Assembly: GCA_022652545.1 (NCBI GenBank)
Contig: JALCRM010000001.1
Coordinates: 310,001 to 374,000 of the forward strand
DNA length: 64,000 bases
Direction of reading: 5' to 3'
From: Lachnospiraceae bacterium
Lineage (GTDB): Bacteria > Bacillota > Clostridia > Lachnospirales > Lachnospiraceae
Within the stretch, counting starts at the first letter, position 1. Every line of letters starts with the position of its first letter. The notes under the pieces were generated by a model. The model did not search any database. It was not told the origin of the DNA and saw only the letters and a list, made by a program, of their open reading frames with translations. A program made the position numbers and the translations under genes. Shown one piece after another: positions 1 to 64,000 of the stretch.

Positions 1-138
1 TATGAACCGATCCCGGCACGCCATGAAAAATATTTGCAGGTTTATGAGCAGTATCGTAAAGTGTATGCAGCAGTGCGGCCGCTGATGGGGGATATGCCGG
101 CCGGCGCACCGGCTGACGGCGGGGAGAGCAGAGGATGA
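1..138 (+). CDS. FGGY-family carbohydrate kinase, C-terminal end (partial)
   Basis: The first 138 bases read open in frame 1 and end in TGA. The 45 residues resemble the extreme C-terminus of FGGY sugar kinases such as xylulokinase, with the pattern PIPARHEKY...YEQYRKVY that follows the last helix of that fold. FGGY enzymes phosphorylate pentoses, hexoses or polyols with ATP in the cytoplasm. Only the tail is present, so the substrate cannot be judged. The stop overlaps the next start by four bases (ATGA), which indicates translational coupling with the DUF4432 protein, a frequent partner in sugar-use operons. Confidence 0.6.
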   Translation, partial: YEPIPARHEKYLQVYEQYRKVYAAVRPLMGDMPAGAPADGGESRG

Positions 139-1118
139 ATCCTTATATCGGCCATGGGTCACAGCTGTACGGGATCGAAGAACACCGTCTTGTCGGCGGG
201 AAGGGAGACGGTCTGCGCCTCCTTGAAGTGAACAACGGAAACGGGCTGGAGATGACGGTCTCGCCGGACCGCAACTGCGATATTGCGAGGCTGCGTTTCG
301 ACGGCGTCAACCTGTCCTATTTTTCTCCCTGCGGCTATGCCGCCCCTGCCTTTTATGACCGGGAGGGCACAAATTTCCTGAAGACATTCACGGCAGGTTT
401 TCTCACCACCTGCGGACTCGAAGCGGTTGGAACGCCGTGTACGGATGAAGGAGAAGAGCTGCCGCTCCACGGTTCCATCGCCAACCAGCCGGCAGAGCAG
501 GTGTGCTGGTCGGAAGAAGCGGATGAAAACGGAAAAGCACTTGTCATTTCGTCGGTCACAAGGGACGAAGTGATCTTCGGGCGAAAACTTGTACTTTCCC
601 GAAAGATCCGCGTGAGCCTGGACAGGAATGAGATCCGCCTCACGGACCGCATTGAAAATACAGGCGACCGGCGCGAGCCGCTGGAGATCCTGTACCACAT
701 GAATATGGGGTATCCGCTGCTCGACGAGGACAGCGTAGTATCGATCCCCTCCGTGCAGGTCCTTCCCCGGAATGAACACGCGGCGGAAGACCTTGCCCGC
801 TGGATGGTGATGGAAAAGCCGCAGGCGGGGTATGAGGAGAAGTGCTATTACCACCGTTTTGACGGGAAGACGGGCAGTGCGTCCATATGGCAGCCAAAAC
901 ATGACGTGGGGCTGGAGATCACTTTTGATACACAGGAACTGGACAGCTTCGTCGAGTGGAAGATGATGGGCGTCCGCGATTATGTGCTCGGCCTTGAATG
1001 CGGCAACTGCTATCCGGACGGGCGCGACGTAATGCGGAAAAAAGGAATGCTGAAGTTTCTGGATCCGGGAGCCGGGGTCACTTATGAAGTGAAAGTCAGG
1101 CTGTTCAGGAAAGCATAA
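135..1118 (+). CDS. DUF4432 family protein (aldose 1-epimerase-like fold)
   Basis: A 327-residue protein with the features of DUF4432, a galactose-mutarotase-like beta-sandwich family: an N-terminal 'VSPDRNCDIARLRFDG' segment, a central 'CGLEAVGTP' and 'LPLHGSIAN' block and a late 'YHMNMGYPLLDED' block. The LHG histidine and the HMN histidine are candidate sugar-contacting residues, by analogy with mutarotases. The family usually sits beside sugar kinases and isomerases, and here it overlaps an FGGY kinase by four bases and precedes nagB by 83 bases. The biochemical activity of the family is not firmly known; anomer interconversion of a sugar or sugar acid is an inference from the fold. Confidence 0.8.
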   Translation: MNPYIGHGSQLYGIEEHRLVGGKGDGLRLLEVNNGNGLEMTVSPDRNCDIARLRFDGVNLSYFSPCGYAAPAFYDREGTNFLKTFTAGFLTTCGLEAVGTPCTDEGEELPLHGSIANQPAEQVCWSEEADENGKALVISSVTRDEVIFGRKLVLSRKIRVSLDRNEIRLTDRIENTGDRREPLEILYHMNMGYPLLDEDSVVSIPSVQVLPRNEHAAEDLARWMVMEKPQAGYEEKCYYHRFDGKTGSASIWQPKHDVGLEITFDTQELDSFVEWKMMGVRDYVLGLECGNCYPDGRDVMRKKGMLKFLDPGAGVTYEVKVRLFRKA

Positions 1119-1201
1119 AGCAACCCGGCATATTCACAGCACACGTAGAGCCCTGCTGACATCTGCAGGCAGGGAAACAGCTGAATTAGAGGAGGAAAGG
1201 T

Positions 1202-1948
1202 ATGCGAATTTACAGTGCACCCGATTACTATCATGCCAGCCGTATCGCGGCCAATATCATCTCTGCACAGGTCATCATGAAGCCGGACTGCGTCCTCGGC
1301 CTGGCGACCGGTTCTTCCCCGATCGGCGCCTATGAACAGCTGGTCCGCTGGTATGAAAAGGGCGATATCGATTTCAGCGAAGTGACGACCGTCAACCTGG
1401 ATGAATATCGGGGGCTGGAGGAAAGCAACGACCAGAGCTACCGCTATTTTATGAATGAACATCTGTTTGACCACATCAACATCGACAAGAGCCGGACGCA
1501 CATCCCCAGCGGAACGGAGCCGGATGCGGAGAAGGCATGCGCGGATTACGACAGTGTCATCCAGAAGTGCGGCGGGGTCGATCTTCAGCTGCTCGGTATA
1601 GGCCACAACGGCCACATCGGCTTTAATGAACCGGGCGTCGCCTTCGAAAAGGGGACGCATATCGTCTCGCTCTCTGAGAACACCAGACAGGCCAATGCAA
1701 GATTTTTTGACAATGACATGCAGAAAGTGCCTGCCTATGCCATCACCATGGGCATCAAAAATGTGATGCAGGCAAAGAAGATCCTTCTCATCGCCTGCGG
1801 GGAAGGTAAGGAGGAGATCATTAAGCAGGCCTTTACAGGACCGATCACGCCGGAGCTTCCGGCTTCTGTCCTGCAGCTGCATAACGATGTCACGATCGTC
1901 GGCGACCGGATGGCTCTCAGCGGGCTTATGGCTGCCGCTGACAGATAA
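1202..1948 (+). CDS. nagB: Glucosamine-6-phosphate deaminase
   Basis: A 248-residue protein of normal NagB length. It converts glucosamine 6-phosphate to fructose 6-phosphate and ammonia in the cytoplasm, the last step of N-acetylglucosamine catabolism. Diagnostic blocks are 'LATGSSPIGAY' near residue 35, 'VNLDEYRGL' near residue 65 (with the catalytic Asp) and 'GIGHNGHIGFNEPG' near residue 130. The start is the ATG preceded by GAGGAGGAAAGGT. A deacetylase gene (nagA) is not visible in the window. The presence of a GH20 hexosaminidase in the operon 6.6 kb downstream suggests that hexosamine-containing glycans are used by this region. Confidence 0.95.
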   Translation: MRIYSAPDYYHASRIAANIISAQVIMKPDCVLGLATGSSPIGAYEQLVRWYEKGDIDFSEVTTVNLDEYRGLEESNDQSYRYFMNEHLFDHINIDKSRTHIPSGTEPDAEKACADYDSVIQKCGGVDLQLLGIGHNGHIGFNEPGVAFEKGTHIVSLSENTRQANARFFDNDMQKVPAYAITMGIKNVMQAKKILLIACGEGKEEIIKQAFTGPITPELPASVLQLHNDVTIVGDRMALSGLMAAADR

Positions 1949-1968
1949 GCCTGCAGCCTTCCGGTCGG

Positions 1969-2802
1969 TCAGGGTCTGGATGAAAAATCGGCAGACTTGT
2001 ATCTTTTCCGATATTCTCCGGGCGTCATGCGGACATTCTTTTTGAAATGCCGGCATAAATGGGATTGGGAAGAAAATCCCAGGTAGGTGGCGATCTCTCC
2101 GTAGGTATAATCGGAATACACGAGCATGTTTTCAGCCAGGTGGATCTTTTCCTGAAGAATGTATTGAAGGATAGTGACACCTTCGCTTTTCCGGAACAGT
2201 TCGGACAGATAGTTCGGATTCATGCGCATCGTATCGGCAATGCTCTTCACAGTCAGTTTTTCGTGAAGATGGGAAAAAATGTATGTTTTGCATTTTTCGA
2301 CGCAGGGCGATCCCGGTATACGGGACTGACCTGCGTTTTTATTTCCCGACTCTCCGGCAAGCTCGGCAAAACGCAGTTCAGCTCTGTGAGCCAGCTGCAC
2401 GATGATCTCAGCGGTCGTGCTTTCTTCGATCTGCTGTACATAACTGTCGCACATGGTAAAGGCGATCTCAGGTGTTGTACCTCCGCGTATGGATGCCCTG
2501 CTGGCCAGTGCGATCAGGGCGATACAAAGGTCCTTGACATTGCGTATCCTGTTTTTGGAAAAGGTGCCGTAGGACTGGGGCTGCACGGAAGCCCAGCAGC
2601 TTTCAAGCATTTCAACATCCCCGGTTTCGATACTCTGCATCTCTCGTTGTTCTTCTTCATAAGAGTTATGGGAGCGGTTTTCTTCCTGGTTGTTGAAGAC
2701 AGTATTCTGATATCTCTTCTGTACCTGGTTCTCATGCGGTCCGCTTTCTTTATCCGGAAAATAAACGTCCCTGCTGTTTCTTTCAGGATCGAAGCCATCC
2801 AT
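1969..2802 (-). CDS. AraC family transcriptional regulator
   Basis: A 277-residue regulator. The C-terminal hundred residues carry the two helix-turn-helix motifs of AraC proteins: 'LTVKSIADTMRMNPNYLSELF' then 'YGEIATYLGFSSQSHLCRHF' and the closing 'TPGEYRKRY'. The N-terminal part has the 'VKDLCIALIALASRASIRGG' helix typical of a Firmicutes AraC subgroup that senses sugars. The start ATG has GGAGG nine bases upstream. It is divergent from the GPH-GH2-GH43-GH20 operon, with two 10-bp direct repeats in the shared upstream region, so it is the likely activator of that operon. It converges with nagB, 20 bases away. Confidence 0.88.
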   Translation of the reverse strand: MDGFDPERNSRDVYFPDKESGPHENQVQKRYQNTVFNNQEENRSHNSYEEEQREMQSIETGDVEMLESCWASVQPQSYGTFSKNRIRNVKDLCIALIALASRASIRGGTTPEIAFTMCDSYVQQIEESTTAEIIVQLAHRAELRFAELAGESGNKNAGQSRIPGSPCVEKCKTYIFSHLHEKLTVKSIADTMRMNPNYLSELFRKSEGVTILQYILQEKIHLAENMLVYSDYTYGEIATYLGFSSQSHLCRHFKKNVRMTPGEYRKRYKSADFSSRP

Positions 2803-2879
2803 CCGGAGATCCTCCCTTAAGGCGGCCTGTCAATTTACAGTCCGTATGCCGTTTTCAGAATCATTGTAGCAAACAACTG

Positions 2880-2938
2880 TGAAATGTGAAATGGAACTTT
2901 GAAATGTGATATAGATGGTGCGGCCGTTAACCTACAAT
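2880..2938 (+). promoter_or_regulatory. Probable AraC-type operator repeats and promoter of the GPH-GH2-GH43-GH20 operon
   Basis: TGAAATGTGA occurs twice in direct orientation at 2880-2889 and 2900-2909, a 20-bp period that puts both copies on the same DNA face, as expected for an AraC-family dimer site. A TACAAT -10 element lies at 2933-2938, 17 bases after a poor -35 hexamer (2910-2915) that abuts the second repeat. A weak -35 next to an activator site is the usual layout for AraC-dependent activation. Binding by the adjacent regulator is inferred. Confidence 0.5.
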
Positions 2939-3050
2939 CACAATCAAAGGAAAACCTTGATCTACAGGTGAACAGAACACAGCAGTTGGTTTTTTGGCCG
3001 GCCAGGACCGGCGGGGAGAACCTGACGGTTCTCTTCATGGAGGTGTAAAA

Positions 3051-4439
3051 ATGAAGAAGCAGAAAGAAAAGTCACAGTTCCCGTTTTCAAAAAAAGTAAT
3101 CTGGAATTTTTCTTCGATCTCGAATGGATTTCTTTCGATCCTGTTGGGATACCTTAACTACTACCTGACGCAGAACGTATTGCTGTCGGCGGCTTCTGTG
3201 GGCATCGTTCTTATGGCATCCAAGATCTTCGATGGTTTTACGGATCTGATCGCCGGGTATATCATCGAACGCACGAGTTCAAAATTCGGGAAAGGCAGAC
3301 CGTGGTCGCTCTGTATCGCCATGCTCTGGCCCATAGTCATCCTTCTGTTTTCGGTCCCTTCCTTCTTCAGCACGACAGGAAAACTCGCATACGTATTCGT
3401 CTGCTATCTTGTCATTCAGTCGGTATTCCAGACACTGTATTCCTGTTCGGACACTGTTTATATGCTGCGTGCCGTGAAGGGTGAAAAGGACAGGGCGAAT
3501 ACCCTGGCGATCGGCGGCGTGATCATAACCTACAGCTGCACGATCCTTTCCATTCTCATGCCGGCAATGATCAAAATGTGGGGCAGCACCAGCAGCGGCT
3601 GGACACTGATCGCCGTACTGCTTGCCATCCCTTCGATCGCACTGCCTCTGATCAAGTTTTTTGTGATCAGGGAACAGCCGCTGGTCGATGAAAACGGAAA
3701 GCAGATCAAGGAAGACAAGCCCAGCATAAAACAGATGGTCAACCATGTTTTCCACAATAAATATGCTTTGATCCTGTTCGGAATGTGGCTGGTATTCCAG
3801 TTCGGACAGAACCTGAGCATCTTTGCACAGACCTATTTCTTTACATACAATATCGGAAACCTCGCGATCATGTCACTTGTTAGCATGACAGCTCTTGTCA
3901 CTCCGCTGATCACCCTGGCAATACCGCCTTTTCAGGCAAAATACGGCAAAACGAATGTGATCAGGGTCGGCATTGCGATCAACCTGGTCGGAAGTATCAT
4001 AAGAGCGATCTTCCCCACCAATATTCCGGTATTGATCGGCACCGCAGTGCTCCTGGCTGTCGGCATGCTTCCGCTCACCTATTTCTTCGGACTGTTCCTT
4101 ATGGACGCAATGGATTACGGAGAATGGAAATTAGGATATCGTGTGGAAAGCAGTTATACGGCGCTGCAGAGCGTAGGGCAGAAAGTCGCAGCCGGTCTGG
4201 CCTCAGGTTTTGGCGGGATCTTTATGGGAATGACAGGATTCGTCAGCGGCAGCAAAACACAGACCGCAGGCGCCACCAACGGGATTTATATCCTTTTCAT
4301 CATTGTTCCGATCGCTGTTGATGTGCTGGTGCTCCTGTTCCTCAGGGCATATGACCTCGACGGAAAGATCGATTCCATCAAAAAGGAACTGCTTGTAAAG
4401 CGCAGTGAAAAAGAAGCAGCCGCGGCGAAGACGGAATAA
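3051..4439 (+). CDS. GPH-type (glycoside-pentoside-hexuronide) sugar:cation symporter
   Basis: A 462-residue polytopic membrane protein of the MFS-related GPH family, which imports glycosides, pentosides or hexuronides with Na+ or H+. Family signs are the 'ASKIFDGFTDLIAGYI' block near residue 60, 'GKGRPWSL' after the third helix, and 'MDAMDYGEWKLGYR' near residue 360. About twelve hydrophobic segments are visible. The ATG at 3051 is chosen over an in-frame ATG at 2994 because GGAGG lies just before it. It heads the glycan operon that continues into GH2 after 33 bases, so it probably imports the oligosaccharide or glycoside that the cytoplasmic hydrolases then break down. Confidence 0.88.
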   Translation: MKKQKEKSQFPFSKKVIWNFSSISNGFLSILLGYLNYYLTQNVLLSAASVGIVLMASKIFDGFTDLIAGYIIERTSSKFGKGRPWSLCIAMLWPIVILLFSVPSFFSTTGKLAYVFVCYLVIQSVFQTLYSCSDTVYMLRAVKGEKDRANTLAIGGVIITYSCTILSILMPAMIKMWGSTSSGWTLIAVLLAIPSIALPLIKFFVIREQPLVDENGKQIKEDKPSIKQMVNHVFHNKYALILFGMWLVFQFGQNLSIFAQTYFFTYNIGNLAIMSLVSMTALVTPLITLAIPPFQAKYGKTNVIRVGIAINLVGSIIRAIFPTNIPVLIGTAVLLAVGMLPLTYFFGLFLMDAMDYGEWKLGYRVESSYTALQSVGQKVAAGLASGFGGIFMGMTGFVSGSKTQTAGATNGIYILFIIVPIAVDVLVLLFLRAYDLDGKIDSIKKELLVKRSEKEAAAAKTE

Positions 4440-4472
4440 GACCGGCTTGTACGGCCCGGCGGGGAGAATCTC

Positions 4473-6815
4473 ATGAAACAACTTTCATTTCAGGAAAACT
4501 GGACATTTGAGGATGGGAAGGGCGGATCGAAGAGGATCTCTCTGCCGCATGACGCAATGCTGGAAGCTGCCAGAAATGCAGAAGCTCCGTCAGGGAGCGG
4601 CGGAGCCTTCTTTATGGGCGGCCGCTATGAATATTCGAAGACATTCACGGCACCTGAGGAATGGAAGGATCAGGACGTGATCCTGGAATTTGAGGGGATC
4701 TATCCTTCCGCCAGGATAAGTCTGAACGGGATCGAGACGGGAAGCTGCAGCTACGGCTATACGGGGTACAGTTTCCTGCTGCACGATCTTGTCTATGGCG
4801 CGGAGAACACACTGAGAGTGACGGTCGACGACTCCCGGCAGCCGGACAGCCGCTGGTATTCCGGCGCAGGGATCTACAGACCCGTGTGGCTGTGGATCGG
4901 CGGCAGGACACATATTCTTCAGGATGGCATCCGTGTGACGACGCTCAGTACCGATCCGGCCAGGATAGCGGTCGATGCTGCATACACCGGCGGAGACGGA
5001 AAGACCGAAACGGAAGTTGAAATTGTCCGCTGCGGAGAAACAGTTGCCGAAGGCATGGGTGATCATCAGAAATTTGAGATAGATCATGCCGCACTTTGGG
5101 ACGCGGAGCACCCGGATCTTTACGAATGCAGGGTATTGCTGAAGCGGGACGGGGAAGTCCTCGATGAACAGGCCGTTTCATTCGGCATACGAAAACTGAG
5201 CTGGAATAAAGACGGGTTCTTTGTAAACGGGAAAAGAACACTATTACGGGGCGGATGCATTCATCACGACAACGGGATCCTCGGGGCAGAAACATACAGG
5301 GAGTCTGAATTCCGCCGTATCAGCCGCATGAGATCGGCAGGTTTCAATGCGGTCAGGTCAGCTCACAATCCGATGTGCAGGGGACTTCTGGAAGCCTGCG
5401 ATGTCCTCGGCATGTATGTGATGGACGAAGGCTGGGACATGTGGTATAAGCACAAAAGCCGCTATGACTATGCCTCCGGATTTGAAGAGCATTGTCTGGA
5501 AGATGCCGAGGCAATGGTCAGAAAAGACTTCAATCACCCCTGCGTAATCATGTATTCCATCGGGAACGAAGTCACGGAGCCGATGGAAGAAAAGGGCGTT
5601 GAAACGGGCAGAAAACTGGTCGGATCCTTTCACAGCAACGATCCCACAAGGCCGGTGACTGCAGGGATCAACCTGACGCTTCTGTATATGGCATCCATCG
5701 GAATCGACCTGACCGGCGGTTCCGGAAGCGAAAACAAAGAAAATGGCAACGGGATGGACAGCACTGCCTTCAACAAAATGATGTCTGAGGGCGGTGAACG
5801 TATGAACGCAGCGGCCGCGGGCGACGGCGCCGACAAGGTCTCATCGCCGATCCTGGATATCCTGGATATAGCCGGTTATAATTACGCATCTTCCAGGTAT
5901 GCCGCGGAGGGAGAAAAACATCCCGGCAGGATCGTGGTCGGCACGGAGACCTATTGCTATAAACTGGCTGATAACTGGCCTCTTGTAGAAAAATATCCGT
6001 ATCTGATCGGAGACTTCATGTGGACGGCGTGGGATTATCTGGGCGAAGCAGGAATAGGAGCCTGGACCTTCGAAAAGGACGGGGCAGCATTCCATAAAGG
6101 ATATCCTTGGCTGCTTGCGGATACGGGTGCTTTCGACATTCTCGGCAATGACAATGCCGAGGCCGGATACGCATCCGTGATCTGGAAAGCCCGCAAAATT
6201 CCCTATATCGGTGTGGCTCCGGTCAATCATCCGGAGGAAGAACCGGCGAAGGCCATGTGGCGCGGCTCAAACGCGCTGCCATACTGGTCATATGCGCACT
6301 GTGAAGGGAATCCGGCACAGATAGAGGTATTCGGAGCGGGTGCGGAAGCGGAGCTGTTCATCAACGGGAAAAGCGTCGGAAGACAGCAGCTGGACAAAAT
6401 GAAAACAGTATTTTCTGCAGCCTATACGCCGGGTGAATTAAAGGCAGTCCTGTATGATGCGGACGGTGCGTACATTTCGGAAAGTGCGCTGCGTTCGGCT
6501 GACCCGGGAACGAAGATAACGATACGCCGGGAGAAACAGTTTGTCCCCGAAGAAGGCATCCTGTACCTGGACATTGACCTGACAGGACAGAACGGCGAGA
6601 TCGAATGCAACGCGGATAGGACGCTCTCGGTAAATGTCGAAGGCGGAAGACTGCTGGGGTTCGGCAGCGCGGATCCGCGCACCGAAGATTCTTTCTGTAC
6701 CGGCAGTTATACGACCTGGTACGGGAGAAGCCTGGCTGCGGTTAAGAAGGATAAGGCACCTGTGACAGTGACCGTCAGGGGCGAGGGACTGAAGGATGCA
6801 AAGATCATTCTGTAA
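4473..6815 (+). CDS. Glycoside hydrolase family 2 protein (beta-galactosidase/beta-glucuronidase-like)
   Basis: A 780-residue GH2 enzyme. Order of parts: jelly-roll sugar-binding domain (about 1-150, with 'WYSGAGIYRPVWL'), immunoglobulin-like domain (about 155-245), TIM barrel (about 250-560) and C-terminal beta domains. The acid/base is the Glu of SIGNE (residue 366) and the nucleophile the Glu of GTETY (residue 492), both intact. 'SAHNPM' and 'DEGWDMW' are typical barrel motifs. No signal peptide is present, so it acts in the cytoplasm on imported substrate. GH2 covers galactosidase, glucuronidase and mannosidase activities and the substrate is not decided by sequence alone. The residues between SIGNE and GTETY include a Gly/Asn-rich insert near residues 410-460. 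Confidence 0.9.
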   Translation: MKQLSFQENWTFEDGKGGSKRISLPHDAMLEAARNAEAPSGSGGAFFMGGRYEYSKTFTAPEEWKDQDVILEFEGIYPSARISLNGIETGSCSYGYTGYSFLLHDLVYGAENTLRVTVDDSRQPDSRWYSGAGIYRPVWLWIGGRTHILQDGIRVTTLSTDPARIAVDAAYTGGDGKTETEVEIVRCGETVAEGMGDHQKFEIDHAALWDAEHPDLYECRVLLKRDGEVLDEQAVSFGIRKLSWNKDGFFVNGKRTLLRGGCIHHDNGILGAETYRESEFRRISRMRSAGFNAVRSAHNPMCRGLLEACDVLGMYVMDEGWDMWYKHKSRYDYASGFEEHCLEDAEAMVRKDFNHPCVIMYSIGNEVTEPMEEKGVETGRKLVGSFHSNDPTRPVTAGINLTLLYMASIGIDLTGGSGSENKENGNGMDSTAFNKMMSEGGERMNAAAAGDGADKVSSPILDILDIAGYNYASSRYAAEGEKHPGRIVVGTETYCYKLADNWPLVEKYPYLIGDFMWTAWDYLGEAGIGAWTFEKDGAAFHKGYPWLLADTGAFDILGNDNAEAGYASVIWKARKIPYIGVAPVNHPEEEPAKAMWRGSNALPYWSYAHCEGNPAQIEVFGAGAEAELFINGKSVGRQQLDKMKTVFSAAYTPGELKAVLYDADGAYISESALRSADPGTKITIRREKQFVPEEGILYLDIDLTGQNGEIECNADRTLSVNVEGGRLLGFGSADPRTEDSFCTGSYTTWYGRSLAAVKKDKAPVTVTVRGEGLKDAKIIL

Positions 6816-8607
6816 TCCGGTAAACGGAAACTACCGTTACCAGTTCAACAAAGAACCGATGTCTGACGGGAAGATAACAGTAAACCGTGAGGCGGCAGAT
6901 CCGACAGTGATCTTCTTCAAAGGCCGTTACTATCTGTTTGCATCTATGACGCTCAGCGTCTGGGTGTCGGATGACCTGGTCAGCTGGGAGGAGCACATGC
7001 TTCCGGAGGACCTGCCTCTTTACGGCTATGCCCCGGATGCGGAAGTCGCAGGGGAATATGTCCTTTTTACAGCTTCGGATGACAGGCACTGCAGCTTTTA
7101 CAGGACAAAGGATATCCTGAAAGGGCCGTATGAAGAGATCCCTGAGAATTTTACTTTCACGGATCCCGATCTGTTCAGGGATGAAGACGGACGTTTATAT
7201 TTTTACTGGGGGTGTTCGGATGAGATCCCGATCAGGGGCGTAGAACTGGATCCTGACAGCATGCTTCCGGTCGGACAGCCGGTCGATCTGGTCTGCAGTG
7301 ATCCCTTCAGCAGAGGATATGAGCGTCTCGGAGAGGACAATACCATACTGCCGGTATCCGAGGAAGAACTGGAACAGAGGTATTCCGGTTTTCTGAAGAC
7401 GCGCGGGAAGAAGGCAGAGGATGTACCGGAAGGAATGGCGAAAGTAATACGGGGGATACTGCGGCAGGCTCCTTACATAGAGGGAGTGTGGATGAGCAGG
7501 TTCGGGGAAAGATATTATCTCCAGTATGCTTTTGCGGGGACGCAGTACAACATATACGGCGATGGCGTGTTCGAGTCGGATCATCCGCTGGGACCGTTTC
7601 ATCCCGCGGTCAACAATCCGTACTCCTATAATCCGGGAGGCTTTTTTCCCGGAGCGGGGCACGGATCTACTTTTTCGGATCCGTATGGAAATTTATGGCA
7701 TGCCGGAACGATGCGGATCAGCGTAAACCATAACTTTGAGCGCCGCGTCGGAATATGGCCGGCGGGCATCGACCGCGACGGCGAGCTTTTCTGCAACCAG
7801 CGGTATGGCGACTGGCCGGTCTGTCCTGTAAAAGAAAAGAGAGACCCGTGGCAGAGACCCGAATGGATGCTGCTGAGCTTCGGCAAAAAAGCATCTGCTT
7901 CTTCCTTTGCCGCAGGGTACGGACCGGAAAAGGCCTGTGAAGAAGATGTGCGGACATGGTGGAAAGCCGCGGGCCCGGAAGATATTCCCTGGCTGCAGAT
8001 CGATCTGGGGAAAGTCTTTGAGGTCGCGCTGGTTCAGGTCAATTTTGCGGATGATAAGATCGATGCGGCTGCTCCCGAAGGCTTTCTGCACAGTGCCGAT
8101 ACCCGCTGTATCGAAAAGCGAAAGCTCCGTACCCGATGGAAACTGGAGGGGTCTGCGGACGGACAGCAGTACATCTGCCTGCAGGATAAAACGCAAGCTG
8201 TCACCGATCTGGCACATGACATCGTCGAACCGGACCGGCCATTGCCGCTCCGTTATCTGAAATTGTCTGTTTATGAAGTCCCCTATGGAAGGAAGCCATG
8301 TATCAGCGGTTTTCGGGTTTTTGGCAGAGGCCGCGGAAACCTGCCGGAGAAAGCCGCATTTCTTGCTGCCAGGACCTCGGAGATCGATATGCAGATTGAT
8401 ATAGAAGACGATGATGCAGCCGGTCATCTGGTCCTCTGGGGACATCGGCCGGAAAAACTATATCACAGCCGTATGCTGTATAATCATCATATAAGGATAG
8501 GCGCTTTGGTAAAAGGCACGGAATACTATGTAAGGGTGGATTCTTTCAGCGAGAACGGGATCACGGAAGGAGAAGTGCAGAAATTATGTGTGAAAAGGAT
8601 GCCATGA
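6796..8607 (+). CDS. Glycoside hydrolase family 43 protein with F5/8 type C-like domain
   Basis: A 603-residue protein. The N-terminal 340 residues have the five-bladed propeller pattern of GH43: Asp35 in 'AADPTVIF', the DPDLF aspartate near 125 and Glu229 in 'IEGVWMSR' fit the general base, pKa modulator and general acid. Residues about 370-515 look like a discoidin (F5/8 type C) sugar-binding module ('PWLQIDLGKVFEVALVQVNF'), and a fibronectin-III-like tail follows. The start overlaps the GH2 gene by 20 bases. There is no signal peptide, so it is probably cytoplasmic. GH43 enzymes remove arabinose, xylose or galactose residues; which one applies here is open. Confidence 0.85.
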   Translation: MQRSFCNPVNGNYRYQFNKEPMSDGKITVNREAADPTVIFFKGRYYLFASMTLSVWVSDDLVSWEEHMLPEDLPLYGYAPDAEVAGEYVLFTASDDRHCSFYRTKDILKGPYEEIPENFTFTDPDLFRDEDGRLYFYWGCSDEIPIRGVELDPDSMLPVGQPVDLVCSDPFSRGYERLGEDNTILPVSEEELEQRYSGFLKTRGKKAEDVPEGMAKVIRGILRQAPYIEGVWMSRFGERYYLQYAFAGTQYNIYGDGVFESDHPLGPFHPAVNNPYSYNPGGFFPGAGHGSTFSDPYGNLWHAGTMRISVNHNFERRVGIWPAGIDRDGELFCNQRYGDWPVCPVKEKRDPWQRPEWMLLSFGKKASASSFAAGYGPEKACEEDVRTWWKAAGPEDIPWLQIDLGKVFEVALVQVNFADDKIDAAAPEGFLHSADTRCIEKRKLRTRWKLEGSADGQQYICLQDKTQAVTDLAHDIVEPDRPLPLRYLKLSVYEVPYGRKPCISGFRVFGRGRGNLPEKAAFLAARTSEIDMQIDIEDDDAAGHLVLWGHRPEKLYHSRMLYNHHIRIGALVKGTEYYVRVDSFSENGITEGEVQKLCVKRMP

Positions 8608-10175
8608 GGTCCTCTGATGTGATACCGGAGATCAACGGCCGATGCGTGTTTTGCGACGGAAGTTACTGTCTGCCGGAGACGTTTCTGCTGGAACAGGGCG
8701 GGTTTGCCCCTTGGTGTGTGCAGGCTTTCTGTGAGAGAAGCGGAAGAAAGTATCGTTTTACGGAGATCGCCGGAAAGACGGCCGATATCAGGCTTGTCCG
8801 AAAATCCGGCATTCCGGAGGAAGCCTATCAGATCGATGTGAGCAGCAGCGGCATCTGTATCACCGCTTCTTCGGAAAAAGGAGTTGTCCTGGCGCTGACA
8901 ACGGTATCGGCTTTTCTTCGCAATGACACCGGACTTCGGTTTATGCAGCTGGAGGACAGTCCGCGTCTGGGATACCGCGGGCTGCTGCTCGACTGTGTAC
9001 GGCATTTCTTCACGGTGCAGGAAGTGAAAAAAGTCATTGAAGAAATAGCATCAGTGAAGATGAATGTCCTGCACTGGCATTTGTCTGATGATCAGGGATT
9101 CCGGATAGAATCAGGAATCTATCCGGGACTTCATGAACAGTGCGGGAAGGAATATTATTCGCAGCAGGAGATCCGGGAGGTCGTGGAATTTGCGAGGATA
9201 AGGGGAGTGGAGATCATACCGGAAATTGATATGCCGGGGCATACTACCTCGATCCTTGCAGCTTATCCCATGTATGGCTGTACAGGGCAAAAAGTGTCTC
9301 TCGCAGAGTCCGGAGGGATATACCCCATTGTGTTGTGCCCGGGGAAAGAAGAGACCTTTGTATTTCTGGAAAACCTGCTGGGAGAGGTCGCTTCTCTGTT
9401 TCCTTCGGAATGGTTCCATATCGGCGGAGATGAGACGCCGGACAGAGAATGGAAGATCTGCCCGGATTGCCAAAGGAGGATGGAAGAGGAGAAACTCACC
9501 GGCACACGGCAGCTGCAGGGCTATTTTACCGACCGGATCAGGGAGATCCTGAAGAAGTACGGCAAGAAAACGATCTGCTGGAACGACACCCTGGAGGCCG
9601 GAAATTTCAAATGGAATGCAGAGGATACGAGGATCCAGTTCTGGAGTGTCCAGTATGCGGATACAATGCTTGCCTATATCGGCAAAGGCGGGAAGTATAT
9701 TTATTCCGATATGTTTGAACTGTATTTTGACTATCCCTGCGGCATGACGTCGGAAAAAAGAGTCAGGCACTGCATACCGAAGATCCGCGGGACAGCCTGC
9801 ACAGCCGGCGGCATGGCAGGGATGGAATGCTGCCTGTGGACAGAGCATGTTGAAAATAACGAAGCACTTGAAAAACGGCTGTTTCCGAGACTTTATGCCT
9901 TTGCGGAAAACGCATGGACCGGCATCGCGGACGACGGCGATTTCCAAAGAAAGCTTGCCGCTTATATCCTGCATGCAAAGAAACGCGGGATCTCCTGTCT
10001 GACCGTCGATGAGGCAAATCCGCAGGGAGAAGAGCGGAAGAGGGAGATCATGGAGTATACGTACATTATGAAATCGTCCATGTCCGACGAGGTACGGAAA
10101 ACGACCATGGAATTCTCAAAGCCCGGCAAGGAATTCAATGACCGCTTTATGGAAAAGTTTTTCGGGGCGGAATGA
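8604..10175 (+). CDS. Glycoside hydrolase family 20 beta-N-acetylhexosaminidase
   Basis: A GH20 protein of 523 residues from the ATG at 8604, which overlaps the GH43 stop by four bases and has AAAAGGA before it; an in-frame ATG at 8586 is the alternative. The N-terminal 130 residues form the GH20b-type accessory domain, followed by a TIM barrel from 'YRGLLLDCVRHF'. Catalytic Asp276-Glu277 of 'HIGGDE' are present, as are 'LHWHLSDDQGFRIE' and 'EIDMPGH'. The family cleaves terminal GlcNAc or GalNAc by substrate-assisted catalysis. No signal peptide is seen. Released hexosamine could be phosphorylated and fed to NagB encoded upstream. Confidence 0.93.
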   Translation: MRSSDVIPEINGRCVFCDGSYCLPETFLLEQGGFAPWCVQAFCERSGRKYRFTEIAGKTADIRLVRKSGIPEEAYQIDVSSSGICITASSEKGVVLALTTVSAFLRNDTGLRFMQLEDSPRLGYRGLLLDCVRHFFTVQEVKKVIEEIASVKMNVLHWHLSDDQGFRIESGIYPGLHEQCGKEYYSQQEIREVVEFARIRGVEIIPEIDMPGHTTSILAAYPMYGCTGQKVSLAESGGIYPIVLCPGKEETFVFLENLLGEVASLFPSEWFHIGGDETPDREWKICPDCQRRMEEEKLTGTRQLQGYFTDRIREILKKYGKKTICWNDTLEAGNFKWNAEDTRIQFWSVQYADTMLAYIGKGGKYIYSDMFELYFDYPCGMTSEKRVRHCIPKIRGTACTAGGMAGMECCLWTEHVENNEALEKRLFPRLYAFAENAWTGIADDGDFQRKLAAYILHAKKRGISCLTVDEANPQGEERKREIMEYTYIMKSSMSDEVRKTTMEFSKPGKEFNDRFMEKFFGAE

Positions 10176-10197
10176 CAGAATCCAGTGAGGCATACGG

Positions 10198-12669
10198 ATG
10201 GCCAGGATCCCGGAACTTGATTTCAAAATCGTGAAGGCAGCGCATTTGCAGGAGGATCTCAGCATGGAGATGATCCTTCTGTATATCGTGGACGGAAAAG
10301 CGCGTATCAGCGTCGGCGGCAACCGGATGAATTTCGGTGAGAACGGGATTCTGCTGATCGAGCCGGGCTTTCCCTATGAGATCGATTCTGCAGGGAAGAA
10401 TGAAGTTACGATTGCGGAAGCAAGGTATTCTCCGGAACTTTTTTCCCGAGCCACCGGCTCGGAGAATATTTTACTCTGCTGCAACAGTGAAACAGACCGG
10501 ATCCACTCCTATGAGGATCTGCGTACGATCTTCTGTGAGCTCATCAGATACTGGATCCATCGCCGGAACAGTATGTCCTGTCTCACGGCGAGCGTTCTTC
10601 TGAAACTGCTGGACTGTCTTCTTGAGAATCATGCAACGCATGAAGAGGGAGATGCCCCCGAAAGAAGGAGTGAGGATTTCAGGACCAGGGAGATCATCCG
10701 GTATGTACTGGAGAACTATCGAAGCGAAATCAGTCTTTCTTCCCTGGCGGAAACGATGTATGTTTCGACATCCACACTTTCCAGGATCTATAAAAAACAT
10801 ACGGGGATCTATTTTGCTGATTTTGTCGATCAGGTGCGGCTGCATTCTGCCATGCTGCAGCTGATGTATACAGACAGCAGTCTGACCAGGATCGCCCTGG
10901 AAAACGGCTTCTCAGGGGCATCTGTTTTCAGCCGGAAATTCCGGATGGCGTATGGCTGTTCACCCTCGGATTACCGCAGCAGGCATCGTGACGCAGCGGA
11001 GACGGAGCAGCACAGGAAAGAGCAGCAGGATAATGCACTGCTGCAGGAACTGGCGGAACGCCCGGCTTTTACCGGATCCGGGGACGAAGCCCGGGAACTG
11101 CCGGAACAGCGGGTGACCGCAGAGGGACCGGAAGAGCGGCAGGAGGTGCTGTTTTCCGGGAAGGACGGGGGGAAGCCGTTTACGCAGAAGTGGGATGAAG
11201 TCATCAATATAGGATCATTTCACGATGCGACGCTGGCAAATATCCAGTATCATATCCTGTATCTGCAGGAAAACCTGCACTTCAGATACGTCAGGTTATG
11301 GAATGTGTTTTCCCGGAAACTGCAGATCACAGACGAAAATGCGGCGGGGACCTATAACTTCAGCATGGTGGACCAGGTCCTCGATTTCTTCACGGAACAC
11401 CACCTGAATGTCTATCTGGACATCGGACGGCGTCCCGACACCATCGTGCGCTCCGGCAGTGAGATCGTACATAAGGAAGAAGAGTACATTGTCTTTGAGG
11501 ACAGAGGGTCCTGGGAAGACATGCTGCGTTCCTTCATTCAGCATATTATCCGCCGCTATGGCAGGGAAGTCGTCTCGGGGTGGATCTTCGAAGCATCCAG
11601 GGACGGTATACATGACAGTGAGGAGGCCTGCTATTATTTTGACGGCGGAAAGCCCGGAGAATATGCAGCCGCCTATGGCTTTTTCTGCCGGTTGATGCGG
11701 GAGGAACTGCCCGAGGCCAGGATCGCCGCGATCGGGGCGGTGATTTACTGGGACTGGGATTATCTACGCTGTTTCCTGGAGCAGTGCAGACAGGATAAAC
11801 TGCTTCCGGATTATGTGTCGATCATACTGTATCCTTACCGTCCGTATCGGGAAGGCAAAACCGTAAGCAAATGGATCGCGGCCGATGCGGGCTCGGAAAG
11901 GGAGCAGGTCGGAATGATCCATGAACTGCTGGACAACGTCGGCATTCCGGATATGAAAGTATGCGTAAGCGAGTGGAACCATACGATCTCCGACCGGAAT
12001 ATCCTGAACGACAGTTCGTTCCGTGCGGCTTATTTTGCCGAGAAGCTGGGAGAGACCCGGGACAGCGTCGATCTCGTCTGCATTATGACAGGTTCTGACT
12101 GGATCAGCAGTTACGCGGATTTCTGCGGTATAGCAGACGGCGGTATCGGACTGCTGACCAAGGATACGATAGGAAAACCGGGATTCTTTGCACTGCAGCT
12201 GATGGAGCATATGGGCGATAACGTCATCCTGGAAAAAGAGCATGTTCTGATCACGCGGAAAAAAGACCGGGATTATTTTATCCTGTGTTCAAACCTGAAG
12301 TGGTTCAGCCAGCGCTATTTCCTATCCGGAGAGAATATCCGGCTGGAGGATGATCCGCTGAATATTCCCGGTGAGGTTTTTTCAGACCTGAAGCCTCTGA
12401 AAATCACATTCACGGTTGCCGATATGGAAGCCGGAAGGGAATACAACGTCAGGAAAAGGCGCATACGGGACGGAGAAGGAAGTATTCTGGGAGAATGGAA
12501 AAAACTGGGGTATGACAGGGAACTGACGAGCCAGGATATCCGGTATCTGCGGACTTCCTGCTATCCGAGGATGGAACTGGTGAGGCAGACGGCGGATCCG
12601 GAGAAAGGTGTTTTGTCTGTTTCCGTGACGCTGGACGCCAATGAAGTCGTCCTGATCCATATCTATTAA
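10198..12669 (+). CDS. AraC-type regulator fused to a GH39-like domain
   Basis: An 823-residue fusion. Residues 1-150 are a cupin-like AraC sensor ('LLYIVDGKARISVGGNRM'), about 175-265 a two-HTH AraC DNA-binding domain ending 'YGCSPSDYRSRH', then a charged linker, and from about 320 a GH39 (beta-xylosidase-like) TIM barrel and beta tail. The GH39 nucleophile region is kept (Glu592 in VSEWN). The acid/base motif normally WNEP reads SRDG (467-470), so Asp469 stands in for the usual Glu. The gene is the last of the glycan operon, 22 bases after GH20. The hydrolase part may serve as a ligand sensor more than as an enzyme; that is inference. Confidence 0.85.
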   Translation: MARIPELDFKIVKAAHLQEDLSMEMILLYIVDGKARISVGGNRMNFGENGILLIEPGFPYEIDSAGKNEVTIAEARYSPELFSRATGSENILLCCNSETDRIHSYEDLRTIFCELIRYWIHRRNSMSCLTASVLLKLLDCLLENHATHEEGDAPERRSEDFRTREIIRYVLENYRSEISLSSLAETMYVSTSTLSRIYKKHTGIYFADFVDQVRLHSAMLQLMYTDSSLTRIALENGFSGASVFSRKFRMAYGCSPSDYRSRHRDAAETEQHRKEQQDNALLQELAERPAFTGSGDEARELPEQRVTAEGPEERQEVLFSGKDGGKPFTQKWDEVINIGSFHDATLANIQYHILYLQENLHFRYVRLWNVFSRKLQITDENAAGTYNFSMVDQVLDFFTEHHLNVYLDIGRRPDTIVRSGSEIVHKEEEYIVFEDRGSWEDMLRSFIQHIIRRYGREVVSGWIFEASRDGIHDSEEACYYFDGGKPGEYAAAYGFFCRLMREELPEARIAAIGAVIYWDWDYLRCFLEQCRQDKLLPDYVSIILYPYRPYREGKTVSKWIAADAGSEREQVGMIHELLDNVGIPDMKVCVSEWNHTISDRNILNDSSFRAAYFAEKLGETRDSVDLVCIMTGSDWISSYADFCGIADGGIGLLTKDTIGKPGFFALQLMEHMGDNVILEKEHVLITRKKDRDYFILCSNLKWFSQRYFLSGENIRLEDDPLNIPGEVFSDLKPLKITFTVADMEAGREYNVRKRRIRDGEGSILGEWKKLGYDRELTSQDIRYLRTSCYPRMELVRQTADPEKGVLSVSVTLDANEVVLIHIY

Positions 12670-12740
12670 TGGCAGAGGCCTGTTATGGCAGCCGTCTGAT
12701 ATAAAAAGAATATACCCTGCAATGCCGGCAGGATCGGGGA

Positions 12741-12779
12741 CCTGCAACAAATGAAGCTCGTTTGTTGCAGGATTTTTTA
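12741..12779 (+). terminator. Rho-independent terminator
   Basis: A perfect 11-bp stem, CCTGCAACAAA (12741-12751) with TTTGTTGCAGG (12761-12771), a 9-base loop and then ATTTTTTAT. It lies 70 bases after the AraC-GH39 stop and ends the glycan operon. Confidence 0.92.
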
Positions 12780-12954
12780 TGCCCTGAAAGCAGATCGCAA
12801 CAAACAAAGCGTTTTACGGAATCATTGGAAAGCCCGGGTGAAAAAAGAAGTTTAGTATCATATTCAGAAACAGGCAGGACGGTCCGGACGCCCTGGGAAG
12901 AAAAGCATGAGTGCAGGCATATCCTGAATTCTCAAGGCATAAGGAAGGAAAAAC

Positions 12955-14325
12955 ATGGATAACTTTAAGAGAGCTTCAAAGGCAGCCGTCATCTGTTATG
13001 GCTTCGGCGATCTGGCATCCCAGTTCGTGTGGACATTTGTGGGTTCCTATCTTTCCATTTTCTATACGGATGTCGTTGGCCTCGGCCCCGGCGTGATCGC
13101 GGCGATCATGCTGATCGCGAGGATCTGGGACGCCGTCAACGATCCGATGATGGGTGCGATCGCGGAGAATTCCAAAAGCAGATTCGGGCGGTTCCGCCCC
13201 TGGATCGCATTCGGATGTCCCGCACTGGCGGTGTTTGCGGTCCTGACATTCACAAATCCCTTCAGCGGCAGCACTGCATCCGGTGCCGTATGGGCAGGCT
13301 TTACATACATTGCAGCGGGCATGCTCTATACACTGGTCAACATTCCGTACGGTGCGCTTTCGGGTGTTATGTCGGAAGATGCCAACCAGCGCAATGTCAT
13401 CAATACATCCAGAAATATCGGCATGAATATCGGCATGATCATTGTGAATGCTCTTTCCGCCGGCCTGATGCTGAAGTTTTCAGGTGCCGGTGCGCAGGTC
13501 GCCACCGGACACGGATATATGATGACGGCATTGATCTATTCGATCATTTCCATCCCGCTGTTCCTGATCGTTTTCTTTACATCCAGGGAAGTCGTCGGCC
13601 GTACAGCAGCCCAGGAAGCGGCAAAGTTCTCGTTTGTCGAGACCATGCGCAATCTTTTCACCAATAAATATCTTATGATCGTATTCGCGATCATGGCAGT
13701 ACAGATGACGGCTTTCATGGGAAGGATCGCGGTGACGGCATTCTACGTGATCTATTGCCTGAACTCTTTTACACTGATCGCGCTGATCATGACGATCCCC
13801 TCCATCGGTGCGGTGATAGGTTCCCTGTTCGTCCCGTTTTTTGCCAAAAAATACGGGAAGAGGAATGTCCTGATGATTTCCATGCTTATCCAGGCAGTGG
13901 GTCTGCTCATCATCTGGCTGGCGCCGTTCGACAATATTCCCATGGTCATCGCCGGCGATATCGTCTTCGGAGTATTTAATGTAGGCTTCCCGATGACACT
14001 TTCCATGGTGGCGGATTCCGTGGATTATATGGAACTCAAAAAGGGCGTTCGTACAGACGGCACAGCATATGCGACCTACGGACTGGCCACCAAGCTGGGC
14101 AATGCCATCGGCGGTGCAGTCGGAGTTCCGCTTCTTTTTATGGTCGGTTACAAGGCCAACGCCGCTCAGTCCGCGGAGACCATGCAGGGGATCAATACCA
14201 TCGTAAACCTGATTCCTGCGATCCTGTTTATCGCTGCAGCGCTGATCTGTCTCTTCTGGAATATGACTGACCATGACGCAGACGAGATCCGCACGCAGCT
14301 CCGGGTAAAGCGCGGAGAACAGTAA
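12955..14325 (+). CDS. GPH-type sugar or glycoside:cation symporter
   Basis: A 456-residue, twelve-helix transporter of the same family as the one at 3051, with 'ARIWDAVNDPMMGAIAE' near residue 55, 'GRFRPWIAFG' near 75 and 'ADSVDYMELKKGVRTDG' near 355. The ATG follows AAGGAAGGAAAAAC. It begins the transcription unit that continues into the isomerase-like and beta-subunit genes and the flavodoxin reductase, ending at the terminator at 16.9 kb. In known gut C-glycoside catabolic loci a GPH symporter is a common partner of the deglycosidase subunits, so this protein may import a glycoside. Substrate is inferred only from neighbours. Confidence 0.88.
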   Translation: MDNFKRASKAAVICYGFGDLASQFVWTFVGSYLSIFYTDVVGLGPGVIAAIMLIARIWDAVNDPMMGAIAENSKSRFGRFRPWIAFGCPALAVFAVLTFTNPFSGSTASGAVWAGFTYIAAGMLYTLVNIPYGALSGVMSEDANQRNVINTSRNIGMNIGMIIVNALSAGLMLKFSGAGAQVATGHGYMMTALIYSIISIPLFLIVFFTSREVVGRTAAQEAAKFSFVETMRNLFTNKYLMIVFAIMAVQMTAFMGRIAVTAFYVIYCLNSFTLIALIMTIPSIGAVIGSLFVPFFAKKYGKRNVLMISMLIQAVGLLIIWLAPFDNIPMVIAGDIVFGVFNVGFPMTLSMVADSVDYMELKKGVRTDGTAYATYGLATKLGNAIGGAVGVPLLFMVGYKANAAQSAETMQGINTIVNLIPAILFIAAALICLFWNMTDHDADEIRTQLRVKRGEQ

Positions 14326-14380
14326 CGGCCTTTTCAGGGCGTCATTAGAAGGTATGTTGAAAGAGAGCGGGGAGAAGACT

Positions 14381-15394
14381 ATGTCAGACATCAAAACATG
14401 TGTCAGCCTGTACAGTTTGCAGGATGAGTATCTGAATAAACGCATGTCACTTTCGGATATCATGCATTATGTAAAGGACTGCGGGGCGCAGGGGGTGGAG
14501 ATCCTGCCGGACCAGATGATCAAAGGCGCGCCGGAAGCGTCACCTGAGACGATATCGGCATGGAACGCGCTCATTCGTGAAACAGGTCTTACACCGGTCA
14601 TAGCAGATGTGTTCCTGAACACAAATCTTTATAAGAACCGGACACTTACGCACAGGGAATGCATCGGCCTTCTCGCAAAAGAAATCGCGGAAGCCCATGA
14701 AATGGGGATCCACCTGATCCGTTTGGTATCCATGGTTCCCTACTGGGTACTGGAGCCGCTGATGCCTGTCTGCGAGAAATACGATGTGGCGCTTGCCATC
14801 GAAGTGCACGCGGCCATGGCGTTCGATGTACAGGCCACCAGGGAATTCCTGGATGAAGTAAAGAGGCTGGACAGCAGATATGCGGGTGTTGTGATCGATA
14901 CCGGCATCTTCTGCCGGCGGTTCCCGAGGGTGGTGCGTGCTTATGAGACGCAGAACGGCACCAGTCCGGAGGTGTTCGACTATATCGACACCTTATTTGA
15001 AGCGGGCACCGATCTGCATGCCGTACTCCGTAAAAATGACTATAAGTATCCGAATGAACTGCAGACGGCCTGTCGGACGGAGCATGACAGAATGTTCGTT
15101 CCGCTGTGCGACGGGTACGAGAATCTTCCTTTCTCGGTAATGGACGAATATATGCCATATATCAGGCACTTCCATCTGAAGATGTTTGAAATGACACCTG
15201 AAGGACCGGAATATTCGATGGATTACAAAGGATTGCTGGAATATCTTGACGCAAAGAATTTCCACGGCTACGTCTCCACGGAATACGAAGGAAACCGGTT
15301 CACACTTCCCGGTCATCCGATGCAGGAGAAGCAGCAGGTGGCGATGCAGCAGGCATATCTCCGGAAATGCCTGCAGGAAAAACACGGCGCCTGA
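14381..15394 (+). CDS. Sugar phosphate isomerase/epimerase family protein, candidate C-glycoside deglycosidase alpha subunit
   Basis: A 337-residue TIM barrel of the xylose-isomerase-like AP endonuclease 2 superfamily. Likely metal ligands are Glu141 in 'AIEVHA', Asp173 in 'VVIDTG', His265 in 'HFHLK' and Glu301 in 'STEYEG'. The ATG at 14381 is chosen because GGGGAGA precedes it; an in-frame ATG at 14354 has no properly spaced site. The next gene, 22 bases on, encodes a small beta protein of the type that pairs with such barrels in C-glycoside deglycosidases, which cleave the C-C bond of 3-oxo-C-glycosides. General isomerase is certain at fold level; the deglycosidase role is inferred from the pairing. 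Confidence 0.8.
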   Translation: MSDIKTCVSLYSLQDEYLNKRMSLSDIMHYVKDCGAQGVEILPDQMIKGAPEASPETISAWNALIRETGLTPVIADVFLNTNLYKNRTLTHRECIGLLAKEIAEAHEMGIHLIRLVSMVPYWVLEPLMPVCEKYDVALAIEVHAAMAFDVQATREFLDEVKRLDSRYAGVVIDTGIFCRRFPRVVRAYETQNGTSPEVFDYIDTLFEAGTDLHAVLRKNDYKYPNELQTACRTEHDRMFVPLCDGYENLPFSVMDEYMPYIRHFHLKMFEMTPEGPEYSMDYKGLLEYLDAKNFHGYVSTEYEGNRFTLPGHPMQEKQQVAMQQAYLRKCLQEKHGA

Positions 15395-15416
15395 GAGGCG
15401 GGAGGAAGCGGCGAGA

Positions 15417-15809
15417 ATGTTTGACAATAATGTGTTCATAAAGGACAGCTGCAGAAATGTGGAAGAAAACGGCAGAACGACAGGCTATGAACTCCAGACA
15501 CTGATCACTTATTACAGGGGCATTCCGCTCTCCATGCTGGAATATGTAAAAATTTCGGCGGACGGAACAGAGGAAGATCCGGAGAACATCCAGGTATCGC
15601 TGGACCGGATCGACTGGTTTACCCTGAAGGAAGCCGAAACGGTCACGGACTATAAATGGGAATATGGTGACCCGATGTATATAAGAGTCATGAAGGACGG
15701 CGGCCTGCCTGCGGGAAAGCATCGTGTGAGGCTGACGGTGGCGACAAGGACAGCTTATATACCGGTTCCGCTGGAAGGGATCAGGGAACGGGACGTAGTG
15801 ATAAGCTGA
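15417..15809 (+). CDS. Candidate C-glycoside deglycosidase beta subunit (DUF6379-type)
   Basis: A 130-residue all-beta protein starting MFDNN with GGAGG upstream. It shows the pattern I associate with the small subunit of C-glycoside deglycosidases (family long listed as DUF6379): 'TGYELQTLITYYRGIPLSMLE' near residues 23-43, 'WFTLKEAETVTDYKWEYGD' near 60-80, and a closing 'AYIPVPLEG' near 118. In characterised enzymes this subunit forms a beta sandwich that completes the active site of the TIM-barrel alpha subunit. Length and the adjacent position after a TIM barrel both fit. No experimental link exists here, and some family pairs may act on O-linked 3-oxo-glycosides. Confidence 0.75.
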   Translation: MFDNNVFIKDSCRNVEENGRTTGYELQTLITYYRGIPLSMLEYVKISADGTEEDPENIQVSLDRIDWFTLKEAETVTDYKWEYGDPMYIRVMKDGGLPAGKHRVRLTVATRTAYIPVPLEGIRERDVVIS

Positions 15810-15878
15810 AGACACAGAGCAGGTTCACAGGCAGTACAGATCAGGGGACCGTAAGTTTACCCCGCGGAGGAAAAACAG

Positions 15879-16844
15879 ATGGCACAGAAAAAGGTACTTG
15901 GTCTTTCGTTCGGACGGAAAAACAAAAATACGGATATTATGGTAAAAGCTGCGCTGATGGAATGCGAAAAAGCCGGCTGCGACGTGCAGTTCATCCATGT
16001 GGATGACCTCGATATCAAACCCTGCACAGGCTGTATTTCCTGTGTTGTCGGGATGACGACCGGGCGGGGGAAGGGAGGCTGCCCGATCAAGGATGATCTC
16101 CATATCCTGGACGAAGCGATCATGGAATGCGACGCGCTGATCGCCGGATCTCCGACTTATGTCATGAGTCCCACCGGCCGTTTCAAGAGCGTCTGCGACA
16201 GGCTCGGACCTTCCCATGACATCACATTCCGCAAAGCCAGGTATGAAGAGGGCCTCGCAGCCGGTCAGCCTGCGGAACAGCTGCCCGATGTCCGCAGCTT
16301 TAAGAAAAGAGTCGGGGCTCTTGTTTCCGTCGGCGGTGCCATGACGAAAAACTGGCTGTCGTTCATGCTGCCGACCATGTATGAGATCACGATGTCCATG
16401 GGCATCGATGTGATCGACATGCATGAATATTACGGCGCCATGGCCTGCGAACATGTTGTCGGGAACGAGACGGAAATGGAGCGGATGCGTCAGACAGGAC
16501 GGAATATAGCCGCTGCGCTTGTCTCTGAAACGGAAGAGGAACGGACAAAGTGGCGCGGGGATACCGAAGGCGTCTGCCCTGTCTGCCACTGCAGTCTGCT
16601 GTCGGTCCCGCAGAACAGAGCGGCAGATCAGGTGGAATGCCCGGTCTGCGGAATTACCGGCAGCCTGGTGGTAAAAGACGGCAAAATACAAGCGGAATTT
16701 TCAGAGGCGCAGAAAAAGCGGTCAAGACTGCATTGGGACGGAAAACTGGAGCATTCCACGGAAATCAAGACAAAAGCCGTCGGATCCGGACAGATCCCCG
16801 ATCTGAAGGAGCGCCTGGAGCCGTATATCAATTACCTGCAGTAA
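15879..16844 (+). CDS. NAD(P)H-dependent FMN reductase / flavodoxin-fold iron-sulfur flavoprotein-like protein
   Basis: A 321-residue protein. The first 210 residues have the flavodoxin-like fold of the FMN reductase/Isf family: 'LGLSFGRKNKNTDIMVKAAL' at the start, 'CTGCISCV' at about 47-54 (close-set cysteines as in iron-sulfur flavoproteins), and 'AGSPTYVMSPTGRFKSVCDR'. The C-terminal part has two CPVC motifs (about 232 and 254) that look like a zinc ribbon. It is the last gene of the unit with the deglycosidase-like pair and is 69 bases downstream of it, followed by a terminator. A redox role on an aromatic or keto intermediate of the same pathway is plausible but unproven. Confidence 0.82.
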   Translation: MAQKKVLGLSFGRKNKNTDIMVKAALMECEKAGCDVQFIHVDDLDIKPCTGCISCVVGMTTGRGKGGCPIKDDLHILDEAIMECDALIAGSPTYVMSPTGRFKSVCDRLGPSHDITFRKARYEEGLAAGQPAEQLPDVRSFKKRVGALVSVGGAMTKNWLSFMLPTMYEITMSMGIDVIDMHEYYGAMACEHVVGNETEMERMRQTGRNIAAALVSETEEERTKWRGDTEGVCPVCHCSLLSVPQNRAADQVECPVCGITGSLVVKDGKIQAEFSEAQKKRSRLHWDGKLEHSTEIKTKAVGSGQIPDLKERLEPYINYLQ

Positions 16845-16874
16845 ATGCGAGGAAGCAGCTATAACAATGTGCAG

Positions 16875-16902
16875 AGGCGAGTGCAAAGCACCCGCCTTTT
16901 TG
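16875..16902 (+). terminator. Rho-independent terminator
   Basis: AGGCGAGTGC (16875-16884), loop AAA, GCACCCGCCT (16888-16897), then a T run. One mismatch in the stem. It separates the flavodoxin gene from the TetR promoter. Confidence 0.88.
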
Positions 16903-16925
16903 CGTACGGCAGCATGGGAAGCTGT

Positions 16926-16972
16926 TTGACAGGCTAAACGGTGCGTTTTACAATATATGTGAACAATGTTCA
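16926..16972 (+). promoter_or_regulatory. Sigma-A promoter and palindromic operator of the TetR gene
   Basis: TTGACA at 16926-16931 and TACAAT at 16949-16954 are spaced by 17 bases. A perfect 13-bp palindrome TGAACAATGTTCA at 16960-16972 covers the expected transcription start and lies 14 bases before the TetR start codon, the classic place for autorepression. Confidence 0.75.
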
Positions 16973-16986
16973 TACGGGAGAACGAT

Positions 16987-17556
16987 ATGGCGCAAAAACT
17001 CGAAAATGCCCGGGGATCCCTGATGAAATACGGGAAAAATTTCCTGCTGCAGAACCGGGACGGGCTGGCAGGAAGATTCAATGTACGCGATCTGACGTCC
17101 GGGTGCGGGATGGCACTCGGAACCTTTTACCGGTATTTTGACAGCAAGGACGATCTGGTGCGGCAGATCATGATGGAAGACTGGATGAAAATCATGAGAT
17201 CGATCGACTCTGAAATACAGAGTAGCCGATCCCTTTATGAGAAATTGAAGTTTATTTATGTTCAGATCTGTAATTTTGAACAGGTCTACCGGTATTCGGC
17301 AATGAACCTGCTCAGCCAGACGGAAGAGAACCGGGTCTTCAAGGAGAAGTGCCTTGAAGACCTGCAGAATAAAGTGGCGGATTTCCTGACGGCGGAGATA
17401 GACAGAAACGAATTGCAGCTTACGGCAAAAACAGATGCAGCTGCCTATCTGCTGATCCAGCTTATCAGCGCAACGGCCAGAAATCCCGCACTTAGTTTTG
17501 ATGACCTCTGGCAGTGTATGAATTTCAGAGACATAAGTATTCGCAAAGCGGTGTGA
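16987..17556 (+). CDS. TetR/AcrR family transcriptional regulator
   Basis: A 189-residue protein from the ATG at 16987, chosen for GGGAG six bases upstream over the in-frame ATG at 16966, which lies inside the operator. The N-terminal 60 residues have a TetR helix-turn-helix with 'LTSGCGMALGTFYRYFDSKDDLV', the 'GTFYRYF..K' signature being diagnostic. The C-terminal ligand-binding part is not recognisable. A palindrome over its own promoter suggests autorepression. Its regulon may include the following kinase and DhaK genes, 28 bases downstream, or the deglycosidase unit upstream. Confidence 0.88.
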   Translation: MAQKLENARGSLMKYGKNFLLQNRDGLAGRFNVRDLTSGCGMALGTFYRYFDSKDDLVRQIMMEDWMKIMRSIDSEIQSSRSLYEKLKFIYVQICNFEQVYRYSAMNLLSQTEENRVFKEKCLEDLQNKVADFLTAEIDRNELQLTAKTDAAAYLLIQLISATARNPALSFDDLWQCMNFRDISIRKAV

Positions 17557-17584
17557 TATAAACTGTTTTTCAAGGAGAATCACT

Positions 17585-19957
17585 ATGGAAAACTCCGCCA
17601 GTCCTTTGCAGCTAAGTACAGAATACCTGCGTCTGATCCCGGCTCGTGCAGGATTGTTCAGGTTTGAGGAGGAAAGCTGGCATCCGGTTTTCATCCACCA
17701 GTCGCTCTGCGAATTGCTGGGTGAAACAGAGGACAGCTTTACCGGGGAACTTGTTTCTCCAGCTCCGGCTTTTCTGCACCCCGAGGATGTGGAGAATTTC
17801 TCCCTGCTTTTTTATAAGGCATGTATAAGCGGCGGCCTTTTTCAAACAGTCGCCAGAGTTCGTACTGCATCCGGTAAGTACCGCTGGATGGAGATCAATC
17901 TGAACGTGGAACTGCACAGCGGAGGACAGAGCATGCTGTGCATACTGTTCAATGATGTAAATACCCGTATGGAACGCCAGCAGAAGCTGGATCATGTCTA
18001 TTCACAGTTGCTCGGTGTGATGAATAACACACCCGGCGGGATCGTAGCTTTCGATACCATCAACAACCGTAAACTGATCCCTGTTTTTGTCAGCCAGGGG
18101 TTAGGCAGACTGCTTCGCGGAACGGAAGAGCAGCTTTCCGCTGTTTACAAGAGCGACCCTTATGAATGCATCCACCCTGACGACAGAAGCCAGGTTCTGC
18201 ACACCGTGGAAGATTCTCTGCGCAACCTTTCAGGTTTTCAGATCAGTATGCGGCTCCGGACGATCGCAGGCGATTATGTCCGTGTCTCCGCTACGGCCAC
18301 GGTGGATACGCAGGAGAACCGTAGAACGCTGTACATGGCCATTCTGGATATTTCTACCGATGCAGAGGATGTCCATATCCAGAAGCAGGTGCTGGATCTG
18401 TTTGTACGCAGTCATTATGAGAACATCTGCCTGATCAACGGAAAGCGCGGTGCCTATCGGGTGCTTACCTCAAATCATCTGAATGGGCCTTTTCTCACGG
18501 ATCATGGGGATGATTTTGAAAAAGATATGGGAAAGCTGATCCGGACTTGTGTACTGCCGGAGGAGCAGGAGCAGATGCTCGCGCGCTTTCGTATCAGTTC
18601 TGTTCTGGATGAACTGGAAGAAAATGAGGACCTGGAATATTTCTGTACGGTTGAGACTTCTGAACATAAAAGAAAGTATAAAAAGTTCTGGCTGAGCTGG
18701 CTCGACAAGGAAACAAAGACCATCGCACTGGTGAGCAGCGATGTGACGGAGGAACATAACCGTTCGGAAGAAAACAGAGAGGCACTGCTTACCGCCATGC
18801 GCGCCGCCGAGCAGGCCAGTGCCGCCAAGAGTGAATTCCTGTCCCGAATGAGCCATGATATACGCACACCGCTCAATGCGATCATAGGTTATATTGAAAT
18901 GAGCATGGAACAGGATATCTGTCCTGAGGTGCGCGATCATCTCTCAAAGGCAGAGGCTTCCTCACGCTTCCTGCTTGCGCTCATCAACGACATTCTCAAT
19001 ATGTCGCGTATTGAGAGCGGAAAGCTGGCACTTAAGGAGGCCGCCTTTAATATCGCGGAGTTTATGGAAGGTATCACTGCGGTCGTTTCTTCACAGTGCT
19101 CGGAAAAGCATATTGCGTTTGAATGTCATCTGGACGCCGGTCTGCATTCTGTCTATATCGGTGATGTGCTCAAACTCCAGCAGGTACTGCTGAATCTTGT
19201 AGGAAACGCGGTCAAGTTCACTCCGGAAAACGGAAAAATCTCCATCTCTGTCCGGGGAAACGCTTCAGGGTCCTCCGATCTTCTGTGTTTTGACGTGAAG
19301 GATACCGGATGCGGCATTTCCCCTGCGTTTCTGCCGCACCTGTTCGATCCTTTTGCCCAGGAAAAGCGTGCACTTGACAGCGAAATAAAAGGTACCGGTC
19401 TGGGCCTTGCCATCTGCAGGAGTCTGACAGAGATGATGGGTGGAACGATCTCCGTAAAATCGGAACCCGGCAGGGGTTCTGTTTTTACCGTCACACTGCC
19501 GCTGCGGATATCGGATTCCGTGCCCGGCGATGCGGCCGTGCTGCCGCAGCATAATGCAGAGGAGACATATGATTTTCATGGCAGCAGGGTCCTGCTTGCG
19601 GAAGACAATGCCATGAATGTCGAAATCGCAAAGTACCTGCTGGAGAAAGCCGATTTCCGCGTGGACATTGCTTCCAACGGAGAGGAAGCCTGTAAAATGT
19701 TTGCAAACTCTGATGCCGGAATATATAAGGCAATTCTTATGGATGTCCGCATGCCGGTAATGGACGGTCTCACAGCGACGAGGGAGATCCGTGCCATGCA
19801 GCGTGCCGACAGCGATCTTCCCATCATAGCCATGAGCGCCAACGCTTTTGAAGAAGACGTGCATGAGGCGCTGAACAGCGGCATGAATGCATATACGATC
19901 AAGCCGATCGATGTACAGCAGCTGTATGCAACGCTGCGCCGGTTTATCCCGCAGTAG
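17585..19957 (+). CDS. Hybrid sensor histidine kinase/response regulator with PAS domains
   Basis: A 790-residue cytoplasmic-looking sensor with no clear membrane helices. Order: PAS-like domains (about 15-130 and 140-260), a degenerate sensor segment (about 275-390), dimerisation domain with phospho-accepting His424 in 'SRMSHDIRTPLN', HATPase domain with 'NLVGNAVKFT', 'DTGCGIS' and 'GTGLGLAI', and a C-terminal receiver with 'LLAEDNAMN' and phosphorylatable Asp720 in 'LMDVRMP'. No DNA-binding output is fused, so signal probably passes by phosphorelay. It follows the TetR gene by 28 bases and precedes dhaK by 16 bases, so the three are probably co-transcribed. Confidence 0.92.
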   Translation: MENSASPLQLSTEYLRLIPARAGLFRFEEESWHPVFIHQSLCELLGETEDSFTGELVSPAPAFLHPEDVENFSLLFYKACISGGLFQTVARVRTASGKYRWMEINLNVELHSGGQSMLCILFNDVNTRMERQQKLDHVYSQLLGVMNNTPGGIVAFDTINNRKLIPVFVSQGLGRLLRGTEEQLSAVYKSDPYECIHPDDRSQVLHTVEDSLRNLSGFQISMRLRTIAGDYVRVSATATVDTQENRRTLYMAILDISTDAEDVHIQKQVLDLFVRSHYENICLINGKRGAYRVLTSNHLNGPFLTDHGDDFEKDMGKLIRTCVLPEEQEQMLARFRISSVLDELEENEDLEYFCTVETSEHKRKYKKFWLSWLDKETKTIALVSSDVTEEHNRSEENREALLTAMRAAEQASAAKSEFLSRMSHDIRTPLNAIIGYIEMSMEQDICPEVRDHLSKAEASSRFLLALINDILNMSRIESGKLALKEAAFNIAEFMEGITAVVSSQCSEKHIAFECHLDAGLHSVYIGDVLKLQQVLLNLVGNAVKFTPENGKISISVRGNASGSSDLLCFDVKDTGCGISPAFLPHLFDPFAQEKRALDSEIKGTGLGLAICRSLTEMMGGTISVKSEPGRGSVFTVTLPLRISDSVPGDAAVLPQHNAEETYDFHGSRVLLAEDNAMNVEIAKYLLEKADFRVDIASNGEEACKMFANSDAGIYKAILMDVRMPVMDGLTATREIRAMQRADSDLPIIAMSANAFEEDVHEALNSGMNAYTIKPIDVQQLYATLRRFIPQ

Positions 19958-19973
19958 AGAAGGAGGGCCTGAA

Positions 19974-20966
19974 ATGAAGAAATTCATCAATAATCCGCAG
20001 GATGTGACAGATGAGCTGCTGGAAGGCTTTGCCGTTGCCAACCGGGACCTTGTTACCCTGAAGGAGCGTCGGCTGACTGTCAGTAACGCACTTGCGACGG
20101 CTGACCGTGTGACTGTCGTGGGAATGGGAGGCTCCGGTCATGAACCGGCCCCTGTCGGATTTGTCGGAGAAGGAATGCTGGATGTGGCTATTTCCGGGGA
20201 TATCTTTGTCGCTCCGGAGGAAGACATTGCCATTAAGGCGCTGGAACTGGCGGACAGAGGCAAAGGAGTCATCTTTGTTGTGCTGAATCATGAGGGCGAC
20301 CTGCTGACCGGTGAACGTGCTACTGCGGCCTGCCGGGCGCGCGGGATCGACGTACATGAAATCATCACCCAGGAGGATATTTCCAGTGCACCCCGCAGCC
20401 GCGGCCGTGACCGGCGCGGACTGGTAGGCTGCATTCTTTTATACAAGATCGTCGGAGCGGCAGCAGCCATGGGAAAGAGTGTCGATGAAGTTGCGGCCAT
20501 CGGGCAGCGGTTTGCGGATCAGATGGCAACACTGACTGTCGGCGTCCGCGGAGCAACGCACCCTGTTACCGGGAAACTGCTGGCGGAGTTCGGAGAGGAT
20601 GACATGGAGATCGGAATGGGCCAGCACGGCGAGGAGGGCGGCGGCAGGACGAAGCTGAAAACTGCGGATGAAACAGCCGAAATCATGCTGGATGCGCTGC
20701 TGCGGGACCTCCAGATCCGAAGCGGTGAAAAGATCATGCTGGTACTGGATGGAATGGGTGCGACCACGATGATGGAACTGTTCATTGTCTATCGCCGCTG
20801 CGCCTCTTATCTTAAGGAAAAGAATATTGAAATTGCAGCTAATTATGAAGGCAATCTGCTCACCGTTCAGGAAGCTGCAGGTTTTCAGATGTTTATCGCG
20901 CGCATGGACGACGAACTTCTGGCAATGTGGAATGCGCCCTGTAATACACCGTATTTCAAGAAATAG
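19974..20966 (+). CDS. dhaK: Dihydroxyacetone kinase subunit DhaK-like protein
   Basis: A 330-residue DhaK. The start is the ATG with GAAGGAGGG upstream; the in-frame extension into the kinase gene is not used. 'VGMGGSGHEPAPVGFVG' near residue 48 is the family signature. His218 in 'GMGQHGEEG' is at the position of the histidine that binds dihydroxyacetone covalently. DhaK holds the substrate while DhaL transfers phosphate from ADP bound in that subunit, with DhaM or ATP as source. Neither dhaL nor dhaM is next to it here: the following gene is a convergent secreted protein. The gene sits in a unit with a hybrid histidine kinase, which is not the usual setting. Confidence 0.88.
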   Translation: MKKFINNPQDVTDELLEGFAVANRDLVTLKERRLTVSNALATADRVTVVGMGGSGHEPAPVGFVGEGMLDVAISGDIFVAPEEDIAIKALELADRGKGVIFVVLNHEGDLLTGERATAACRARGIDVHEIITQEDISSAPRSRGRDRRGLVGCILLYKIVGAAAAMGKSVDEVAAIGQRFADQMATLTVGVRGATHPVTGKLLAEFGEDDMEIGMGQHGEEGGGRTKLKTADETAEIMLDALLRDLQIRSGEKIMLVLDGMGATTMMELFIVYRRCASYLKEKNIEIAANYEGNLLTVQEAAGFQMFIARMDDELLAMWNAPCNTPYFKK

Positions 20967-20981
20967 AATTCCGGCTTGTGC

Positions 20982-21920
20982 CTATTTTGTCTGAAAGGTG
21001 TCGTAATACCCGTAAACGCAGGAGTCATCTCCGGTGTCATTCATATCGTATCTCCCGGAATAGATGCTGCCGTCGGATCTTGTTTTGCCTCTGATCTGTG
21101 ACATTCGGAAGATCAGGCCGACTGTAAAGGCAGGATCGCTTTCGCTCAGAGGCCGGGTCAGGGGGTTCCCGGCATCCAGGGCAGGATCATGTTCCGGATT
21201 GCAGAGAACAGAGAACGGAGCAGCGGCGATATACTGATCCCAGATGGCGGTAAGCCTTGGAAGCGTCGCCGCGTAATCAAAAATCGGGCAGGCATCATGA
21301 TCTGTGACAGGCTGCAGATTGATGCCTTTTTCCGCGTCAGCCCAAACGCTGCCGCCGATCAGATCTGCCCGGCCCAGTGTATTCCTGTCATCGATCACGG
21401 TCAGTTTATTGCCTTTCAGACCATAGATATGTACATTTGCCACAGGATCAGCCTGAACGCCGTCACCGGTGGAGAAGTCCGATACACAGACAATTGCGTT
21501 TGCGCCGCTGCAAGCCCATGCCACCTGCAGAGTATCATCGCCGAACGTAAACCTGTAAGAGATGGGAACATTTTTATTGATCAGAACGGTTTTGCCGTTT
21601 TTTACCGTATAGATCTTTACATTCAGCATGTACGCGGAATTGATCCAATATACAAGCATCTCACGACTGCCGTCATTGTTAAGGTCGGCAAAACTGCGGC
21701 CAAGCATTCCGGTTTTGAACTTTGAATATATGAGCGGACTGTTTTCATCGAAGGTAAGGGAAAAGGTCATATCTTTTGGCACGGTCCCCTTAAGTTTGAC
21801 GAGTTTATTGTAGTATGCCTGCAGGATCCGGTCGCCGGAAGGAGCCGCCGCATTGACAGAACAGCATGGGAAAACAAGAAGAAGTGCAATGATGACAGCA
21901 GCAGATATGAATTTTTTCAT
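20982..21920 (-). CDS. Secreted hypothetical protein with VCBS/dockerin-like calcium loop
   Basis: A 312-residue protein with a signal peptide (MKKF, a hydrophobic stretch to about residue 18, then 'SVNAAAP' as the likely cleavage zone). A 'DLNNDGSREMLVYW' segment near residue 79 resembles the calcium-binding loop of VCBS/FG-GAP repeats seen in many secreted Firmicutes proteins. The rest shows beta-rich character and no catalytic motif that I know. It converges with dhaK, with 15 bases between the stops, and is divergent from the second hybrid kinase. Function unknown; export is well supported. Confidence 0.75.
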   Translation of the reverse strand: MKKFISAAVIIALLLVFPCCSVNAAAPSGDRILQAYYNKLVKLKGTVPKDMTFSLTFDENSPLIYSKFKTGMLGRSFADLNNDGSREMLVYWINSAYMLNVKIYTVKNGKTVLINKNVPISYRFTFGDDTLQVAWACSGANAIVCVSDFSTGDGVQADPVANVHIYGLKGNKLTVIDDRNTLGRADLIGGSVWADAEKGINLQPVTDHDACPIFDYAATLPRLTAIWDQYIAAAPFSVLCNPEHDPALDAGNPLTRPLSESDPAFTVGLIFRMSQIRGKTRSDGSIYSGRYDMNDTGDDSCVYGYYDTFQTK

Positions 21921-22112
21921 TCCGGCCCCCTGGTATGGATTTCATATTGCTATTAATTATACATGATTTAACGATAATGCTGCTGAAAGGGTTTACAGTT
22001 TTAAAAATCACTTTACGGATGAGATTTTGCCTGTCAGGTAAAATACAGTTGAAATTATGCAAAAAATAAATAAAATTAATATTATTATCCGTGGGAAGCG
22101 AGGCAACTTGCG

Positions 22113-25100
22113 TTGAAAGAAGAGGAACACACAGAACAGAGTCTCCTGAACGGCACGCTGCGTGAACTGATGCGTAATAACGAGGATTACTTTTTCTTCA
22201 AAGACGCAAAGCTTGTCTACCACGGCGGTTCGGAAGCATTCGCAAGGATGGCGGGCCTGGCCTCCGCCGCCGAACTGAGCGGAAAAACCGACCTCGATAT
22301 TTTTCCTGCGGAAATTGCCAAAAAATATCGCCGTGATGATATACAGGTCCTGGAAAGCGGCAGCCCCATCAACGGCCTGGCGGAACGCCTGCCGGACGAG
22401 AACGGCAGGGAAAGATGGGTCAAAACATGGAAATACCCGGTCCACGATGAATGCGGACGGGTTATCGGGCTGTACGGGATCGGCAGGGATATTTCCGGTG
22501 AAGTTATTCTGCAGGAACAGGTCAAAAGTGCGGAAGATTATATTGACCTCCTCAGCCACATCCCCGGCGGCGCTTCCATTTTCCATATCCGCGAAGGACA
22601 TGCATATCTGGACTATGCGAATGAAGGCTGCCTCTCTATCCACCATATAAAACAGACAGATCCGAACCGACTGATCGGCGTTCGCACGATTACCATGGTT
22701 TTTGAAGCCGACAGACCGGCGGTCATGGCGGAATTCGAGAGGATTCTGGAAAACCCCGGAGCGACAGGCAATATCAATTACAGGACGGTCGGAGACGATG
22801 GCAAACTCCACTGGGTCGGTCTGCGGTTCCGCACGGCATATGAGAAAGACGGATCCACGTATTATTATGCTGCCTATACCGGAATGGACAGGCAGAAGGC
22901 GATGGAAGAGTCTCTTGCCGAGAGCCGCAACGCCCTGAAGGAAGCGATGCTGAATACGGATCTTCAGTTTTTTACATACTATCCCGGACAGGGACGCTGC
23001 GAAAACCTGATGCTGAATGACCGCTTTTCACAGCTTCCGACTGTTTGGAAGCAGTATCCGGATGATTTTTTGAATTACACAAAGGTATCTCCTTCTGATG
23101 CTGAGGCCTACCGGGAGATGATCCGGGCGATCGACCGGGGGGAAGATCATGCCGAGTGCACAGTGCGTTTTGCATACAGCGGCGGTTTCATCTGGGAAAA
23201 GATCAAAGTTACCGCAGTACGGAACAGTGAGGGGAAGACCGTTCGTGCGCAGGGATATTCCGTAAATGTCACAGATAAAATAAACGCGGAAGAAAGGATC
23301 AGGAAGGAACGTCTGCGCCTGGATTCCAGAGAAAACGGCGTATTTGAATCCTACTCCTTCAACCTGACAAAAGGTTCCGCTCCGGAGATTCGGACCTCCG
23401 ACCGGGAGACACTGTTCAGAACCGCGGCAAAGATCCCGGATGAAGGGGACAGAGAACGCTTCCTTTCCATGTGCAGCGCAGATGCGGTCTCCGCCGCGAT
23501 CCATGAGGGACATTTCTTCAAAGTCCTTCGCTATCGCAGGCAGGTCAACGATGAGATCCGCTGGGTCTCTACGAGCGTTGAAGTACTGCCGGATCCGGAA
23601 AGCGGGGATATGATCGCCTTTTTCTACACCTCGGATGTGAATGACAAGGTCATCCGGGAAAAGGTCAGCGAGAGTATCGTTCACAGGGATTATGCCTGTG
23701 TTTCCATACTCAGTCTTCAGACCGGCGTTTACAATGTGCTTTCCGGGACCGACGAATATCTCCGCCCTCTGGATGGTATGCAGTTTTCGGATGCCCTGGT
23801 AAAAGCGGAAAATGAATTTGTGGCGGAATGTGATCTCGAACAGTATAAACGGGAACTTGCGCTGACTTCCATTACAACGGCGCTGGAAAACAAGCGCCTG
23901 TATTCGGTCTACAACCGCAGGCGGCAGGTAGCCGGACAGCTTCCGGGGAAGCCTCTGCGGCGTATGAAAAATGATATTTTTTATCTGGATGAGCATCGGG
24001 ATGTTCTGGTTTTTCTCCTGACCGATGTGACGGAAATTTATGAACAGGAACGTGAAACGAGGGAAAAACTGGAAGCAGCCCTGATCGCAGCGAAACAGGC
24101 GAGCAGTGCAAAGTCCAATTTTCTTTCGCGGATGAGTCATGAGATCCGCACACCGCTCAACGGCATTATCGGCATGGACGCTATCGCTGCACAGTCCGTC
24201 GACAATCCTGAGAAAGTGGCTGACTGCGTGGCGAAGATCGGCCTTTCCGCACGGTATCTGCTTTCTCTCATCAATGACATCCTGGATATGTCACGTATCG
24301 AAAGCGGAAAGATGCTGCTGAAAAACGAGAAATTCATGTTCAGGGATCTTGTCTCCAGCATCGACATGATGATCAGCAACCAGACGAAGAGCAAAGGCCT
24401 TCATTACGAGTGTACTGTTTCCGGCGGGATCGCGGAGGCTTATTACGGCGATGTTATGAAACTGCAGCAGGTGCTTCTCAACATCCTCGGAAACGCAGTA
24501 AAGTTTACGAAGACCGGAAAGGTGACACTGGATATCCGGCCGGTTTCCCAAAAGGGGGAACAGTCGGTCATACGGTTCACGGTGCGCGATACCGGCATCG
24601 GCATTCGGGAAGATCATCTGGAAAAGATATTCTCACCCTTTGAACAGGAAGATACTACGACAACCACTGTATTTGGCGGCACAGGTCTTGGCCTGGCCAT
24701 CACAAAGAATCTGGCGGAGCTGATGGGAGGAAGCGTCCGCGTGCGCAGCACTGTCGGTGTCGGAAGCGAATTTACGGTAGATGTACCGTTGAAGGAGGAT
24801 ACGGAAGCACAGCCGTCCTCCGGCCGGGAATTTCAGTGTGCACGGGAACCGGAAGCCGCAGACCCTCCTGAGACCCGATCGTATGATTTTTCCGGACGCA
24901 GGGTGCTCGTTGCGGAGGATAATCTTATCAATTCCGAGATCACCAGGACGCTGCTGGAAGAAAAGAACTTTACAGTCGAGACAGCGGCAAACGGGATGCA
25001 GGCGATAGAATTGTTTCTGAAACATCCGGCCGGATATTATGATGTGATCCTGATGGATATCCGCATGCCGGTGATGGACGGCCTGCAGGCAACGGTTAAT

Positions 25101-25298
25101 ATACGTCACTGTGACAGGCCGGATGCAAAGATCGTACCAGTGATCGCCATGACTGCCAACGCCTTCGACGAGGACGTGGAAAAGAGCCGGGCGGCGGGTA
25201 TGAATGCACATCTGTCCAAACCCATCGATCCGGAATATATGTATTCCGTCATCAATGATGTATTGGACCATTCCGGAAATGCAGCAATCAGCTCATAG
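22113..25298 (+). CDS. Large hybrid sensor histidine kinase/response regulator with multiple PAS domains
   Basis: A 1061-residue relative of the kinase at 17585. The start is a TTG with GAGG about ten bases before it. The N-terminal 640 residues hold several PAS/PAC units, the first with 'LMRNNEDYFFFKDAKLVYHG' and 'GLYGIGRDISG', another near 280-390. The core follows: phospho-accepting His676 in 'SRMSHEIRTPLN', HATPase with 'NILGNAVKFT', 'DTGIGIR' and 'GTGLGLAI', and a receiver with Asp982 in 'LMDIRMP'. No transmembrane helices or DNA-binding domain are seen. It is divergent from the secreted protein and looks monocistronic, ended by the hairpin at 25.4 kb. Confidence 0.9.
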   Translation: MKEEEHTEQSLLNGTLRELMRNNEDYFFFKDAKLVYHGGSEAFARMAGLASAAELSGKTDLDIFPAEIAKKYRRDDIQVLESGSPINGLAERLPDENGRERWVKTWKYPVHDECGRVIGLYGIGRDISGEVILQEQVKSAEDYIDLLSHIPGGASIFHIREGHAYLDYANEGCLSIHHIKQTDPNRLIGVRTITMVFEADRPAVMAEFERILENPGATGNINYRTVGDDGKLHWVGLRFRTAYEKDGSTYYYAAYTGMDRQKAMEESLAESRNALKEAMLNTDLQFFTYYPGQGRCENLMLNDRFSQLPTVWKQYPDDFLNYTKVSPSDAEAYREMIRAIDRGEDHAECTVRFAYSGGFIWEKIKVTAVRNSEGKTVRAQGYSVNVTDKINAEERIRKERLRLDSRENGVFESYSFNLTKGSAPEIRTSDRETLFRTAAKIPDEGDRERFLSMCSADAVSAAIHEGHFFKVLRYRRQVNDEIRWVSTSVEVLPDPESGDMIAFFYTSDVNDKVIREKVSESIVHRDYACVSILSLQTGVYNVLSGTDEYLRPLDGMQFSDALVKAENEFVAECDLEQYKRELALTSITTALENKRLYSVYNRRRQVAGQLPGKPLRRMKNDIFYLDEHRDVLVFLLTDVTEIYEQERETREKLEAALIAAKQASSAKSNFLSRMSHEIRTPLNGIIGMDAIAAQSVDNPEKVADCVAKIGLSARYLLSLINDILDMSRIESGKMLLKNEKFMFRDLVSSIDMMISNQTKSKGLHYECTVSGGIAEAYYGDVMKLQQVLLNILGNAVKFTKTGKVTLDIRPVSQKGEQSVIRFTVRDTGIGIREDHLEKIFSPFEQEDTTTTTVFGGTGLGLAITKNLAELMGGSVRVRSTVGVGSEFTVDVPLKEDTEAQPSSGREFQCAREPEAADPPETRSYDFSGRRVLVAEDNLINSEITRTLLEEKNFTVETAANGMQAIELFLKHPAGYYDVILMDIRMPVMDGLQATVNIRHCDRPDAKIVPVIAMTANAFDEDVEKSRAAGMNAHLSKPIDPEYMYSVINDVLDHSGNAAISS

Positions 25299-25333
25299 AT
25301 TTTTCTGACTGTCACACTTCCCGAATAAAATGA

Positions 25334-25363
25334 TTGACAAACAGGACAGCAGCTGACTATACT
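25334..25363 (+). promoter_or_regulatory. Sigma-A promoter in front of the DEAD-box helicase gene
   Basis: TTGACA at 25334-25339 and TATACT at 25358-25363, spaced by 18 bases. Transcription should start near 25370, just ahead of a terminator-like hairpin. Confidence 0.75.
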
Positions 25364-25380
25364 CAGTACCGCAATCAGAG

Positions 25381-25415
25381 ATGGGGCGCATCGTGTGATG
25401 TGCTCCATTTTTTTT
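25381..25415 (+). terminator. Terminator-like hairpin in the helicase leader
   Basis: ATGGGGCGCATC (25381-25392) pairs with GATGTGCTCCAT (25397-25408) over 12 bp with two G-T pairs and a GTGT loop; eight T follow (25408-25415). It lies between the promoter at 25334 and the helicase start at 25444, so it is either the terminator of the upstream kinase gene placed within the leader, or an attenuator. Confidence 0.82.
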
Positions 25416-25443
25416 GAACTATTCAAAGACCGAAAGGAACATA

Positions 25444-27399
25444 ATGATAGGAAAACAGGGAAACGAAGATTTTAAGAAGAAGAGCAGGCTTTCACGCGCG
25501 GAACTCGAAGGACGCAAGAAGATCGCTTCGGGGAAAAAGCGCGTTTATTCAGGCAGGAAGAAGGATGAGGACAGCTCAGCGCCCAGGCATTACGGGCATT
25601 CTTCAAAAAGGCCGGACAATAAAGGCGGGGACGGCAAAGGAGAAAGAGCTGCGTACGGCAGCAGAAGAAATGCGCGCAGCGGGAACAGGCTCTCTTCCTT
25701 AGCCGCTGTTGAAGCGGATATAGAAGCCATGAACCGCAAAGCCGAAGAAGAGGAGAAAAAACAGGCGGATGCAGTCCCCGATGAAGCTGATGCCGGAGAA
25801 ATGCCGATGGGTTTTGACTCTCTTCCGATCTCCGAAGAGATCATGCGCGCCACGAATGAGATGGGCTTTGAGCAGATGAGTCCGATCCAGGCCCGCGCCA
25901 TACCGGTGATGATGACGGGCAAAGACATGATAGGACAGGCCCAGACAGGCACCGGGAAGACTGCCGCCTTTGCGATCCCGCTGCTCATGAAGACCGATCC
26001 GAAGGACAGACAGCTGCAGGCTCTTGTGCTGTGTCCTACGCGGGAACTGGCGGTACAGGTCGCGGAGGAGATACGCAGGCTCGCAAAATTCATGCACGGG
26101 GTCAGGGTGCTTCCCATTTACGGCGGGCAGTCGATCGCCACACAGCTGCGTTCGCTGAAAGGCGGCGTACAGATCGTCGTCGGAACGCCCGGAAGGGTAA
26201 TGGACCATCTCGACCGCCATACGCTGAAGCTTGACGGCCTTCACACCATAGTCCTGGATGAAGCCGATGAAATGCTCGATATGGGCTTTGTCGACGATAT
26301 CCGCTCCATCCTTTCGACCGCCCCGCAGGAGCGGCAGACCGTCCTGTTTTCGGCGACCATGCCGCAGGCGATCATGGACATAGCGACCCAGTTCCAGAAG
26401 GATGCCGAGGTCGTACGCGTGGTGAACCGTGAACTTACGGTTCCCAAGATAGACCAGTTTTACTGTGATGTGCGGCCTGATCAGAAAACGGAGGCCTTGT
26501 GCAGACTGTTCGAAATGTACAGTCCCGAACGTTCTCTCGTGTTTTGCAATACAAGGCGCAAAGTCGATGAACTTACGGCGGAACTCAAGGGACGCGGCTA
26601 TTTCGCCGAGGGACTGCACGGAGATCTGGACCAGAACCAGAGAGACAGGGTCATGGGCTCTTTCAGGAAGGGCCTGACCAACATCCTCATCGCGACCGAT
26701 GTGGCGGCGAGAGGCATTGATGTGGACGACATTGAAGCCGTGTTCAATTACGACCTCCCGCAGGACGACGAATACTATGTGCACCGCATCGGCAGGACAG
26801 GGCGTGCCGGAAAAGCCGGGGTATCGTTTACTTTCGTCGTGGGCAAGGAAGTATATAAACTGCGTGACATACAGCGCTATTGCAAAACAAGGATACGGGC
26901 ACGCAGCATACCTTCGGAGGACGAAGCCATCGCAGCCAGGGCTGACAGACTGCTGGACAAGGTGAGCGACTGCATAGAGCACAACGACCTAAAGGACATG
27001 ATCGATGTCCTTGAAAACAGGATCAACAGCAGCGACTATTCGGCCATGGATGTGGCCGCGGCGCTTCTGAAGATGGCGATGGGCGAAAAGGAAACCGAAG
27101 AAAAAGAGATCGCCGACGAGGATTTTGAAAACACGGGTGCGGCAGAGGACGGCATGGCCAGGCTTTTTATCAGCGTGGGAAAAGCGGATGGCATCAGGCC
27201 CGGCGACATCGTGGGATCGATCGCGGGAGAGACCGGGATAGACGGTCACGTGATCGGGCGCATAGATATGTTCGATAAATATACCTTCGTCGAAGTGCCG
27301 AAGGAGAATGCGCGCCAGGTCATTGAAGCCATGAAGGCTTCGCGGATCAGAGGCAACAGTATCAGGATAGAGCCTGCAGGCAGGCCGGAACAGGGATGA
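25444..27399 (+). CDS. DEAD-box ATP-dependent RNA helicase
   Basis: A 651-residue helicase from the ATG at 25444, preceded by AAAGGAAC; an upstream TTG at 25414 falls inside the terminator T run and is rejected. Residues 1-120 are a basic, low-complexity extension. The core has the Q motif ('MSPIQARAIP'), Walker A with Lys172 ('AQTGTGKT'), 'PTREL', 'TPGR', DEAD at 272-275 in 'VLDEADEM', 'SATMP' and the late 'HRIGRTGRAGK'. The last 75 residues look like the DbpA/CsdA-type RNA-binding domain. Such proteins unwind structured RNA in ribosome assembly and cold adaptation. The leader hairpin suggests control at the RNA level. Confidence 0.93.
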   Translation: MIGKQGNEDFKKKSRLSRAELEGRKKIASGKKRVYSGRKKDEDSSAPRHYGHSSKRPDNKGGDGKGERAAYGSRRNARSGNRLSSLAAVEADIEAMNRKAEEEEKKQADAVPDEADAGEMPMGFDSLPISEEIMRATNEMGFEQMSPIQARAIPVMMTGKDMIGQAQTGTGKTAAFAIPLLMKTDPKDRQLQALVLCPTRELAVQVAEEIRRLAKFMHGVRVLPIYGGQSIATQLRSLKGGVQIVVGTPGRVMDHLDRHTLKLDGLHTIVLDEADEMLDMGFVDDIRSILSTAPQERQTVLFSATMPQAIMDIATQFQKDAEVVRVVNRELTVPKIDQFYCDVRPDQKTEALCRLFEMYSPERSLVFCNTRRKVDELTAELKGRGYFAEGLHGDLDQNQRDRVMGSFRKGLTNILIATDVAARGIDVDDIEAVFNYDLPQDDEYYVHRIGRTGRAGKAGVSFTFVVGKEVYKLRDIQRYCKTRIRARSIPSEDEAIAARADRLLDKVSDCIEHNDLKDMIDVLENRINSSDYSAMDVAAALLKMAMGEKETEEKEIADEDFENTGAAEDGMARLFISVGKADGIRPGDIVGSIAGETGIDGHVIGRIDMFDKYTFVEVPKENARQVIEAMKASRIRGNSIRIEPAGRPEQG

Positions 27400-27464
27400 A
27401 CCTGTTAGGGCTGATTTTCCCAAGCTATTAGCGGTAAGGCAACTGTGAAGTGACCGGATAAGGG

Positions 27465-27494
27465 GCGGGTACGTTATGTACCCGCTCTTTATTT
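27465..27494 (+). terminator. Rho-independent terminator of the helicase gene
   Basis: GCGGGTAC (27465-27472), loop GTTAT, GTACCCGC (27478-27485), followed by TCTTTATTT. The stem is perfect, the T tract moderate. Confidence 0.75.
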
Positions 27495-27636
27495 GGCCAT
27501 TTCAGCCTGCGCTTTCCGGCTTATGGATAGTGCAGTCACATCAGTCTGTTCCTGAAACAGCTCTGGATAAAGTGCCAAATATCGGACTGCCATTCTGTAG
27601 TTATTTCACAAACAGGAAAGAGTTTTGTCAGCTCTA

Positions 27637-27699
27637 TTGACAACGGAGCCGATAAATTATATAAATAGGTTAATCGCTTAACTGTTTATGCGATTAACC
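27637..27699 (+). promoter_or_regulatory. Sigma-A promoter and LacI-type operator of the alpha-glucoside operon
   Basis: TTGACA at 27637-27642 and TATAAA at 27660-27665 with a 17-base spacer. A perfect 10-bp inverted repeat follows at once: GGTTAATCGC (27668-27677) and GCGATTAACC (27690-27699), 12 bases apart, and TTAATCGCTTAA inside it is itself a near-palindrome with central CG as LacI-family sites have. Placement over the transcription start predicts autorepression by the LacI protein encoded next. The remaining 27400-27636 stretch holds only the helicase terminator. Confidence 0.75.
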
Positions 27700-27729
27700 G
27701 CGCACTATTACAAGGATGGAGATCAAAAA

Positions 27730-28746
27730 ATGAGCCGAGCCACTCTTAAGGATGTCGCTGAAAAAGCCGGAGTTTCAACTGCTACGGTGTCTTATGTTTT
27801 GAACGGTACAAAAAAGACGATCTCAGAAGAAACAAAGCATAAGGTCATGGAAGCTGTCCGGAAGCTGGACTATGTAACAGATATGAACGCAAAAAGTCTT
27901 GTGGTCAAGGATTCCAAACTGATCGGTGTGGTGATCCCGCAGACAGAAGGCAAGACCCATAGATTGTTCAGCAACAATTTCTATAGTGAGATTCTCAGTG
28001 CCATTGAGTATGAAGCACGTGAATCCGGATATCAGATCATAATTTCAGGCATGGATACGGATGAGAACTTTGTGCGTATAGCTCATCAAAGGAACCTGGA
28101 CGGAGTCATAGCGATCGGTGTCTGCTCTGATGAACTGCTCAGTCAGTTTGAAAAGATAGATATTCCGGTTGTTCTTGTGGACAGTTACTGCAAATCAGCA
28201 AAATTCGTAAATATTCGGATCGATGATGCCTTGGGCAGCTACATGGCAACAAAGTACATGATTCAGCATGGTCATAAGGACATTGCGTTTATGTGCGGCA
28301 CGTTAAAGGATAACGGTGTTATGCAGAAAAGACTTCAGGGATACAGGAATGCACTCAAAGAATCCGCGATCCCGTTTAAAAAGGCATACCTTTGTGAGGG
28401 CAAAGTGGATTTCCAAAGCGGAATGGAGCTTGCGCAGGATATTGTAAAAAATAACATGCCTGTTACAGCAATCGTAACTACAGCAGATATTCTGGCAATA
28501 GGAGCAATAAAAGGTATCAAAAGCGAAGGCAGAACGGTCCCTGAGGACTATTCCATTATCGGGTTTGATGACATTTCGATCTGTGATTATGTTTCACCCG
28601 GATTGACGACTGTCAAACAGCAGATTTCGGAAAAGGGGATCGGAGCCATGCACATGCTTTCCAATGTCATGAAGGGTGTAAAGGATCAGGATGATCTTGT
28701 ACTTCCGGTCCATATCGTTGAAAGAGACAGCGTGCGAAGTATCTGA
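27730..28746 (+). CDS. LacI family transcriptional regulator
   Basis: A 338-residue repressor. The start at 27730 gives the canonical N-terminus 'MSRATLKDVAEKAGVSTATVSYVLNG', with GGATGGAG upstream; an in-frame ATG at 27688 lies in the operator and has no binding site. The HTH covers residues 5-25 and the hinge helix is near 50-60. The rest is the periplasmic-binding-protein-like effector domain, with 'GVIAIGV', 'VLVDSYCKSAKFVNI' and 'DYSIIGFDDISICDYVSPGLTTVKQ'. It leads the operon of GH31 enzymes and a sugar ABC transporter and most likely controls it through the palindrome over its promoter, with an alpha-glucoside or related sugar as inducer. Confidence 0.93.
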   Translation: MSRATLKDVAEKAGVSTATVSYVLNGTKKTISEETKHKVMEAVRKLDYVTDMNAKSLVVKDSKLIGVVIPQTEGKTHRLFSNNFYSEILSAIEYEARESGYQIIISGMDTDENFVRIAHQRNLDGVIAIGVCSDELLSQFEKIDIPVVLVDSYCKSAKFVNIRIDDALGSYMATKYMIQHGHKDIAFMCGTLKDNGVMQKRLQGYRNALKESAIPFKKAYLCEGKVDFQSGMELAQDIVKNNMPVTAIVTTADILAIGAIKGIKSEGRTVPEDYSIIGFDDISICDYVSPGLTTVKQQISEKGIGAMHMLSNVMKGVKDQDDLVLPVHIVERDSVRSI

Positions 28747-28768
28747 CAGGCAGAGCGGGTAAAATTGT

Positions 28769-30733
28769 ATGTACACATTATTGGACAACACCAGATCAGA
28801 TCATGTTTATCAACTGAATGCCGGTATTGTTGCGACGATTGAAAGACGCCCCTGCGGAACTGCCGCGGAGATAGTCATTTCCGTTCCATACCGCTCCGTG
28901 TATGGGATGGGAGAGAAATTTGACGGACTGAACCAAAAGGGAAAAACAGTTGAAAATACTGTCATTGAGAAGTTTTGCATGCAAGGAAACTTTACGTACC
29001 TGTCGGTCCCCTTTTTTGTCACGGAAAGCGGAATAGGACTTTACGTTGCGACGCAGGAGACCACGAGGTTCGATTTCGGAGAGAAAATCATCTGCAGGGT
29101 CCCGTCGGGGGCAGGAGTGTTCATACTGACCGGAACCATCAGGGAAATGTTTTCCGATTATCTGCAGCTTACAGGAAAGATGAAGCTTCCGCCTCGCTGG
29201 GCATTTGGCCCGTGGATCTCGGCAAATCACTGGAACAGGGAAGAGGACGTTGACAGGCAGGTGAAATTGCTGAAAGAGTATCAGTTTCCCGCATCTGTGA
29301 TCGTTTTGGAAGCATGGTCTGACGAAGCAACTTTCTATGTTTTTAACGGCGCTGAACATAGGACTTTTCAGAAAGACGCGGAAGTACACTACGAGGATTT
29401 TGATTTTTCCCACAGCAAATACTGGCATGATCCAAAAGCAATGATCCAAAGGCTTCATGAGGCCGGTATGCATCTGGTCCTGTGGCAGATCCCGGTATAC
29501 AAGAAAATGAGTAAGGCGGAGGACCAGAGCGAACAGAACGCAGCAGACAGACAGTACGCTGCAAGGCAGAATTTATGTATTGCCAATAAGGATGGCACAC
29601 CGTATGAAATTCCGCAGGGACATTGGTTTGAGGGCTCCTATATTCCGGATTTTACAAACGGGAAAGCAAAAAATTCCTGGTTTGGAAAGCGCCGCTATCT
29701 GCTGGATATCGGAGTAGACGGATTTAAGACGGATGGTGGGGAATTCATATATTCCGACAATATCTCCGCTGCAGACGGATCAGATGGCAGAACTATGAAA
29801 AACCGGTACTGTCAGGATTATCTGAATGCATATACAGAGTTTATAGGCGAAAACCGTGTCCTTTTCAGCAGAGCCGGATTCACCGGCGCCCAAAAGACGC
29901 CGATACATTGGGCCGGAGATCATCAGTCAACGAACGAAGAATTTGCATCGGTTCTCAGCGCCGGGCTTTCCGCTTCAATGTCTGGCATAACATTCTGGGG
30001 ATTTGATATCGGTGGTTTTGCCGGACCTTTACCTACCGCGGACCTCTATCTGCGCGCGACCATGATGGCCTGTTTTTGCCCGATCATGCAGTGGCATTCC
30101 GAGCCTGACGGAGGACAGTTCAGCATGCTGATGCCTGGAGCGGAAGGTAATAATGAACGCAGTCCCTGGAATATCGGGAAGGTATACGGCGACCGGGCAC
30201 TTGTAGATGAATTGCGTTACTTCCATTGGCTGAGGATGAATCTCCAGGAATATCTGTATAACAGTGCTTTATGCTGTGTAAAACAGGATAAGCCGATGAT
30301 GCGGCCTCTTGTATTTGACTGGGAAGACGATCCAATGGCGGTGGAAAATGAGGATGAATATATGCTTGGCGAGAGTCTGCTTGTGGCTCCGCTGATGAAA
30401 GAGAACAGTCGTTCAAGAGACGTATATCTGCCGCAGGGAAAGTGGTACGGATTTTTCTCGCACAAAAGCTACCAGGGCAATGCTTTAGTGAATTCGAAAG
30501 AGGAGAGGTTTCCGGTATTCATAAAAGACGGAACCGGCGTTGTACTGGTCATGAACCATCTGGTTCCAACAGGTTCTCCCATGGACAGCCAAAGGATGGA
30601 GTATCACTTCATCCTTGCTGGAGAAAGCGGGCGCTGTTCATACAATATATCAGGTGATCAAATGGAATATGTCTGGAACGATTCCGGAGTCGTTTCAAAC
30701 GTAGAACAGAATAACTGGGAGATCGTTACCTGA
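28769..30733 (+). CDS. Glycoside hydrolase family 31 protein (alpha-glucosidase/alpha-xylosidase-like)
   Basis: A 654-residue GH31 enzyme. An N-terminal beta-sandwich ('YRSVYGMGEKFDGLNQKG') leads into the barrel at 'LPPRWAFGPWIS' (about 140). The nucleophile is Asp322 in 'GFKTDGGE' and the acid/base Asp384 in 'HWAGDHQS'; both are intact. The KTDGGE form differs from the WNDMNEP form of the second GH31 in this operon, so the two belong to different subgroups and probably have different specificities. No signal peptide, so it acts on imported sugar. It is 22 bases downstream of lacI and begins just before the ABC transporter genes. Confidence 0.92.
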   Translation: MYTLLDNTRSDHVYQLNAGIVATIERRPCGTAAEIVISVPYRSVYGMGEKFDGLNQKGKTVENTVIEKFCMQGNFTYLSVPFFVTESGIGLYVATQETTRFDFGEKIICRVPSGAGVFILTGTIREMFSDYLQLTGKMKLPPRWAFGPWISANHWNREEDVDRQVKLLKEYQFPASVIVLEAWSDEATFYVFNGAEHRTFQKDAEVHYEDFDFSHSKYWHDPKAMIQRLHEAGMHLVLWQIPVYKKMSKAEDQSEQNAADRQYAARQNLCIANKDGTPYEIPQGHWFEGSYIPDFTNGKAKNSWFGKRRYLLDIGVDGFKTDGGEFIYSDNISAADGSDGRTMKNRYCQDYLNAYTEFIGENRVLFSRAGFTGAQKTPIHWAGDHQSTNEEFASVLSAGLSASMSGITFWGFDIGGFAGPLPTADLYLRATMMACFCPIMQWHSEPDGGQFSMLMPGAEGNNERSPWNIGKVYGDRALVDELRYFHWLRMNLQEYLYNSALCCVKQDKPMMRPLVFDWEDDPMAVENEDEYMLGESLLVAPLMKENSRSRDVYLPQGKWYGFFSHKSYQGNALVNSKEERFPVFIKDGTGVVLVMNHLVPTGSPMDSQRMEYHFILAGESGRCSYNISGDQMEYVWNDSGVVSNVEQNNWEIVT

Positions 30734-30760
30734 AACTGCTTATGATACATGGAGGGAAAT

Positions 30761-32134
30761 ATGAAAAGAGATGTCATGAGAAAAACTTTGGCAATGGGAC
30801 TTACCATTGCGGTCACAATGGGGCTTGCCGCATGCGGTAGCAGCACGTCATCAACAGCCGGTACGGCAGACAGTATTTCTGCCACAGAAAAGCCTGCGGC
30901 TGCAGCCACATCACAGGCAGATACGGCTGCAACTTCGGCGGCAGCAGCCGCTGCAAGCACAGTATCAGCAGCGCCTGTTACAATTTCTTATTGCAATTTC
31001 AATGCTTCGGGCGGAAATGAAGAGACACTGAATAAGATGTATGAGGCATTTCATAAAGAGAATCCCGACATTACGGTCAACATTGAAACCATCGGATATG
31101 ATGACTACTTTACACAGATGCAGACAAGAGTCGCCGGTGGTACGGCTCCTGACTGTTACGAACTGAACATTGAAAACTTTGCGGCTTATTCAAGCAAAGG
31201 GGTGCTGGCACCGATCACCGGTGTTGACACAGGCAATTTCAACCAGACGGCTCTTCAGGCCTTTCAGGTCGATGGCACCCAGTATGGCCTGCCGGGAGAT
31301 TTCTCCAATGTAGTCCTGATCTATAACAAGGATCTTTTCGACAAGGCCGGGGTCGATTACCCTACGAGCGATTGGACGTGGGATGATGCACTGGCAGCAG
31401 CGAAGAAGATCCGTGCCCTCGGTGATGACTACTGGGGAATCTATGCGCCTACGACCTACAATGAATTCTTCAAGGAAGCGGCACAGTATGGCGGCAGCCT
31501 TCTGAATGAAGACAAAACTGAGTTTACCATCAATTCCGATAATAATCTGAAGGCAGCGGAAATGATGATCGGGAAAGTAACCGATTCCCATGTCCAGCCG
31601 TCGGACACCGATCTCGCCGGCATGGGTGATTCGGACCTGTTTGAAAGCGGTCGTCTCGGAATGGATATAACCGGAATATGGATGTTTTCCACATTCAAGG
31701 ACGCGTGTGACTTCAATTGGGATTGTGCGGTAGAGCCTGGCGGAACACAGAAAGCGACGCATTTCTTCAGCAATGCGCTTGTGATCAATGCGAGTGCAGA
31801 TGCAGATAAACAGGCAGCTGCGGCGAAATGGATCAATTGGCTGGCATCAAGTGATGAATCAGCCAAGATGAGGATCGCTGCATCCTGGAACCTTCCGGCA
31901 ATCAGCAATACGGATGTGCTTGCGGATTATCTGAAACAGACTCCGCCCGATAACCGTCAGGCAGTGTTTGATTCGCTCAATTATCTGGTAACGCCTCCGA
32001 TCATCGAAGACTACAGCCAGATGTCGGATATCATCAATGAAAAACTCAGTGAGGCAGCCAGCGGAAAAATAACACCGAAAGATGCTTTGGACCAGGCGCA
32101 GCAGGAGTGCCAGGAGAAAATCACTTTAAAGTGA
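30761..32134 (+). CDS. Sugar ABC transporter substrate-binding lipoprotein
   Basis: A 457-residue extracellular binding protein of the family-1 (MalE/UgpB-like) type. The start at 30761 has GGAGGGAAAT before it. Residues 1-25 are a lipoprotein signal peptide ending 'GLAAC', with Cys25 as the lipidated residue, followed by a Ser/Thr/Ala-rich linker to about residue 72 that tethers the domain to the membrane. The body shows 'DDYFTQMQTRVAGGTAPDCYEL' and 'YGLPGDFSNVVLIYNKDLFDKAG', typical of oligosaccharide binders. It delivers sugar to the two permeases downstream. No ATPase gene is present in the operon, so a shared MsmX-type ATPase is likely encoded elsewhere. Confidence 0.94.
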   Translation: MKRDVMRKTLAMGLTIAVTMGLAACGSSTSSTAGTADSISATEKPAAAATSQADTAATSAAAAAASTVSAAPVTISYCNFNASGGNEETLNKMYEAFHKENPDITVNIETIGYDDYFTQMQTRVAGGTAPDCYELNIENFAAYSSKGVLAPITGVDTGNFNQTALQAFQVDGTQYGLPGDFSNVVLIYNKDLFDKAGVDYPTSDWTWDDALAAAKKIRALGDDYWGIYAPTTYNEFFKEAAQYGGSLLNEDKTEFTINSDNNLKAAEMMIGKVTDSHVQPSDTDLAGMGDSDLFESGRLGMDITGIWMFSTFKDACDFNWDCAVEPGGTQKATHFFSNALVINASADADKQAAAAKWINWLASSDESAKMRIAASWNLPAISNTDVLADYLKQTPPDNRQAVFDSLNYLVTPPIIEDYSQMSDIINEKLSEAASGKITPKDALDQAQQECQEKITLK

Positions 32135-32148
32135 TCTGCGAATGGAGC

Positions 32149-32183
32149 AGGAATGCCGGCCCGGCCGTATCGCTGACATTCCT
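32149..32183 (+). terminator. Intra-operon hairpin after the binding-protein gene
   Basis: AGGAATG (32149-32155) pairs with CATTCCT (32177-32183), with further partial pairing of the GC-rich centre, and GTTTCTT follows. Such hairpins after binding-protein genes often stabilise that message or reduce read-through into the permease genes. The T tract is weak. Confidence 0.5.
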
Positions 32184-32257
32184 GTTTCTTAAAAGGAACG
32201 TGGCAGGTGTGATCCGATTTGAGAATTGCCGCAGGCAATGTGTCATAAGAGGTGTAA

Positions 32258-33160
32258 ATGAAGACAAAAAAGAATAATGAAAGGATAAGCGCTGCACTGT
32301 TTATGCTCCCAAGCTTTATCGGCATGATCATTTTCAGTCTGCTTCCCATACTGATCTCGATATTTATCAGTCTGACGGATTGGAACGGGCTGGAGAAGCT
32401 CAGTCCTGCCACTATCAGTAAGGATTTTATCGGGCTCAGGAACTATACGGATATATTATCAGGAACCGAGTTCTGGAATGTGCTGGCGCATACACTCTAC
32501 TTTATCGTACTATACATTCCTCTTGTTTTTATTGCTTCCCTGATTATTGCGGAGATCCTTTTTCAGGCCAGAAAAGGGGTCGGTGTATTGCGGGTCATTT
32601 ATTACATACCGGTTCTGACATCCTGGGTTGCGGCCAGCCTGATATGGAAATGGGTACTCAGTCCTCAATACGGCGCTGTAAATCAGATTCTTGCGGCTGT
32701 CGGGATCAATGGGCCGAACTGGCTGACGGATGAGATATGGGCCATGCCGGCGATCGTTCTGGCCTCTGTGTGGAAGGACATGGGCTTTTATGGATTGTTC
32801 CTGCTCTCCGGGCTTAACGGTATCGATAATACATATTACGAAGCGGCCAGGGTCGACGGTGCAAATAAGGCAAAAATATTTTTCTCCATAACAATGCCGT
32901 TGTTATCTCCATCATTGTTTTTCTGCCTGATCATGTCACTGATCAATGCATTCCAACTGTTTCCTCAGGTTATGATCATGACCGAAGGCGGACCGAACGG
33001 TGCAACGCAGGTGATGGTCGAGCGCATTTATACCTATGGATTCAAGTATTTCAAAATGGGATATGCTTCCGCGTATTCCTGGCTGTTGTTTGTGATTATT
33101 TTTGCCCTGACACTGCTTCAGTTAAAAGGGCAGAAAGTATGGGTGCATTATGAGTCATAA
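32258..33160 (+). CDS. Sugar ABC transporter permease, MalF/UgpA-like
   Basis: A 300-residue inner membrane protein with six predicted helices; the first is 'LFMLPSFIGMIIFSLLPILI' near residue 12. The EAA loop that contacts the ATPase is 'YYEAARVDGANKAKIFFSITMPLL' near residue 192. ATG follows AAGAGGTGTAA. It forms a heterodimer with the next gene product, whose start overlaps its end by 11 bases, and works with the upstream binding lipoprotein to import an oligosaccharide. Confidence 0.95.
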   Translation: MKTKKNNERISAALFMLPSFIGMIIFSLLPILISIFISLTDWNGLEKLSPATISKDFIGLRNYTDILSGTEFWNVLAHTLYFIVLYIPLVFIASLIIAEILFQARKGVGVLRVIYYIPVLTSWVAASLIWKWVLSPQYGAVNQILAAVGINGPNWLTDEIWAMPAIVLASVWKDMGFYGLFLLSGLNGIDNTYYEAARVDGANKAKIFFSITMPLLSPSLFFCLIMSLINAFQLFPQVMIMTEGGPNGATQVMVERIYTYGFKYFKMGYASAYSWLLFVIIFALTLLQLKGQKVWVHYES

Positions 33161-33977
33161 AAAAGCGTTGCATACGTTTTTTTATTATCTGCTTTCCGTC
33201 CTGGTCGCAGTTATTGTGCTGATCCCGTTCTTCTGGATGATCTCCACATCCCTGAAGAGCAAGGGCGCCATTATGGCACTTCCTGTGCAATGGATCCCGA
33301 AAAAGCCGACGCTGAAGGCATATAAACAGGTGTTCACGATGTTTCCGTTTCTGCGGGCCATTCTGAACAGTCTGTTTATAACTGTCAGCTATACGCTGAT
33401 CACGATCCTGTCTTCTTCCATGGCAGCCTTTGCATTTACGAAGATCAGGTTTCCATTTGCAGATAAATTGTTCAAGGTATATCTTGCATCCATGATGATC
33501 CCGACGCAGGTAACCCTGATCCCGTTATTCATCATTATGAACAGGCTCGGCCTGATCAATACATATCCCAGTGTCATCCTTCCTTCATTATTCAAGGCAT
33601 TTGGAATTTTTATGCTTGTCCAGCAGCTTCGGACGATACCGAATGACTTTATGGAGGCCGCACGGATGGATGGGGCAGGACTTTTCAAAATATACTGGAA
33701 AGTCATTATGCCGTTGTGCAGCTCTGCAATAGCAACGCTGAGTATTACGACTTTCATGGACAGCTGGAACGATTATCTGTGGCCGCTGGTCATGCTGACC
33801 GATAAAAGCAAGATGACACTCACTTTGGCATTGAACAGTCTGAATGGACAATATGGAACTCAGTATAATGTACTGATGGCCGGAAGTCTTCTGTCGATGC
33901 TTCCGATCATTCTTGTATACATAGGGGCACAGCGCAATTTCAAACATGGCATGCTGGAAGGCGGCGTGAAAGGTTAA
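33150..33977 (+). CDS. Sugar ABC transporter permease, MalG/UgpE-like
   Basis: A 275-residue permease with six predicted helices. The EAA loop is 'DFMEAARMDGAGLFKIYWKVIMPL' near residue 170, and the first helix is near residues 10-30. It is the second half of the transmembrane channel of this importer. Its start lies inside the end of the preceding permease gene, and the second GH31 gene starts seven bases after its stop, so the transport and hydrolysis genes are tightly coupled. Confidence 0.95.
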   Translation: MSHKKALHTFFYYLLSVLVAVIVLIPFFWMISTSLKSKGAIMALPVQWIPKKPTLKAYKQVFTMFPFLRAILNSLFITVSYTLITILSSSMAAFAFTKIRFPFADKLFKVYLASMMIPTQVTLIPLFIIMNRLGLINTYPSVILPSLFKAFGIFMLVQQLRTIPNDFMEAARMDGAGLFKIYWKVIMPLCSSAIATLSITTFMDSWNDYLWPLVMLTDKSKMTLTLALNSLNGQYGTQYNVLMAGSLLSMLPIILVYIGAQRNFKHGMLEGGVKG

Positions 33978-33983
33978 GGGAGA

Positions 33984-36038
33984 ATGATCAGAAAATTTGT
34001 TTTTGGAACGCCAATCAATACGGATGCGACAGTTCTCCATATTCCAGCGGAAGATCCGCAGGATATCGGGGAAGTCATTCTTTCGGGAGACGGGTCGGAA
34101 CTTTCCTGTAAGCTTGAAGAGCAGGACATTGTATATGGACTGGGAGAACAGGTTCGCGGGATCAATAAAAGGGGATGGTCTTATGCGAGCAATTGTGCGG
34201 ATGATCCGCTGCATACGGAAGGCAAGCATTCTCTTTACGGTGCGCATAATTTTCTGATCATTGACGGAAGGCGTTGCTTTGGTCTTTTTATTGATGCGCC
34301 CGGAAAAGTGTGTTTTGACATCGGCTATACAGAGCATGAAAAAATGCTGATAACCATACCAGAGCCTGATTACGTTCTCTATTATATAGCCGGCGCTTCC
34401 GTGACTGAAATTGTCCGGGAGTTCCGGAAACTGACGGGGAGAAGCTATATTCCGCCAAAGTGGGCATTCGGATTCGGGCAAAGCAGATGGAGCTACATGA
34501 ATGAAGAAGAGATTCGTGAACTTGTCAGGGAGTATCGGGATAACGGCATTCCCCTTGACAGTATTTACCTTGACATCGATTACATGGATCACTACAAGGA
34601 TTTTACCGTAAATGAAGAAGCATTTCCTGACTTTCCGGGTTTTATCAAAGAAATGCAGAATGAGAGAATTCACCTGGTACCGATCATTGATGCCGGAGTT
34701 AAACAGGAAGCAGGATACTCTGTTTACGAAGAGGGAACGGCAGAAAACTGTTTTTGCAAAGACAGTGACGGTAAGGACTTTGTTGCAGCTGTATGGCCCG
34801 GAAAAGCATTGTTTCCGGATGTCCTGAATCCGAAAGTGCGGGTGTGGTTCGGAAATCACTATAAAGAACTGATAGACGCAGGTATTGAGGGCTTTTGGAA
34901 TGACATGAATGAACCTGCAATTTTCTATTCAGAAAAGCGGCTTCGGAAAGTATTCGGCCAAATAGAAGCGTATAAAGGGAAAAACCTGGATATAAAGTCG
35001 TTTTTTGAATTTAAGGATCTAGTGGGTTCCCTCGATAACAACCCGGAAGACTACGCCTCTTTCTACCACGATATGGATGGTAAGAAAGTCAGGCATGACA
35101 GAGTACATAATCTTTTCGGGTTTAATATGACGAGGGCGGCAGGAGAAGCATTCGACAGACTTGCTCCCGGGAAACGCATTCTGATGTTTTCCAGATCCTC
35201 ATATATCGGGATGCACAGGTATGGCGGGATCTGGACCGGGGATAACAGGGCATGGTGGTCACATCTTGAACTGAGTATAAAGCAGATGCCATCGCTGAAT
35301 ATGTGCGGCTTTTTATTCTGCGGGTCCGACATAGGAGGGTTCGGCGATGATACAACGCCGGATCTGATGATGCGATGGCTGGAATTCGGGATCTTTACGC
35401 CGCTGATGCGTTCACATTCGGCGCAGGGGACCAGACTCCAGGAACTGACAAGATTCGGCAATTTTACGCAGGATTATGCCAGAATCGTTTCGCTGCGGTA
35501 TATGCTGATGCCTTATATCTACAGTGAATATATGAAGGCAGCCCTGAAGGATGCTATGTATATTCGCCCGCTGTCCTTTGAATATCCCCGTGATGAAAGG
35601 GCGAGGACAGTGGAAGACCAGCTGCTTGTCGGCGAAAGCATCATGATCGCACCTGTTTATCAGCAGAATGCCCTCGGCAGGTATGTATATTTACCGGAAA
35701 AGATGAAACTGTACAGGTTCAGGAGTGAATGTGACTATGATATTGAAGTCCTTCAGGCCGGTGACCATTATGTCAAAGCGGATCTTTGTGAGGTGCTGCT
35801 TTTCGTAAGACCCGATAAGCTCGTAATTCTGTCCCGTGGTGCAAAATCGGTCAGCCAGATCAATACAAATCAGCTTTACCTTATGGATTACTCTGAGAAC
35901 GGGGCAAAATATGACTGGTACGATGATGACGGGGTGTCCAAGACTTATGCGCTGCCCCAAAACTGGCATACTGTCTGTCTGGATGAGAAAGGGACAGTGT
36001 CCATAGGCAATTACGAGGGCATGGTAAACCGGATCTGA
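33984..36038 (+). CDS. Glycoside hydrolase family 31 alpha-glucosidase
   Basis: A 684-residue GH31 enzyme. N-terminal beta-sandwich with 'DIVYGLGEQVRGINKRG' near residue 48, barrel from 'IPPKWAFGFGQSRWSY' near 155, nucleophile Asp307 in 'FWNDMNEPAIF', acid/base Asp420 in 'IWTGDNRAWW', and the GFG-like 'CGSDIGGF' block near 452. These are the hallmarks of true alpha-glucosidases, which release glucose from maltose- or isomaltose-like oligosaccharides. No signal peptide. Residues about 325-375 look like an insertion between the two catalytic aspartates. It is the final gene of the LacI operon and is followed by a strong terminator. Confidence 0.93.
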   Translation: MIRKFVFGTPINTDATVLHIPAEDPQDIGEVILSGDGSELSCKLEEQDIVYGLGEQVRGINKRGWSYASNCADDPLHTEGKHSLYGAHNFLIIDGRRCFGLFIDAPGKVCFDIGYTEHEKMLITIPEPDYVLYYIAGASVTEIVREFRKLTGRSYIPPKWAFGFGQSRWSYMNEEEIRELVREYRDNGIPLDSIYLDIDYMDHYKDFTVNEEAFPDFPGFIKEMQNERIHLVPIIDAGVKQEAGYSVYEEGTAENCFCKDSDGKDFVAAVWPGKALFPDVLNPKVRVWFGNHYKELIDAGIEGFWNDMNEPAIFYSEKRLRKVFGQIEAYKGKNLDIKSFFEFKDLVGSLDNNPEDYASFYHDMDGKKVRHDRVHNLFGFNMTRAAGEAFDRLAPGKRILMFSRSSYIGMHRYGGIWTGDNRAWWSHLELSIKQMPSLNMCGFLFCGSDIGGFGDDTTPDLMMRWLEFGIFTPLMRSHSAQGTRLQELTRFGNFTQDYARIVSLRYMLMPYIYSEYMKAALKDAMYIRPLSFEYPRDERARTVEDQLLVGESIMIAPVYQQNALGRYVYLPEKMKLYRFRSECDYDIEVLQAGDHYVKADLCEVLLFVRPDKLVILSRGAKSVSQINTNQLYLMDYSENGAKYDWYDDDGVSKTYALPQNWHTVCLDEKGTVSIGNYEGMVNRI

Positions 36039-36066
36039 GAAAAAAACCATCACTGCTGTGTATAGC

Positions 36067-36100
36067 AGCCTCCCGGATTTTTCCGGGAGGCTTTTTATAT
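36067..36100 (+). terminator. Rho-independent terminator of the alpha-glucoside operon
   Basis: AGCCTCCCGGA (36067-36077), loop TTTT, TCCGGGAGGCT (36082-36092), then TTTTTATAT. An 11-bp perfect stem. Confidence 0.95.
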
Positions 36101-36149
36101 CCGCAGATGTTTGCGATCAAGCCGGCAGACCGGGACGCAGATGAAAGCA

Positions 36150-36190
36150 TTAAAAAGCCCTGAAAGTCTTTGCTTACTGACTTTCAGGGC
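36150..36190 (-). terminator. Rho-independent terminator of tRNA-Val
   Basis: Read on the minus strand, GCCCTGAAAGTC (36190-36179) pairs with GACTTTCAGGGC (36168-36157) around a 10-base loop and is followed by TTTTTA. It lies two bases beyond the tRNA 3' end. Confidence 0.9.
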
Positions 36191-36192
36191 AG

Positions 36193-36266
36193 TGGGGCGG
36201 ATGGGGATCGAACCCATGACCTCTCGCGTGTGAGGCGAACGCTCATCCCGGCTGAGCTACCGTCCC
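36193..36266 (-). tRNA. tRNA-Val (anticodon CAC)
   Basis: A 74-base gene that folds as a cloverleaf: acceptor GGGACGG with CCGCCCC, D stem GCTC/GAGC, anticodon stem TTCGC/GCGAG, loop CTCACAC with CAC at 34-36, T arm ATGGG-TTCGATC-CCCAT, discriminator A. No CCA is encoded. The fourth acceptor pair is A-C, a mismatch, while all other pairs are standard or G-T. It reads GTG codons. Confidence 0.93.
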
Positions 36267-36328
36267 ATGAACCGGTGTTTCGGCGGCACACAGCAGATCG
36301 TTACTGCGGCTGCCGCTGAGATGCTGTT

Positions 36329-36356
36329 ATTATAGCACCGGCGTTCAAATTTGAAA
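36329..36356 (-). promoter_or_regulatory. Promoter of tRNA-Val
   Basis: On the minus strand TTTCAA (36356-36351), a 16-base spacer and a perfect TATAAT (36334-36329) with the extended TG two bases upstream. Start would be near 36322, about 55 bases before the mature 5' end. The rest of 36267-36557 shows nothing I can assign. Confidence 0.65.
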
Positions 36357-36557
36357 ACGGCTCTTTTATATTCAAAACATTTCGAATGCATATGGAAATA
36401 GTCTGACACATCTGCTATATTGTTCTCACGCGCCTTTTCGAAAAGCGTATGGCGCAGTGCCTTTTCGGCGGCACGTCTGTAACGCATCTTTTGCTTTTTC
36501 TTTCGCTTCTTACTGCCGCAGGTTCACTTCACATCTGTTTATTCCGGAGGTATTTCC

Positions 36558-37058
36558 ATGAAATGCAATGTTTTTCCCTGTGAAAGTTTTTCATTCCCGG
36601 TCGACAGGGACGCTGTCGGCAGCATCCGCAATCCGAAGCAGCAGGAAAGGATCGCCGACCTGCTGGAGGATGTAGGGAAGCGTATGGAAGGGCGTTACGC
36701 TGAAAAACTCAGGCTCGAGAGCATTGCGGCGGAGGTGGGCGTCAGTTCCTGGTATCTTTGCAAAGTGATCAGGAAATACTGCGGTTCCGGCTTTTCGGAT
36801 ATTCTGACAGGAATACGGATCGCACATGCGGAAGAACTGCTGCGGAACGGGGAAGTGAAGCCTTCGCTTGTCGGGCAGTTCGTGGGGTACGAAGAGACCG
36901 GACAGTTTATCAAGGTATTCCACCGGATGACAGGACTTACGCCGCGCCAGTACAGGGATGGGCTGGCGATTGAAAGGAGCCTTGCGCTGGCTGAAACGGA
37001 AGGCCGGTATCTGTGCAGTGATGATACGGAAACGTACCCCGGACCATCTGTGTTATAA
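36558..37058 (+). CDS. Short AraC-type helix-turn-helix protein
   Basis: A 166-residue protein with ATG after GGAGGTATTTCC. Residues about 35-137 form an AraC DNA-binding domain: first HTH 'LRLESIAAEVGVSSWYLCKVI', second 'KPSLVGQFVGYEETGQFIKVF', closing 'TGLTPRQYRDG'. There is no room for a sensor domain; residues 1-30 and the 25-residue tail match nothing I know. It is 33 bases upstream of the cytidylate-kinase-like gene, so it may regulate that gene or be co-transcribed with it. Target genes cannot be named. Confidence 0.82.
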   Translation: MKCNVFPCESFSFPVDRDAVGSIRNPKQQERIADLLEDVGKRMEGRYAEKLRLESIAAEVGVSSWYLCKVIRKYCGSGFSDILTGIRIAHAEELLRNGEVKPSLVGQFVGYEETGQFIKVFHRMTGLTPRQYRDGLAIERSLALAETEGRYLCSDDTETYPGPSVL

Positions 37059-37091
37059 TATGACAAATCAGGATCTTCAGGAGATGTCATA

Positions 37092-37988
37092 ATGAATATT
37101 TCGATCACAGGCAATCTTGGGGCGGGCAAATCCAGTGTGTGTCATGAACTGGCTGAAAAAGGCTATGAGATCATCTCGGCGGGCACACTGTTCCGGCAGA
37201 TCGCAGTCGAACATCACATGTCGGTGGAAGAACTCAACAGAAAAGCGGCAGAAGAGGTCAGTAAAAGCGGAAAATCCTCGATCGACGATATGCTGGATCA
37301 GCGCACGGCGCAGCTGAATGCCATGAAGGACGGCGCCGTGTTCGATTCCAGACTGGCATGGAATTTTGCGAAGGGCAGCTACAGGGTGTTCCTGACGGTA
37401 GACCTGGACGAGTCGGCGGCCAGGGTATTCGGAGATCAGAACAGAAGAGCGTCGGAAGCTTTTGAAACGCTGGAACAATGCAGGGCTTCCATCATCAACA
37501 GACAGGGACTTGAAAAAACAAGGTTCGCAAAGCTATACGGAATCAATTATTATGACATGTCCAACTACGATCTCGTGATAGACTGTACGCATGTCAGCCC
37601 GTCGGAGGCTGCCGACGAGATCGAGCGCTGTTACAAAAGCCGGGAGAGCGGCAGGGTCGAACTGAACCCGAGAAGTATCTATCCGACACATGCTTCCGAG
37701 GGACGGCCGGAAGATGCAGTTCCCGATGCAGCCGTACGGGTCAGCCCGCGATGCTGCGGTTGGTTTGCGGCGGAGGGAGAGCAGGGGCTTCTGCATGCCC
37801 TGCACGAAAGAAAGCGGTTTATTCGTGTAGTGGTCGATCCTGATGCGGCGGTAAGCGTGCTTACGCCCGGAGAATACAGGGTCTATGAGAAAGCCGGCGG
37901 TTTCCGGTACAGAAGGTATCCAGTACCGGAGGACGCGGCGCAGAAGACGATCTATGATTTTCCGCCGGTATCCGGAAATTCGAGGTGA
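37092..37988 (+). CDS. Cytidylate-kinase-like P-loop protein with C-terminal extension
   Basis: A 298-residue protein. Residues 1-180 resemble the cytidylate kinase/AAA_33-type nucleotide kinases: P-loop 'ITGNLGAGKSS' at 5-15, 'ISAGTLFRQIA' near 30-40, and a lid-like 'DQNRRASEAFETLEQ' near 117-131. From about residue 185 comes a 110-residue extension ('LNPRSIYPTHASEG', 'FIRVVVDPDAAVSVLTPGEYRVYE') that I do not recognise. True (d)CMP kinases are about 220 residues and lack this part. The role as a nucleotide kinase is plausible for the first part only. It follows a small AraC-like gene by 33 bases. Confidence 0.65.
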   Translation: MNISITGNLGAGKSSVCHELAEKGYEIISAGTLFRQIAVEHHMSVEELNRKAAEEVSKSGKSSIDDMLDQRTAQLNAMKDGAVFDSRLAWNFAKGSYRVFLTVDLDESAARVFGDQNRRASEAFETLEQCRASIINRQGLEKTRFAKLYGINYYDMSNYDLVIDCTHVSPSEAADEIERCYKSRESGRVELNPRSIYPTHASEGRPEDAVPDAAVRVSPRCCGWFAAEGEQGLLHALHERKRFIRVVVDPDAAVSVLTPGEYRVYEKAGGFRYRRYPVPEDAAQKTIYDFPPVSGNSR

Positions 37989-38225
37989 CAGACAATATTA
38001 CAGCACCAGTCAATCGGGCAGCCGGCGGTTTCCTTTTCCTGTGGTGAGAACAACAGATCGCCCAGCGGCGGGAAAGAGGCAGAAGAATATCGGGTGGAAA
38101 CAGCCGCTGACCTGGGCATCAGCCAAAGCTGTGCTGCAGTCTATACATAAAGGAAAAACGTTCATCGCTGCACTGGGCAATCAGATATGGTCCCGGGGAG
38201 ATCCGGGTACCGTCATTTTACGAGA

Positions 38226-39191
38226 TCATTCTTTATCCAGCCCGAACTCTTTCAGCAGCTGCTTTTGATAGGAAGGATCTTTTGCAGCTTTGATGATGTC
38301 TTCGGTACGGTCGGCACCAGCAAGGGCAAGAATCAGGCGGCTGGCTTCATTCCTGCCTTCTTCTCTTCCTTCTTCCCTCCCGAGACGGGTGGCAGCGGAC
38401 ATGTCACGTTCATAGCGTTCTTCGATCTCCAGCTGCTGCCGTATCTTTTCGTCTTCGGTCAGTTTCTTCAGTTCCACATGGACGTTCTTCATTGTATCGT
38501 TCTCTTCAGCCAAAATAGTCAGTTCCTCCCATGTCGTTGCGGCGAACAGCCGGGCAAAATCGTAAACAGGATCCTTTTTCTCTGCTTCCGGACAGTTCTT
38601 CAGGTAAGGTAAGCATAGCACAAAGATCCGGGCACTGTCATTGTAGATCTCATGCGTATGGCGGTTCATGAACAGAAATTCGGAATAGAGCTCATGCCTC
38701 CTTTCAGGAAACAGCGCGAAGTCCAGGATACCGATCTGTACGGCCTTTTTCATATCGCTGTAGTCTTCATTTCTTTGCAGATCGTTGGAGATCTCTTTGC
38801 AGAGATAAAAGAGGGAACGGTTCGTCCAGTCGTGCAGATCCCGGACCTGCATTTCGATATCGATCAGCGTATTGTCGTTCATACAAAGGCTGATGTCGAG
38901 AACAGGACGTTTATCGCTGATGCTTTCACCAAGCACGATGGGATTCAGGATCTGGAGACTCCTGACTTCTTCCGGATTAAGGGACAGGAGAGCGCAGAGC
39001 AGGCCTTTCAGGATGTCCCTGCGCTCCTGTAACAACGCGCGGAAAAGGTAGTCGTTGGTCAGACGGTAGGGCAGGGGACCGGATACCGATGAATTCCCGG
39101 CGGATGTTTTGGCTGATGCTGATACAGGTGAAGGTGTGGATGCAGCAGATGCAGCAGAGACATTAGAAGTTGAAGCAGCAGATGAAGACAT
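38226..39191 (-). CDS. Rpn family / PD-(D/E)XK nuclease-type protein
   Basis: A 321-residue protein. The ATG at 39191 has a full AAGGAGGT site; the in-frame start at 39380 lacks one. After a Ser/Ala/Thr-rich 35-residue leader the core begins 'LPYRLTNDYLFRALL' and holds the PD-(D/E)XK-like pattern 'PVLDISLCMN....LIDIEMQVRD' near residues 95-118. The C-terminus has the repeated 'GREEGREEGRNEA' motif of this family (PDDEXK_2/Rpn), once labelled transposase and now linked to recombination-promoting nucleases. No inverted repeats or second transposase gene are nearby, so it is not a recognisable insertion sequence. Confidence 0.8.
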   Translation of the reverse strand: MSSSAASTSNVSAASAASTPSPVSASAKTSAGNSSVSGPLPYRLTNDYLFRALLQERRDILKGLLCALLSLNPEEVRSLQILNPIVLGESISDKRPVLDISLCMNDNTLIDIEMQVRDLHDWTNRSLFYLCKEISNDLQRNEDYSDMKKAVQIGILDFALFPERRHELYSEFLFMNRHTHEIYNDSARIFVLCLPYLKNCPEAEKKDPVYDFARLFAATTWEELTILAEENDTMKNVHVELKKLTEDEKIRQQLEIEERYERDMSAATRLGREEGREEGRNEASRLILALAGADRTEDIIKAAKDPSYQKQLLKEFGLDKE

Positions 39192-39636
39192 AAGGACCTC
39201 CTTGCGATGTGATAGGTAGACGGGTATCAGTAAACAGAAAGATACAGAAGAGAGTATGTAACTGAAAAGCGCAGGTCCCGGCAGAATGCCGGAGAGACCT
39301 GAAGTCAGAATACCATGCGGGGTATGGAGATGTCTATTACTCTTTAGAATTTTAATTCTGCGTTTTACTGTTACATCCATGTATGTGGAGAGTGTATGCC
39401 TGGAAAGTGCATTCCCGTATAGTGCGGTCTATGGATCTTTTAAATTCTAAGGACATCGGTCCGAAAGACATATATCTGAAATAATTCTGATTAAAAGCCA
39501 ATAGCCTGATATTTACAGTCGGAAAATACCTTATAATATAGATATCCTTGTTTTATAAAATTTAAATGCAATGATTTATTTTCAGCAGGGATTATAAATG
39601 TGATCTATGTCATTTCTTATAAACAGGGGGAGCATC
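39192..39636. other. AT-rich intergenic region between divergent genes
   Basis: 445 bases, visibly richer in A and T than the neighbours. A TATAAT at 39532-39537 on the plus strand may be the -10 of the ion-channel gene, but no -35 hexamer with 16-18 bp spacing is convincing. The minus-strand part (39192-39380) reads open as an extension of the Rpn-type gene without a ribosome binding site. Nothing else is recognised. Confidence 0.4.
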
Positions 39637-41652
39637 ATGAAATTCAATGACGAGAAGAAACAAAAAGAAATGCCATTATGGCGAAAGAAAACCCGTTACT
39701 GGATGGATGAGCATATTTCAAAAGGCCTGCGGGGACAGGTCATTCTGCTTGTATCGTTTATTACCGCAGTTGTATTGATTTTTGGCCTGATTTCGGCTGT
39801 TTCGAATCACGCCATCTCAACAGGCGAAGGAATCTGGAGCAGTCTGATGCACCTGATGGATCCCGGGACACTCGCCGGTGACGGTACATCAAACAGAACG
39901 TTCATCGTACTTATGCTCATCGTTACCCTGGTCGGAATCACGCTGTCCAGTACACTGACTTCCATAATCGACAACGCACTCAGTCATAAAATGCATGAAC
40001 TCCGGAAAGGCAAATCCAAGATCATTGAAGACGGTCATACGGTCATTATCGGTTTTAACGCAGGTATTTTCAGCATTCTGAATGAACTGACGGAGGCAGC
40101 AGAAAACAACACACGTAAAACAGCAATAGTGATCGCTGATGATCAGGACAAGGAAGAAATGGACCAGGCCCTGCTGAATCATGAGATCTTCGATACCGAA
40201 AAGATCAGATTTATCTGCAGATCCGGCGACCTGATTCAAAACAGCATATATGATCAGATCTCACTGGAAAATTCCCGTTCCATTATCATCAATTATGAAG
40301 ATGATTATGAGACCATGCGAATACTGCTGGCAGTGACAGAGTATCTGAAGGCCAAAGGAAAAACAGATCAGTGCCTCGTCACACTGGTACACGAAAAGCC
40401 GACGGAAATCGCCGTCAGAGGGATTCTGAAGGAATTCCCGAATGCCAGGGTTTTGTTTCTTGAAGGAATGCTCTCAAAGATCCTGGCGCAGGTGTGCCGC
40501 CAGCCGGGTCTGTCCTATGTCCTGGCGGAACTCTTCGATTATGCGAATTCGGAAATATATATTGAAAACAGAGGAAAAAACGGGAAACTTTTTCCTGTTG
40601 AAGGGAAAACATTTGCCAGTGTTTTGAACTCATTCAGTAACAGTGTGGCAATTGGCTATTGTCATGAGGAAAATGGGAAACTGGTGTCGAGGCTCGCACC
40701 GGATCAGCAGGAAATCATAGGAAAAGACTGCCGGATGATCCTTATTGCAAGGGATGACAGGATCTCAGTATTTACCGAGAAGAGCAGTACAAATGAGGAT
40801 AATGAGACAGCGGCTCTTTCCAGACACAGAGAGCTGAAGCCTACAGAAATACATCTTCTTGTACTGAACTGGAACGAATCACTAACCTATACACTGAAAT
40901 ATCTGGCACCGTTTATCGACTGTTCCTGCGGCCGCTCCAGGATCATCATAGCTGCAGACACAGACTATCCGGAAATCGAGCAGACCAGGGCACTTCTGAA
41001 TACAGGTACTGGGAATTCCGGCAGCCAGGGAATACCGGTGGAGTTTAAACTGTTTGGCAAAGAGTTTTACAGGCAGGAGACCATACAGGAACTGCTTGTC
41101 CGGAATGATATTACGAATGTGCTTCTGGTCTGTCCGGACGGAGACAACGCGAAGACTTCGGATGCCGCAACCATGAAGCTTCTGCTGCTGCTCAGAGACT
41201 GTGTTACAACAGCAGAGAGGAAACTCGGCAGGGAATTGATCATTACCAGTGAGCTGAATCTTGCCGATGATCAGAAACTGATGCAGATTACGGACATTAA
41301 TGATTTCGTTGTCGGCAATGAAATTGCCAATAAGATTCTGGCACAGGTTTCGAATGAGCCGAATCTGGACGAAATATTTAAGGAACTGCTTACGGAAAAA
41401 GGCGCCGAAATATATCTGCGTCCTGTGTCCGACTATATCGGCATCGAGAGTTGCAAAAAAGTTTCATTCGGCACTATGACATCTGTCGTGATGCATAACA
41501 ATGACGTGCTGATCGGCTGGACAAGACTTCAGAACGGAAAGAAAACATATGAGCTCAATCCGCTGAAGTCTTCTACAAATATATTTGATCCGGAACGCGA
41601 AAAAGATATCCGGACGCGTGACGAACTGATCGTCATATCACAGGGAATATAG
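39637..41652 (+). CDS. CASTOR/POLLUX-type putative ion channel with RCK-like domains
   Basis: A 671-residue protein from the ATG at 39637 (GGGGGAG upstream; the ATG at 39607 has no site). Two membrane segments are visible, 'GQVILLVSFITAVVLIFGLI' near residues 25-45 and 'TFIVLMLIVTLVGITL' near 89-104, with a pore-loop-like stretch 'WSSLMHLMDPGT' between them. The soluble part begins 'GHTVIIGFNAGIFSILNEL' near residue 132, a Rossmann/TrkA-N type motif, and a second copy lies near 405. This layout is that of the CASTOR/POLLUX/DMI1 channel family, known from plant symbiosis as Ca2+ or K+ conducting proteins and found in many bacteria without an assigned role. Confidence 0.8.
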   Translation: MKFNDEKKQKEMPLWRKKTRYWMDEHISKGLRGQVILLVSFITAVVLIFGLISAVSNHAISTGEGIWSSLMHLMDPGTLAGDGTSNRTFIVLMLIVTLVGITLSSTLTSIIDNALSHKMHELRKGKSKIIEDGHTVIIGFNAGIFSILNELTEAAENNTRKTAIVIADDQDKEEMDQALLNHEIFDTEKIRFICRSGDLIQNSIYDQISLENSRSIIINYEDDYETMRILLAVTEYLKAKGKTDQCLVTLVHEKPTEIAVRGILKEFPNARVLFLEGMLSKILAQVCRQPGLSYVLAELFDYANSEIYIENRGKNGKLFPVEGKTFASVLNSFSNSVAIGYCHEENGKLVSRLAPDQQEIIGKDCRMILIARDDRISVFTEKSSTNEDNETAALSRHRELKPTEIHLLVLNWNESLTYTLKYLAPFIDCSCGRSRIIIAADTDYPEIEQTRALLNTGTGNSGSQGIPVEFKLFGKEFYRQETIQELLVRNDITNVLLVCPDGDNAKTSDAATMKLLLLLRDCVTTAERKLGRELIITSELNLADDQKLMQITDINDFVVGNEIANKILAQVSNEPNLDEIFKELLTEKGAEIYLRPVSDYIGIESCKKVSFGTMTSVVMHNNDVLIGWTRLQNGKKTYELNPLKSSTNIFDPEREKDIRTRDELIVISQGI

Positions 41653-41747
41653 ATGTTGCCGGCACAAATTGCATGCCGGCAGTATATCAAAGCGCGATCC
41701 GCTTGTTTTAAGATTTGTCATACCGGTTTCAGAAATCTTATACGTAT

Positions 41748-41790
41748 AAAAAAACCTTGTTGAATCCCGTTTTTGCCAGGATTTACAAGG
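41748..41790 (-). terminator. Rho-independent terminator of the tRNA-Leu pair
   Basis: On the minus strand CCTTGTAAATCC (41790-41779), an 11-base loop, GGATTCAACAAGG (41767-41755), then seven T. The stem has one small internal bulge. Read from the plus strand the same sequence could also slow transcription from the channel gene. Confidence 0.8.
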
Positions 41791-41806
41791 CTTTCTAGGT
41801 CAAACA

Positions 41807-41890
41807 TGCGGAAAATGGGACTTGAACCCACACGGTATTGCTACCACAAGATCCTTAGTCTTGCTCGTCTGCCAATTCCGACATTTCCGC
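41807..41890 (-). tRNA. tRNA-Leu (anticodon AAG)
   Basis: An 84-base class II tRNA gene: acceptor GCGGAAA/TTTCCGC, D loop with GG and GCAGAC, anticodon stem CAAGA/TCTTG with loop CTAAGGA (AAG at 34-36), long variable arm TGGTAGCAATACCGT, T loop TTCAAGT, discriminator A. No encoded CCA. It reads CTT and, with A34 converted to inosine, perhaps other CTN codons. Confidence 0.95.
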
Positions 41891-41931
41891 ATTTCTATTG
41901 GAAGGGGTCGTGTACACCTTCAAAAAAAGGA

Positions 41932-42014
41932 TGCAGGAAAAGGGACTTGAACCCTCACTGTATTGCTACAACAGGCACCTGAAGCCTGCGCGTCTGCCAT
42001 TCCGCCATTCCTGC
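41932..42014 (-). tRNA. tRNA-Leu (anticodon CAG)
   Basis: An 83-base class II tRNA gene: acceptor GCAGGAA/TTCCTGC, anticodon stem CAGGC/GCCTG with loop TTCAGGT (CAG at 34-36), long variable arm TTGTAGCAATACAGT, T arm AGGG-TTCAAGT-CCCT, discriminator A. No encoded CCA. It is first in a two-gene unit with tRNA-Leu(AAG), 41 bases upstream of it on the minus strand, and reads CTG. Confidence 0.95.
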
Positions 42015-42025
42015 ACGCAAAGGAT

Positions 42026-42054
42026 ATGATACTCGAATCGATTTTCGATGTCAA
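42026..42054 (-). promoter_or_regulatory. Promoter of the tRNA-Leu pair
   Basis: On the minus strand TTGACA (42054-42049), a 17-base spacer and TATCAT (42031-42026). The start would lie a few bases before the tRNA-Leu(CAG) 5' end. Confidence 0.8.
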
Positions 42055-42130
42055 CACTTAAAAAACAAAAAAGGAAAACGGGCCGGAGCACAGAATAACC
42101 TATATGTAGACATTTCGGAAAGGCGTAAAA

Positions 42131-43132
42131 GTGCTGATCAGGGAAGAACTTGAAAACAGGGAAGAGGAGATCCTGGCCCCCTGGGCCAGTTTTTCTTCGC
42201 GCAGCAAAGGCAGGCTCCATCCCGAGGAACAGTGCGATATACGGCCTGTTTTTCAGAGGGACAGGGACCGTATCCTGCACAGTAAATCGTTCCGCCGTCT
42301 CAAGGACAAGACGCAGGTCTTCATTACCCCGGACGGCGACCATTACCGTACGCGCATGACCCATACGCTGGAGGTGTCCCAGAACGCGAGGACGATCGCC
42401 AAAGCGCTGCGCCTGAACGAGGATCTGACGGAAGCGATCGCTCTGGGTCACGACATCGGGCACACACCGTTCGGCCATGCCGGTGAACGCGCACTGAACC
42501 GCGTCTGCCCGGAGGGCTTCGATCACAGTGAACAGAGCCTTCGAACGGTAGATCTGCTGGAGAAGGACGGGGAAGGTCTGAATCTCACATTCGAGACCAG
42601 GGACGGGATACTGAACCACCAGACCAGCGGCAGCCCGTCTACCCTGGAAGGCGCGATCGTGCGGATCAGCGACAAGATCGCCTATTTTCACCATGACATG
42701 GACGACGCGATACGCGGCGGGATCATCCGGGAGTCAGACGTGCCGGACGACATTGCGGACGTACTCGGGCACAGCCTGAACGATCGTCTGGATACCTTTA
42801 TCCACGATATCATCCGTACGAGCCAGGGCCGTCCGGTGATCGAAATGTCGCCGCAGGTGCAGGAGGCGGCTGTACGTTTCCGGACTTTTCTTTTTGAGAA
42901 TGTTTACACGAACCCCGCGGCAAAAGGGGAGGAGCCAAAGGCGGAACATCTGGTGGAGACCCTGTACGAGTATTACCTGGCCCACATCGACAGCCTGCCT
43001 GCCAATCTGAAAAAGCGGCTGGACCTGGGCGACTCGAAAGAGCGCATCACCTGCGACTATATCAGCGCAATGACCGACCGCTTTGCGATCGACCGTTATG
43101 AGGAACTGTTCATTCCGCACAGCTGGCAGTAG
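42131..43132 (+). CDS. dgt: dGTP triphosphohydrolase-like HD-domain protein
   Basis: A 333-residue HD-superfamily enzyme of the dGTPase type that hydrolyses dGTP (or other dNTPs) to the nucleoside and triphosphate. The metal-binding set is visible: 'TRMTHTLEVSQNARTIA' near residue 74 with the first His, 'LGHDIGHTPFGHAGE' near 103 with the HD pair, and 'RISDKIAYFHHDMDDA' near 178 with the last Asp. 'DRDRILHSKSFRRLKDKTQV' is the family N-terminal signature. The start is a GTG at 42131, with GGAAAGG upstream. It immediately precedes dnaG, as in many Firmicutes, linking nucleotide pool control with replication. Confidence 0.92.
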   Translation: MLIREELENREEEILAPWASFSSRSKGRLHPEEQCDIRPVFQRDRDRILHSKSFRRLKDKTQVFITPDGDHYRTRMTHTLEVSQNARTIAKALRLNEDLTEAIALGHDIGHTPFGHAGERALNRVCPEGFDHSEQSLRTVDLLEKDGEGLNLTFETRDGILNHQTSGSPSTLEGAIVRISDKIAYFHHDMDDAIRGGIIRESDVPDDIADVLGHSLNDRLDTFIHDIIRTSQGRPVIEMSPQVQEAAVRFRTFLFENVYTNPAAKGEEPKAEHLVETLYEYYLAHIDSLPANLKKRLDLGDSKERITCDYISAMTDRFAIDRYEELFIPHSWQ

Positions 43133-43166
43133 ACAGCGGCGGCAGACGGAGGCCGGGTTTTCCGCA

Positions 43167-44990
43167 ATGCGGGGCCCGCGTGAATGTTTGTACTATCCCG
43201 ACGAAATAATCGATGAGGTACGGCAGGGTAACGACATCGTGGATGTCGTCGGCCAGTACGTGCATCTGAAAAGACAGGGAGCGAATTATTTCGGCCTGTG
43301 TCCTTTCCATAATGAGAAATCGCCTTCCTTTTCGGTGTCGCCGGACAAGCAGATCTTCTATTGTTTTGGCTGCGGCAAGGGCGGGAACGTTATCACATTC
43401 GTCATGGAGTATGAAAACTGCACGTTCCCCGAGGCAGTGAAGGAACTCGCGGACCGCGCGGGCATACGGCTGCCGGAGGCGGAATACAGCGAGGAAGCGC
43501 GCAAAAAGGAAGAACGGCGGGCACAGCTCTATGCGGTGAACCGCGAAGCCGCCACCTATTATTACAGGATGCTGCGCTCCCCGGCGGGCGGTGTCGGCCT
43601 GAAGTATTTTGAGGACAGGAAACTCACCGCGGAGACCATGAACCGCTTCGGCCTGGGGTTCGCAAACGGCAGCAGCAGCGACCTGGTAAGGCACCTGAAG
43701 GGAAAGGGCTTTGCCGACGATCTGATCCTGGAGGCCGGTGTCGCAGCCTTTGACGAGAAGAGAGGTATGCACGATAAATTCTGGAATCGAGTGATCTTTC
43801 CGATCCAGGATGTGCAGAACCGGGTGATCGGTTTCGGCGGGCGTGTCATGGGGGACGGAAAGCCGAAATACCTGAATTCGCCCGAGACGCCGATTTTTGA
43901 CAAGGGGCACAACCTGTATGCGCTGCACCTTGCAAAGCGCAGCCGGACGGAGCAGTTCATCCTGTGCGAAGGCTATATGGACGTGATCTCCATGCACCAG
44001 GCGGGCTTTTCGCAGGCAGTCGCCTCTCTCGGGACTTCGTTTACGACCGGGCAGGCACTCGTCCTGAAGAGATACGCAAAGGAAGTGCTGCTTGCCTACG
44101 ATTCCGACGGCGCGGGCGTGGCTGCGGCCCTGCGCAACAGCGAGATCCTCGCGCAGGCGGGGATGCGGTGCCGGATGGTGGATCTGCGTCCGTACAAGGA
44201 TCCCGACGAATTCATGAAGGGTCTCGGACATGAGGAGTTCCAGAAACGTATCGACAACGCGGAAAACGCCTTTTTTTATAAGCTGCGGCAGGCAGAGAGC
44301 AGGTTTTCCATGTCCGATCCTGCTTCACGTACGGACTTCTGCAGGGAAGCGGCGCGGGAACTCTGCCGTTTTGACGATGACATCGAACGCGAGAACTACA
44401 TAAAGGCAGTGGCTGAAAAGTATTTCATCGACGCGGAGGCCCTGCGGAAAATGGTGGGAAGCTATGCGCTGGCAGGCAGTACCCAGGCACCGGTGCCCGT
44501 CGTGCGCCCCGCAAAGACGACCGGCCCTGCGGAGGAGAACGGCGAAGCAAAAGTGAAGCGCAGTCCCGGCAGCGAGGCGGCGTACAGGGCACAGAAATAT
44601 CTGCTTACATGGATGCTTGAAAGTCCCGGCCTGTACAGGCAGGTCACCGGCTTCCTGCAGCCGGCCGATTTCACGGAAGGTGTGGTACGGCGCTGTGCGG
44701 AAAAGTTTTTTGCTCAGTCGCTGCAGGGCAAGACAGACGTGGCTTCCATCATCAGTCTGTTTGAAGAGGAAGCGGAACAGAACGAAGCGGCATCGTGTTT
44801 TAACTCTGTGCCGGAACTGCCGGAGCGCGCGGAAGACCGCGAACGTGCGCTGCGTGATTTTATACGGGCGGTCAAGGAAGACAGCGTGCAGAGAAGTGCG
44901 GAGGACGCGGACGATCCGGATTCTTTCGGGCGTATGGTACGTGCCAAAAAGCAGCTCGAGGTACTGGACAAAACAAAATTCACGCTGTAG
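43167..44990 (+). CDS. dnaG: DNA primase
   Basis: A 607-residue primase that lays RNA primers for replication. The zinc-binding domain has Cys45, His48, Cys66 and Cys69 ('CPFHNEKSPSF' and 'YCFGCGKGG'). The catalytic part carries 'RVIGFGGRVM' and the TOPRIM signature 'LCEGYMDVI' near residue 268. The C-terminal 150 residues should bind DnaB helicase. The start chosen is the ATG at 43167, giving 'MRGPRECLYYPDE'; GGAGG lies 14 bases upstream, rather far, so the in-frame TTG at 43188 is a possible alternative. It precedes rpoD by 82 bases. Confidence 0.95.
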   Translation: MRGPRECLYYPDEIIDEVRQGNDIVDVVGQYVHLKRQGANYFGLCPFHNEKSPSFSVSPDKQIFYCFGCGKGGNVITFVMEYENCTFPEAVKELADRAGIRLPEAEYSEEARKKEERRAQLYAVNREAATYYYRMLRSPAGGVGLKYFEDRKLTAETMNRFGLGFANGSSSDLVRHLKGKGFADDLILEAGVAAFDEKRGMHDKFWNRVIFPIQDVQNRVIGFGGRVMGDGKPKYLNSPETPIFDKGHNLYALHLAKRSRTEQFILCEGYMDVISMHQAGFSQAVASLGTSFTTGQALVLKRYAKEVLLAYDSDGAGVAAALRNSEILAQAGMRCRMVDLRPYKDPDEFMKGLGHEEFQKRIDNAENAFFYKLRQAESRFSMSDPASRTDFCREAARELCRFDDDIERENYIKAVAEKYFIDAEALRKMVGSYALAGSTQAPVPVVRPAKTTGPAEENGEAKVKRSPGSEAAYRAQKYLLTWMLESPGLYRQVTGFLQPADFTEGVVRRCAEKFFAQSLQGKTDVASIISLFEEEAEQNEAASCFNSVPELPERAEDRERALRDFIRAVKEDSVQRSAEDADDPDSFGRMVRAKKQLEVLDKTKFTL

Positions 44991-45072
44991 GAAAAAACAC
45001 CCGGAATGTGCAATACCGGCCGTAAGAAAGGCCGTTGATGCAGGAGCAAAATAAAAAAAGAGGAGAGCATTC

Positions 45073-46230
45073 ATGGACGAGAAAGAACAGCAGGAAGAAT
45101 TTGAGAAGAGGCTGCAGCTGCTGATCGCGCTTGGCAAAAAGAGCAAAAACATACTGGAACAGAAACAGATCAACGATGCCTTTGCGGATATGGACCTGGA
45201 TAACGACCAGGAGGAATCAGTAAACAACACGCTCGAGCAGAACAACATCGTCGTCAACATCCCGGATGAAGACGTGGAGGTGGATGAGGACCTGGATGTG
45301 GACGCGCCTACAGACGCGGACCTGCTCGGAGAGGAAGAGGAGAACGAGAAAAACCTGGACCTCAACGTGGATGCGCTGGCCGAGAGCGTAAACATCGAAG
45401 ACCCGGTGCGCATGTACCTCAAGGAGATCGGCAAGGTGCCGCTCCTGACGGCAGAGGAAGAGATCGAGCTGGCCAAGACGATGGAAGGTAAGGATCCGGA
45501 AGCGGCCAAGGCTGCAAAACAGCGCCTTGCCGAAGCCAACCTCAGACTGGTCGTCAGTATAGCAAAGCGTTATGTGGGCCGCGGCATGCTTTTCCTCGAC
45601 CTTATCCAGGAAGGCAATCTGGGCCTGATCAAGGCAGTGGAAAAATTCGATTACCGGAAAGGCTTCAAGTTTTCGACCTATGCAACATGGTGGATCCGTC
45701 AGGCGATCACACGTGCTATCGCGGACCAGGCGCGTACGATCCGCATTCCCGTACACATGGTCGAGACCATCAACAAGCTTGTACGTGTGAGCCGTCAACT
45801 GCTGCAGAAACTCGGGAGGGAACCCACCCCGGAAGAGATCGCACAGGAAATGGGCATACCGGTGGACCGCGTGCGGGAGATCATCAAGATCTCGCAGGAG
45901 CCTGTTTCGCTGGAGACGCCGATCGGCGAGGAAGAGGACAGCCACCTCGGCGACTTCATCCAGGACGACAATGTACCGGTGCCGGCCGATGCCGCGGCTT
46001 TTTCCCTGCTGCAGGACCAGCTGCATGAGGTGCTCAATACGCTGACCCCGCGTGAACAGAAGGTCCTGCGCCTGCGTTTCGGACTGGACGACGGCAGGGC
46101 GCGTACGCTTGAGGAAGTGGGCAAGGAATTCAATGTCACACGTGAACGTATCAGGCAGATCGAGGCCAAGGCGCTCCGCAAACTGAGACATCCGAGCCGT
46201 TCCAGAAAACTGAAGGATTACCTGGACTGA
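45073..46230 (+). CDS. rpoD: Primary sigma factor (sigma-A/RpoD)
   Basis: A 385-residue group 1 sigma factor. After an acidic region 1.1-like N-terminus comes region 1.2 ('[18 protein letters not shown]' near 113), region 2 with '[27 protein letters not shown]' split across 2.3-2.4 (about 178-205; promoter melting and -10 reading), region 3, and region 4.2 near 350-375 with '[18 protein letters not shown]', which reads the -35. The TTGACA/TATAAT promoters found in this window fit these determinants. ATG follows AAGAGGAGAGC. It lies in the dnaG-rpoD-trmK-nif3 order common in Clostridia. Confidence 0.97.
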
Positions 46231-46231
46231 T

Positions 46232-46936
46232 ATGAGTATTCGCCTTTCAAACAGGCTTACGGCAGTGGCCGGCATGGTCACGCCCGGCAGCAGGCTTTGC
46301 GATGTGGGCTGTGACCACGCCTGGGTCCCGGTCTTCCTTGCGGAGGAGGGCCGCATCCCGCATGCGATCGCGATGGATGTGGCAGAAGGTCCTCTTGGCA
46401 GGGCGCGCGAAAACATCCGGAAGGCGGGACTTTCGGACTGCATAGAAGCAAGGCTTTCAGACGGTCTCACGGCCTATGTGCCGGGGGAGGCGGATTCTCT
46501 CGTGATCGCCGGCATGGGAGGCATTCTTATGGCTTCCATCCTCGAAAAGGAGCCGGGAAAAACAGCTTCTTTCCGGGAGATCATTTTAGGGCCGCAGCGC
46601 GAGTTCGCGCTCCTGCGCAGCCGTCTGCGCGGCATGCATCTGGGGATCACCGGGGAAAAGCTCATCCGGGAGGACGGCAAGTTCTATCCGATCCTGTACT
46701 GTGTGCCGGGAGCTGCCGGTGTAAGTGCCGGTCTGCCGCAGCGGATCGAGGACAGATTCGGACCGTCCCTGCTTGCGGGGAAGGACCCTGTTTTGCCATA
46801 TTATCTGGACAGGCAGCGGGAAATAGAAGAAAAGATCCTGCAGTCCCTGCCGGAAGGAGACAGAGCGGATGAGGTGCGGCAGGATCTTGCGGATATAGCA
46901 CTGATCACGGCATATCTGAAGGAGGATGAACCTTGA
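46232..46936 (+). CDS. trmK: tRNA (adenine(22)-N1)-methyltransferase
   Basis: A 234-residue TrmK. It methylates A22 in the D loop of tRNAs using S-adenosylmethionine. The SAM-binding start is 'RLCDVGCDHAWVPVFLAEEG' near residue 22 and the catalytic-site motif is 'VIAGMGGILMASIL' near residue 90. The ATG lies one base after the rpoD stop and the end overlaps the next gene by four bases, so the three genes are translationally linked. Length matches the family. Confidence 0.93.
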   Translation: MSIRLSNRLTAVAGMVTPGSRLCDVGCDHAWVPVFLAEEGRIPHAIAMDVAEGPLGRARENIRKAGLSDCIEARLSDGLTAYVPGEADSLVIAGMGGILMASILEKEPGKTASFREIILGPQREFALLRSRLRGMHLGITGEKLIREDGKFYPILYCVPGAAGVSAGLPQRIEDRFGPSLLAGKDPVLPYYLDRQREIEEKILQSLPEGDRADEVRQDLADIALITAYLKEDEP

Positions 46937-47718
46937 AAATGTCTGAGATCGCAGCCGGTATCGAACAGTTCTGCCCGGGATCTTTTGCCGAAGACTGGGA
47001 CAATACGGGGCTTCTGGCCGGGGATTCAAACCGGGAGATAAAGCGTGTCCTGCTGGCAGTGGATGCCACTTCCGCAGCCGTTGACCTGGCGGTACGGGAG
47101 CACTGTGACGCGCTGATCACGCACCATCCGCTGATTTTCAGGGACGGGATCAGACATGTGAGCGACGGGGATTACATCGGAAAGAGGATCGTGCGGCTCC
47201 TGCACAGCGACATCTGCTGTTATGCCATGCATACGAATTTTGACGTGATGGGAATGGGCGACGCGGCAGCTGATGCCCTGAAACTCACGGATCGTGAGGT
47301 GCTGAAGGTAACCTTTGAAGATGATATTTCCCACGAGGGCTTTGGGCGGATCGGCACCCTGCCGGAGCATATGACGCTGCATGAATGCGCGCTGTATGTA
47401 AAAGAGACCTTCGGCATTCCGCATGTGCGGTACTGGGGCGATCCGGAACAGCCGATCGTCGTGGCGGCCGTGCTGCCCGGGTCCGGGAAGGACGAGATCG
47501 AAGACGCGATCAGGGCAGGCGCGGATGTCATGATCACCGGCGACATCACACATCATGTCGGGATCGATTCCCTGGAGAAGGGGATCGCACTGATCGATGC
47601 AGGACACTACGGGATAGAGAAGATCTTCATGCCCTATATGAAGGACTTTTTTGCGCGGGAGATGCCGTCTCTCGAAGTGCTCACCTTTGATGCGGACGAA
47701 GTCTTCGGTGAAGTATAG
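46933..47718 (+). CDS. Nif3-like dinuclear metal centre hexameric protein
   Basis: A 261-residue member of the Nif3/DUF34 family. 'EDWDNTGLLAGD' near residue 19 and 'DALITHHPLIF' near 57 give the N-terminal metal ligands, and 'GDITHHVGIDSLEKGIALIDAGHYGIEK' (near 199-226, in parts) the C-terminal ones. The start is taken as TTG at 46933, overlapping the trmK stop by four bases with GGAGG seven bases upstream; ATG at 46939 is the alternative. Reported roles include GTP cyclohydrolase I type 2 activity and metal insertase functions, none settled. The trmK-nif3 pairing is widespread in Firmicutes. Confidence 0.92.
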   Translation: MKMSEIAAGIEQFCPGSFAEDWDNTGLLAGDSNREIKRVLLAVDATSAAVDLAVREHCDALITHHPLIFRDGIRHVSDGDYIGKRIVRLLHSDICCYAMHTNFDVMGMGDAAADALKLTDREVLKVTFEDDISHEGFGRIGTLPEHMTLHECALYVKETFGIPHVRYWGDPEQPIVVAAVLPGSGKDEIEDAIRAGADVMITGDITHHVGIDSLEKGIALIDAGHYGIEKIFMPYMKDFFAREMPSLEVLTFDADEVFGEV

Positions 47719-47823
47719 GGAATGCGGCCCGGAAGGCCGGGCTGCAGCCGCACAGGATGACATGCGTGCAGGCAGCGGGAATATCGTTTATACTGGATAT
47801 AGCAACAAAAACAGGAGGAGCCT

Positions 47824-49476
47824 ATGCCGGCGCTGATGATAGACGGTTCCACAAGGACCTTTGAAAAGGGCACCACGTACGAGAGCATCGCGGAAGAGTA
47901 CCAGGACAGCCACGACGACCAGATCGCGCTTGTTTTTATCAACGGCAAACTGCGTGAACTGGGCAAAAAGGTGGACCGTGACGGTGTACTTACCTTCGTT
48001 ACCACAAGCACTCCCACAGGGCACAAGACCTTTGTACGGACTGCGGAAATGATGCTGGTGAAAGCCGTCATGGAACTGTACGGCAGGAACGTGCGCGTCA
48101 AGATCGAATTTCTGCTCGGAAACGGCTATTTCTGCTCAGTGAGCGGACTGGACGGGGAGCCGGACAGGGCTTTCGCCGAAAATGTGGAAAAGCGCATGCA
48201 CGAGATCGCCGATAAGGCTATCCCGATCACGAAAAAGACGTTCCCCATCGACGATGCCGTCGAACTGTTCGACAGGCAGGGCATGGAAGACAAGGTGAAG
48301 CTGTTCCGTTTCCGCCGCAGTTCTACGATCAACGTCTATAACATGGACGGTTACTGCGACTATTTTTACGGCTACATGCTGCCCAATACCAAATATGTGA
48401 AGAAGTTCCATGTGCAGCCCTACAGGGGAGGCATCGTACTGGTACTGCCGACACAGGATCACCCGGACACGCTGGACGATTTCGAGAACCAGCAGAGCCT
48501 TTTCGATGCGCTGATCCTCACCAACGACTGGGGCAAAAAGGTAGACATCGAGACGGTAGGCGACCTGAATGAACAGATCTGCAAGGGCAATATCAGCGAT
48601 ATGATCCTCGTGCAGGAAGCCCTGCAGGAGCGCCGCATCGGGGAGATCGCGGGACGGGTCTACGACAGTGAGAACGCCAAGTTCATACTCGTCGCGGGGC
48701 CTACCTCCTCCGGCAAGACGACCTTTGCACACCGCCTTTCGGTGCAGCTGCGGTCCTTCGGCCTGAAGCCGCATATCATCTCGCTTGATAATTATTTTGT
48801 CAACCGTGAGAAGACGCCGGTGGATATCGACGGCAATTTCGACTACGACTGCCTCGAGGCCATAGACCTGGAGCTTTTCAACGAAGATATGGGTGACCTG
48901 CTGGACGGCCGGGAAGTCGACATGCCTGTATACAATTTCAAAACGGGGCGCCGCGAGTACAAGGGCAACAAAATGGTACTGAACGACGAAGATATCCTGG
49001 TGATCGAGGGGATCCACTGCCTGAATCCAAAGACCACGGAGGGTCTTCCGGATGAAAGCAAATTCCGCATTTACACCTCCGCGCTGACATCGCTCAATAT
49101 CGATGATCACAACCGCATTCCCTCCACGGACGCCCGTCTTCTGCGGCGCATGGTGCGCGATGCGAGAACGCGCGGAAATGATGCGCAGGCAACGATCCGG
49201 ACCTGGAAGAGCGTGCGGGAAGGCGAGGAGAAAAACATATTCCCCTACCAGGAAGATTCGGACGAGGTGTTCAATTCCGTCCTGATCTACGAGCTGTCCG
49301 TTCTGAAGCAGTTTGCGGAGCCGCTGCTGTTCAACGTGCGGCCGAACGAACCGGAACATCTGGAGGCCAAGCGCCTGCTCAAGTTCCTGGAATATTTTGT
49401 GGGCGTCGACACGGCGGCTGTGCCCATGAACAGTATCTGCCGCGAATTTGTGGGCGGCGGGTGCTTCCCTGTTTGA
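47824..49476 (+). CDS. Uridine kinase-like nucleoside kinase with N-terminal TGS/ThrRS-like domain
   Basis: A 550-residue protein. Residues 1-60 look like a TGS domain and about 65-240 like the second additional domain of threonyl-tRNA synthetase, including 'HEIADKAIPITKKTF'. Residues 280-500 are a phosphoribulokinase/uridine kinase domain with Walker A 'GPTSSGKTT' (Lys298) and 'ISLDNYFVNREKTP'. This composite is common in Clostridia and is usually annotated as nucleoside kinase; uridine phosphorylation is likely but not proved. GGAGG stands before the ATG. A GC-rich hairpin at 47724-47745 precedes the gene but has no T tract. Confidence 0.9.
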   Translation: MPALMIDGSTRTFEKGTTYESIAEEYQDSHDDQIALVFINGKLRELGKKVDRDGVLTFVTTSTPTGHKTFVRTAEMMLVKAVMELYGRNVRVKIEFLLGNGYFCSVSGLDGEPDRAFAENVEKRMHEIADKAIPITKKTFPIDDAVELFDRQGMEDKVKLFRFRRSSTINVYNMDGYCDYFYGYMLPNTKYVKKFHVQPYRGGIVLVLPTQDHPDTLDDFENQQSLFDALILTNDWGKKVDIETVGDLNEQICKGNISDMILVQEALQERRIGEIAGRVYDSENAKFILVAGPTSSGKTTFAHRLSVQLRSFGLKPHIISLDNYFVNREKTPVDIDGNFDYDCLEAIDLELFNEDMGDLLDGREVDMPVYNFKTGRREYKGNKMVLNDEDILVIEGIHCLNPKTTEGLPDESKFRIYTSALTSLNIDDHNRIPSTDARLLRRMVRDARTRGNDAQATIRTWKSVREGEEKNIFPYQEDSDEVFNSVLIYELSVLKQFAEPLLFNVRPNEPEHLEAKRLLKFLEYFVGVDTAAVPMNSICREFVGGGCFPV

Positions 49477-49501
49477 CAAAACAGCGTTACTTTTGTAAAC
49501 T
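49473..49501 (+). promoter_or_regulatory. Promoter of rnpB
   Basis: TTGACA at 49473-49478, a 17-base spacer and TAAACT at 49496-49501. It places the start at about 49508, right at the first base of the P1 stem of RNase P RNA. The -35 begins inside the stop region of the kinase gene. Confidence 0.85.
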
Positions 49502-49509
49502 CACACCTT

Positions 49510-49870
49510 GTGAGCAGGGCAGACGATCGCGGCTGCAGGTCCCGAAAGGGCGCAGGTGAGGAAAGTCCGGGCTTCACAGGGCAGGATGCCGGTTAACGGC
49601 CGGCGGAGGCAACTCCCGGGATAGCGCAGCAGAAATATACCGCCGTGCAGGTGCGCAGCATCTGTGCGGTAAGGGTGAAAAGGCAGTGTAAGAGACTACC
49701 GATTCCACGGTAACGCGGAATGCCATGCAAGCCCCATCCGAAGCAAGACCGAACAGAGGACAACGGCCGGCCCGGCCATGTTCTCAGGTGGGTCGCTCGA
49801 GACCGGCGGCAACGCCGGCCCTAGATAGATGATCGTCCAACGACATAACCCGGCTTATCGCCCTGCTCAC
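49510..49870 (+). ncRNA. rnpB: RNase P RNA (catalytic subunit)
   Basis: About 361 bases. The ends pair perfectly as the P1 stem, GTGAGCAGGGC (49510-49520) with GCCCTGCTCAC (49860-49870). Conserved core motifs are present in order: GAGGAAAGTCCGGGCT near 49557, AGGGTGAAAAGG near 49672, GTAAGAGACTACC near 49688 and the 3' block AGATAGATGATCGTC near 49823 followed by ACATAACCCGGCTTAT. It processes the 5' ends of tRNAs with the RnpA protein. Promoter and terminator are both visible. Confidence 0.97.
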
Positions 49871-49883
49871 AAGCAGACAGCAC

Positions 49884-49926
49884 AGAGCCATCGCAGCGCT
49901 CGTCGGTGCGGATGGCTCTTTTATTT
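49884..49926 (+). terminator. Rho-independent terminator of rnpB
   Basis: AGAGCCATC (49884-49892) pairs with GATGGCTCT (49911-49919), with some inner pairing, and TTTTATTT follows. It lies about 20 bases before the CobW gene start and may let some transcription through. Confidence 0.82.
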
Positions 49927-49944
49927 AAAGAAAGGAAGAACGAA

Positions 49945-51084
49945 ATGGCAAAAACAAAGATCGACATTATTTCCGGCTTTTTGGGAGCCGGCAAGACCAC
50001 GCTGATCAAAAAACTGCTGAAAGAGGCGCTTGCGGGAACGGAGGTCGTACTGATCGAAAACGAATTCGGCGAGATCGGTATCGACGGCGGTTTCCTGAAG
50101 GAGTCCGGCATTCAGATCCGGGAGATGAACAGCGGGTGTATCTGCTGCTCGCTGGTCGGGGATTTCGGCCGGTCGCTGAAGGAAGTCATGGAAAAATACC
50201 ATCCGGCGCGCATCCTGATCGAGCCGTCCGGCGTAGGCAAGCTTTCTGACGTCATGCGCGCCGTGAGTGACGCCGCGGAAGGCACGGATATGGAACTGAA
50301 CAGTGCCGTGGCGGTGGTAGACGCTTCCAGGGCGGGTATGTATATCCGCAACTTCGGTGAGTTCTTCATCAACCAGATCCAGTATGCGGGAACTGTCATT
50401 CTCACCCGTGAAGACAAGGTGGATGGTGATAAGCTGCGCGCCGCAGTCGAACTGATACGGCAGTACAATAAAAAGGCGACAGTGATCACCACGCCGCTTG
50501 AACAGCTGGAGGGAAAGCAGATCCTCGATACGATCGAGGGGGCTTCCGACCTGCAGGAAACGATGCTTGAAGAAGCAAAAAAGAATGCAGAGACCGGACA
50601 CCATCATCACCATCACCATGATGCAGACGATGACGACGATGACGACGATGACGATGATGACGATGACGACGATGACGATGATGACGATGCTCATGACGGG
50701 CACCGGGAAGGCGGAGAAGAACATCACCACCATCATCATCACCACCATCACGATGCGCAGGAGGCTGCCGCTACTGACGGAGTGAGGCATCACCACGGTG
50801 AACACGATGCGGATGATGTTTTCACAAGCTGGGGGATGGAGACACCTGTAAGGTACACAAAGGAAGAGATCGAAAGCAGGCTCGCGAAGCTTACGGACAG
50901 CAGGTACGGGACTGTACTCAGGGCAAAGGGGATGCTGCCTTCCGACGACGGCACCTGGCTCCATTTTGACTATGTGCCGGGTGAGACCAGTGTACGTACA
51001 GGCACGGCTGATGTGACGGGCAAAATATGTGTCATCGGCGCAAATCTGGACGATCTCGGCCTGGACAGTCTGTTTGAAAAATAA
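49945..51084 (+). CDS. CobW/COG0523 family GTP-binding protein with His/Asp-rich metal-binding insert
   Basis: A 379-residue G3E GTPase. Walker A 'GFLGAGKTT' near residue 10, the metal-binding CxCC motif at Cys65, Cys67, Cys68 ('GCICCSL'), and a Walker B-like 'ILIEPSG' near 90. The insert between GTPase and C-terminal CobW domain carries seven His (219-225), a run of 21 Asp (228-248) and ten His (260-269). Such His-rich stretches occur in COG0523 proteins that move zinc or other divalent metals into client proteins. ATG at 49945 has AAGGAAG upstream. A second CobW-like gene follows after 41 bases. Confidence 0.9.
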   Translation: MAKTKIDIISGFLGAGKTTLIKKLLKEALAGTEVVLIENEFGEIGIDGGFLKESGIQIREMNSGCICCSLVGDFGRSLKEVMEKYHPARILIEPSGVGKLSDVMRAVSDAAEGTDMELNSAVAVVDASRAGMYIRNFGEFFINQIQYAGTVILTREDKVDGDKLRAAVELIRQYNKKATVITTPLEQLEGKQILDTIEGASDLQETMLEEAKKNAETGHHHHHHHDADDDDDDDDDDDDDDDDDDDDDAHDGHREGGEEHHHHHHHHHHDAQEAAATDGVRHHHGEHDADDVFTSWGMETPVRYTKEEIESRLAKLTDSRYGTVLRAKGMLPSDDGTWLHFDYVPGETSVRTGTADVTGKICVIGANLDDLGLDSLFEK

Positions 51085-51125
51085 ACCGCGCGCGGCAGAC
51101 GGGCGCGCCATGGATAAGGAGCGGC

Positions 51126-52070
51126 ATGACACCGGTATATCTGATCAACGGATTTCTGGACAGCGGGAAAACAACATTTTTTGCCTATACGATCGGGCAG
51201 CCCTATTTCAGGGCAAAAGGCACGACACTGCTGATCCTGTGCGAAGACGGCGAAGTTGCCTACGGGCCGAAACTCCTGGCGGCTACGAACACCGTGATGG
51301 AAAAAGTCGAAAAGGAAGAAGATCTTACCCCTGCGGCCATGATGGCCCTGGATGCAAAATACAAGCCTGAACGCGTGCTGATAGAGTGGAACGGCATGTG
51401 GAACTTCAAGCTGCTGCGTCTGCCGCACGCATGGAAGATGGAGCAGCAGATCACGACAGTCGATGCATCCACCTTTTCCATGTACTTTACCAATATGAAG
51501 TCCTTGCTGGCCGAGCAGATCCGCAATACGGAACTGGTCATGTTCAACCGCTGCGACGGCATCCCACAGGAAACGCTCATCCGCTACAAGAGAAACGTCA
51601 GGGCGATCAACCAGAACGCGGAACTGATCTTCGAGGATGCAAACGGCGAGATAGACATGACGACGGAAGAGGACCTTCCTTACGATCTGAATACGGATCC
51701 GATCGTACTTGAAGGCCTGAATTACGGGATCTGGTATCTGGACGCCAGTGAGCACCCGGACCGCTATAAAGGGAAAAATGTCAGTTTTACCGCAATGGTT
51801 GCGAGGCCGCCCAAGTTTCCGGCGGGGTACTTTGTGCCCGGCCGTATGGCGATGACCTGCTGCGCGCAGGATATGCAGTTCCTTGGGTTCGGCTGCCGTG
51901 CGGAAGGCGCTGACCGCCTGAAGGAAAAGAGCTGGGTGAAGGTTACGGCAAAATGCGACCTGAGAAAGTTCGAGGCCTACGATGGGGAAGGGCTGGTACT
52001 CGATGCAAAGAAGGTCGAACCGACAGCAGAACCGGCACATCCCATCATAGATTTTTCGGCTGCGCAGTAA
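51126..52070 (+). CDS. CobW-like GTPase domain protein with TIGR03943/DUF1980-like C-terminus
   Basis: A 314-residue protein. The N-terminal half is a reduced G3E GTPase, with P-loop 'INGFLDSGKTTFF' near residues 7-19 and 'ERVLIEWNGMW' in place of the usual Walker B region. The CxCC motif of classic CobW proteins is absent: the corresponding stretch reads 'LILCEDGEVAYG'. From about residue 210 the sequence 'YKGKNVSFTAMVARPPKFP' and 'RMAMTCCAQDMQFLGFGC' resembles the C-terminal part of YcgQ/TIGR03943 proteins, which partner COG0701 permeases. It forms an operon with the His/Asp-rich CobW protein and probably works in the same metal pathway; client unknown. Confidence 0.78.
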   Translation: MTPVYLINGFLDSGKTTFFAYTIGQPYFRAKGTTLLILCEDGEVAYGPKLLAATNTVMEKVEKEEDLTPAAMMALDAKYKPERVLIEWNGMWNFKLLRLPHAWKMEQQITTVDASTFSMYFTNMKSLLAEQIRNTELVMFNRCDGIPQETLIRYKRNVRAINQNAELIFEDANGEIDMTTEEDLPYDLNTDPIVLEGLNYGIWYLDASEHPDRYKGKNVSFTAMVARPPKFPAGYFVPGRMAMTCCAQDMQFLGFGCRAEGADRLKEKSWVKVTAKCDLRKFEAYDGEGLVLDAKKVEPTAEPAHPIIDFSAAQ

Positions 52071-52093
52071 CATGCAGCGCACAATAAATAAAA

Positions 52094-52138
52094 TGCGGCC
52101 GTATGCAGCAGTAACGCTGCATACGGCCGCAGATTTTA
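52094..52138 (+). terminator. Strong bidirectional-type terminator between convergent genes
   Basis: TGCGGCCGTATGCAGC (52094-52109), loop AGTAAC, GCTGCATACGGCCGCA (52116-52131), followed by GATTTTAT; on the other strand the stem is followed by TTTTATTTATT. A perfect 16-bp stem that can serve both the CobW operon and the PHP gene. Confidence 0.93.
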
Positions 52139-52172
52139 TAAGCATATCACAGGCAGGTTTACCGCCAGATGA

Positions 52173-52997
52173 TCAGATCTCTGTGTAGTGCCGGCCGCAG
52201 TGTATAACGCCGCGGCTTTTTTCGGCTTTCTCCAGTTCCTCGTGCCGTTCGTGCGAACGCAGCAGGGACACGGTCCTGTTGTATGCACCAAAGGAGAGGC
52301 TGAACAGGGAATTCAGCTGCCCGACCGTTTCCTTGGTCGTATGGTGGTAGTATTCACCGCCTGCACGGAAAGCTTCTTTATGGTTCAGGACGCAGCGTAT
52401 GAGATCGTCTTCGTTCCGTATCTCTTCAGAAATCTCTGTCCATCCCATGGCTGCCGAACCGATGCGATGCGAGTCAGAGCCGCCAAAACAGGGTTTGGAA
52501 AGTTCCCTTGCCAGAATGGCTGCGTCCGCGTTGCAATGCTGATATTCGCAGGAATTGAAGGTCTCGATAAAGTCGAACTGGTCCGCCATGAACGCGTTGT
52601 GCCTGCCTGCAGCGGCGTGTGTAAAACTCATGAAAGGCTCTCCGCAGGGATGCGCGGGTCCGAGAATACCGCCGCGGCCGTGGACGAATTCGATAAGTTC
52701 GGCGACCTTCATGCCCCTGATCTCCAGAACGTGCGGAGATTTTGCATCCGTCGGCATGACAACGAGAATGTGACCGCCGTCGCGCGTATCATATTCGATG
52801 CCGCGAAGCACGATAAAATCCGGGCTGAAGCCGTCCCGCACCTCTTTTTCATAATAGCGCCAGCCGCTGTAGGTGTCGTGGTCGGTGATCATGAGCCCGT
52901 CATAGCCTTTTTCCCTGCACAATTCTATGTTTTTACGAAGCGGAAGTGTGGAGTCCACGGAACCTTCCGCTATGTGGCAATGCATGTCAAATTTCAT
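52173..52997 (-). CDS. PHP-domain metal-dependent phosphoesterase-like protein
   Basis: A 274-residue protein with the polymerase and histidinol phosphatase (PHP) fold. 'MKFDMHCHIAEGSVDS' at the start gives the first metal-binding HCH set, 'GLMITDHDTYSGW' near 34-46 the DHD motif, 'LRGIEYDTRDGGHILV' near 67-82 the next ligands, and 'FGGSDSHRIG' near 170 the last. The ATG at 52997 is favoured over 53009 since GAGG lies six bases upstream. Family members hydrolyse phosphoesters, including 3',5'-bisphosphates and nucleotides; the substrate is not known. It lies downstream of rpsT but behind a terminator. Confidence 0.85.
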   Translation of the reverse strand: MKFDMHCHIAEGSVDSTLPLRKNIELCREKGYDGLMITDHDTYSGWRYYEKEVRDGFSPDFIVLRGIEYDTRDGGHILVVMPTDAKSPHVLEIRGMKVAELIEFVHGRGGILGPAHPCGEPFMSFTHAAAGRHNAFMADQFDFIETFNSCEYQHCNADAAILARELSKPCFGGSDSHRIGSAAMGWTEISEEIRNEDDLIRCVLNHKEAFRAGGEYYHHTTKETVGQLNSLFSLSFGAYNRTVSLLRSHERHEELEKAEKSRGVIHCGRHYTEI

Positions 52998-53015
52998 GAT
53001 TCGCCTCATAATGCG

Positions 53016-53052
53016 AAAAAAGACCGGGCCGAAAGAGGGTCCGGTCCGGTCT
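53016..53052 (-). terminator. Rho-independent terminator of rpsT
   Basis: On the minus strand AGACCGGACC (53052-53043) pairs with GGCCCGGTCT (53030-53021) with one mismatch, then TTTTTT. It lies 23 bases after the rpsT stop. Confidence 0.85.
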
Positions 53053-53074
53053 GAATATCAATTGCGGCAGTAGA

Positions 53075-53353
53075 TCAGGCTTTTTCTTCCTTACCGACCT
53101 TTGCTACTTTCTTGCTGAGGCGGGAAACCTTGCGGGAAGCAGTGTTCTTCTTGATGACACCCTTCGAAGCAGCTTTCCTGATCGTGGCTTCGGCATCCTT
53201 CATGGCAGCTTTGGAAGCTTCCTGATCCTTGCCTTCCACGGCGGCGTTGACTTTCTTGACGACGGTCTTGACGCCCGTCTTCACGCCTTTATTTGCCTCG
53301 CCCTTTTTGGCGTTCGTGATAACTCTCTTTTTGGCAGATTTGATGTTTGCCAT
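53075..53353 (-). CDS. rpsT: 30S ribosomal protein S20
   Basis: A 92-residue, strongly basic protein starting 'MANIKSAKKRVITNAKK', the standard S20 N-terminus; it binds 16S rRNA early in small-subunit assembly. The open frame reaches 34 residues further upstream, but the ATG at 53353 with GAAAGGGG before it gives the normal family length. The promoter at 53.5 kb leaves a leader of about 130 bases, long enough for autoregulation as known for S20 in other bacteria, although no specific structure was identified. Confidence 0.96.
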   Translation of the reverse strand: MANIKSAKKRVITNAKKGEANKGVKTGVKTVVKKVNAAVEGKDQEASKAAMKDAEATIRKAASKGVIKKNTASRKVSRLSKKVAKVGKEEKA

Positions 53354-53490
53354 TTTTCCCCTTTCCATGCCGTACTTACCGAACGGCATCGTCGGGCGGA
53401 TCTGCATGTCCTGCCCGGCCTCTCCTGTTTTATTTATGTCTGCAGCAGTCTGCACAGAGACACGAACGTGTGCACCCGCATACGGATGTT

Positions 53491-53519
53491 ATTTTAATGG
53501 AACAAAACAATGCTGTCAA
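53491..53519 (-). promoter_or_regulatory. Promoter of rpsT
   Basis: On the minus strand TTGACA (53519-53514), a 17-base spacer and TAAAAT (53496-53491). Start expected near 53484. Confidence 0.82.
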
Positions 53520-53575
53520 CGGAAATGTCAAACATCCGAGCGGGGAACACGCAATAAACATGATTCTGGTGTGTC

Positions 53576-53663
53576 TTTGATCGTTTGCCCCCGAAATAGC
53601 CCCCAAACGATCAAAAATGCTTCCGAAAACCTGTCTAGGCGCGGTAAAGATTATTTCGGGGGC
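53576..53663. repeat. Nested inverted repeats
   Basis: TTTGATCGTTTG (53576-53587) and CAAACGATCAAA (53604-53615) form a perfect 12-bp inverted repeat around a 16-base C-rich loop. GCCCCCGAAATA (53587-53598), which starts at the last base of the first arm, recurs inverted as TATTTCGGGGGC (53652-53663). No open frame of note covers it. It could be a competing-hairpin element, a recombination scar or a terminator remnant; there is no clear T tract. Confidence 0.55.
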
Positions 53664-53749
53664 CGAAAAGCCTTCGTCGCGAACAATTCAGTCTTTGAAA
53701 AGTAAAGCCGGGATGTATTCTGACAGGTAATGGCCGACTGGATCCTTGT

Positions 53750-53787
53750 ATAACATCCGCCTGTGGGACATGGAGGATGCAAAGCTG
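53750..53787 (+). repeat. Partial dispersed copy of the 72-bp repeat
   Basis: ATAACATCCGCCTGTGGG and the 20 bases after it match the first half of the repeat unit at 56392-56607, with three differences over 38 bases. It lies upstream of the DUF2975 gene, so similar elements flank the three-gene patch 53972-56424. The rest of 53520-53971 shows only the inverted repeats listed separately. Confidence 0.75.
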
Positions 53788-53971
53788 ACTAGTGGGTTGA
53801 ACTGATCAGCCTGGTAAAATATCGATAAACGATAAATATATATTGAAATTCAATCACGTGCAGTGTATTATAACTTCAGCAAGAAGATGCGCAGGCAATG
53901 CGGGACAAGACGCAGCGGCTGTCGAGGCGTGTTTACAGCAAACCGGAATCATACCGGAGGAGAAGGAATCT

Positions 53972-54487
53972 ATGAAGACAATCAATGATATTGCCAATAA
54001 TGGGAAAAACGGAGCGGGAAATGCCGACAGGAGCATAATGCTGACCAGAATCGCCGTTATCATTCTGCTTGCGGTAAGTTTCGGACTTTCTGCGGCAGGC
54101 CCGTATCTCACAAATCTTTTTCTGAATGTGACGCTCCACGGGAAAATACGTTGCGGGGCTGCGGCCGGCGTGGCTTTTCCGTTCGTTCTGCTGCTCGGAT
54201 ATTGCTGTGCCGCGACCTTTCTTGTGATGCTTTTCGTTATGCTCAGATTCCTGAAGCGTTTGGAAACAAACCGGGTCTTTGTATCCGAAAACACGGAGGA
54301 TCTGAGGAAGATAAGCCGCTGCTGCGCCATCGGCGCGCTGCTGACTGTTTTGGCGGGGATACTGCTTTATCTTCCCATCATCTTCATTGCCGCTGCCGCA
54401 GGATTTATGACTCTGGTGGTGCTGGTCATAAAGAATGCCTTTGAACAGGCAGTCATCATGAAGAATGAACTCGATCTGACGATATAG
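53972..54487 (+). CDS. DUF2975 family membrane protein
   Basis: A 171-residue protein with four predicted transmembrane segments: 'MLTRIAVIILLAVSFGLSAA' near residues 23-42, 'GVAFPFVLLLGYCCAATF' near 67-84, 'ISRCCAIGALLTVLAGILLY' near 112-130 and a following helix. Fold and helix order match DUF2975, small Firmicutes membrane proteins of unknown function. The ATG at 53972 has GGAGGAGAAGGA upstream; the longer open frame to 53843 lacks a site. An XRE-type regulator gene follows after ten bases, the standard partner of this family, suggesting a regulator plus membrane-effector pair. Confidence 0.8.
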   Translation: MKTINDIANNGKNGAGNADRSIMLTRIAVIILLAVSFGLSAAGPYLTNLFLNVTLHGKIRCGAAAGVAFPFVLLLGYCCAATFLVMLFVMLRFLKRLETNRVFVSENTEDLRKISRCCAIGALLTVLAGILLYLPIIFIAAAAGFMTLVVLVIKNAFEQAVIMKNELDLTI

Positions 54488-54497
54488 GGGGGACGGT

Positions 54498-54713
54498 ATG
54501 GCGATAAGAGTAAACATCAATGTTCTGATGGCAAAACAGGATGTGGGGGCCGGGGATCTGGCCGAACGCATCGATCTGACGCCGGCTAACCTGTCGATAC
54601 TGAAAAACAACAAGGCGAAGGCAATCAGGTTTTCCACTCTCGAGGCACTCTGCCGGGAACTGCACTGTCAGCCGGGGGAAATTCTGGAATATGTGCCTGA
54701 GGACAAGGATTGA
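54498..54713 (+). CDS. XRE family helix-turn-helix regulator (YozG-like)
   Basis: A 71-residue DNA-binding protein that is almost only a Cro/C1-type HTH: 'INVLMAKQDVGAGDLAERI' then 'LTPANLSILKNNKAKAIRFS' and 'LEALCRELHCQPGEILEY'. This is the compact form normally coded next to DUF2975 membrane proteins. GGGGGGACGGT precedes the ATG. It likely controls its own small operon. Confidence 0.9.
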   Translation: MAIRVNINVLMAKQDVGAGDLAERIDLTPANLSILKNNKAKAIRFSTLEALCRELHCQPGEILEYVPEDKD

Positions 54714-54798
54714 AGCGGCTGCCGGCGGATGCGTTAAGGCGCAGCCAGGGAGCGTATTTTGCGGCACCGGGTGCCGATCACGGAGGTATGAGAGATTA

Positions 54799-56424
54799 AT
54801 GAAAACCGCAGATCTTACGGCAGCACTGCTGAGCTGGCCGCTTGCTTATTTTTACACTGCATTCGTCCTTTTCGGGGGCGGAGCAAACGAACCCGGATAT
54901 AAGACCGGGACATGGCTGATCTTTGCACTGCTTTTCGTATTGGCAGTCGAACTTTATGAATGCGTGTATGGAAGGAAGGCAACAGGGGAAAGCGTGTTTT
55001 TTGCGGTATGTCTGACAGCGCAGGGACTGGCCGTCAGACTGCACGGCTTCCACAACGACCCCCTGATGGTGTGGCAGTTCCTGCTGTATCATCTGACGGC
55101 GGTATACTACATACTGTCAAGGTCCGGAGTCCTTGCGTCAGGAAGAACGTCCTGTCTCATCTTCCTGGATGGTCTGGCGGGGATCATAACGATACCGTGG
55201 AAAAACATTCTGCTCAGGGCAAAGAGCGTTGCAGCGGCGATCACAGGCAGACCGGAAAAGAGGGGAAAGATCCATGCAGTGACCGTCATCAGTCTTGTCA
55301 CGGCAGTTGCCGCTGGAACCTTTGCCTGGCTGCAGCTCTCGGCGGCTGATAAAAATTTTGCCGGCATAGCAGTTGGGTTCACGGATTTTCTGAACAGGAT
55401 CGCAAGGGGAATCGGAGAAGAAACATTTGTTTATTTTCTGCTGTCGATTCCTGTCGGTGCCTGGCTGTTCGGGCTGACGGCCGGGAGTCTTAAGCTGAAC
55501 GGAGCCGCGCCGGTAACGGAAGATAAATTTGCAGCCGATACCGCAGGATTCCGCAGGATGCCGGCATCAGCAGCCGCCATTCCGATTGTCACACTCTGCA
55601 TAGTATATACCGTCTTTTTCATCACACAGGCGGAAGAATTTATCGGACGCATAGTGTCGGGCACCGGATATCCCGGCAATCGGATGCCGGCGCCAACGGC
55701 TTCAGAGTTTGCGGTAAACGGTTTCTGGGAACTGCTGAGGATACTTATCCTGAATCTGTGTGTTCTGCTTATTGCGGGCTTTCTCTGCGAGGGCGGGATC
55801 ATGGGGAACAGGAAACTGAAGTTTGTTTCTGCCATGCTGGGAACGTTCGGGAGTGCGTTTGCGGTTCTTGATGCCGCGAAGCTTTATATGTACGTGCATC
55901 TCTACGGGTATACGGTGAAACGGGCCGTGGCGGCGTGGTGCCTTGCCATGCTTCTTATCTACACGCTGCTTGCCATTGCCAGGATCTTCAGGCGGTTCCA
56001 TGCATTTCCGGCCGCGGTCTTCGTTTCTGCGGTATGTTTTGCCGTATTGTGTCTTATCAACGTTGAGCAGTGTGTAAATGCAGGGAATATAGGCAGGTAC
56101 AGATCGGGCAGCGACGCTCAGCCGGATACCGGAGTGCTCATGGAGTGCGGGATCGATGACAGTCTTATGGGTCTTGGGAATACTCGTGAACTGGTAAATG
56201 CCGGATGGTGCGAAGGCAGGGCGGTCTGGGATCTGGTACCGTTATGGAAAAATGCAGTATGGACGGATAAAAACGGGGAGACAGCGGATTTCAGTGCCGC
56301 AGAAGGAAGCGGCAGCTACAGTATAAGCACGAAGGTCCACGGAAGCGTGCTCACACTCCGTTTTGAAAACGGGATCTGCACATCCGCGGACATAACATCC
56401 GCCTGTGGGACGTGGCGGATGTGA
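54799..56424 (+). CDS. DUF4173/DUF4153-like polytopic membrane protein, C-terminus formed by repeat DNA
   Basis: A 541-residue protein with around ten hydrophobic segments in the first 430 residues and a soluble tail. The arrangement and the position after DUF2975 and XRE genes fit DUF4153/DUF4173 proteins, of unknown function. The ATG at 54799 is preceded by GGAGG at 54782-54786, a somewhat long distance; the open frame to 54691 overlaps the XRE gene and has no site. The last ten residues and the stop lie within the first 72-bp repeat (from 56392), so the repeat has replaced or extended the original C-terminus. Confidence 0.72.
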   Translation: MKTADLTAALLSWPLAYFYTAFVLFGGGANEPGYKTGTWLIFALLFVLAVELYECVYGRKATGESVFFAVCLTAQGLAVRLHGFHNDPLMVWQFLLYHLTAVYYILSRSGVLASGRTSCLIFLDGLAGIITIPWKNILLRAKSVAAAITGRPEKRGKIHAVTVISLVTAVAAGTFAWLQLSAADKNFAGIAVGFTDFLNRIARGIGEETFVYFLLSIPVGAWLFGLTAGSLKLNGAAPVTEDKFAADTAGFRRMPASAAAIPIVTLCIVYTVFFITQAEEFIGRIVSGTGYPGNRMPAPTASEFAVNGFWELLRILILNLCVLLIAGFLCEGGIMGNRKLKFVSAMLGTFGSAFAVLDAAKLYMYVHLYGYTVKRAVAAWCLAMLLIYTLLAIARIFRRFHAFPAAVFVSAVCFAVLCLINVEQCVNAGNIGRYRSGSDAQPDTGVLMECGIDDSLMGLGNTRELVNAGWCEGRAVWDLVPLWKNAVWTDKNGETADFSAAEGSGSYSISTKVHGSVLTLRFENGICTSADITSACGTWRM

Positions 56425-56607
56425 AGCTGCTTCGCAGCTTCAATGTCTTGGCCTGATTATGTTATAACATCCGCCTGTAGAACGTGGCGGATGTGAAGCT
56501 GCTTCGCAGCTTCAGTGTATTGGCATAATTATGATATAACATCCGCCTGTGGGACATGGCGGATGTGAAGCTGCTTCGCAGCTTCAATGTCTTGGCCTGA
56601 TTATGTT
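56392..56607 (+). repeat. Three tandem 72-bp repeats with two hairpins per unit
   Basis: Units at 56392-56463, 56464-56535 and 56536-56607 are each exactly 72 bases and nearly identical; unit 2 differs from the others at about nine positions. Each contains ACATCCGCC...GGCGGATGT (first hairpin, 10-base loop) and GAAGCTG-CTTCG-CAGCTTC (second hairpin), then an AT-rich end TTGGC...TTATGTTATA. Unit 1 overlaps the end of the membrane-protein gene and unit 3 ends 55 bases before lepA. TATACT at 56607-56612, at the edge of unit 3, could be the lepA -10. Confidence 0.93.
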
Positions 56608-56661
56608 ATACTGAGTTCGGTTTCGACCGAAGTATGGAGAAAAGGCTGAAGAGAGGTATTT

Positions 56662-58479
56662 ATGCAGGAAAACAATCAGAGCCATATACGGAATTTCTGT
56701 ATCGTGGCCCACATCGACCACGGCAAATCCACACTGGCTGACAGAATGATCGAGATGACCGGCGTCCTCACGAAGCGGGAGATGCAGGACCAGGTGCTCG
56801 ATAATATGGATATCGAACGGGAACGCGGGATCACGATCAAATCGCAGGCCACGCGTCTGGTTTACCACGCCAAAAACGGGGAAGAGTATATTTTCAATCT
56901 GATCGATACGCCCGGCCACGTCGATTTCAACTACGAAGTGAGCCGTTCCCTCGCCGCCTGCGACGGCGCGATCCTCGTCGTGGACGCAACGCAGGGCATT
57001 CAGGCGCAGACGCTGGCCAATGTATATCTGGCTCTTGAACATGACCTGGAGGTTTTTCCCGTTATCAACAAGATCGACCTGGCGAGTGCGCGTCCGGAGG
57101 AAGTCCGGCAGGAGATCGAGGATGTGATCGGACTGGGCTGCAGCGATGTTCCCCTGATTTCGGCTAAAAACGGGATCAATATCGACCAGGTGCTCGAGCA
57201 GGTGATTACCAAGATCCCCGCGCCGGTCGGAGACCCCGGCAACCCGCTGCAGGCGCTGATCTTCGACTCCCTGTACGACCAGTACAAAGGTGTCGTGGTA
57301 TTCGTGCGCATCCGGGACGGCGTGCTGAAGCCCGGCATGAAGGTACATATGATGGCGACAGGGGCAGAAGAGGACGTTGTCGAGGTCGGGTATTTCGGGC
57401 CCGGACGCTTTATTCCCTGCGATGAGCTGCCGGCGGGCATGGTCGGCTATTTCACGGCTTCCATCAAGAACATCCGCGATTCCCGCGTCGGAGATACGGT
57501 CACGGAGGCGGAACGTCCGTGTGCGAAGGCACTGCCCGGCTATAAGAAGGCACAGCCCATGGTCTATTGCGGCATGTATCCCGCGGATACGCAGAAATAT
57601 CCGGATCTCAAGGATGCGCTGGAAAAACTGCAGCTCAATGACGCCGCGCTGACTTTTGAGCCGGAAACTTCGCTGGCCCTGGGTTTTGGCTTTCGGTGCG
57701 GGTTCCTCGGCCTACTGCACATGGAAGTCGTGCTGGAGCGCCTTGACAGAGAATATGATCTCGACATTATTTCCACGGCACCCGGCGTTGTATACCATGT
57801 TTTCAAAACAGACGGCACAGAGCTTTCGCTGACCAATCCCTCAAATCTGCCGGATCCTTCACAGATCGAACATATGGAAGAGCCGGTCGTGAATGCGGAA
57901 GTCATGGTCACGACGGATTTTATCGGACCGATCATGCAGCTTTGCCAGGAAAGGCGCGGAAAGTACCTGAGCACGGAATATATAGAAAAGACCAGGGCTA
58001 TCCTTAAGTATGAACTGCCGCTCAACGAGATCATCTACGATTTCTTTGATGCGCTGAAATCCAGGTCCAAGGGCTATGCTTCCTTTGATTATGAACTGAA
58101 GGATTACGAGCCGTCAGAGCTCGTAAAGATGGATATCCTCGTGAACAGGGAACCAGTGGATGCGCTCTCCTTTATCGTGCACGCGGACGGTGCCTATGAG
58201 CGCGGCCGCAAAATGTGCGAGAAGCTGAAGGACGAGATCCCGAGACAGATGTTCGAAGTGCCGGTCCAGGCAGCCGTGGGAGGCCGCATCATTGCGCGCG
58301 AGACCGTCAAGGCCATGCGCAAGGACGTGCTGGCCAAGTGCTATGGCGGCGACATTTCCCGCAAGAAGAAATTGCTGGAAAAACAGAAGGAAGGGAAAAA
58401 GCGGATGCAGACCGTAGGCAACGTGGAGATCCCGAAAGAAGCCTTCATGAACGTATTGAAACTGGACGATACAAACTGA
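56662..58479 (+). CDS. lepA: Elongation factor 4 (LepA) GTPase
   Basis: A 605-residue translational GTPase, normal length for LepA. G-domain motifs: '[15 protein letters not shown]' near residue 15, 'DTPGHVDF' near 80, 'NKIDL' near 134 and 'SAKNG' near 171. The C-terminal domain unique to LepA is intact, with '[18 protein letters not shown]' near 526 and '[19 protein letters not shown]' near 547. It acts on ribosomes in initiation and stress. GAAGAGAGGT precedes the ATG. hemW starts on the last base of its stop codon, a conserved lepA-hemW coupling in Firmicutes. Confidence 0.97.
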
Positions 58480-59717
58480 TGGGAGAGAGAGAGCTGTCAC
58501 AAGGCGCAGCGGCGGCATATGAAAGAAAGGATCACACAGGGGCACTGTCTCTGTATATCCATTTCCCTTTCTGCGTACGCAAATGCGCATACTGTGATTT
58601 CCTGTCGGCACCGGCCGACGAGGAAACGCGCGAGGCGTATGTCGATGCACTGGCGCGTGAGATCAAAACTGCGGGAGAGCGTATCGCCGCACAGCAGCCC
58701 GGACACGTACAGTACGTGGATACGATCTATTTCGGCGGCGGCACGCCTTCCCTCATGACTTCTGCGCAGACTGACCACCTGCTTACCGCTGTTGCCATGT
58801 CCTTCCTGGTCGCGGACGACGCGGAGATCTCGGCGGAGTGCAACCCCGGCACTGCGGATCAGGAAAAACTGGCCGCATGGCGCAGCATGGGCATCAACCG
58901 TCTTTCGATCGGTGCGCAGTCCTTTCACGACGACGACCTGAAAAGACTCGGCCGCATCCATACGGCGGCGCAGATCGGGCAGACCTTCAGAGCGGCCAGG
59001 CAGGCCGGCTTCACCAACATCAGCATGGATCTGATCTCATCGCTGCCCGGACAGACGACAGGGAGGGCAAAGGAAGATCTTTGCAGCGCCATGGCGCTCA
59101 TGCCGGAGCATCTTTCCGTCTACAGTCTGATCATCGAAGAGGACACGCCGTTCCGGGACATGTACGGCAGCAGGGAGACTGCTCCGGATCCGGCGTACCT
59201 TCCTCTTCCGGATGAAGATACGGAGCGTGAGATCTATCACCGCACGTGGCAGCTGCTCGAAGAAGGCGGCTACCGGCAGTATGAGATCAGCAGCGCCGCC
59301 AGGCCGGGATACGAATGTTTTCACAATATCGGATACTGGAAAGGGCATGAGTATCTGGGCTTTGGACTGGGGGCGGCTTCCCTGTACGGAGGAGCCCGCT
59401 GGAGCAATACGCCCGACCTGCAGGAATATACGGAAGCGATGTCTGCAGTGCCTCAGAGGGACATACGCCGTGAACTGTCGGTCCTGACAGAAAAAGACAG
59501 GCTGGAAGAGTTCATGTTTCTGGGACTGAGGATGACGGACGGGATATCGGAAGAGGTCTTCGCAAAGACATTCGGAAAAACAGCAGACGAGGTCTATGGC
59601 GACGTGATCCGGAAGCAGACGGAGCAGGGAATGCTGGAGCGCAGCGGAGGAAGGCTGTTTTTCACGGAACGCGGCGTGGATATAAGCAATACGCTCATGG
59701 CTGAGTATATGTTCTGA
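58479..59717 (+). CDS. hemW: Radical SAM heme chaperone HemW (coproporphyrinogen III oxidase-like)
   Basis: A 412-residue radical SAM protein. Cys32, Cys36 and Cys39 in 'CVRKCAYC' bind the 4Fe-4S cluster. 'YFGGGTPSLM' near 88 and 'GINRLSIGAQSF' near 140 are family blocks, and 'YEISSAARPGYECFHN' near 271 is typical of HemW. The protein is thought to bind heme and help insert it into respiratory enzymes; it lacks the extra N-terminal residues of true HemN. The start overlaps the lepA stop (TGATG). A longer in-frame reading into lepA is not used. Confidence 0.93.
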   Translation: MGERELSQGAAAAYERKDHTGALSLYIHFPFCVRKCAYCDFLSAPADEETREAYVDALAREIKTAGERIAAQQPGHVQYVDTIYFGGGTPSLMTSAQTDHLLTAVAMSFLVADDAEISAECNPGTADQEKLAAWRSMGINRLSIGAQSFHDDDLKRLGRIHTAAQIGQTFRAARQAGFTNISMDLISSLPGQTTGRAKEDLCSAMALMPEHLSVYSLIIEEDTPFRDMYGSRETAPDPAYLPLPDEDTEREIYHRTWQLLEEGGYRQYEISSAARPGYECFHNIGYWKGHEYLGFGLGAASLYGGARWSNTPDLQEYTEAMSAVPQRDIRRELSVLTEKDRLEEFMFLGLRMTDGISEEVFAKTFGKTADEVYGDVIRKQTEQGMLERSGGRLFFTERGVDISNTLMAEYMF

Positions 59718-59787
59718 GGCACGGCAGACCGGATCCGGAAGGCCCGGCGTCACGGCAGTCTGCGTCCGCAGTTTGAATGACTGCGGT

Positions 59788-59816
59788 TTGACGCGCGGGA
59801 CGCCGATGATTATAAT
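59788..59816 (+). promoter_or_regulatory. Promoter of the GH25 lysozyme gene
   Basis: TTGACG at 59788-59793, a 17-base spacer and a perfect TATAAT at 59811-59816. Transcription should start near 59823. CCGCAGT/ACTGCGG just upstream (59766-59786) forms a hairpin that may end the lepA-hemW unit, though its T run is short. Confidence 0.85.
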
Positions 59817-59888
59817 CTTGGAAGTGTGCCTGTAAGGGCAGACCGGATCTTACCGGTGATCTTTTCAATTACCGCTTGGGAGGCTGTT

Positions 59889-61091
59889 TTGACAAAATCA
59901 TTATCTGGCTGGAAATTTATCTTCGCTGCTGTCGCAGCGGCATTGTTTATCATACTGGCACCGCAGGCAGAGCTCAGTGTACATGCGGCTCCGGCTTCCG
60001 GGATCGACGTATCCGGTTTTCAGGGTACCATCAACTGGGTGCAGGTCAAGCAGAGCGGCGTGCAGTTTGCCATGGTGCGCTGCGGCAATTCCGTATACGG
60101 GCTGGACAGCAAGTTTGCATACAACATGGCGGCAGCCAATGCAGTCGGCATCCGCACCGGTGTCTACTGCTACACCTATGCGATGAATGCTGCGCAGGCC
60201 ATGGTCGATGCACAGCTGATCGTCAGTGCATGCGCGCCATACACGGTGTCTTTCCCCATTGCGATCGACCTTGAGGACTCATGCCATCTTTCACTGACGC
60301 CGCAGCAGCAGGCCGATATCGTAAATGCCTTCTGCGCGGTCATTTACAATGCCGGCTATACACCGATGGTTTACACCAGCGCAGACTGGTTCCAGAAAAA
60401 GATGGGCCCTGTCATGTGGGACCACTGGGTCGCTTCGTACGGAGATACCTGCGCATATCCGGGTGCCTATACGATGTGGCAGTATTCGGATTCGGGGACT
60501 GTCAGCGGCATCAGCGGCAACGTGGACCAGGATTATCTGATTTATGACTATTTCAGCCGGATCAAGGCAAACGGCTTTGATGTAAGAGGCGGGAAAACAT
60601 ATTACTACAGCAACTACAAGCGTGTGATCGGACTGCAGACGATCGCGGGGAAACTTTATTTCTTCGACGGTCTCGGCGCAATGGCGACGGGATGGCTCGG
60701 CACCGGCACGGCGAAGTACTATTTTGACCCGGCGGACGGAGGCGCAGCAGCTTTCGGCTGGAAGACCATTGAAGGAGCGCGCTATTACTTCGGCGCCAAC
60801 GGTCTGGTTTCGGTGGGCCTTACGAATATCGGCGGCCTGAATTACTTCTTTGGTGCCGATGGTGCACAGGTCACGGGGCTTGTGACTGCAGCCGACGGTT
60901 CGACCTTCTATTACGGGGAAAGCGACGGCTCCATGTCTGTCGGCTGGAGACAGATCGCCGGCGGCTGGTTCTTCTTCGGCGCTGACGGGAAACTGATCAC
61001 GAACAGCATCTTTACGGACAATGCAGGCGTGCAGGTCCAGGTCAATGAGCAGGGTCTGCTGGTCGCACCGGCCGGATATACGCCGCAGTAA
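59889..61091 (+). CDS. Secreted GH25 lysozyme with C-terminal cell-wall/glucan-binding repeats
   Basis: A 400-residue exported muramidase. The start is a TTG with GGGAGG five bases upstream; an in-frame GTG at 59826 lies only three bases from the predicted transcript start and is rejected. Residues 1-34 form a signal peptide. GH25 catalytic acids are visible: Asp40 in 'GIDVSGFQG' and the DLE at 127-129 in 'AIDLEDS'. It cleaves the MurNAc-GlcNAc bond of peptidoglycan. From about residue 225 there are five or six aromatic repeats of the choline/glucan-binding type ('GKTYYYSN', 'GARYYFGANGLVS', 'GLNYFFGADGAQVTG'). Confidence 0.93.
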   Translation: MTKSLSGWKFIFAAVAAALFIILAPQAELSVHAAPASGIDVSGFQGTINWVQVKQSGVQFAMVRCGNSVYGLDSKFAYNMAAANAVGIRTGVYCYTYAMNAAQAMVDAQLIVSACAPYTVSFPIAIDLEDSCHLSLTPQQQADIVNAFCAVIYNAGYTPMVYTSADWFQKKMGPVMWDHWVASYGDTCAYPGAYTMWQYSDSGTVSGISGNVDQDYLIYDYFSRIKANGFDVRGGKTYYYSNYKRVIGLQTIAGKLYFFDGLGAMATGWLGTGTAKYYFDPADGGAAAFGWKTIEGARYYFGANGLVSVGLTNIGGLNYFFGADGAQVTGLVTAADGSTFYYGESDGSMSVGWRQIAGGWFFFGADGKLITNSIFTDNAGVQVQVNEQGLLVAPAGYTPQ

Positions 61092-61129
61092 AAATGTGTT
61101 AATATCTGTTTTGACAGAGGTTGGCAGCT

Positions 61130-62206
61130 TTGATCGACATCAGGGAGATTCTCTTAATTGCAAAGGAACGCGGTGCTTCCGACATTCACCTCACGGTGGG
61201 TGTACCGCCCAAACTCAGGGTGAACGGCAGCCTCGTCACACTCGAGGGATATCCGAAGCTGCTTCCGAATGACACGCACGATATCGCCTACAGCCTGATG
61301 AATGAAAAACAGCAGGAGTACTGCGAGTCGCACGGCGACTGTGACCTGTCCTTTTCCATCCCAATGACGGGACGGTACCGCCTCAATGTTTTTCATCAGA
61401 GAGGTTCGCTGGCGCTGGCCATACGTCTGGTGGCGTTTGAGATCCCCACACCGGAGCGGCTCGGCATCCCGGGTTCCGTGGTGGACCTTGCCGGGCGCAA
61501 AAGAGGACTGGTCCTGGTGACCGGGCCGACAGGCAGCGGAAAGTCGACGACGCTGGCGTCCCTGATCGACGTGATCAACCGCACCAGGGAATGCAACGTG
61601 ATCACGCTCGAAGACCCGATCGAGTATCTGCATCACCACAACAGATCCATCATCAACCAGAGAGAAATAGGGCTGGACGCGGATTCCTTTGCCGATGCCC
61701 TGCGTTCGGCGCTCCGCGAGGATCCCGATGTGATCCTGGTCGGCGAGATGCGCGATTTTGATACCATTTCCATCGCAGTCACAGCCGCAGAGACCGGACA
61801 CCTGGTTTTTTCCACCATGCATACCAGCGGCGCGGCCAGTACGGTCGACCGCATTATCGATGTTTTTCCGCCCCATCAGCAGCAGCAGATCCGCATCCAG
61901 TTTGCCAGTGTCCTGGAGTGCGTCATTTCCCAGCAGCTCATTCCCTGCGCGGACGGCAGTTCCCGCGTAGCGGCTTTTGAAGTGATGCATGCCAACGGCG
62001 CGGTGCGCAATCTGATCCGCGAGGGCAAGTCCCACCAGCTTCCCACCGTGATCCAGACCAACAGACAGATGGGGATGATCACGATGGATGAGGCGCTGAT
62101 GGATCTTTTCCGCAAGGGCACCATCACTTCCGACGCGGCCATCCAGTTTGCGCAGGACCCCGATGCTCTTGCCCGCAATATCAAAAACGGCAATTTCGAG
62201 ATCTGA
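61130..62206 (+). CDS. pilT: PilT-type pilus retraction ATPase
   Basis: A 358-residue hexameric ATPase of the PilT type, which depolymerises type IV pili. N-terminal 'AKERGASDIHLTVGVPPKLR' near residues 9-28 is the PilT signature. Walker A 'GPTGSGKST' is at 132-140, the Asp box 'EDPIEYLH' near 162, Walker B 'LVGEMRDFDTI' near 200 and the His box 'GHLVFSTMHT' near 224. The start is taken as the TTG at 61130, with AGAGG nine bases upstream; TTG at 61121 is too close to that site. No other pilus genes are in the window. The gene lies next to comM, so a link to DNA uptake or twitching is possible. Confidence 0.93.
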   Translation: MIDIREILLIAKERGASDIHLTVGVPPKLRVNGSLVTLEGYPKLLPNDTHDIAYSLMNEKQQEYCESHGDCDLSFSIPMTGRYRLNVFHQRGSLALAIRLVAFEIPTPERLGIPGSVVDLAGRKRGLVLVTGPTGSGKSTTLASLIDVINRTRECNVITLEDPIEYLHHHNRSIINQREIGLDADSFADALRSALREDPDVILVGEMRDFDTISIAVTAAETGHLVFSTMHTSGAASTVDRIIDVFPPHQQQQIRIQFASVLECVISQQLIPCADGSSRVAAFEVMHANGAVRNLIREGKSHQLPTVIQTNRQMGMITMDEALMDLFRKGTITSDAAIQFAQDPDALARNIKNGNFEI

Positions 62207-62388
62207 ATCTCTGATAATCTGATTTTTCTTGCAGCATACGGCATTTTTGAAGCTTTTCGGCCGCTTTCTTTTTCTGTATCCATATCGCAGGCATATTGCC
62301 GCCGCAGCATTTCCGCGCTGTGACCGCGGCAGATCTTTCAGTCACATCTCCGGCATTCGCCGGCATCCATATTCAGGGAGGCACAGCT

Positions 62389-63945
62389 ATGTTCAGCAGC
62401 ATTACCACAGGTGCCGTTTTCGGCATCGAAAGTTTTCTCATGCAGGTCGAAACAGATATCACAGACGGTCTGCCTTCTTTTTCCATGGTCGGTTTTCTGA
62501 GCGGCGAAGTAAAGGAAGCGGGGGAGAGGGTCCGCGTCGCGCTGCGCAATGCAGGTGCCGCGGTGCCGAACGTCCGCATCACCGTGAATTTTTCGCCTGC
62601 CGATATCCAGAAACGCGGGATGGTCGTTGACCTTCCGGTGGCTGTCGGCATTCTGGCAGCCATGGACATTCTGCCGCAGCATTCGCTCCGGGGCATACTG
62701 TTTGCCGGAGAACTCGGGCTGAACGGGGAAGTCAAGCCCGTGCGCGGCGTGCTGCCGATCGTCAGAAAGGCGGCCGGGAGCGGGATCACGACCTGTGTGC
62801 TGCCTTTTGCCAATGCCGGGGAGGGGGCAGTCATACCGAATGTGAAGGTCGTCGGCATCCGGTCTCTGCGTCAGGTCATCCGCTATCTGCTGGAACCGGA
62901 GGAGGGAAGGGACAGGCTGATCGAGCCCTCTCACGTCGATATCGATGCGCTTTTCCGGGATGCAGGCAGGGACAGCCGTTTTGACTTTGCGGACATCCAC
63001 GGACAGGACAGCGCGAAACGCGCACTGGAGGTGGCAGCGGCCGGCTTTCACAACACCCTGCTGATAGGCCCTCCTGGAAGCGGCAAGAGCATGCTGGCTA
63101 AACGTATGGCGGGCATCATGCCTCCCTTTACGCCCGAGGAGAGCATGGAAGTCTCTTCCATATACAGCGTGGCCGGTCTGCTGCCTCCGGGGCAGGCGCT
63201 CCTCACGCAGCGCCCGCTGCTTTCCCCGCACCACTCGATCACGCGCACGGCACTGGCGGGCGGGGGAGTCGTGCCGACACCCGGCGTGATCACCCTGGCG
63301 GACCGCGGTGTGCTGTTCCTGGATGAACTGCCGGAGTTCGGCAGGGAAAACCTGAATCTGCTGCGGCAGCCGCTGGAAGAGCGTGAGATCAGGATCTCCC
63401 GTATCAGCGGTACGTTCGTCTACCCGGCCAGATGCCTGGTGCTTGCCGCCATGAACCCCTGCCCGTGCGGCTACTACCCGGACCCGCAGAAATGCCGCTG
63501 CACGCAGGCGGAGATCGACAGGTACCAGTCGCGCATTTCGGGACCCATACTCGACAGGATCGATCTCTGTGCCGAAACGCCCCGCGTAAACGCAGACGCG
63601 CTGCTGCGCGGTAGGGAAGAAGAGCACAGTGCCGCTGTGCGGGAGCGTGTCATGAAAGCCAGGGGAATGCAGGAAGAGCGGTTTCGCGGCACGAACTTCC
63701 GCTACAATTCCGAAATGGACGCAGCAGCCGTGGAGAAATACTGTCCGCTCGGCAAGGAAGCGGCCCGCCTTATGAGGGACGTGTTCGAAAAACTGCAGCT
63801 GTCGGCCAGGGCATACCACAGGACGCTGAAGACGGCGCGTACGATCGCGGATCTGGAAGGCACCGACCGCATTACGGAGGACGATCTGGCGGAGGCGTTC
63901 GGCTACCGCGTAAACGAACACAGCCTGCGGAAGGCAGGTGCCTGA
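62389..63945 (+). CDS. comM: YifB/ComM-type Mg chelatase-like AAA ATPase
   Basis: A 518-residue protein. N-terminal Lon-like domain starting 'MFSSITTGAVFGIESFLMQVE', AAA core with Walker A 'GPPGSGKS' at 227-234, 'VLFLDELPEFGRENLNLLRQPLEE' (near 308-331, in parts) as Walker B and sensor region, 'NPCPCGYYPDPQKCRC' with the family cysteines near 357-372, and a C-terminal 'SARAYHRTLKTARTIADLE'. In naturally competent bacteria ComM is a branch-migration helicase that helps integrate donor DNA. The ATG has GGGAGG upstream; the open frame to 62296 has none. Confidence 0.94.
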   Translation: MFSSITTGAVFGIESFLMQVETDITDGLPSFSMVGFLSGEVKEAGERVRVALRNAGAAVPNVRITVNFSPADIQKRGMVVDLPVAVGILAAMDILPQHSLRGILFAGELGLNGEVKPVRGVLPIVRKAAGSGITTCVLPFANAGEGAVIPNVKVVGIRSLRQVIRYLLEPEEGRDRLIEPSHVDIDALFRDAGRDSRFDFADIHGQDSAKRALEVAAAGFHNTLLIGPPGSGKSMLAKRMAGIMPPFTPEESMEVSSIYSVAGLLPPGQALLTQRPLLSPHHSITRTALAGGGVVPTPGVITLADRGVLFLDELPEFGRENLNLLRQPLEEREIRISRISGTFVYPARCLVLAAMNPCPCGYYPDPQKCRCTQAEIDRYQSRISGPILDRIDLCAETPRVNADALLRGREEEHSAAVRERVMKARGMQEERFRGTNFRYNSEMDAAAVEKYCPLGKEAARLMRDVFEKLQLSARAYHRTLKTARTIADLEGTDRITEDDLAEAFGYRVNEHSLRKAGA

Positions 63946-63965
63946 AAGGAAGGGAAAAGTTAAAA

Positions 63966-64000
63966 ATGCCGCTGATGCAGCATTTTCAAAACGAAGCGTC
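63966..64000 (+). CDS. Possible start of the next gene (truncated by window end)
   Basis: ATG at 63966 after GAAAGGAAGGGAAAAG opens a frame (MPLMQHFQNEA) that runs off the window. The DNA-processing gene dprA often follows comM in Firmicutes, but eleven residues cannot show this. The bases 63963-63986 can also pair as AAAATG...CATTTT, so a terminator of comM is an alternative reading. Confidence 0.3.
   Translation, partial: MPLMQHFQNEA

Follow-up and report, generated by a model that had tools for sequence, protein, structure and literature searches.

Flavonoid C-glycosides withstand ordinary glycosidases, and what the host receives is therefore determined by the bacteria able to cleave them. 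Among the closest described systems is that of strain PUE, for which structures of DgpABC and of the C-glycoside deglycosidase (CGD) PuCGD are available (PDB 7bvr, 7exz, 7drd, 7xrf). According to the accessible part of PMC11170127, dgpA of this strain lies within the same operon, and the portion of PMC8398226 available to us describes additional accessory genes of unclear function in its cluster. A second complex, DgpB1/DgpC1 of P581a, has been solved (PDB 9m3b, released 2026-03-04), for which our literature search found no paper. The flavone reductase (FLR) of Flavonifractor plautii is also known structurally (PDB 7D38-7D3B), and the accessible portion of its description mentions no C-glycoside operon. 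In the available text of PMC10628242, an O-glycoside β-eliminase from A. tumefaciens has a similar Mn site and similar 3-keto chemistry, with no sequence similarity to CGDs.

Here we describe a locus within a 64,000-nucleotide stretch of DNA from a Lachnospiraceae bacterium, referred to below as the window. Unlike the operon of strain PUE, the unit in the window lacks dgpA. The genome as a whole resembles the Catenibacillus genomes covered in the consulted sections of PMC11170127, which have several dgpBC clusters, dgpA elsewhere and FLR in the same genomes. For C. decagia, those sections report six dgpBC clusters plus DfgAB homologues, compared with nine copies of the CGD β subunit gene (CGDB) here, and mention no link that places FLR in an operon, whereas the FLR-like gene in the window lies inside one. 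The source bacterium is related to gut species. We read the unit as a C-glycoside utilisation operon that would combine import, 3-oxidation in trans, C–C bond cleavage and flavone reduction, and we assign this reading a probability of about 0.62. The kind of enzyme, a CGD, is known; the operon variant is new. In what our literature search covered, chiefly open-access main text, no paper joined FLR to a CGD operon, and such a link may already be described elsewhere.

Organization of the locus

All four genes of the unit (12955–16844, forward strand) were found where the initial annotation had placed them. The first encodes a GPH-family symporter (12955–14325; TIGR00792 score 354 bits, cut-off 231), as annotated, which is presumed to be a glycoside importer. 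It is followed by the CGD α subunit, a TIM barrel (14381–15394), by the β subunit (15417–15809), which is separated from α by the 22 bases reported earlier, and by an FLR-family flavoprotein (15879–16844) that we propose to be an aglycone ene-reductase. Upstream, on the same strand, is a gene for an AraC-type regulator with a C-terminal GH39-like domain (10198–12669; HTH_18, 76 bits; Glyco_hydro_39, 103 bits), which is probably the controller of the unit. Homologues of the regulator with 35–41% identity lie 5' of α in six related loci (L013–L017 and L021; partial in L014), and the same AraC/GH39 architecture, at 80961–83384 of contig C8, precedes the closest paralogous pair in this genome. A homologue of the symporter (73–74% identity) is also present 5' of α in L013, L014 and L021.

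The terminator previously noted at the 3' end of the unit (16866–16906, forward strand) is a hairpin with a folding energy of −18.7 kcal/mol (z = −3.9, with 0 of 200 shuffles as stable) and a U tract. It is not listed in a terminator consensus scan, which we suppose is due to a mismatch in the stem. A further terminator-like hairpin, absent from the initial annotation, ends the upstream AraC gene (12741–12771, forward strand; 14-pair stem plus T run), and the surrounding sequence (12735–12782) folds with an energy of −20.6 kcal/mol (z = −5.5). With these two hairpins, the unit is therefore bounded at both ends. A promoter scan of positions 9900–17100 yielded six matches, compared with 6.5 in shuffled sequences. 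Selection was assessed in 11 gene comparisons, but the result carries little weight because six were saturated and gave no dS, and the other five gave dN/dS values of 0.06–0.12 at dS of 1.6–2.2.

The α and β subunits

The longest open reading frame for α begins at 14354, and the start at 14381 (337 residues) has the better ribosome-binding site. Numbered from the latter, the metal ligands suggested earlier, E141, D173, H265 and E301, are at the expected positions and are invariant in all 19 aligned α proteins, as are H143, K267 and E303. Judged by motif spacing, E141/D173/H265/K267/E301 correspond to the metal ligands E147/D179/H269/K271/E305 of AgCGD2, and H143/E303 to its base-water pair H149/E307. 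The available part of PMC8563793 describes residues of PuCGD and MiCGD at which mutation lowers activity, and these are preserved in α. The fold is that of the strain PUE enzyme, with the same metal set and base as far as the accessible description of that enzyme goes, although α is only 22% identical to it. The match to P581a is much closer (53% identity): a sequence search returned 9m3b_A at E = 9e-117, and Foldseek placed the AlphaFold2 model of α (pLDDT 92) on 9m3b with a TM-score of 0.95 at 1.2 Å.

The small protein of 130 residues was likewise recognized as the β subunit, matching PF19906 ('C-glycoside deglycosidase beta subunit') over model positions 1–112 of 112 with a score of 119 bits (cut-off 27.6), and matching 9m3b_B at E = 3e-43. 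The best match of both subunits is the same solved complex, P581a DgpB1/DgpC1. Several PDB records name the β family DUF6379. On the combined evidence of family, residues and predicted fold, the α–β pair belongs to the CGD family, as had been proposed.

A CGD need not act chiefly on C-glycosides. According to the portion of PMC10628242 available to us, the enzyme of strain PUE acts on C- and O-glycosidic bonds alike, and plants contain O-glucosides more commonly. CGDB gene number varies from 0 to 33 among genomes of one genus, and the 33 copies in one genome of the same genus as ours seem to exceed what known C-glycosides would require. The pair could thus be mainly an O-glycoside β-eliminase whose substrates are the 3-keto O-glucosides of plant phenols, with C-cleavage minor or absent. 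We consider this unlikely: C-glucosyl deglycosidase is the title given to several of the nearest solved structures, the companion oxidase described below matches a structure with bound isoorientin, and ordinary glycosidases can deal with O-glucosides.

Probable location of the 3-oxidase

The unit in the window contains no Gfo/Idh/MocA 3-oxidase, for which the initial annotation had offered two explanations, namely that the oxidase is encoded elsewhere or that the flavoprotein marks a variant pathway. The first agrees with what we found. A gene on contig C8 (99266–100333), located in an island with eight more CGD pairs, matches P581a DgpA2 (E = 1e-138), which has been solved with isoorientin; judging from sequence, this candidate is probably the oxidase missing from the window. 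A DgpA2-type oxidase is present in 11 of 11 α-carrying genomes, and relatives carry DgpA in this operon, directly 5' of α in L013 and L024–L027. Counted against our best reading, the genome (81% complete) has no close operon-type DgpA, the best match being 31% identical. A second gene on C8 (74971–76236), with 31% identity to operon-type DgpA and a match to DgpA of strain PUE at E = 1e-30, is only a second choice. A local DgpA remnant was excluded, as the gap between the symporter and α genes is merely 55 bases.

The second explanation holds in altered form: the flavoprotein does mark a variant, as an FLR-like protein, but it is not a substitute for the 3-oxidase because it coexists with DgpA in L013 and L024–L027. 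Given that these relatives have DgpA plus FLR, the FLR-like protein would therefore act at a different point, the simplest option being that it reduces the aglycone once released.

Identity of the flavoprotein

The assignment of 15879–16844 to a flavodoxin-type reductase was borne out by a match to FMN_red (61.4 bits, cut-off 24). The sole PDB sequence match below E = 0.01 is F. plautii FLR (7d38, 8e-33), with residues 5–299 of the query aligning nearly full length to residues 2–278 of the 310 in the chain at about 30% identity. In Foldseek, 7d38 is also the top match (E = 7e-17) of a model with middling confidence (pLDDT 63.5). Five FMN and apigenin contacts of FLR, D103, G106, W149, H271 and I275, correspond, when this sequence alignment is read by hand, to D107, G110, W159, H292 and I296, and FLR activity falls when G106, W149, H271 or I275 is mutated, as reported in the accessible part of PMC7862272. 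D107, W159, H292 and I296 are invariant in eight of eight aligned FLR-like proteins, and G110 is kept in the seven encoded in operons, with Cys in its place in the paralogue on C8. The alignment with 7d38 extends as far as FLR residue 278, short of the tail contacts T279, K282, T305 and P307. By sequence and modelled fold, the flavoprotein belongs with FLR. We count against our best reading the identity of only about 30%, the middling confidence of the model, and the finding, stated in the consulted portion of PMC8398226, that a second homologue from F. plautii did not reduce apigenin.

The next Foldseek matches are NQO1, NQO2, WrbA and azoreductases, which would suit a general quinone or FMN reductase that guards against phenolic products and is linked to CGDs only through shared exposure. 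This seems improbable, as these matches fall far behind FLR (6e-9 versus 7e-17) and the C-terminal extension of FLR with its cysteine motif is present in the flavoprotein up to the end of the alignment.

Linkage of FLR and CGD genes

Of 10 named related loci, 6 have an FLR gene adjoining the α–β pair on its 3' side, and in 9 of the 11 α-carrying genomes among 397 searched an FLR gene lies within 1.2 kb of α, in two gene orders. CGDB is present in 34 of the 397 genomes, and every one of the 17 genomes that have a close FLR belongs to these 34 (hypergeometric P = 8e-21). Several observations are counted against our best reading. A close FLR is missing from 17 of the 34 CGDB genomes, and none lies beside any of the eight C8 pairs of this genome, the nearest FLR-like gene on C8 (39% identity) being about 6 kb before the first pair. 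A search of the locus DNA also found no FLR in four of the ten named loci (L018–L020 and L022). In one set of eight CGDB genomes, an intact close FLR is present only in the genome studied here; the best match in G017 (49% identity) is interrupted by an in-frame stop, and in the remaining six there is no match or at most a weak one (E = 1e-8 or worse). As a sign of further flavone breakdown, phloretin hydrolase is found in 6 of 18 CGDB genomes searched and had no match in this genome (81% complete), which also counts against our best reading.

In G187, G215 and G249, FLR proteins with 71–76% identity occur alongside α subunits with only 44–48%, and FLR therefore follows something common to different CGDs. 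One candidate is the sugar product, 2-hydroxy-3-keto-glucal, which is itself an enone. C-cleavage would then be correct, and the flavoprotein, at its roughly 30% identity to the F. plautii enzyme, would reduce this sugar or else an aglycone other than a flavone, for instance a xanthone or chromone. We regard this as somewhat unlikely: L018–L020 and L022 should yield the same sugar yet have no FLR in the DNA searched, half of the CGDB genomes have no close FLR, and the flavone contacts H271 and I275 are preserved.

Proposed pathway and implications

In the C-glycoside utilisation operon that we favor, the AraC/GH39 protein would probably sense the glycoside, the GPH symporter would, from its family, bring it in, and the DgpA2-type Gfo/Idh/MocA oxidase encoded on C8 would oxidise the sugar at C3. 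The α–β complex, binding Mn through E141/D173/H265/K267/E301 and using H143 as the base, would break the glycosidic bond by β-elimination to give the aglycone and the keto-glucal. The FLR-like protein, consistent with its family and linkage, would reduce the released flavone at its C2=C3 bond, e.g., luteolin to eriodictyol, which would remove product and may pull a slow cleavage forward. Flavone C-glucosides, for example isoorientin or orientin, are the most likely substrates. The CGD set very probably releases plant flavonoids from a sugar attached through a robust C–C bond, and that it travels with a gene resembling FLR suggests that cleavage and reduction are coupled. More tentatively, C-deglycosylation and flavone reduction could constitute one module assembled more than once, with an FLR clade of its own that pulls slow C–C cleavage and with CGD arsenals (nine pairs here and 33 β genes in the related genome) that define a C-glycoside-specialist niche.

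The operon names a testable substrate class and points to FLR as a partner gene for operons that have accessory genes of unclear function. If cleavage and aglycone reduction are joined, the free flavone would not accumulate, and flavanones or their breakdown products would be released instead.

A C-glycoside deglycosidase operon

Two terminator-like hairpins, at 12741–12771, 3′ of the gene for an AraC-type regulator with a C-terminal GH39-like domain (AraC-GH39; 10198–12669), and at 16866–16906, 3′ of the flavoprotein gene, flank a unit of four plus-strand genes: GPH symporter (12955–14325), TIM-barrel alpha subunit (14381–15394), beta subunit (15417–15809) and flavoprotein (15879–16844), with intergenic gaps of 55, 22 and 69 bases. 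All elements described in the initial annotation, including the closing terminator, were thus located. The TetR-type gene that follows has a promoter-like site in front (11/12 matches) and is probably separate from the unit. A neighbouring glycan unit (3051–10175) encodes a second MFS_2/GPH-type transporter, GH2, GH43 with F5/8 C, and GH20. AraC–GH39 fusion regulators adjoin C-glycoside deglycosidase (CGD) pairs both here and on contig 8 (C8:80961–83384), and the GH39 domain may be a glycosidase-derived sensor. The genome assembly, in which the window occupies positions 310001–374000 of contig 1 (C1), comprises 2.67 Mb in 27 contigs and is 81% complete.

In a profile search, the beta subunit scored 119 bits against the Pfam CGDB family (PF19906; cut-off 27.6), in line with the DUF6379 pattern seen by inspection. 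The closest PDB sequence matches are P581a DgpC1 for alpha (E 9e-117) and P581a DgpB1 for beta (E 3e-43), so that both subunits indicate the same solved complex. The AlphaFold2 model of alpha (pLDDT 92) superposes on the P581a DgpC1 structure with a TM score of 0.95 at 1.2 Å, and its next fold matches are CGDs of Deinococcus, strain PUE, W974-1 and AgCarB2-C2. Mori et al. 2021 (PMC8563793) describe five metal-binding residues together with a paired His and Glu; the seven matching residues are invariant in all 19 aligned alphas (nine encoded in this genome, the other 10 in named relatives), in keeping with the metal set proposed earlier for the barrel. Based on family score, fold match and invariant residues, the alpha-beta pair is a member of the CGD family, with predicted complex formation and activity.

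A flavone reductase-like partner

Below E 0.01 the flavoprotein has a single PDB sequence match, 7d38 (FLR, the Flavonifractor plautii flavone reductase), spanning flavoprotein residues 5–299 of 321 and chain residues 2–278 of 310. FLR is also the first fold match (E 7e-17) of the flavoprotein model, which has middling confidence (pLDDT 63.5). Five FLR residues are described as holding FMN or apigenin in PMC7862272, and all five are identical in the flavoprotein in an alignment read by hand without the last part of the tail. Identity to FLR is ~30%, a level that does not guarantee a shared substrate; according to PMC8398226, another F. plautii homologue did not reduce apigenin. Two further FLR-like flavoproteins are encoded at C8:52405–53280 (39% identical to that of the window), ~6 kb ahead of where the CGD genes of this contig begin, and C8:36532–37401 (38%).

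Among 10 named loci with alphas 46–84% identical to the window alpha, six (L013–L017 and L021, in records of Eubacterium, Lachnospiraceae, Clostridia, Oscillospiraceae or Clostridiales) have alpha, beta and FLR in the same order; at the other four (two Trichococcus, one Sedimentibacter, one Bacillus) FLR was not found in the 13 kb examined. We surveyed 397 genomes of the window's family, this one included, at E ≤ 1e-60 and found alpha in 11 and FLR in 17, with FLR present in all 11 alpha genomes. The two genes lie less than 1.2 kb apart in nine of these, the exceptions being G172 (75 kb) and G329 (different contigs); in the nine, FLR follows beta in six and precedes alpha in three (G187, G215 and G249). 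In G215, the alpha gene (C41:49126–50139) carries one in-frame TAA in the assembly. CGDB exceeds the cut-off in 34 of the 397 genomes (a 35th passes the E-value limit only), and all 17 FLR genomes, covering 16 genera, fall among them (chance 8e-21 if genomes were independent, which is not fully so). The distance from FLR to a CGDB gene is at most 2.2 kb in 10 of these 17 genomes and at most 16 kb in 14 of them. The FLR family is a recurring partner of the CGD operon, a link for which a literature search found nothing in print.

The association has limits. Close FLR is absent from 17 of the 34 CGDB genomes. In a search of 117 genomes, this one counted, eight had any CGDB; when these were checked for FLR, an intact close copy occurred only here, the best match in G017 (49%) having an in-frame stop and the remaining six genomes giving weak matches or none. 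Nor does a close FLR adjoin any of the eight C8 CGD pairs. FLR accompanies the CGD type of the window and a few others, not every CGD. G017, of the same genus (14 contigs, 2.6 Mb), has 33 CGDB matches, 32 with a same-strand alpha within 600 bases; four open frames of 474–489 residues contain both alpha and beta, which suggests fusions.

The probable 3-oxidase and the proposed role of FLR

No close operon-type DgpA, the Gfo/Idh/MocA 3-oxidase of known CGD pathways, was found in this genome (best 31%). The suggestion that the oxidase may be encoded elsewhere gained a candidate in C8:99266–100333, with E 1e-138 to DgpA2 of P581a, a protein whose structure was determined with isoorientin. A DgpA2-type oxidase occurs in all 11 alpha genomes and in 15 of 16 genomes searched, missing in G017, and its gene adjoins FLR or alpha-beta in several. 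The candidate lies in a C8 island (59–106 kb) with eight CGDB genes, an alpha beside each. Besides the CGD pairs, C8:55979–106424 carries genes for four Gfo/Idh/MocA proteins, two carboxylesterases, an AraC-GH39 regulator and a transporter judged by eye to be of ABC type. The nearest paralogue of the window pair in this genome (alpha 50%, beta 60%) has an AraC-GH39 gene immediately before it.

The initial annotation also raised the possibility that the flavoprotein marks a variant pathway. At L013, the operon runs AraC-GH39, GPH, DgpA (E 4e-160 to that of strain PUE), alpha, beta and FLR, followed by a TIM barrel resembling sugar isomerases, a DgpA2-type oxidoreductase, a kinase similar to the ROK type and one more Gfo/Idh/MocA protein (kinase and isomerase named by eye from the sequence). 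Among 10 loci in other genomes (L024–L033; ~1.5 kb examined on each side), four (L024–L027) have DgpA directly before alpha and FLR after beta, with DgpA 88–98% identical to that of L013. Because DgpA and FLR coexist at these loci, FLR as a stand-in for the 3-oxidase is ruled out.

FLR-less loci should yield the same sugar product, and the aglycone would therefore be the simplest target of FLR. In G187, G215 and G249, FLRs 71–76% identical stand beside alphas only 44–48% identical, as if one reductase served CGDs of differing specificity. The window unit is a real CGD operon, its enzyme is of a known kind, and an FLR-family protein is its recurring partner; we infer the substrate and the step that FLR would serve.
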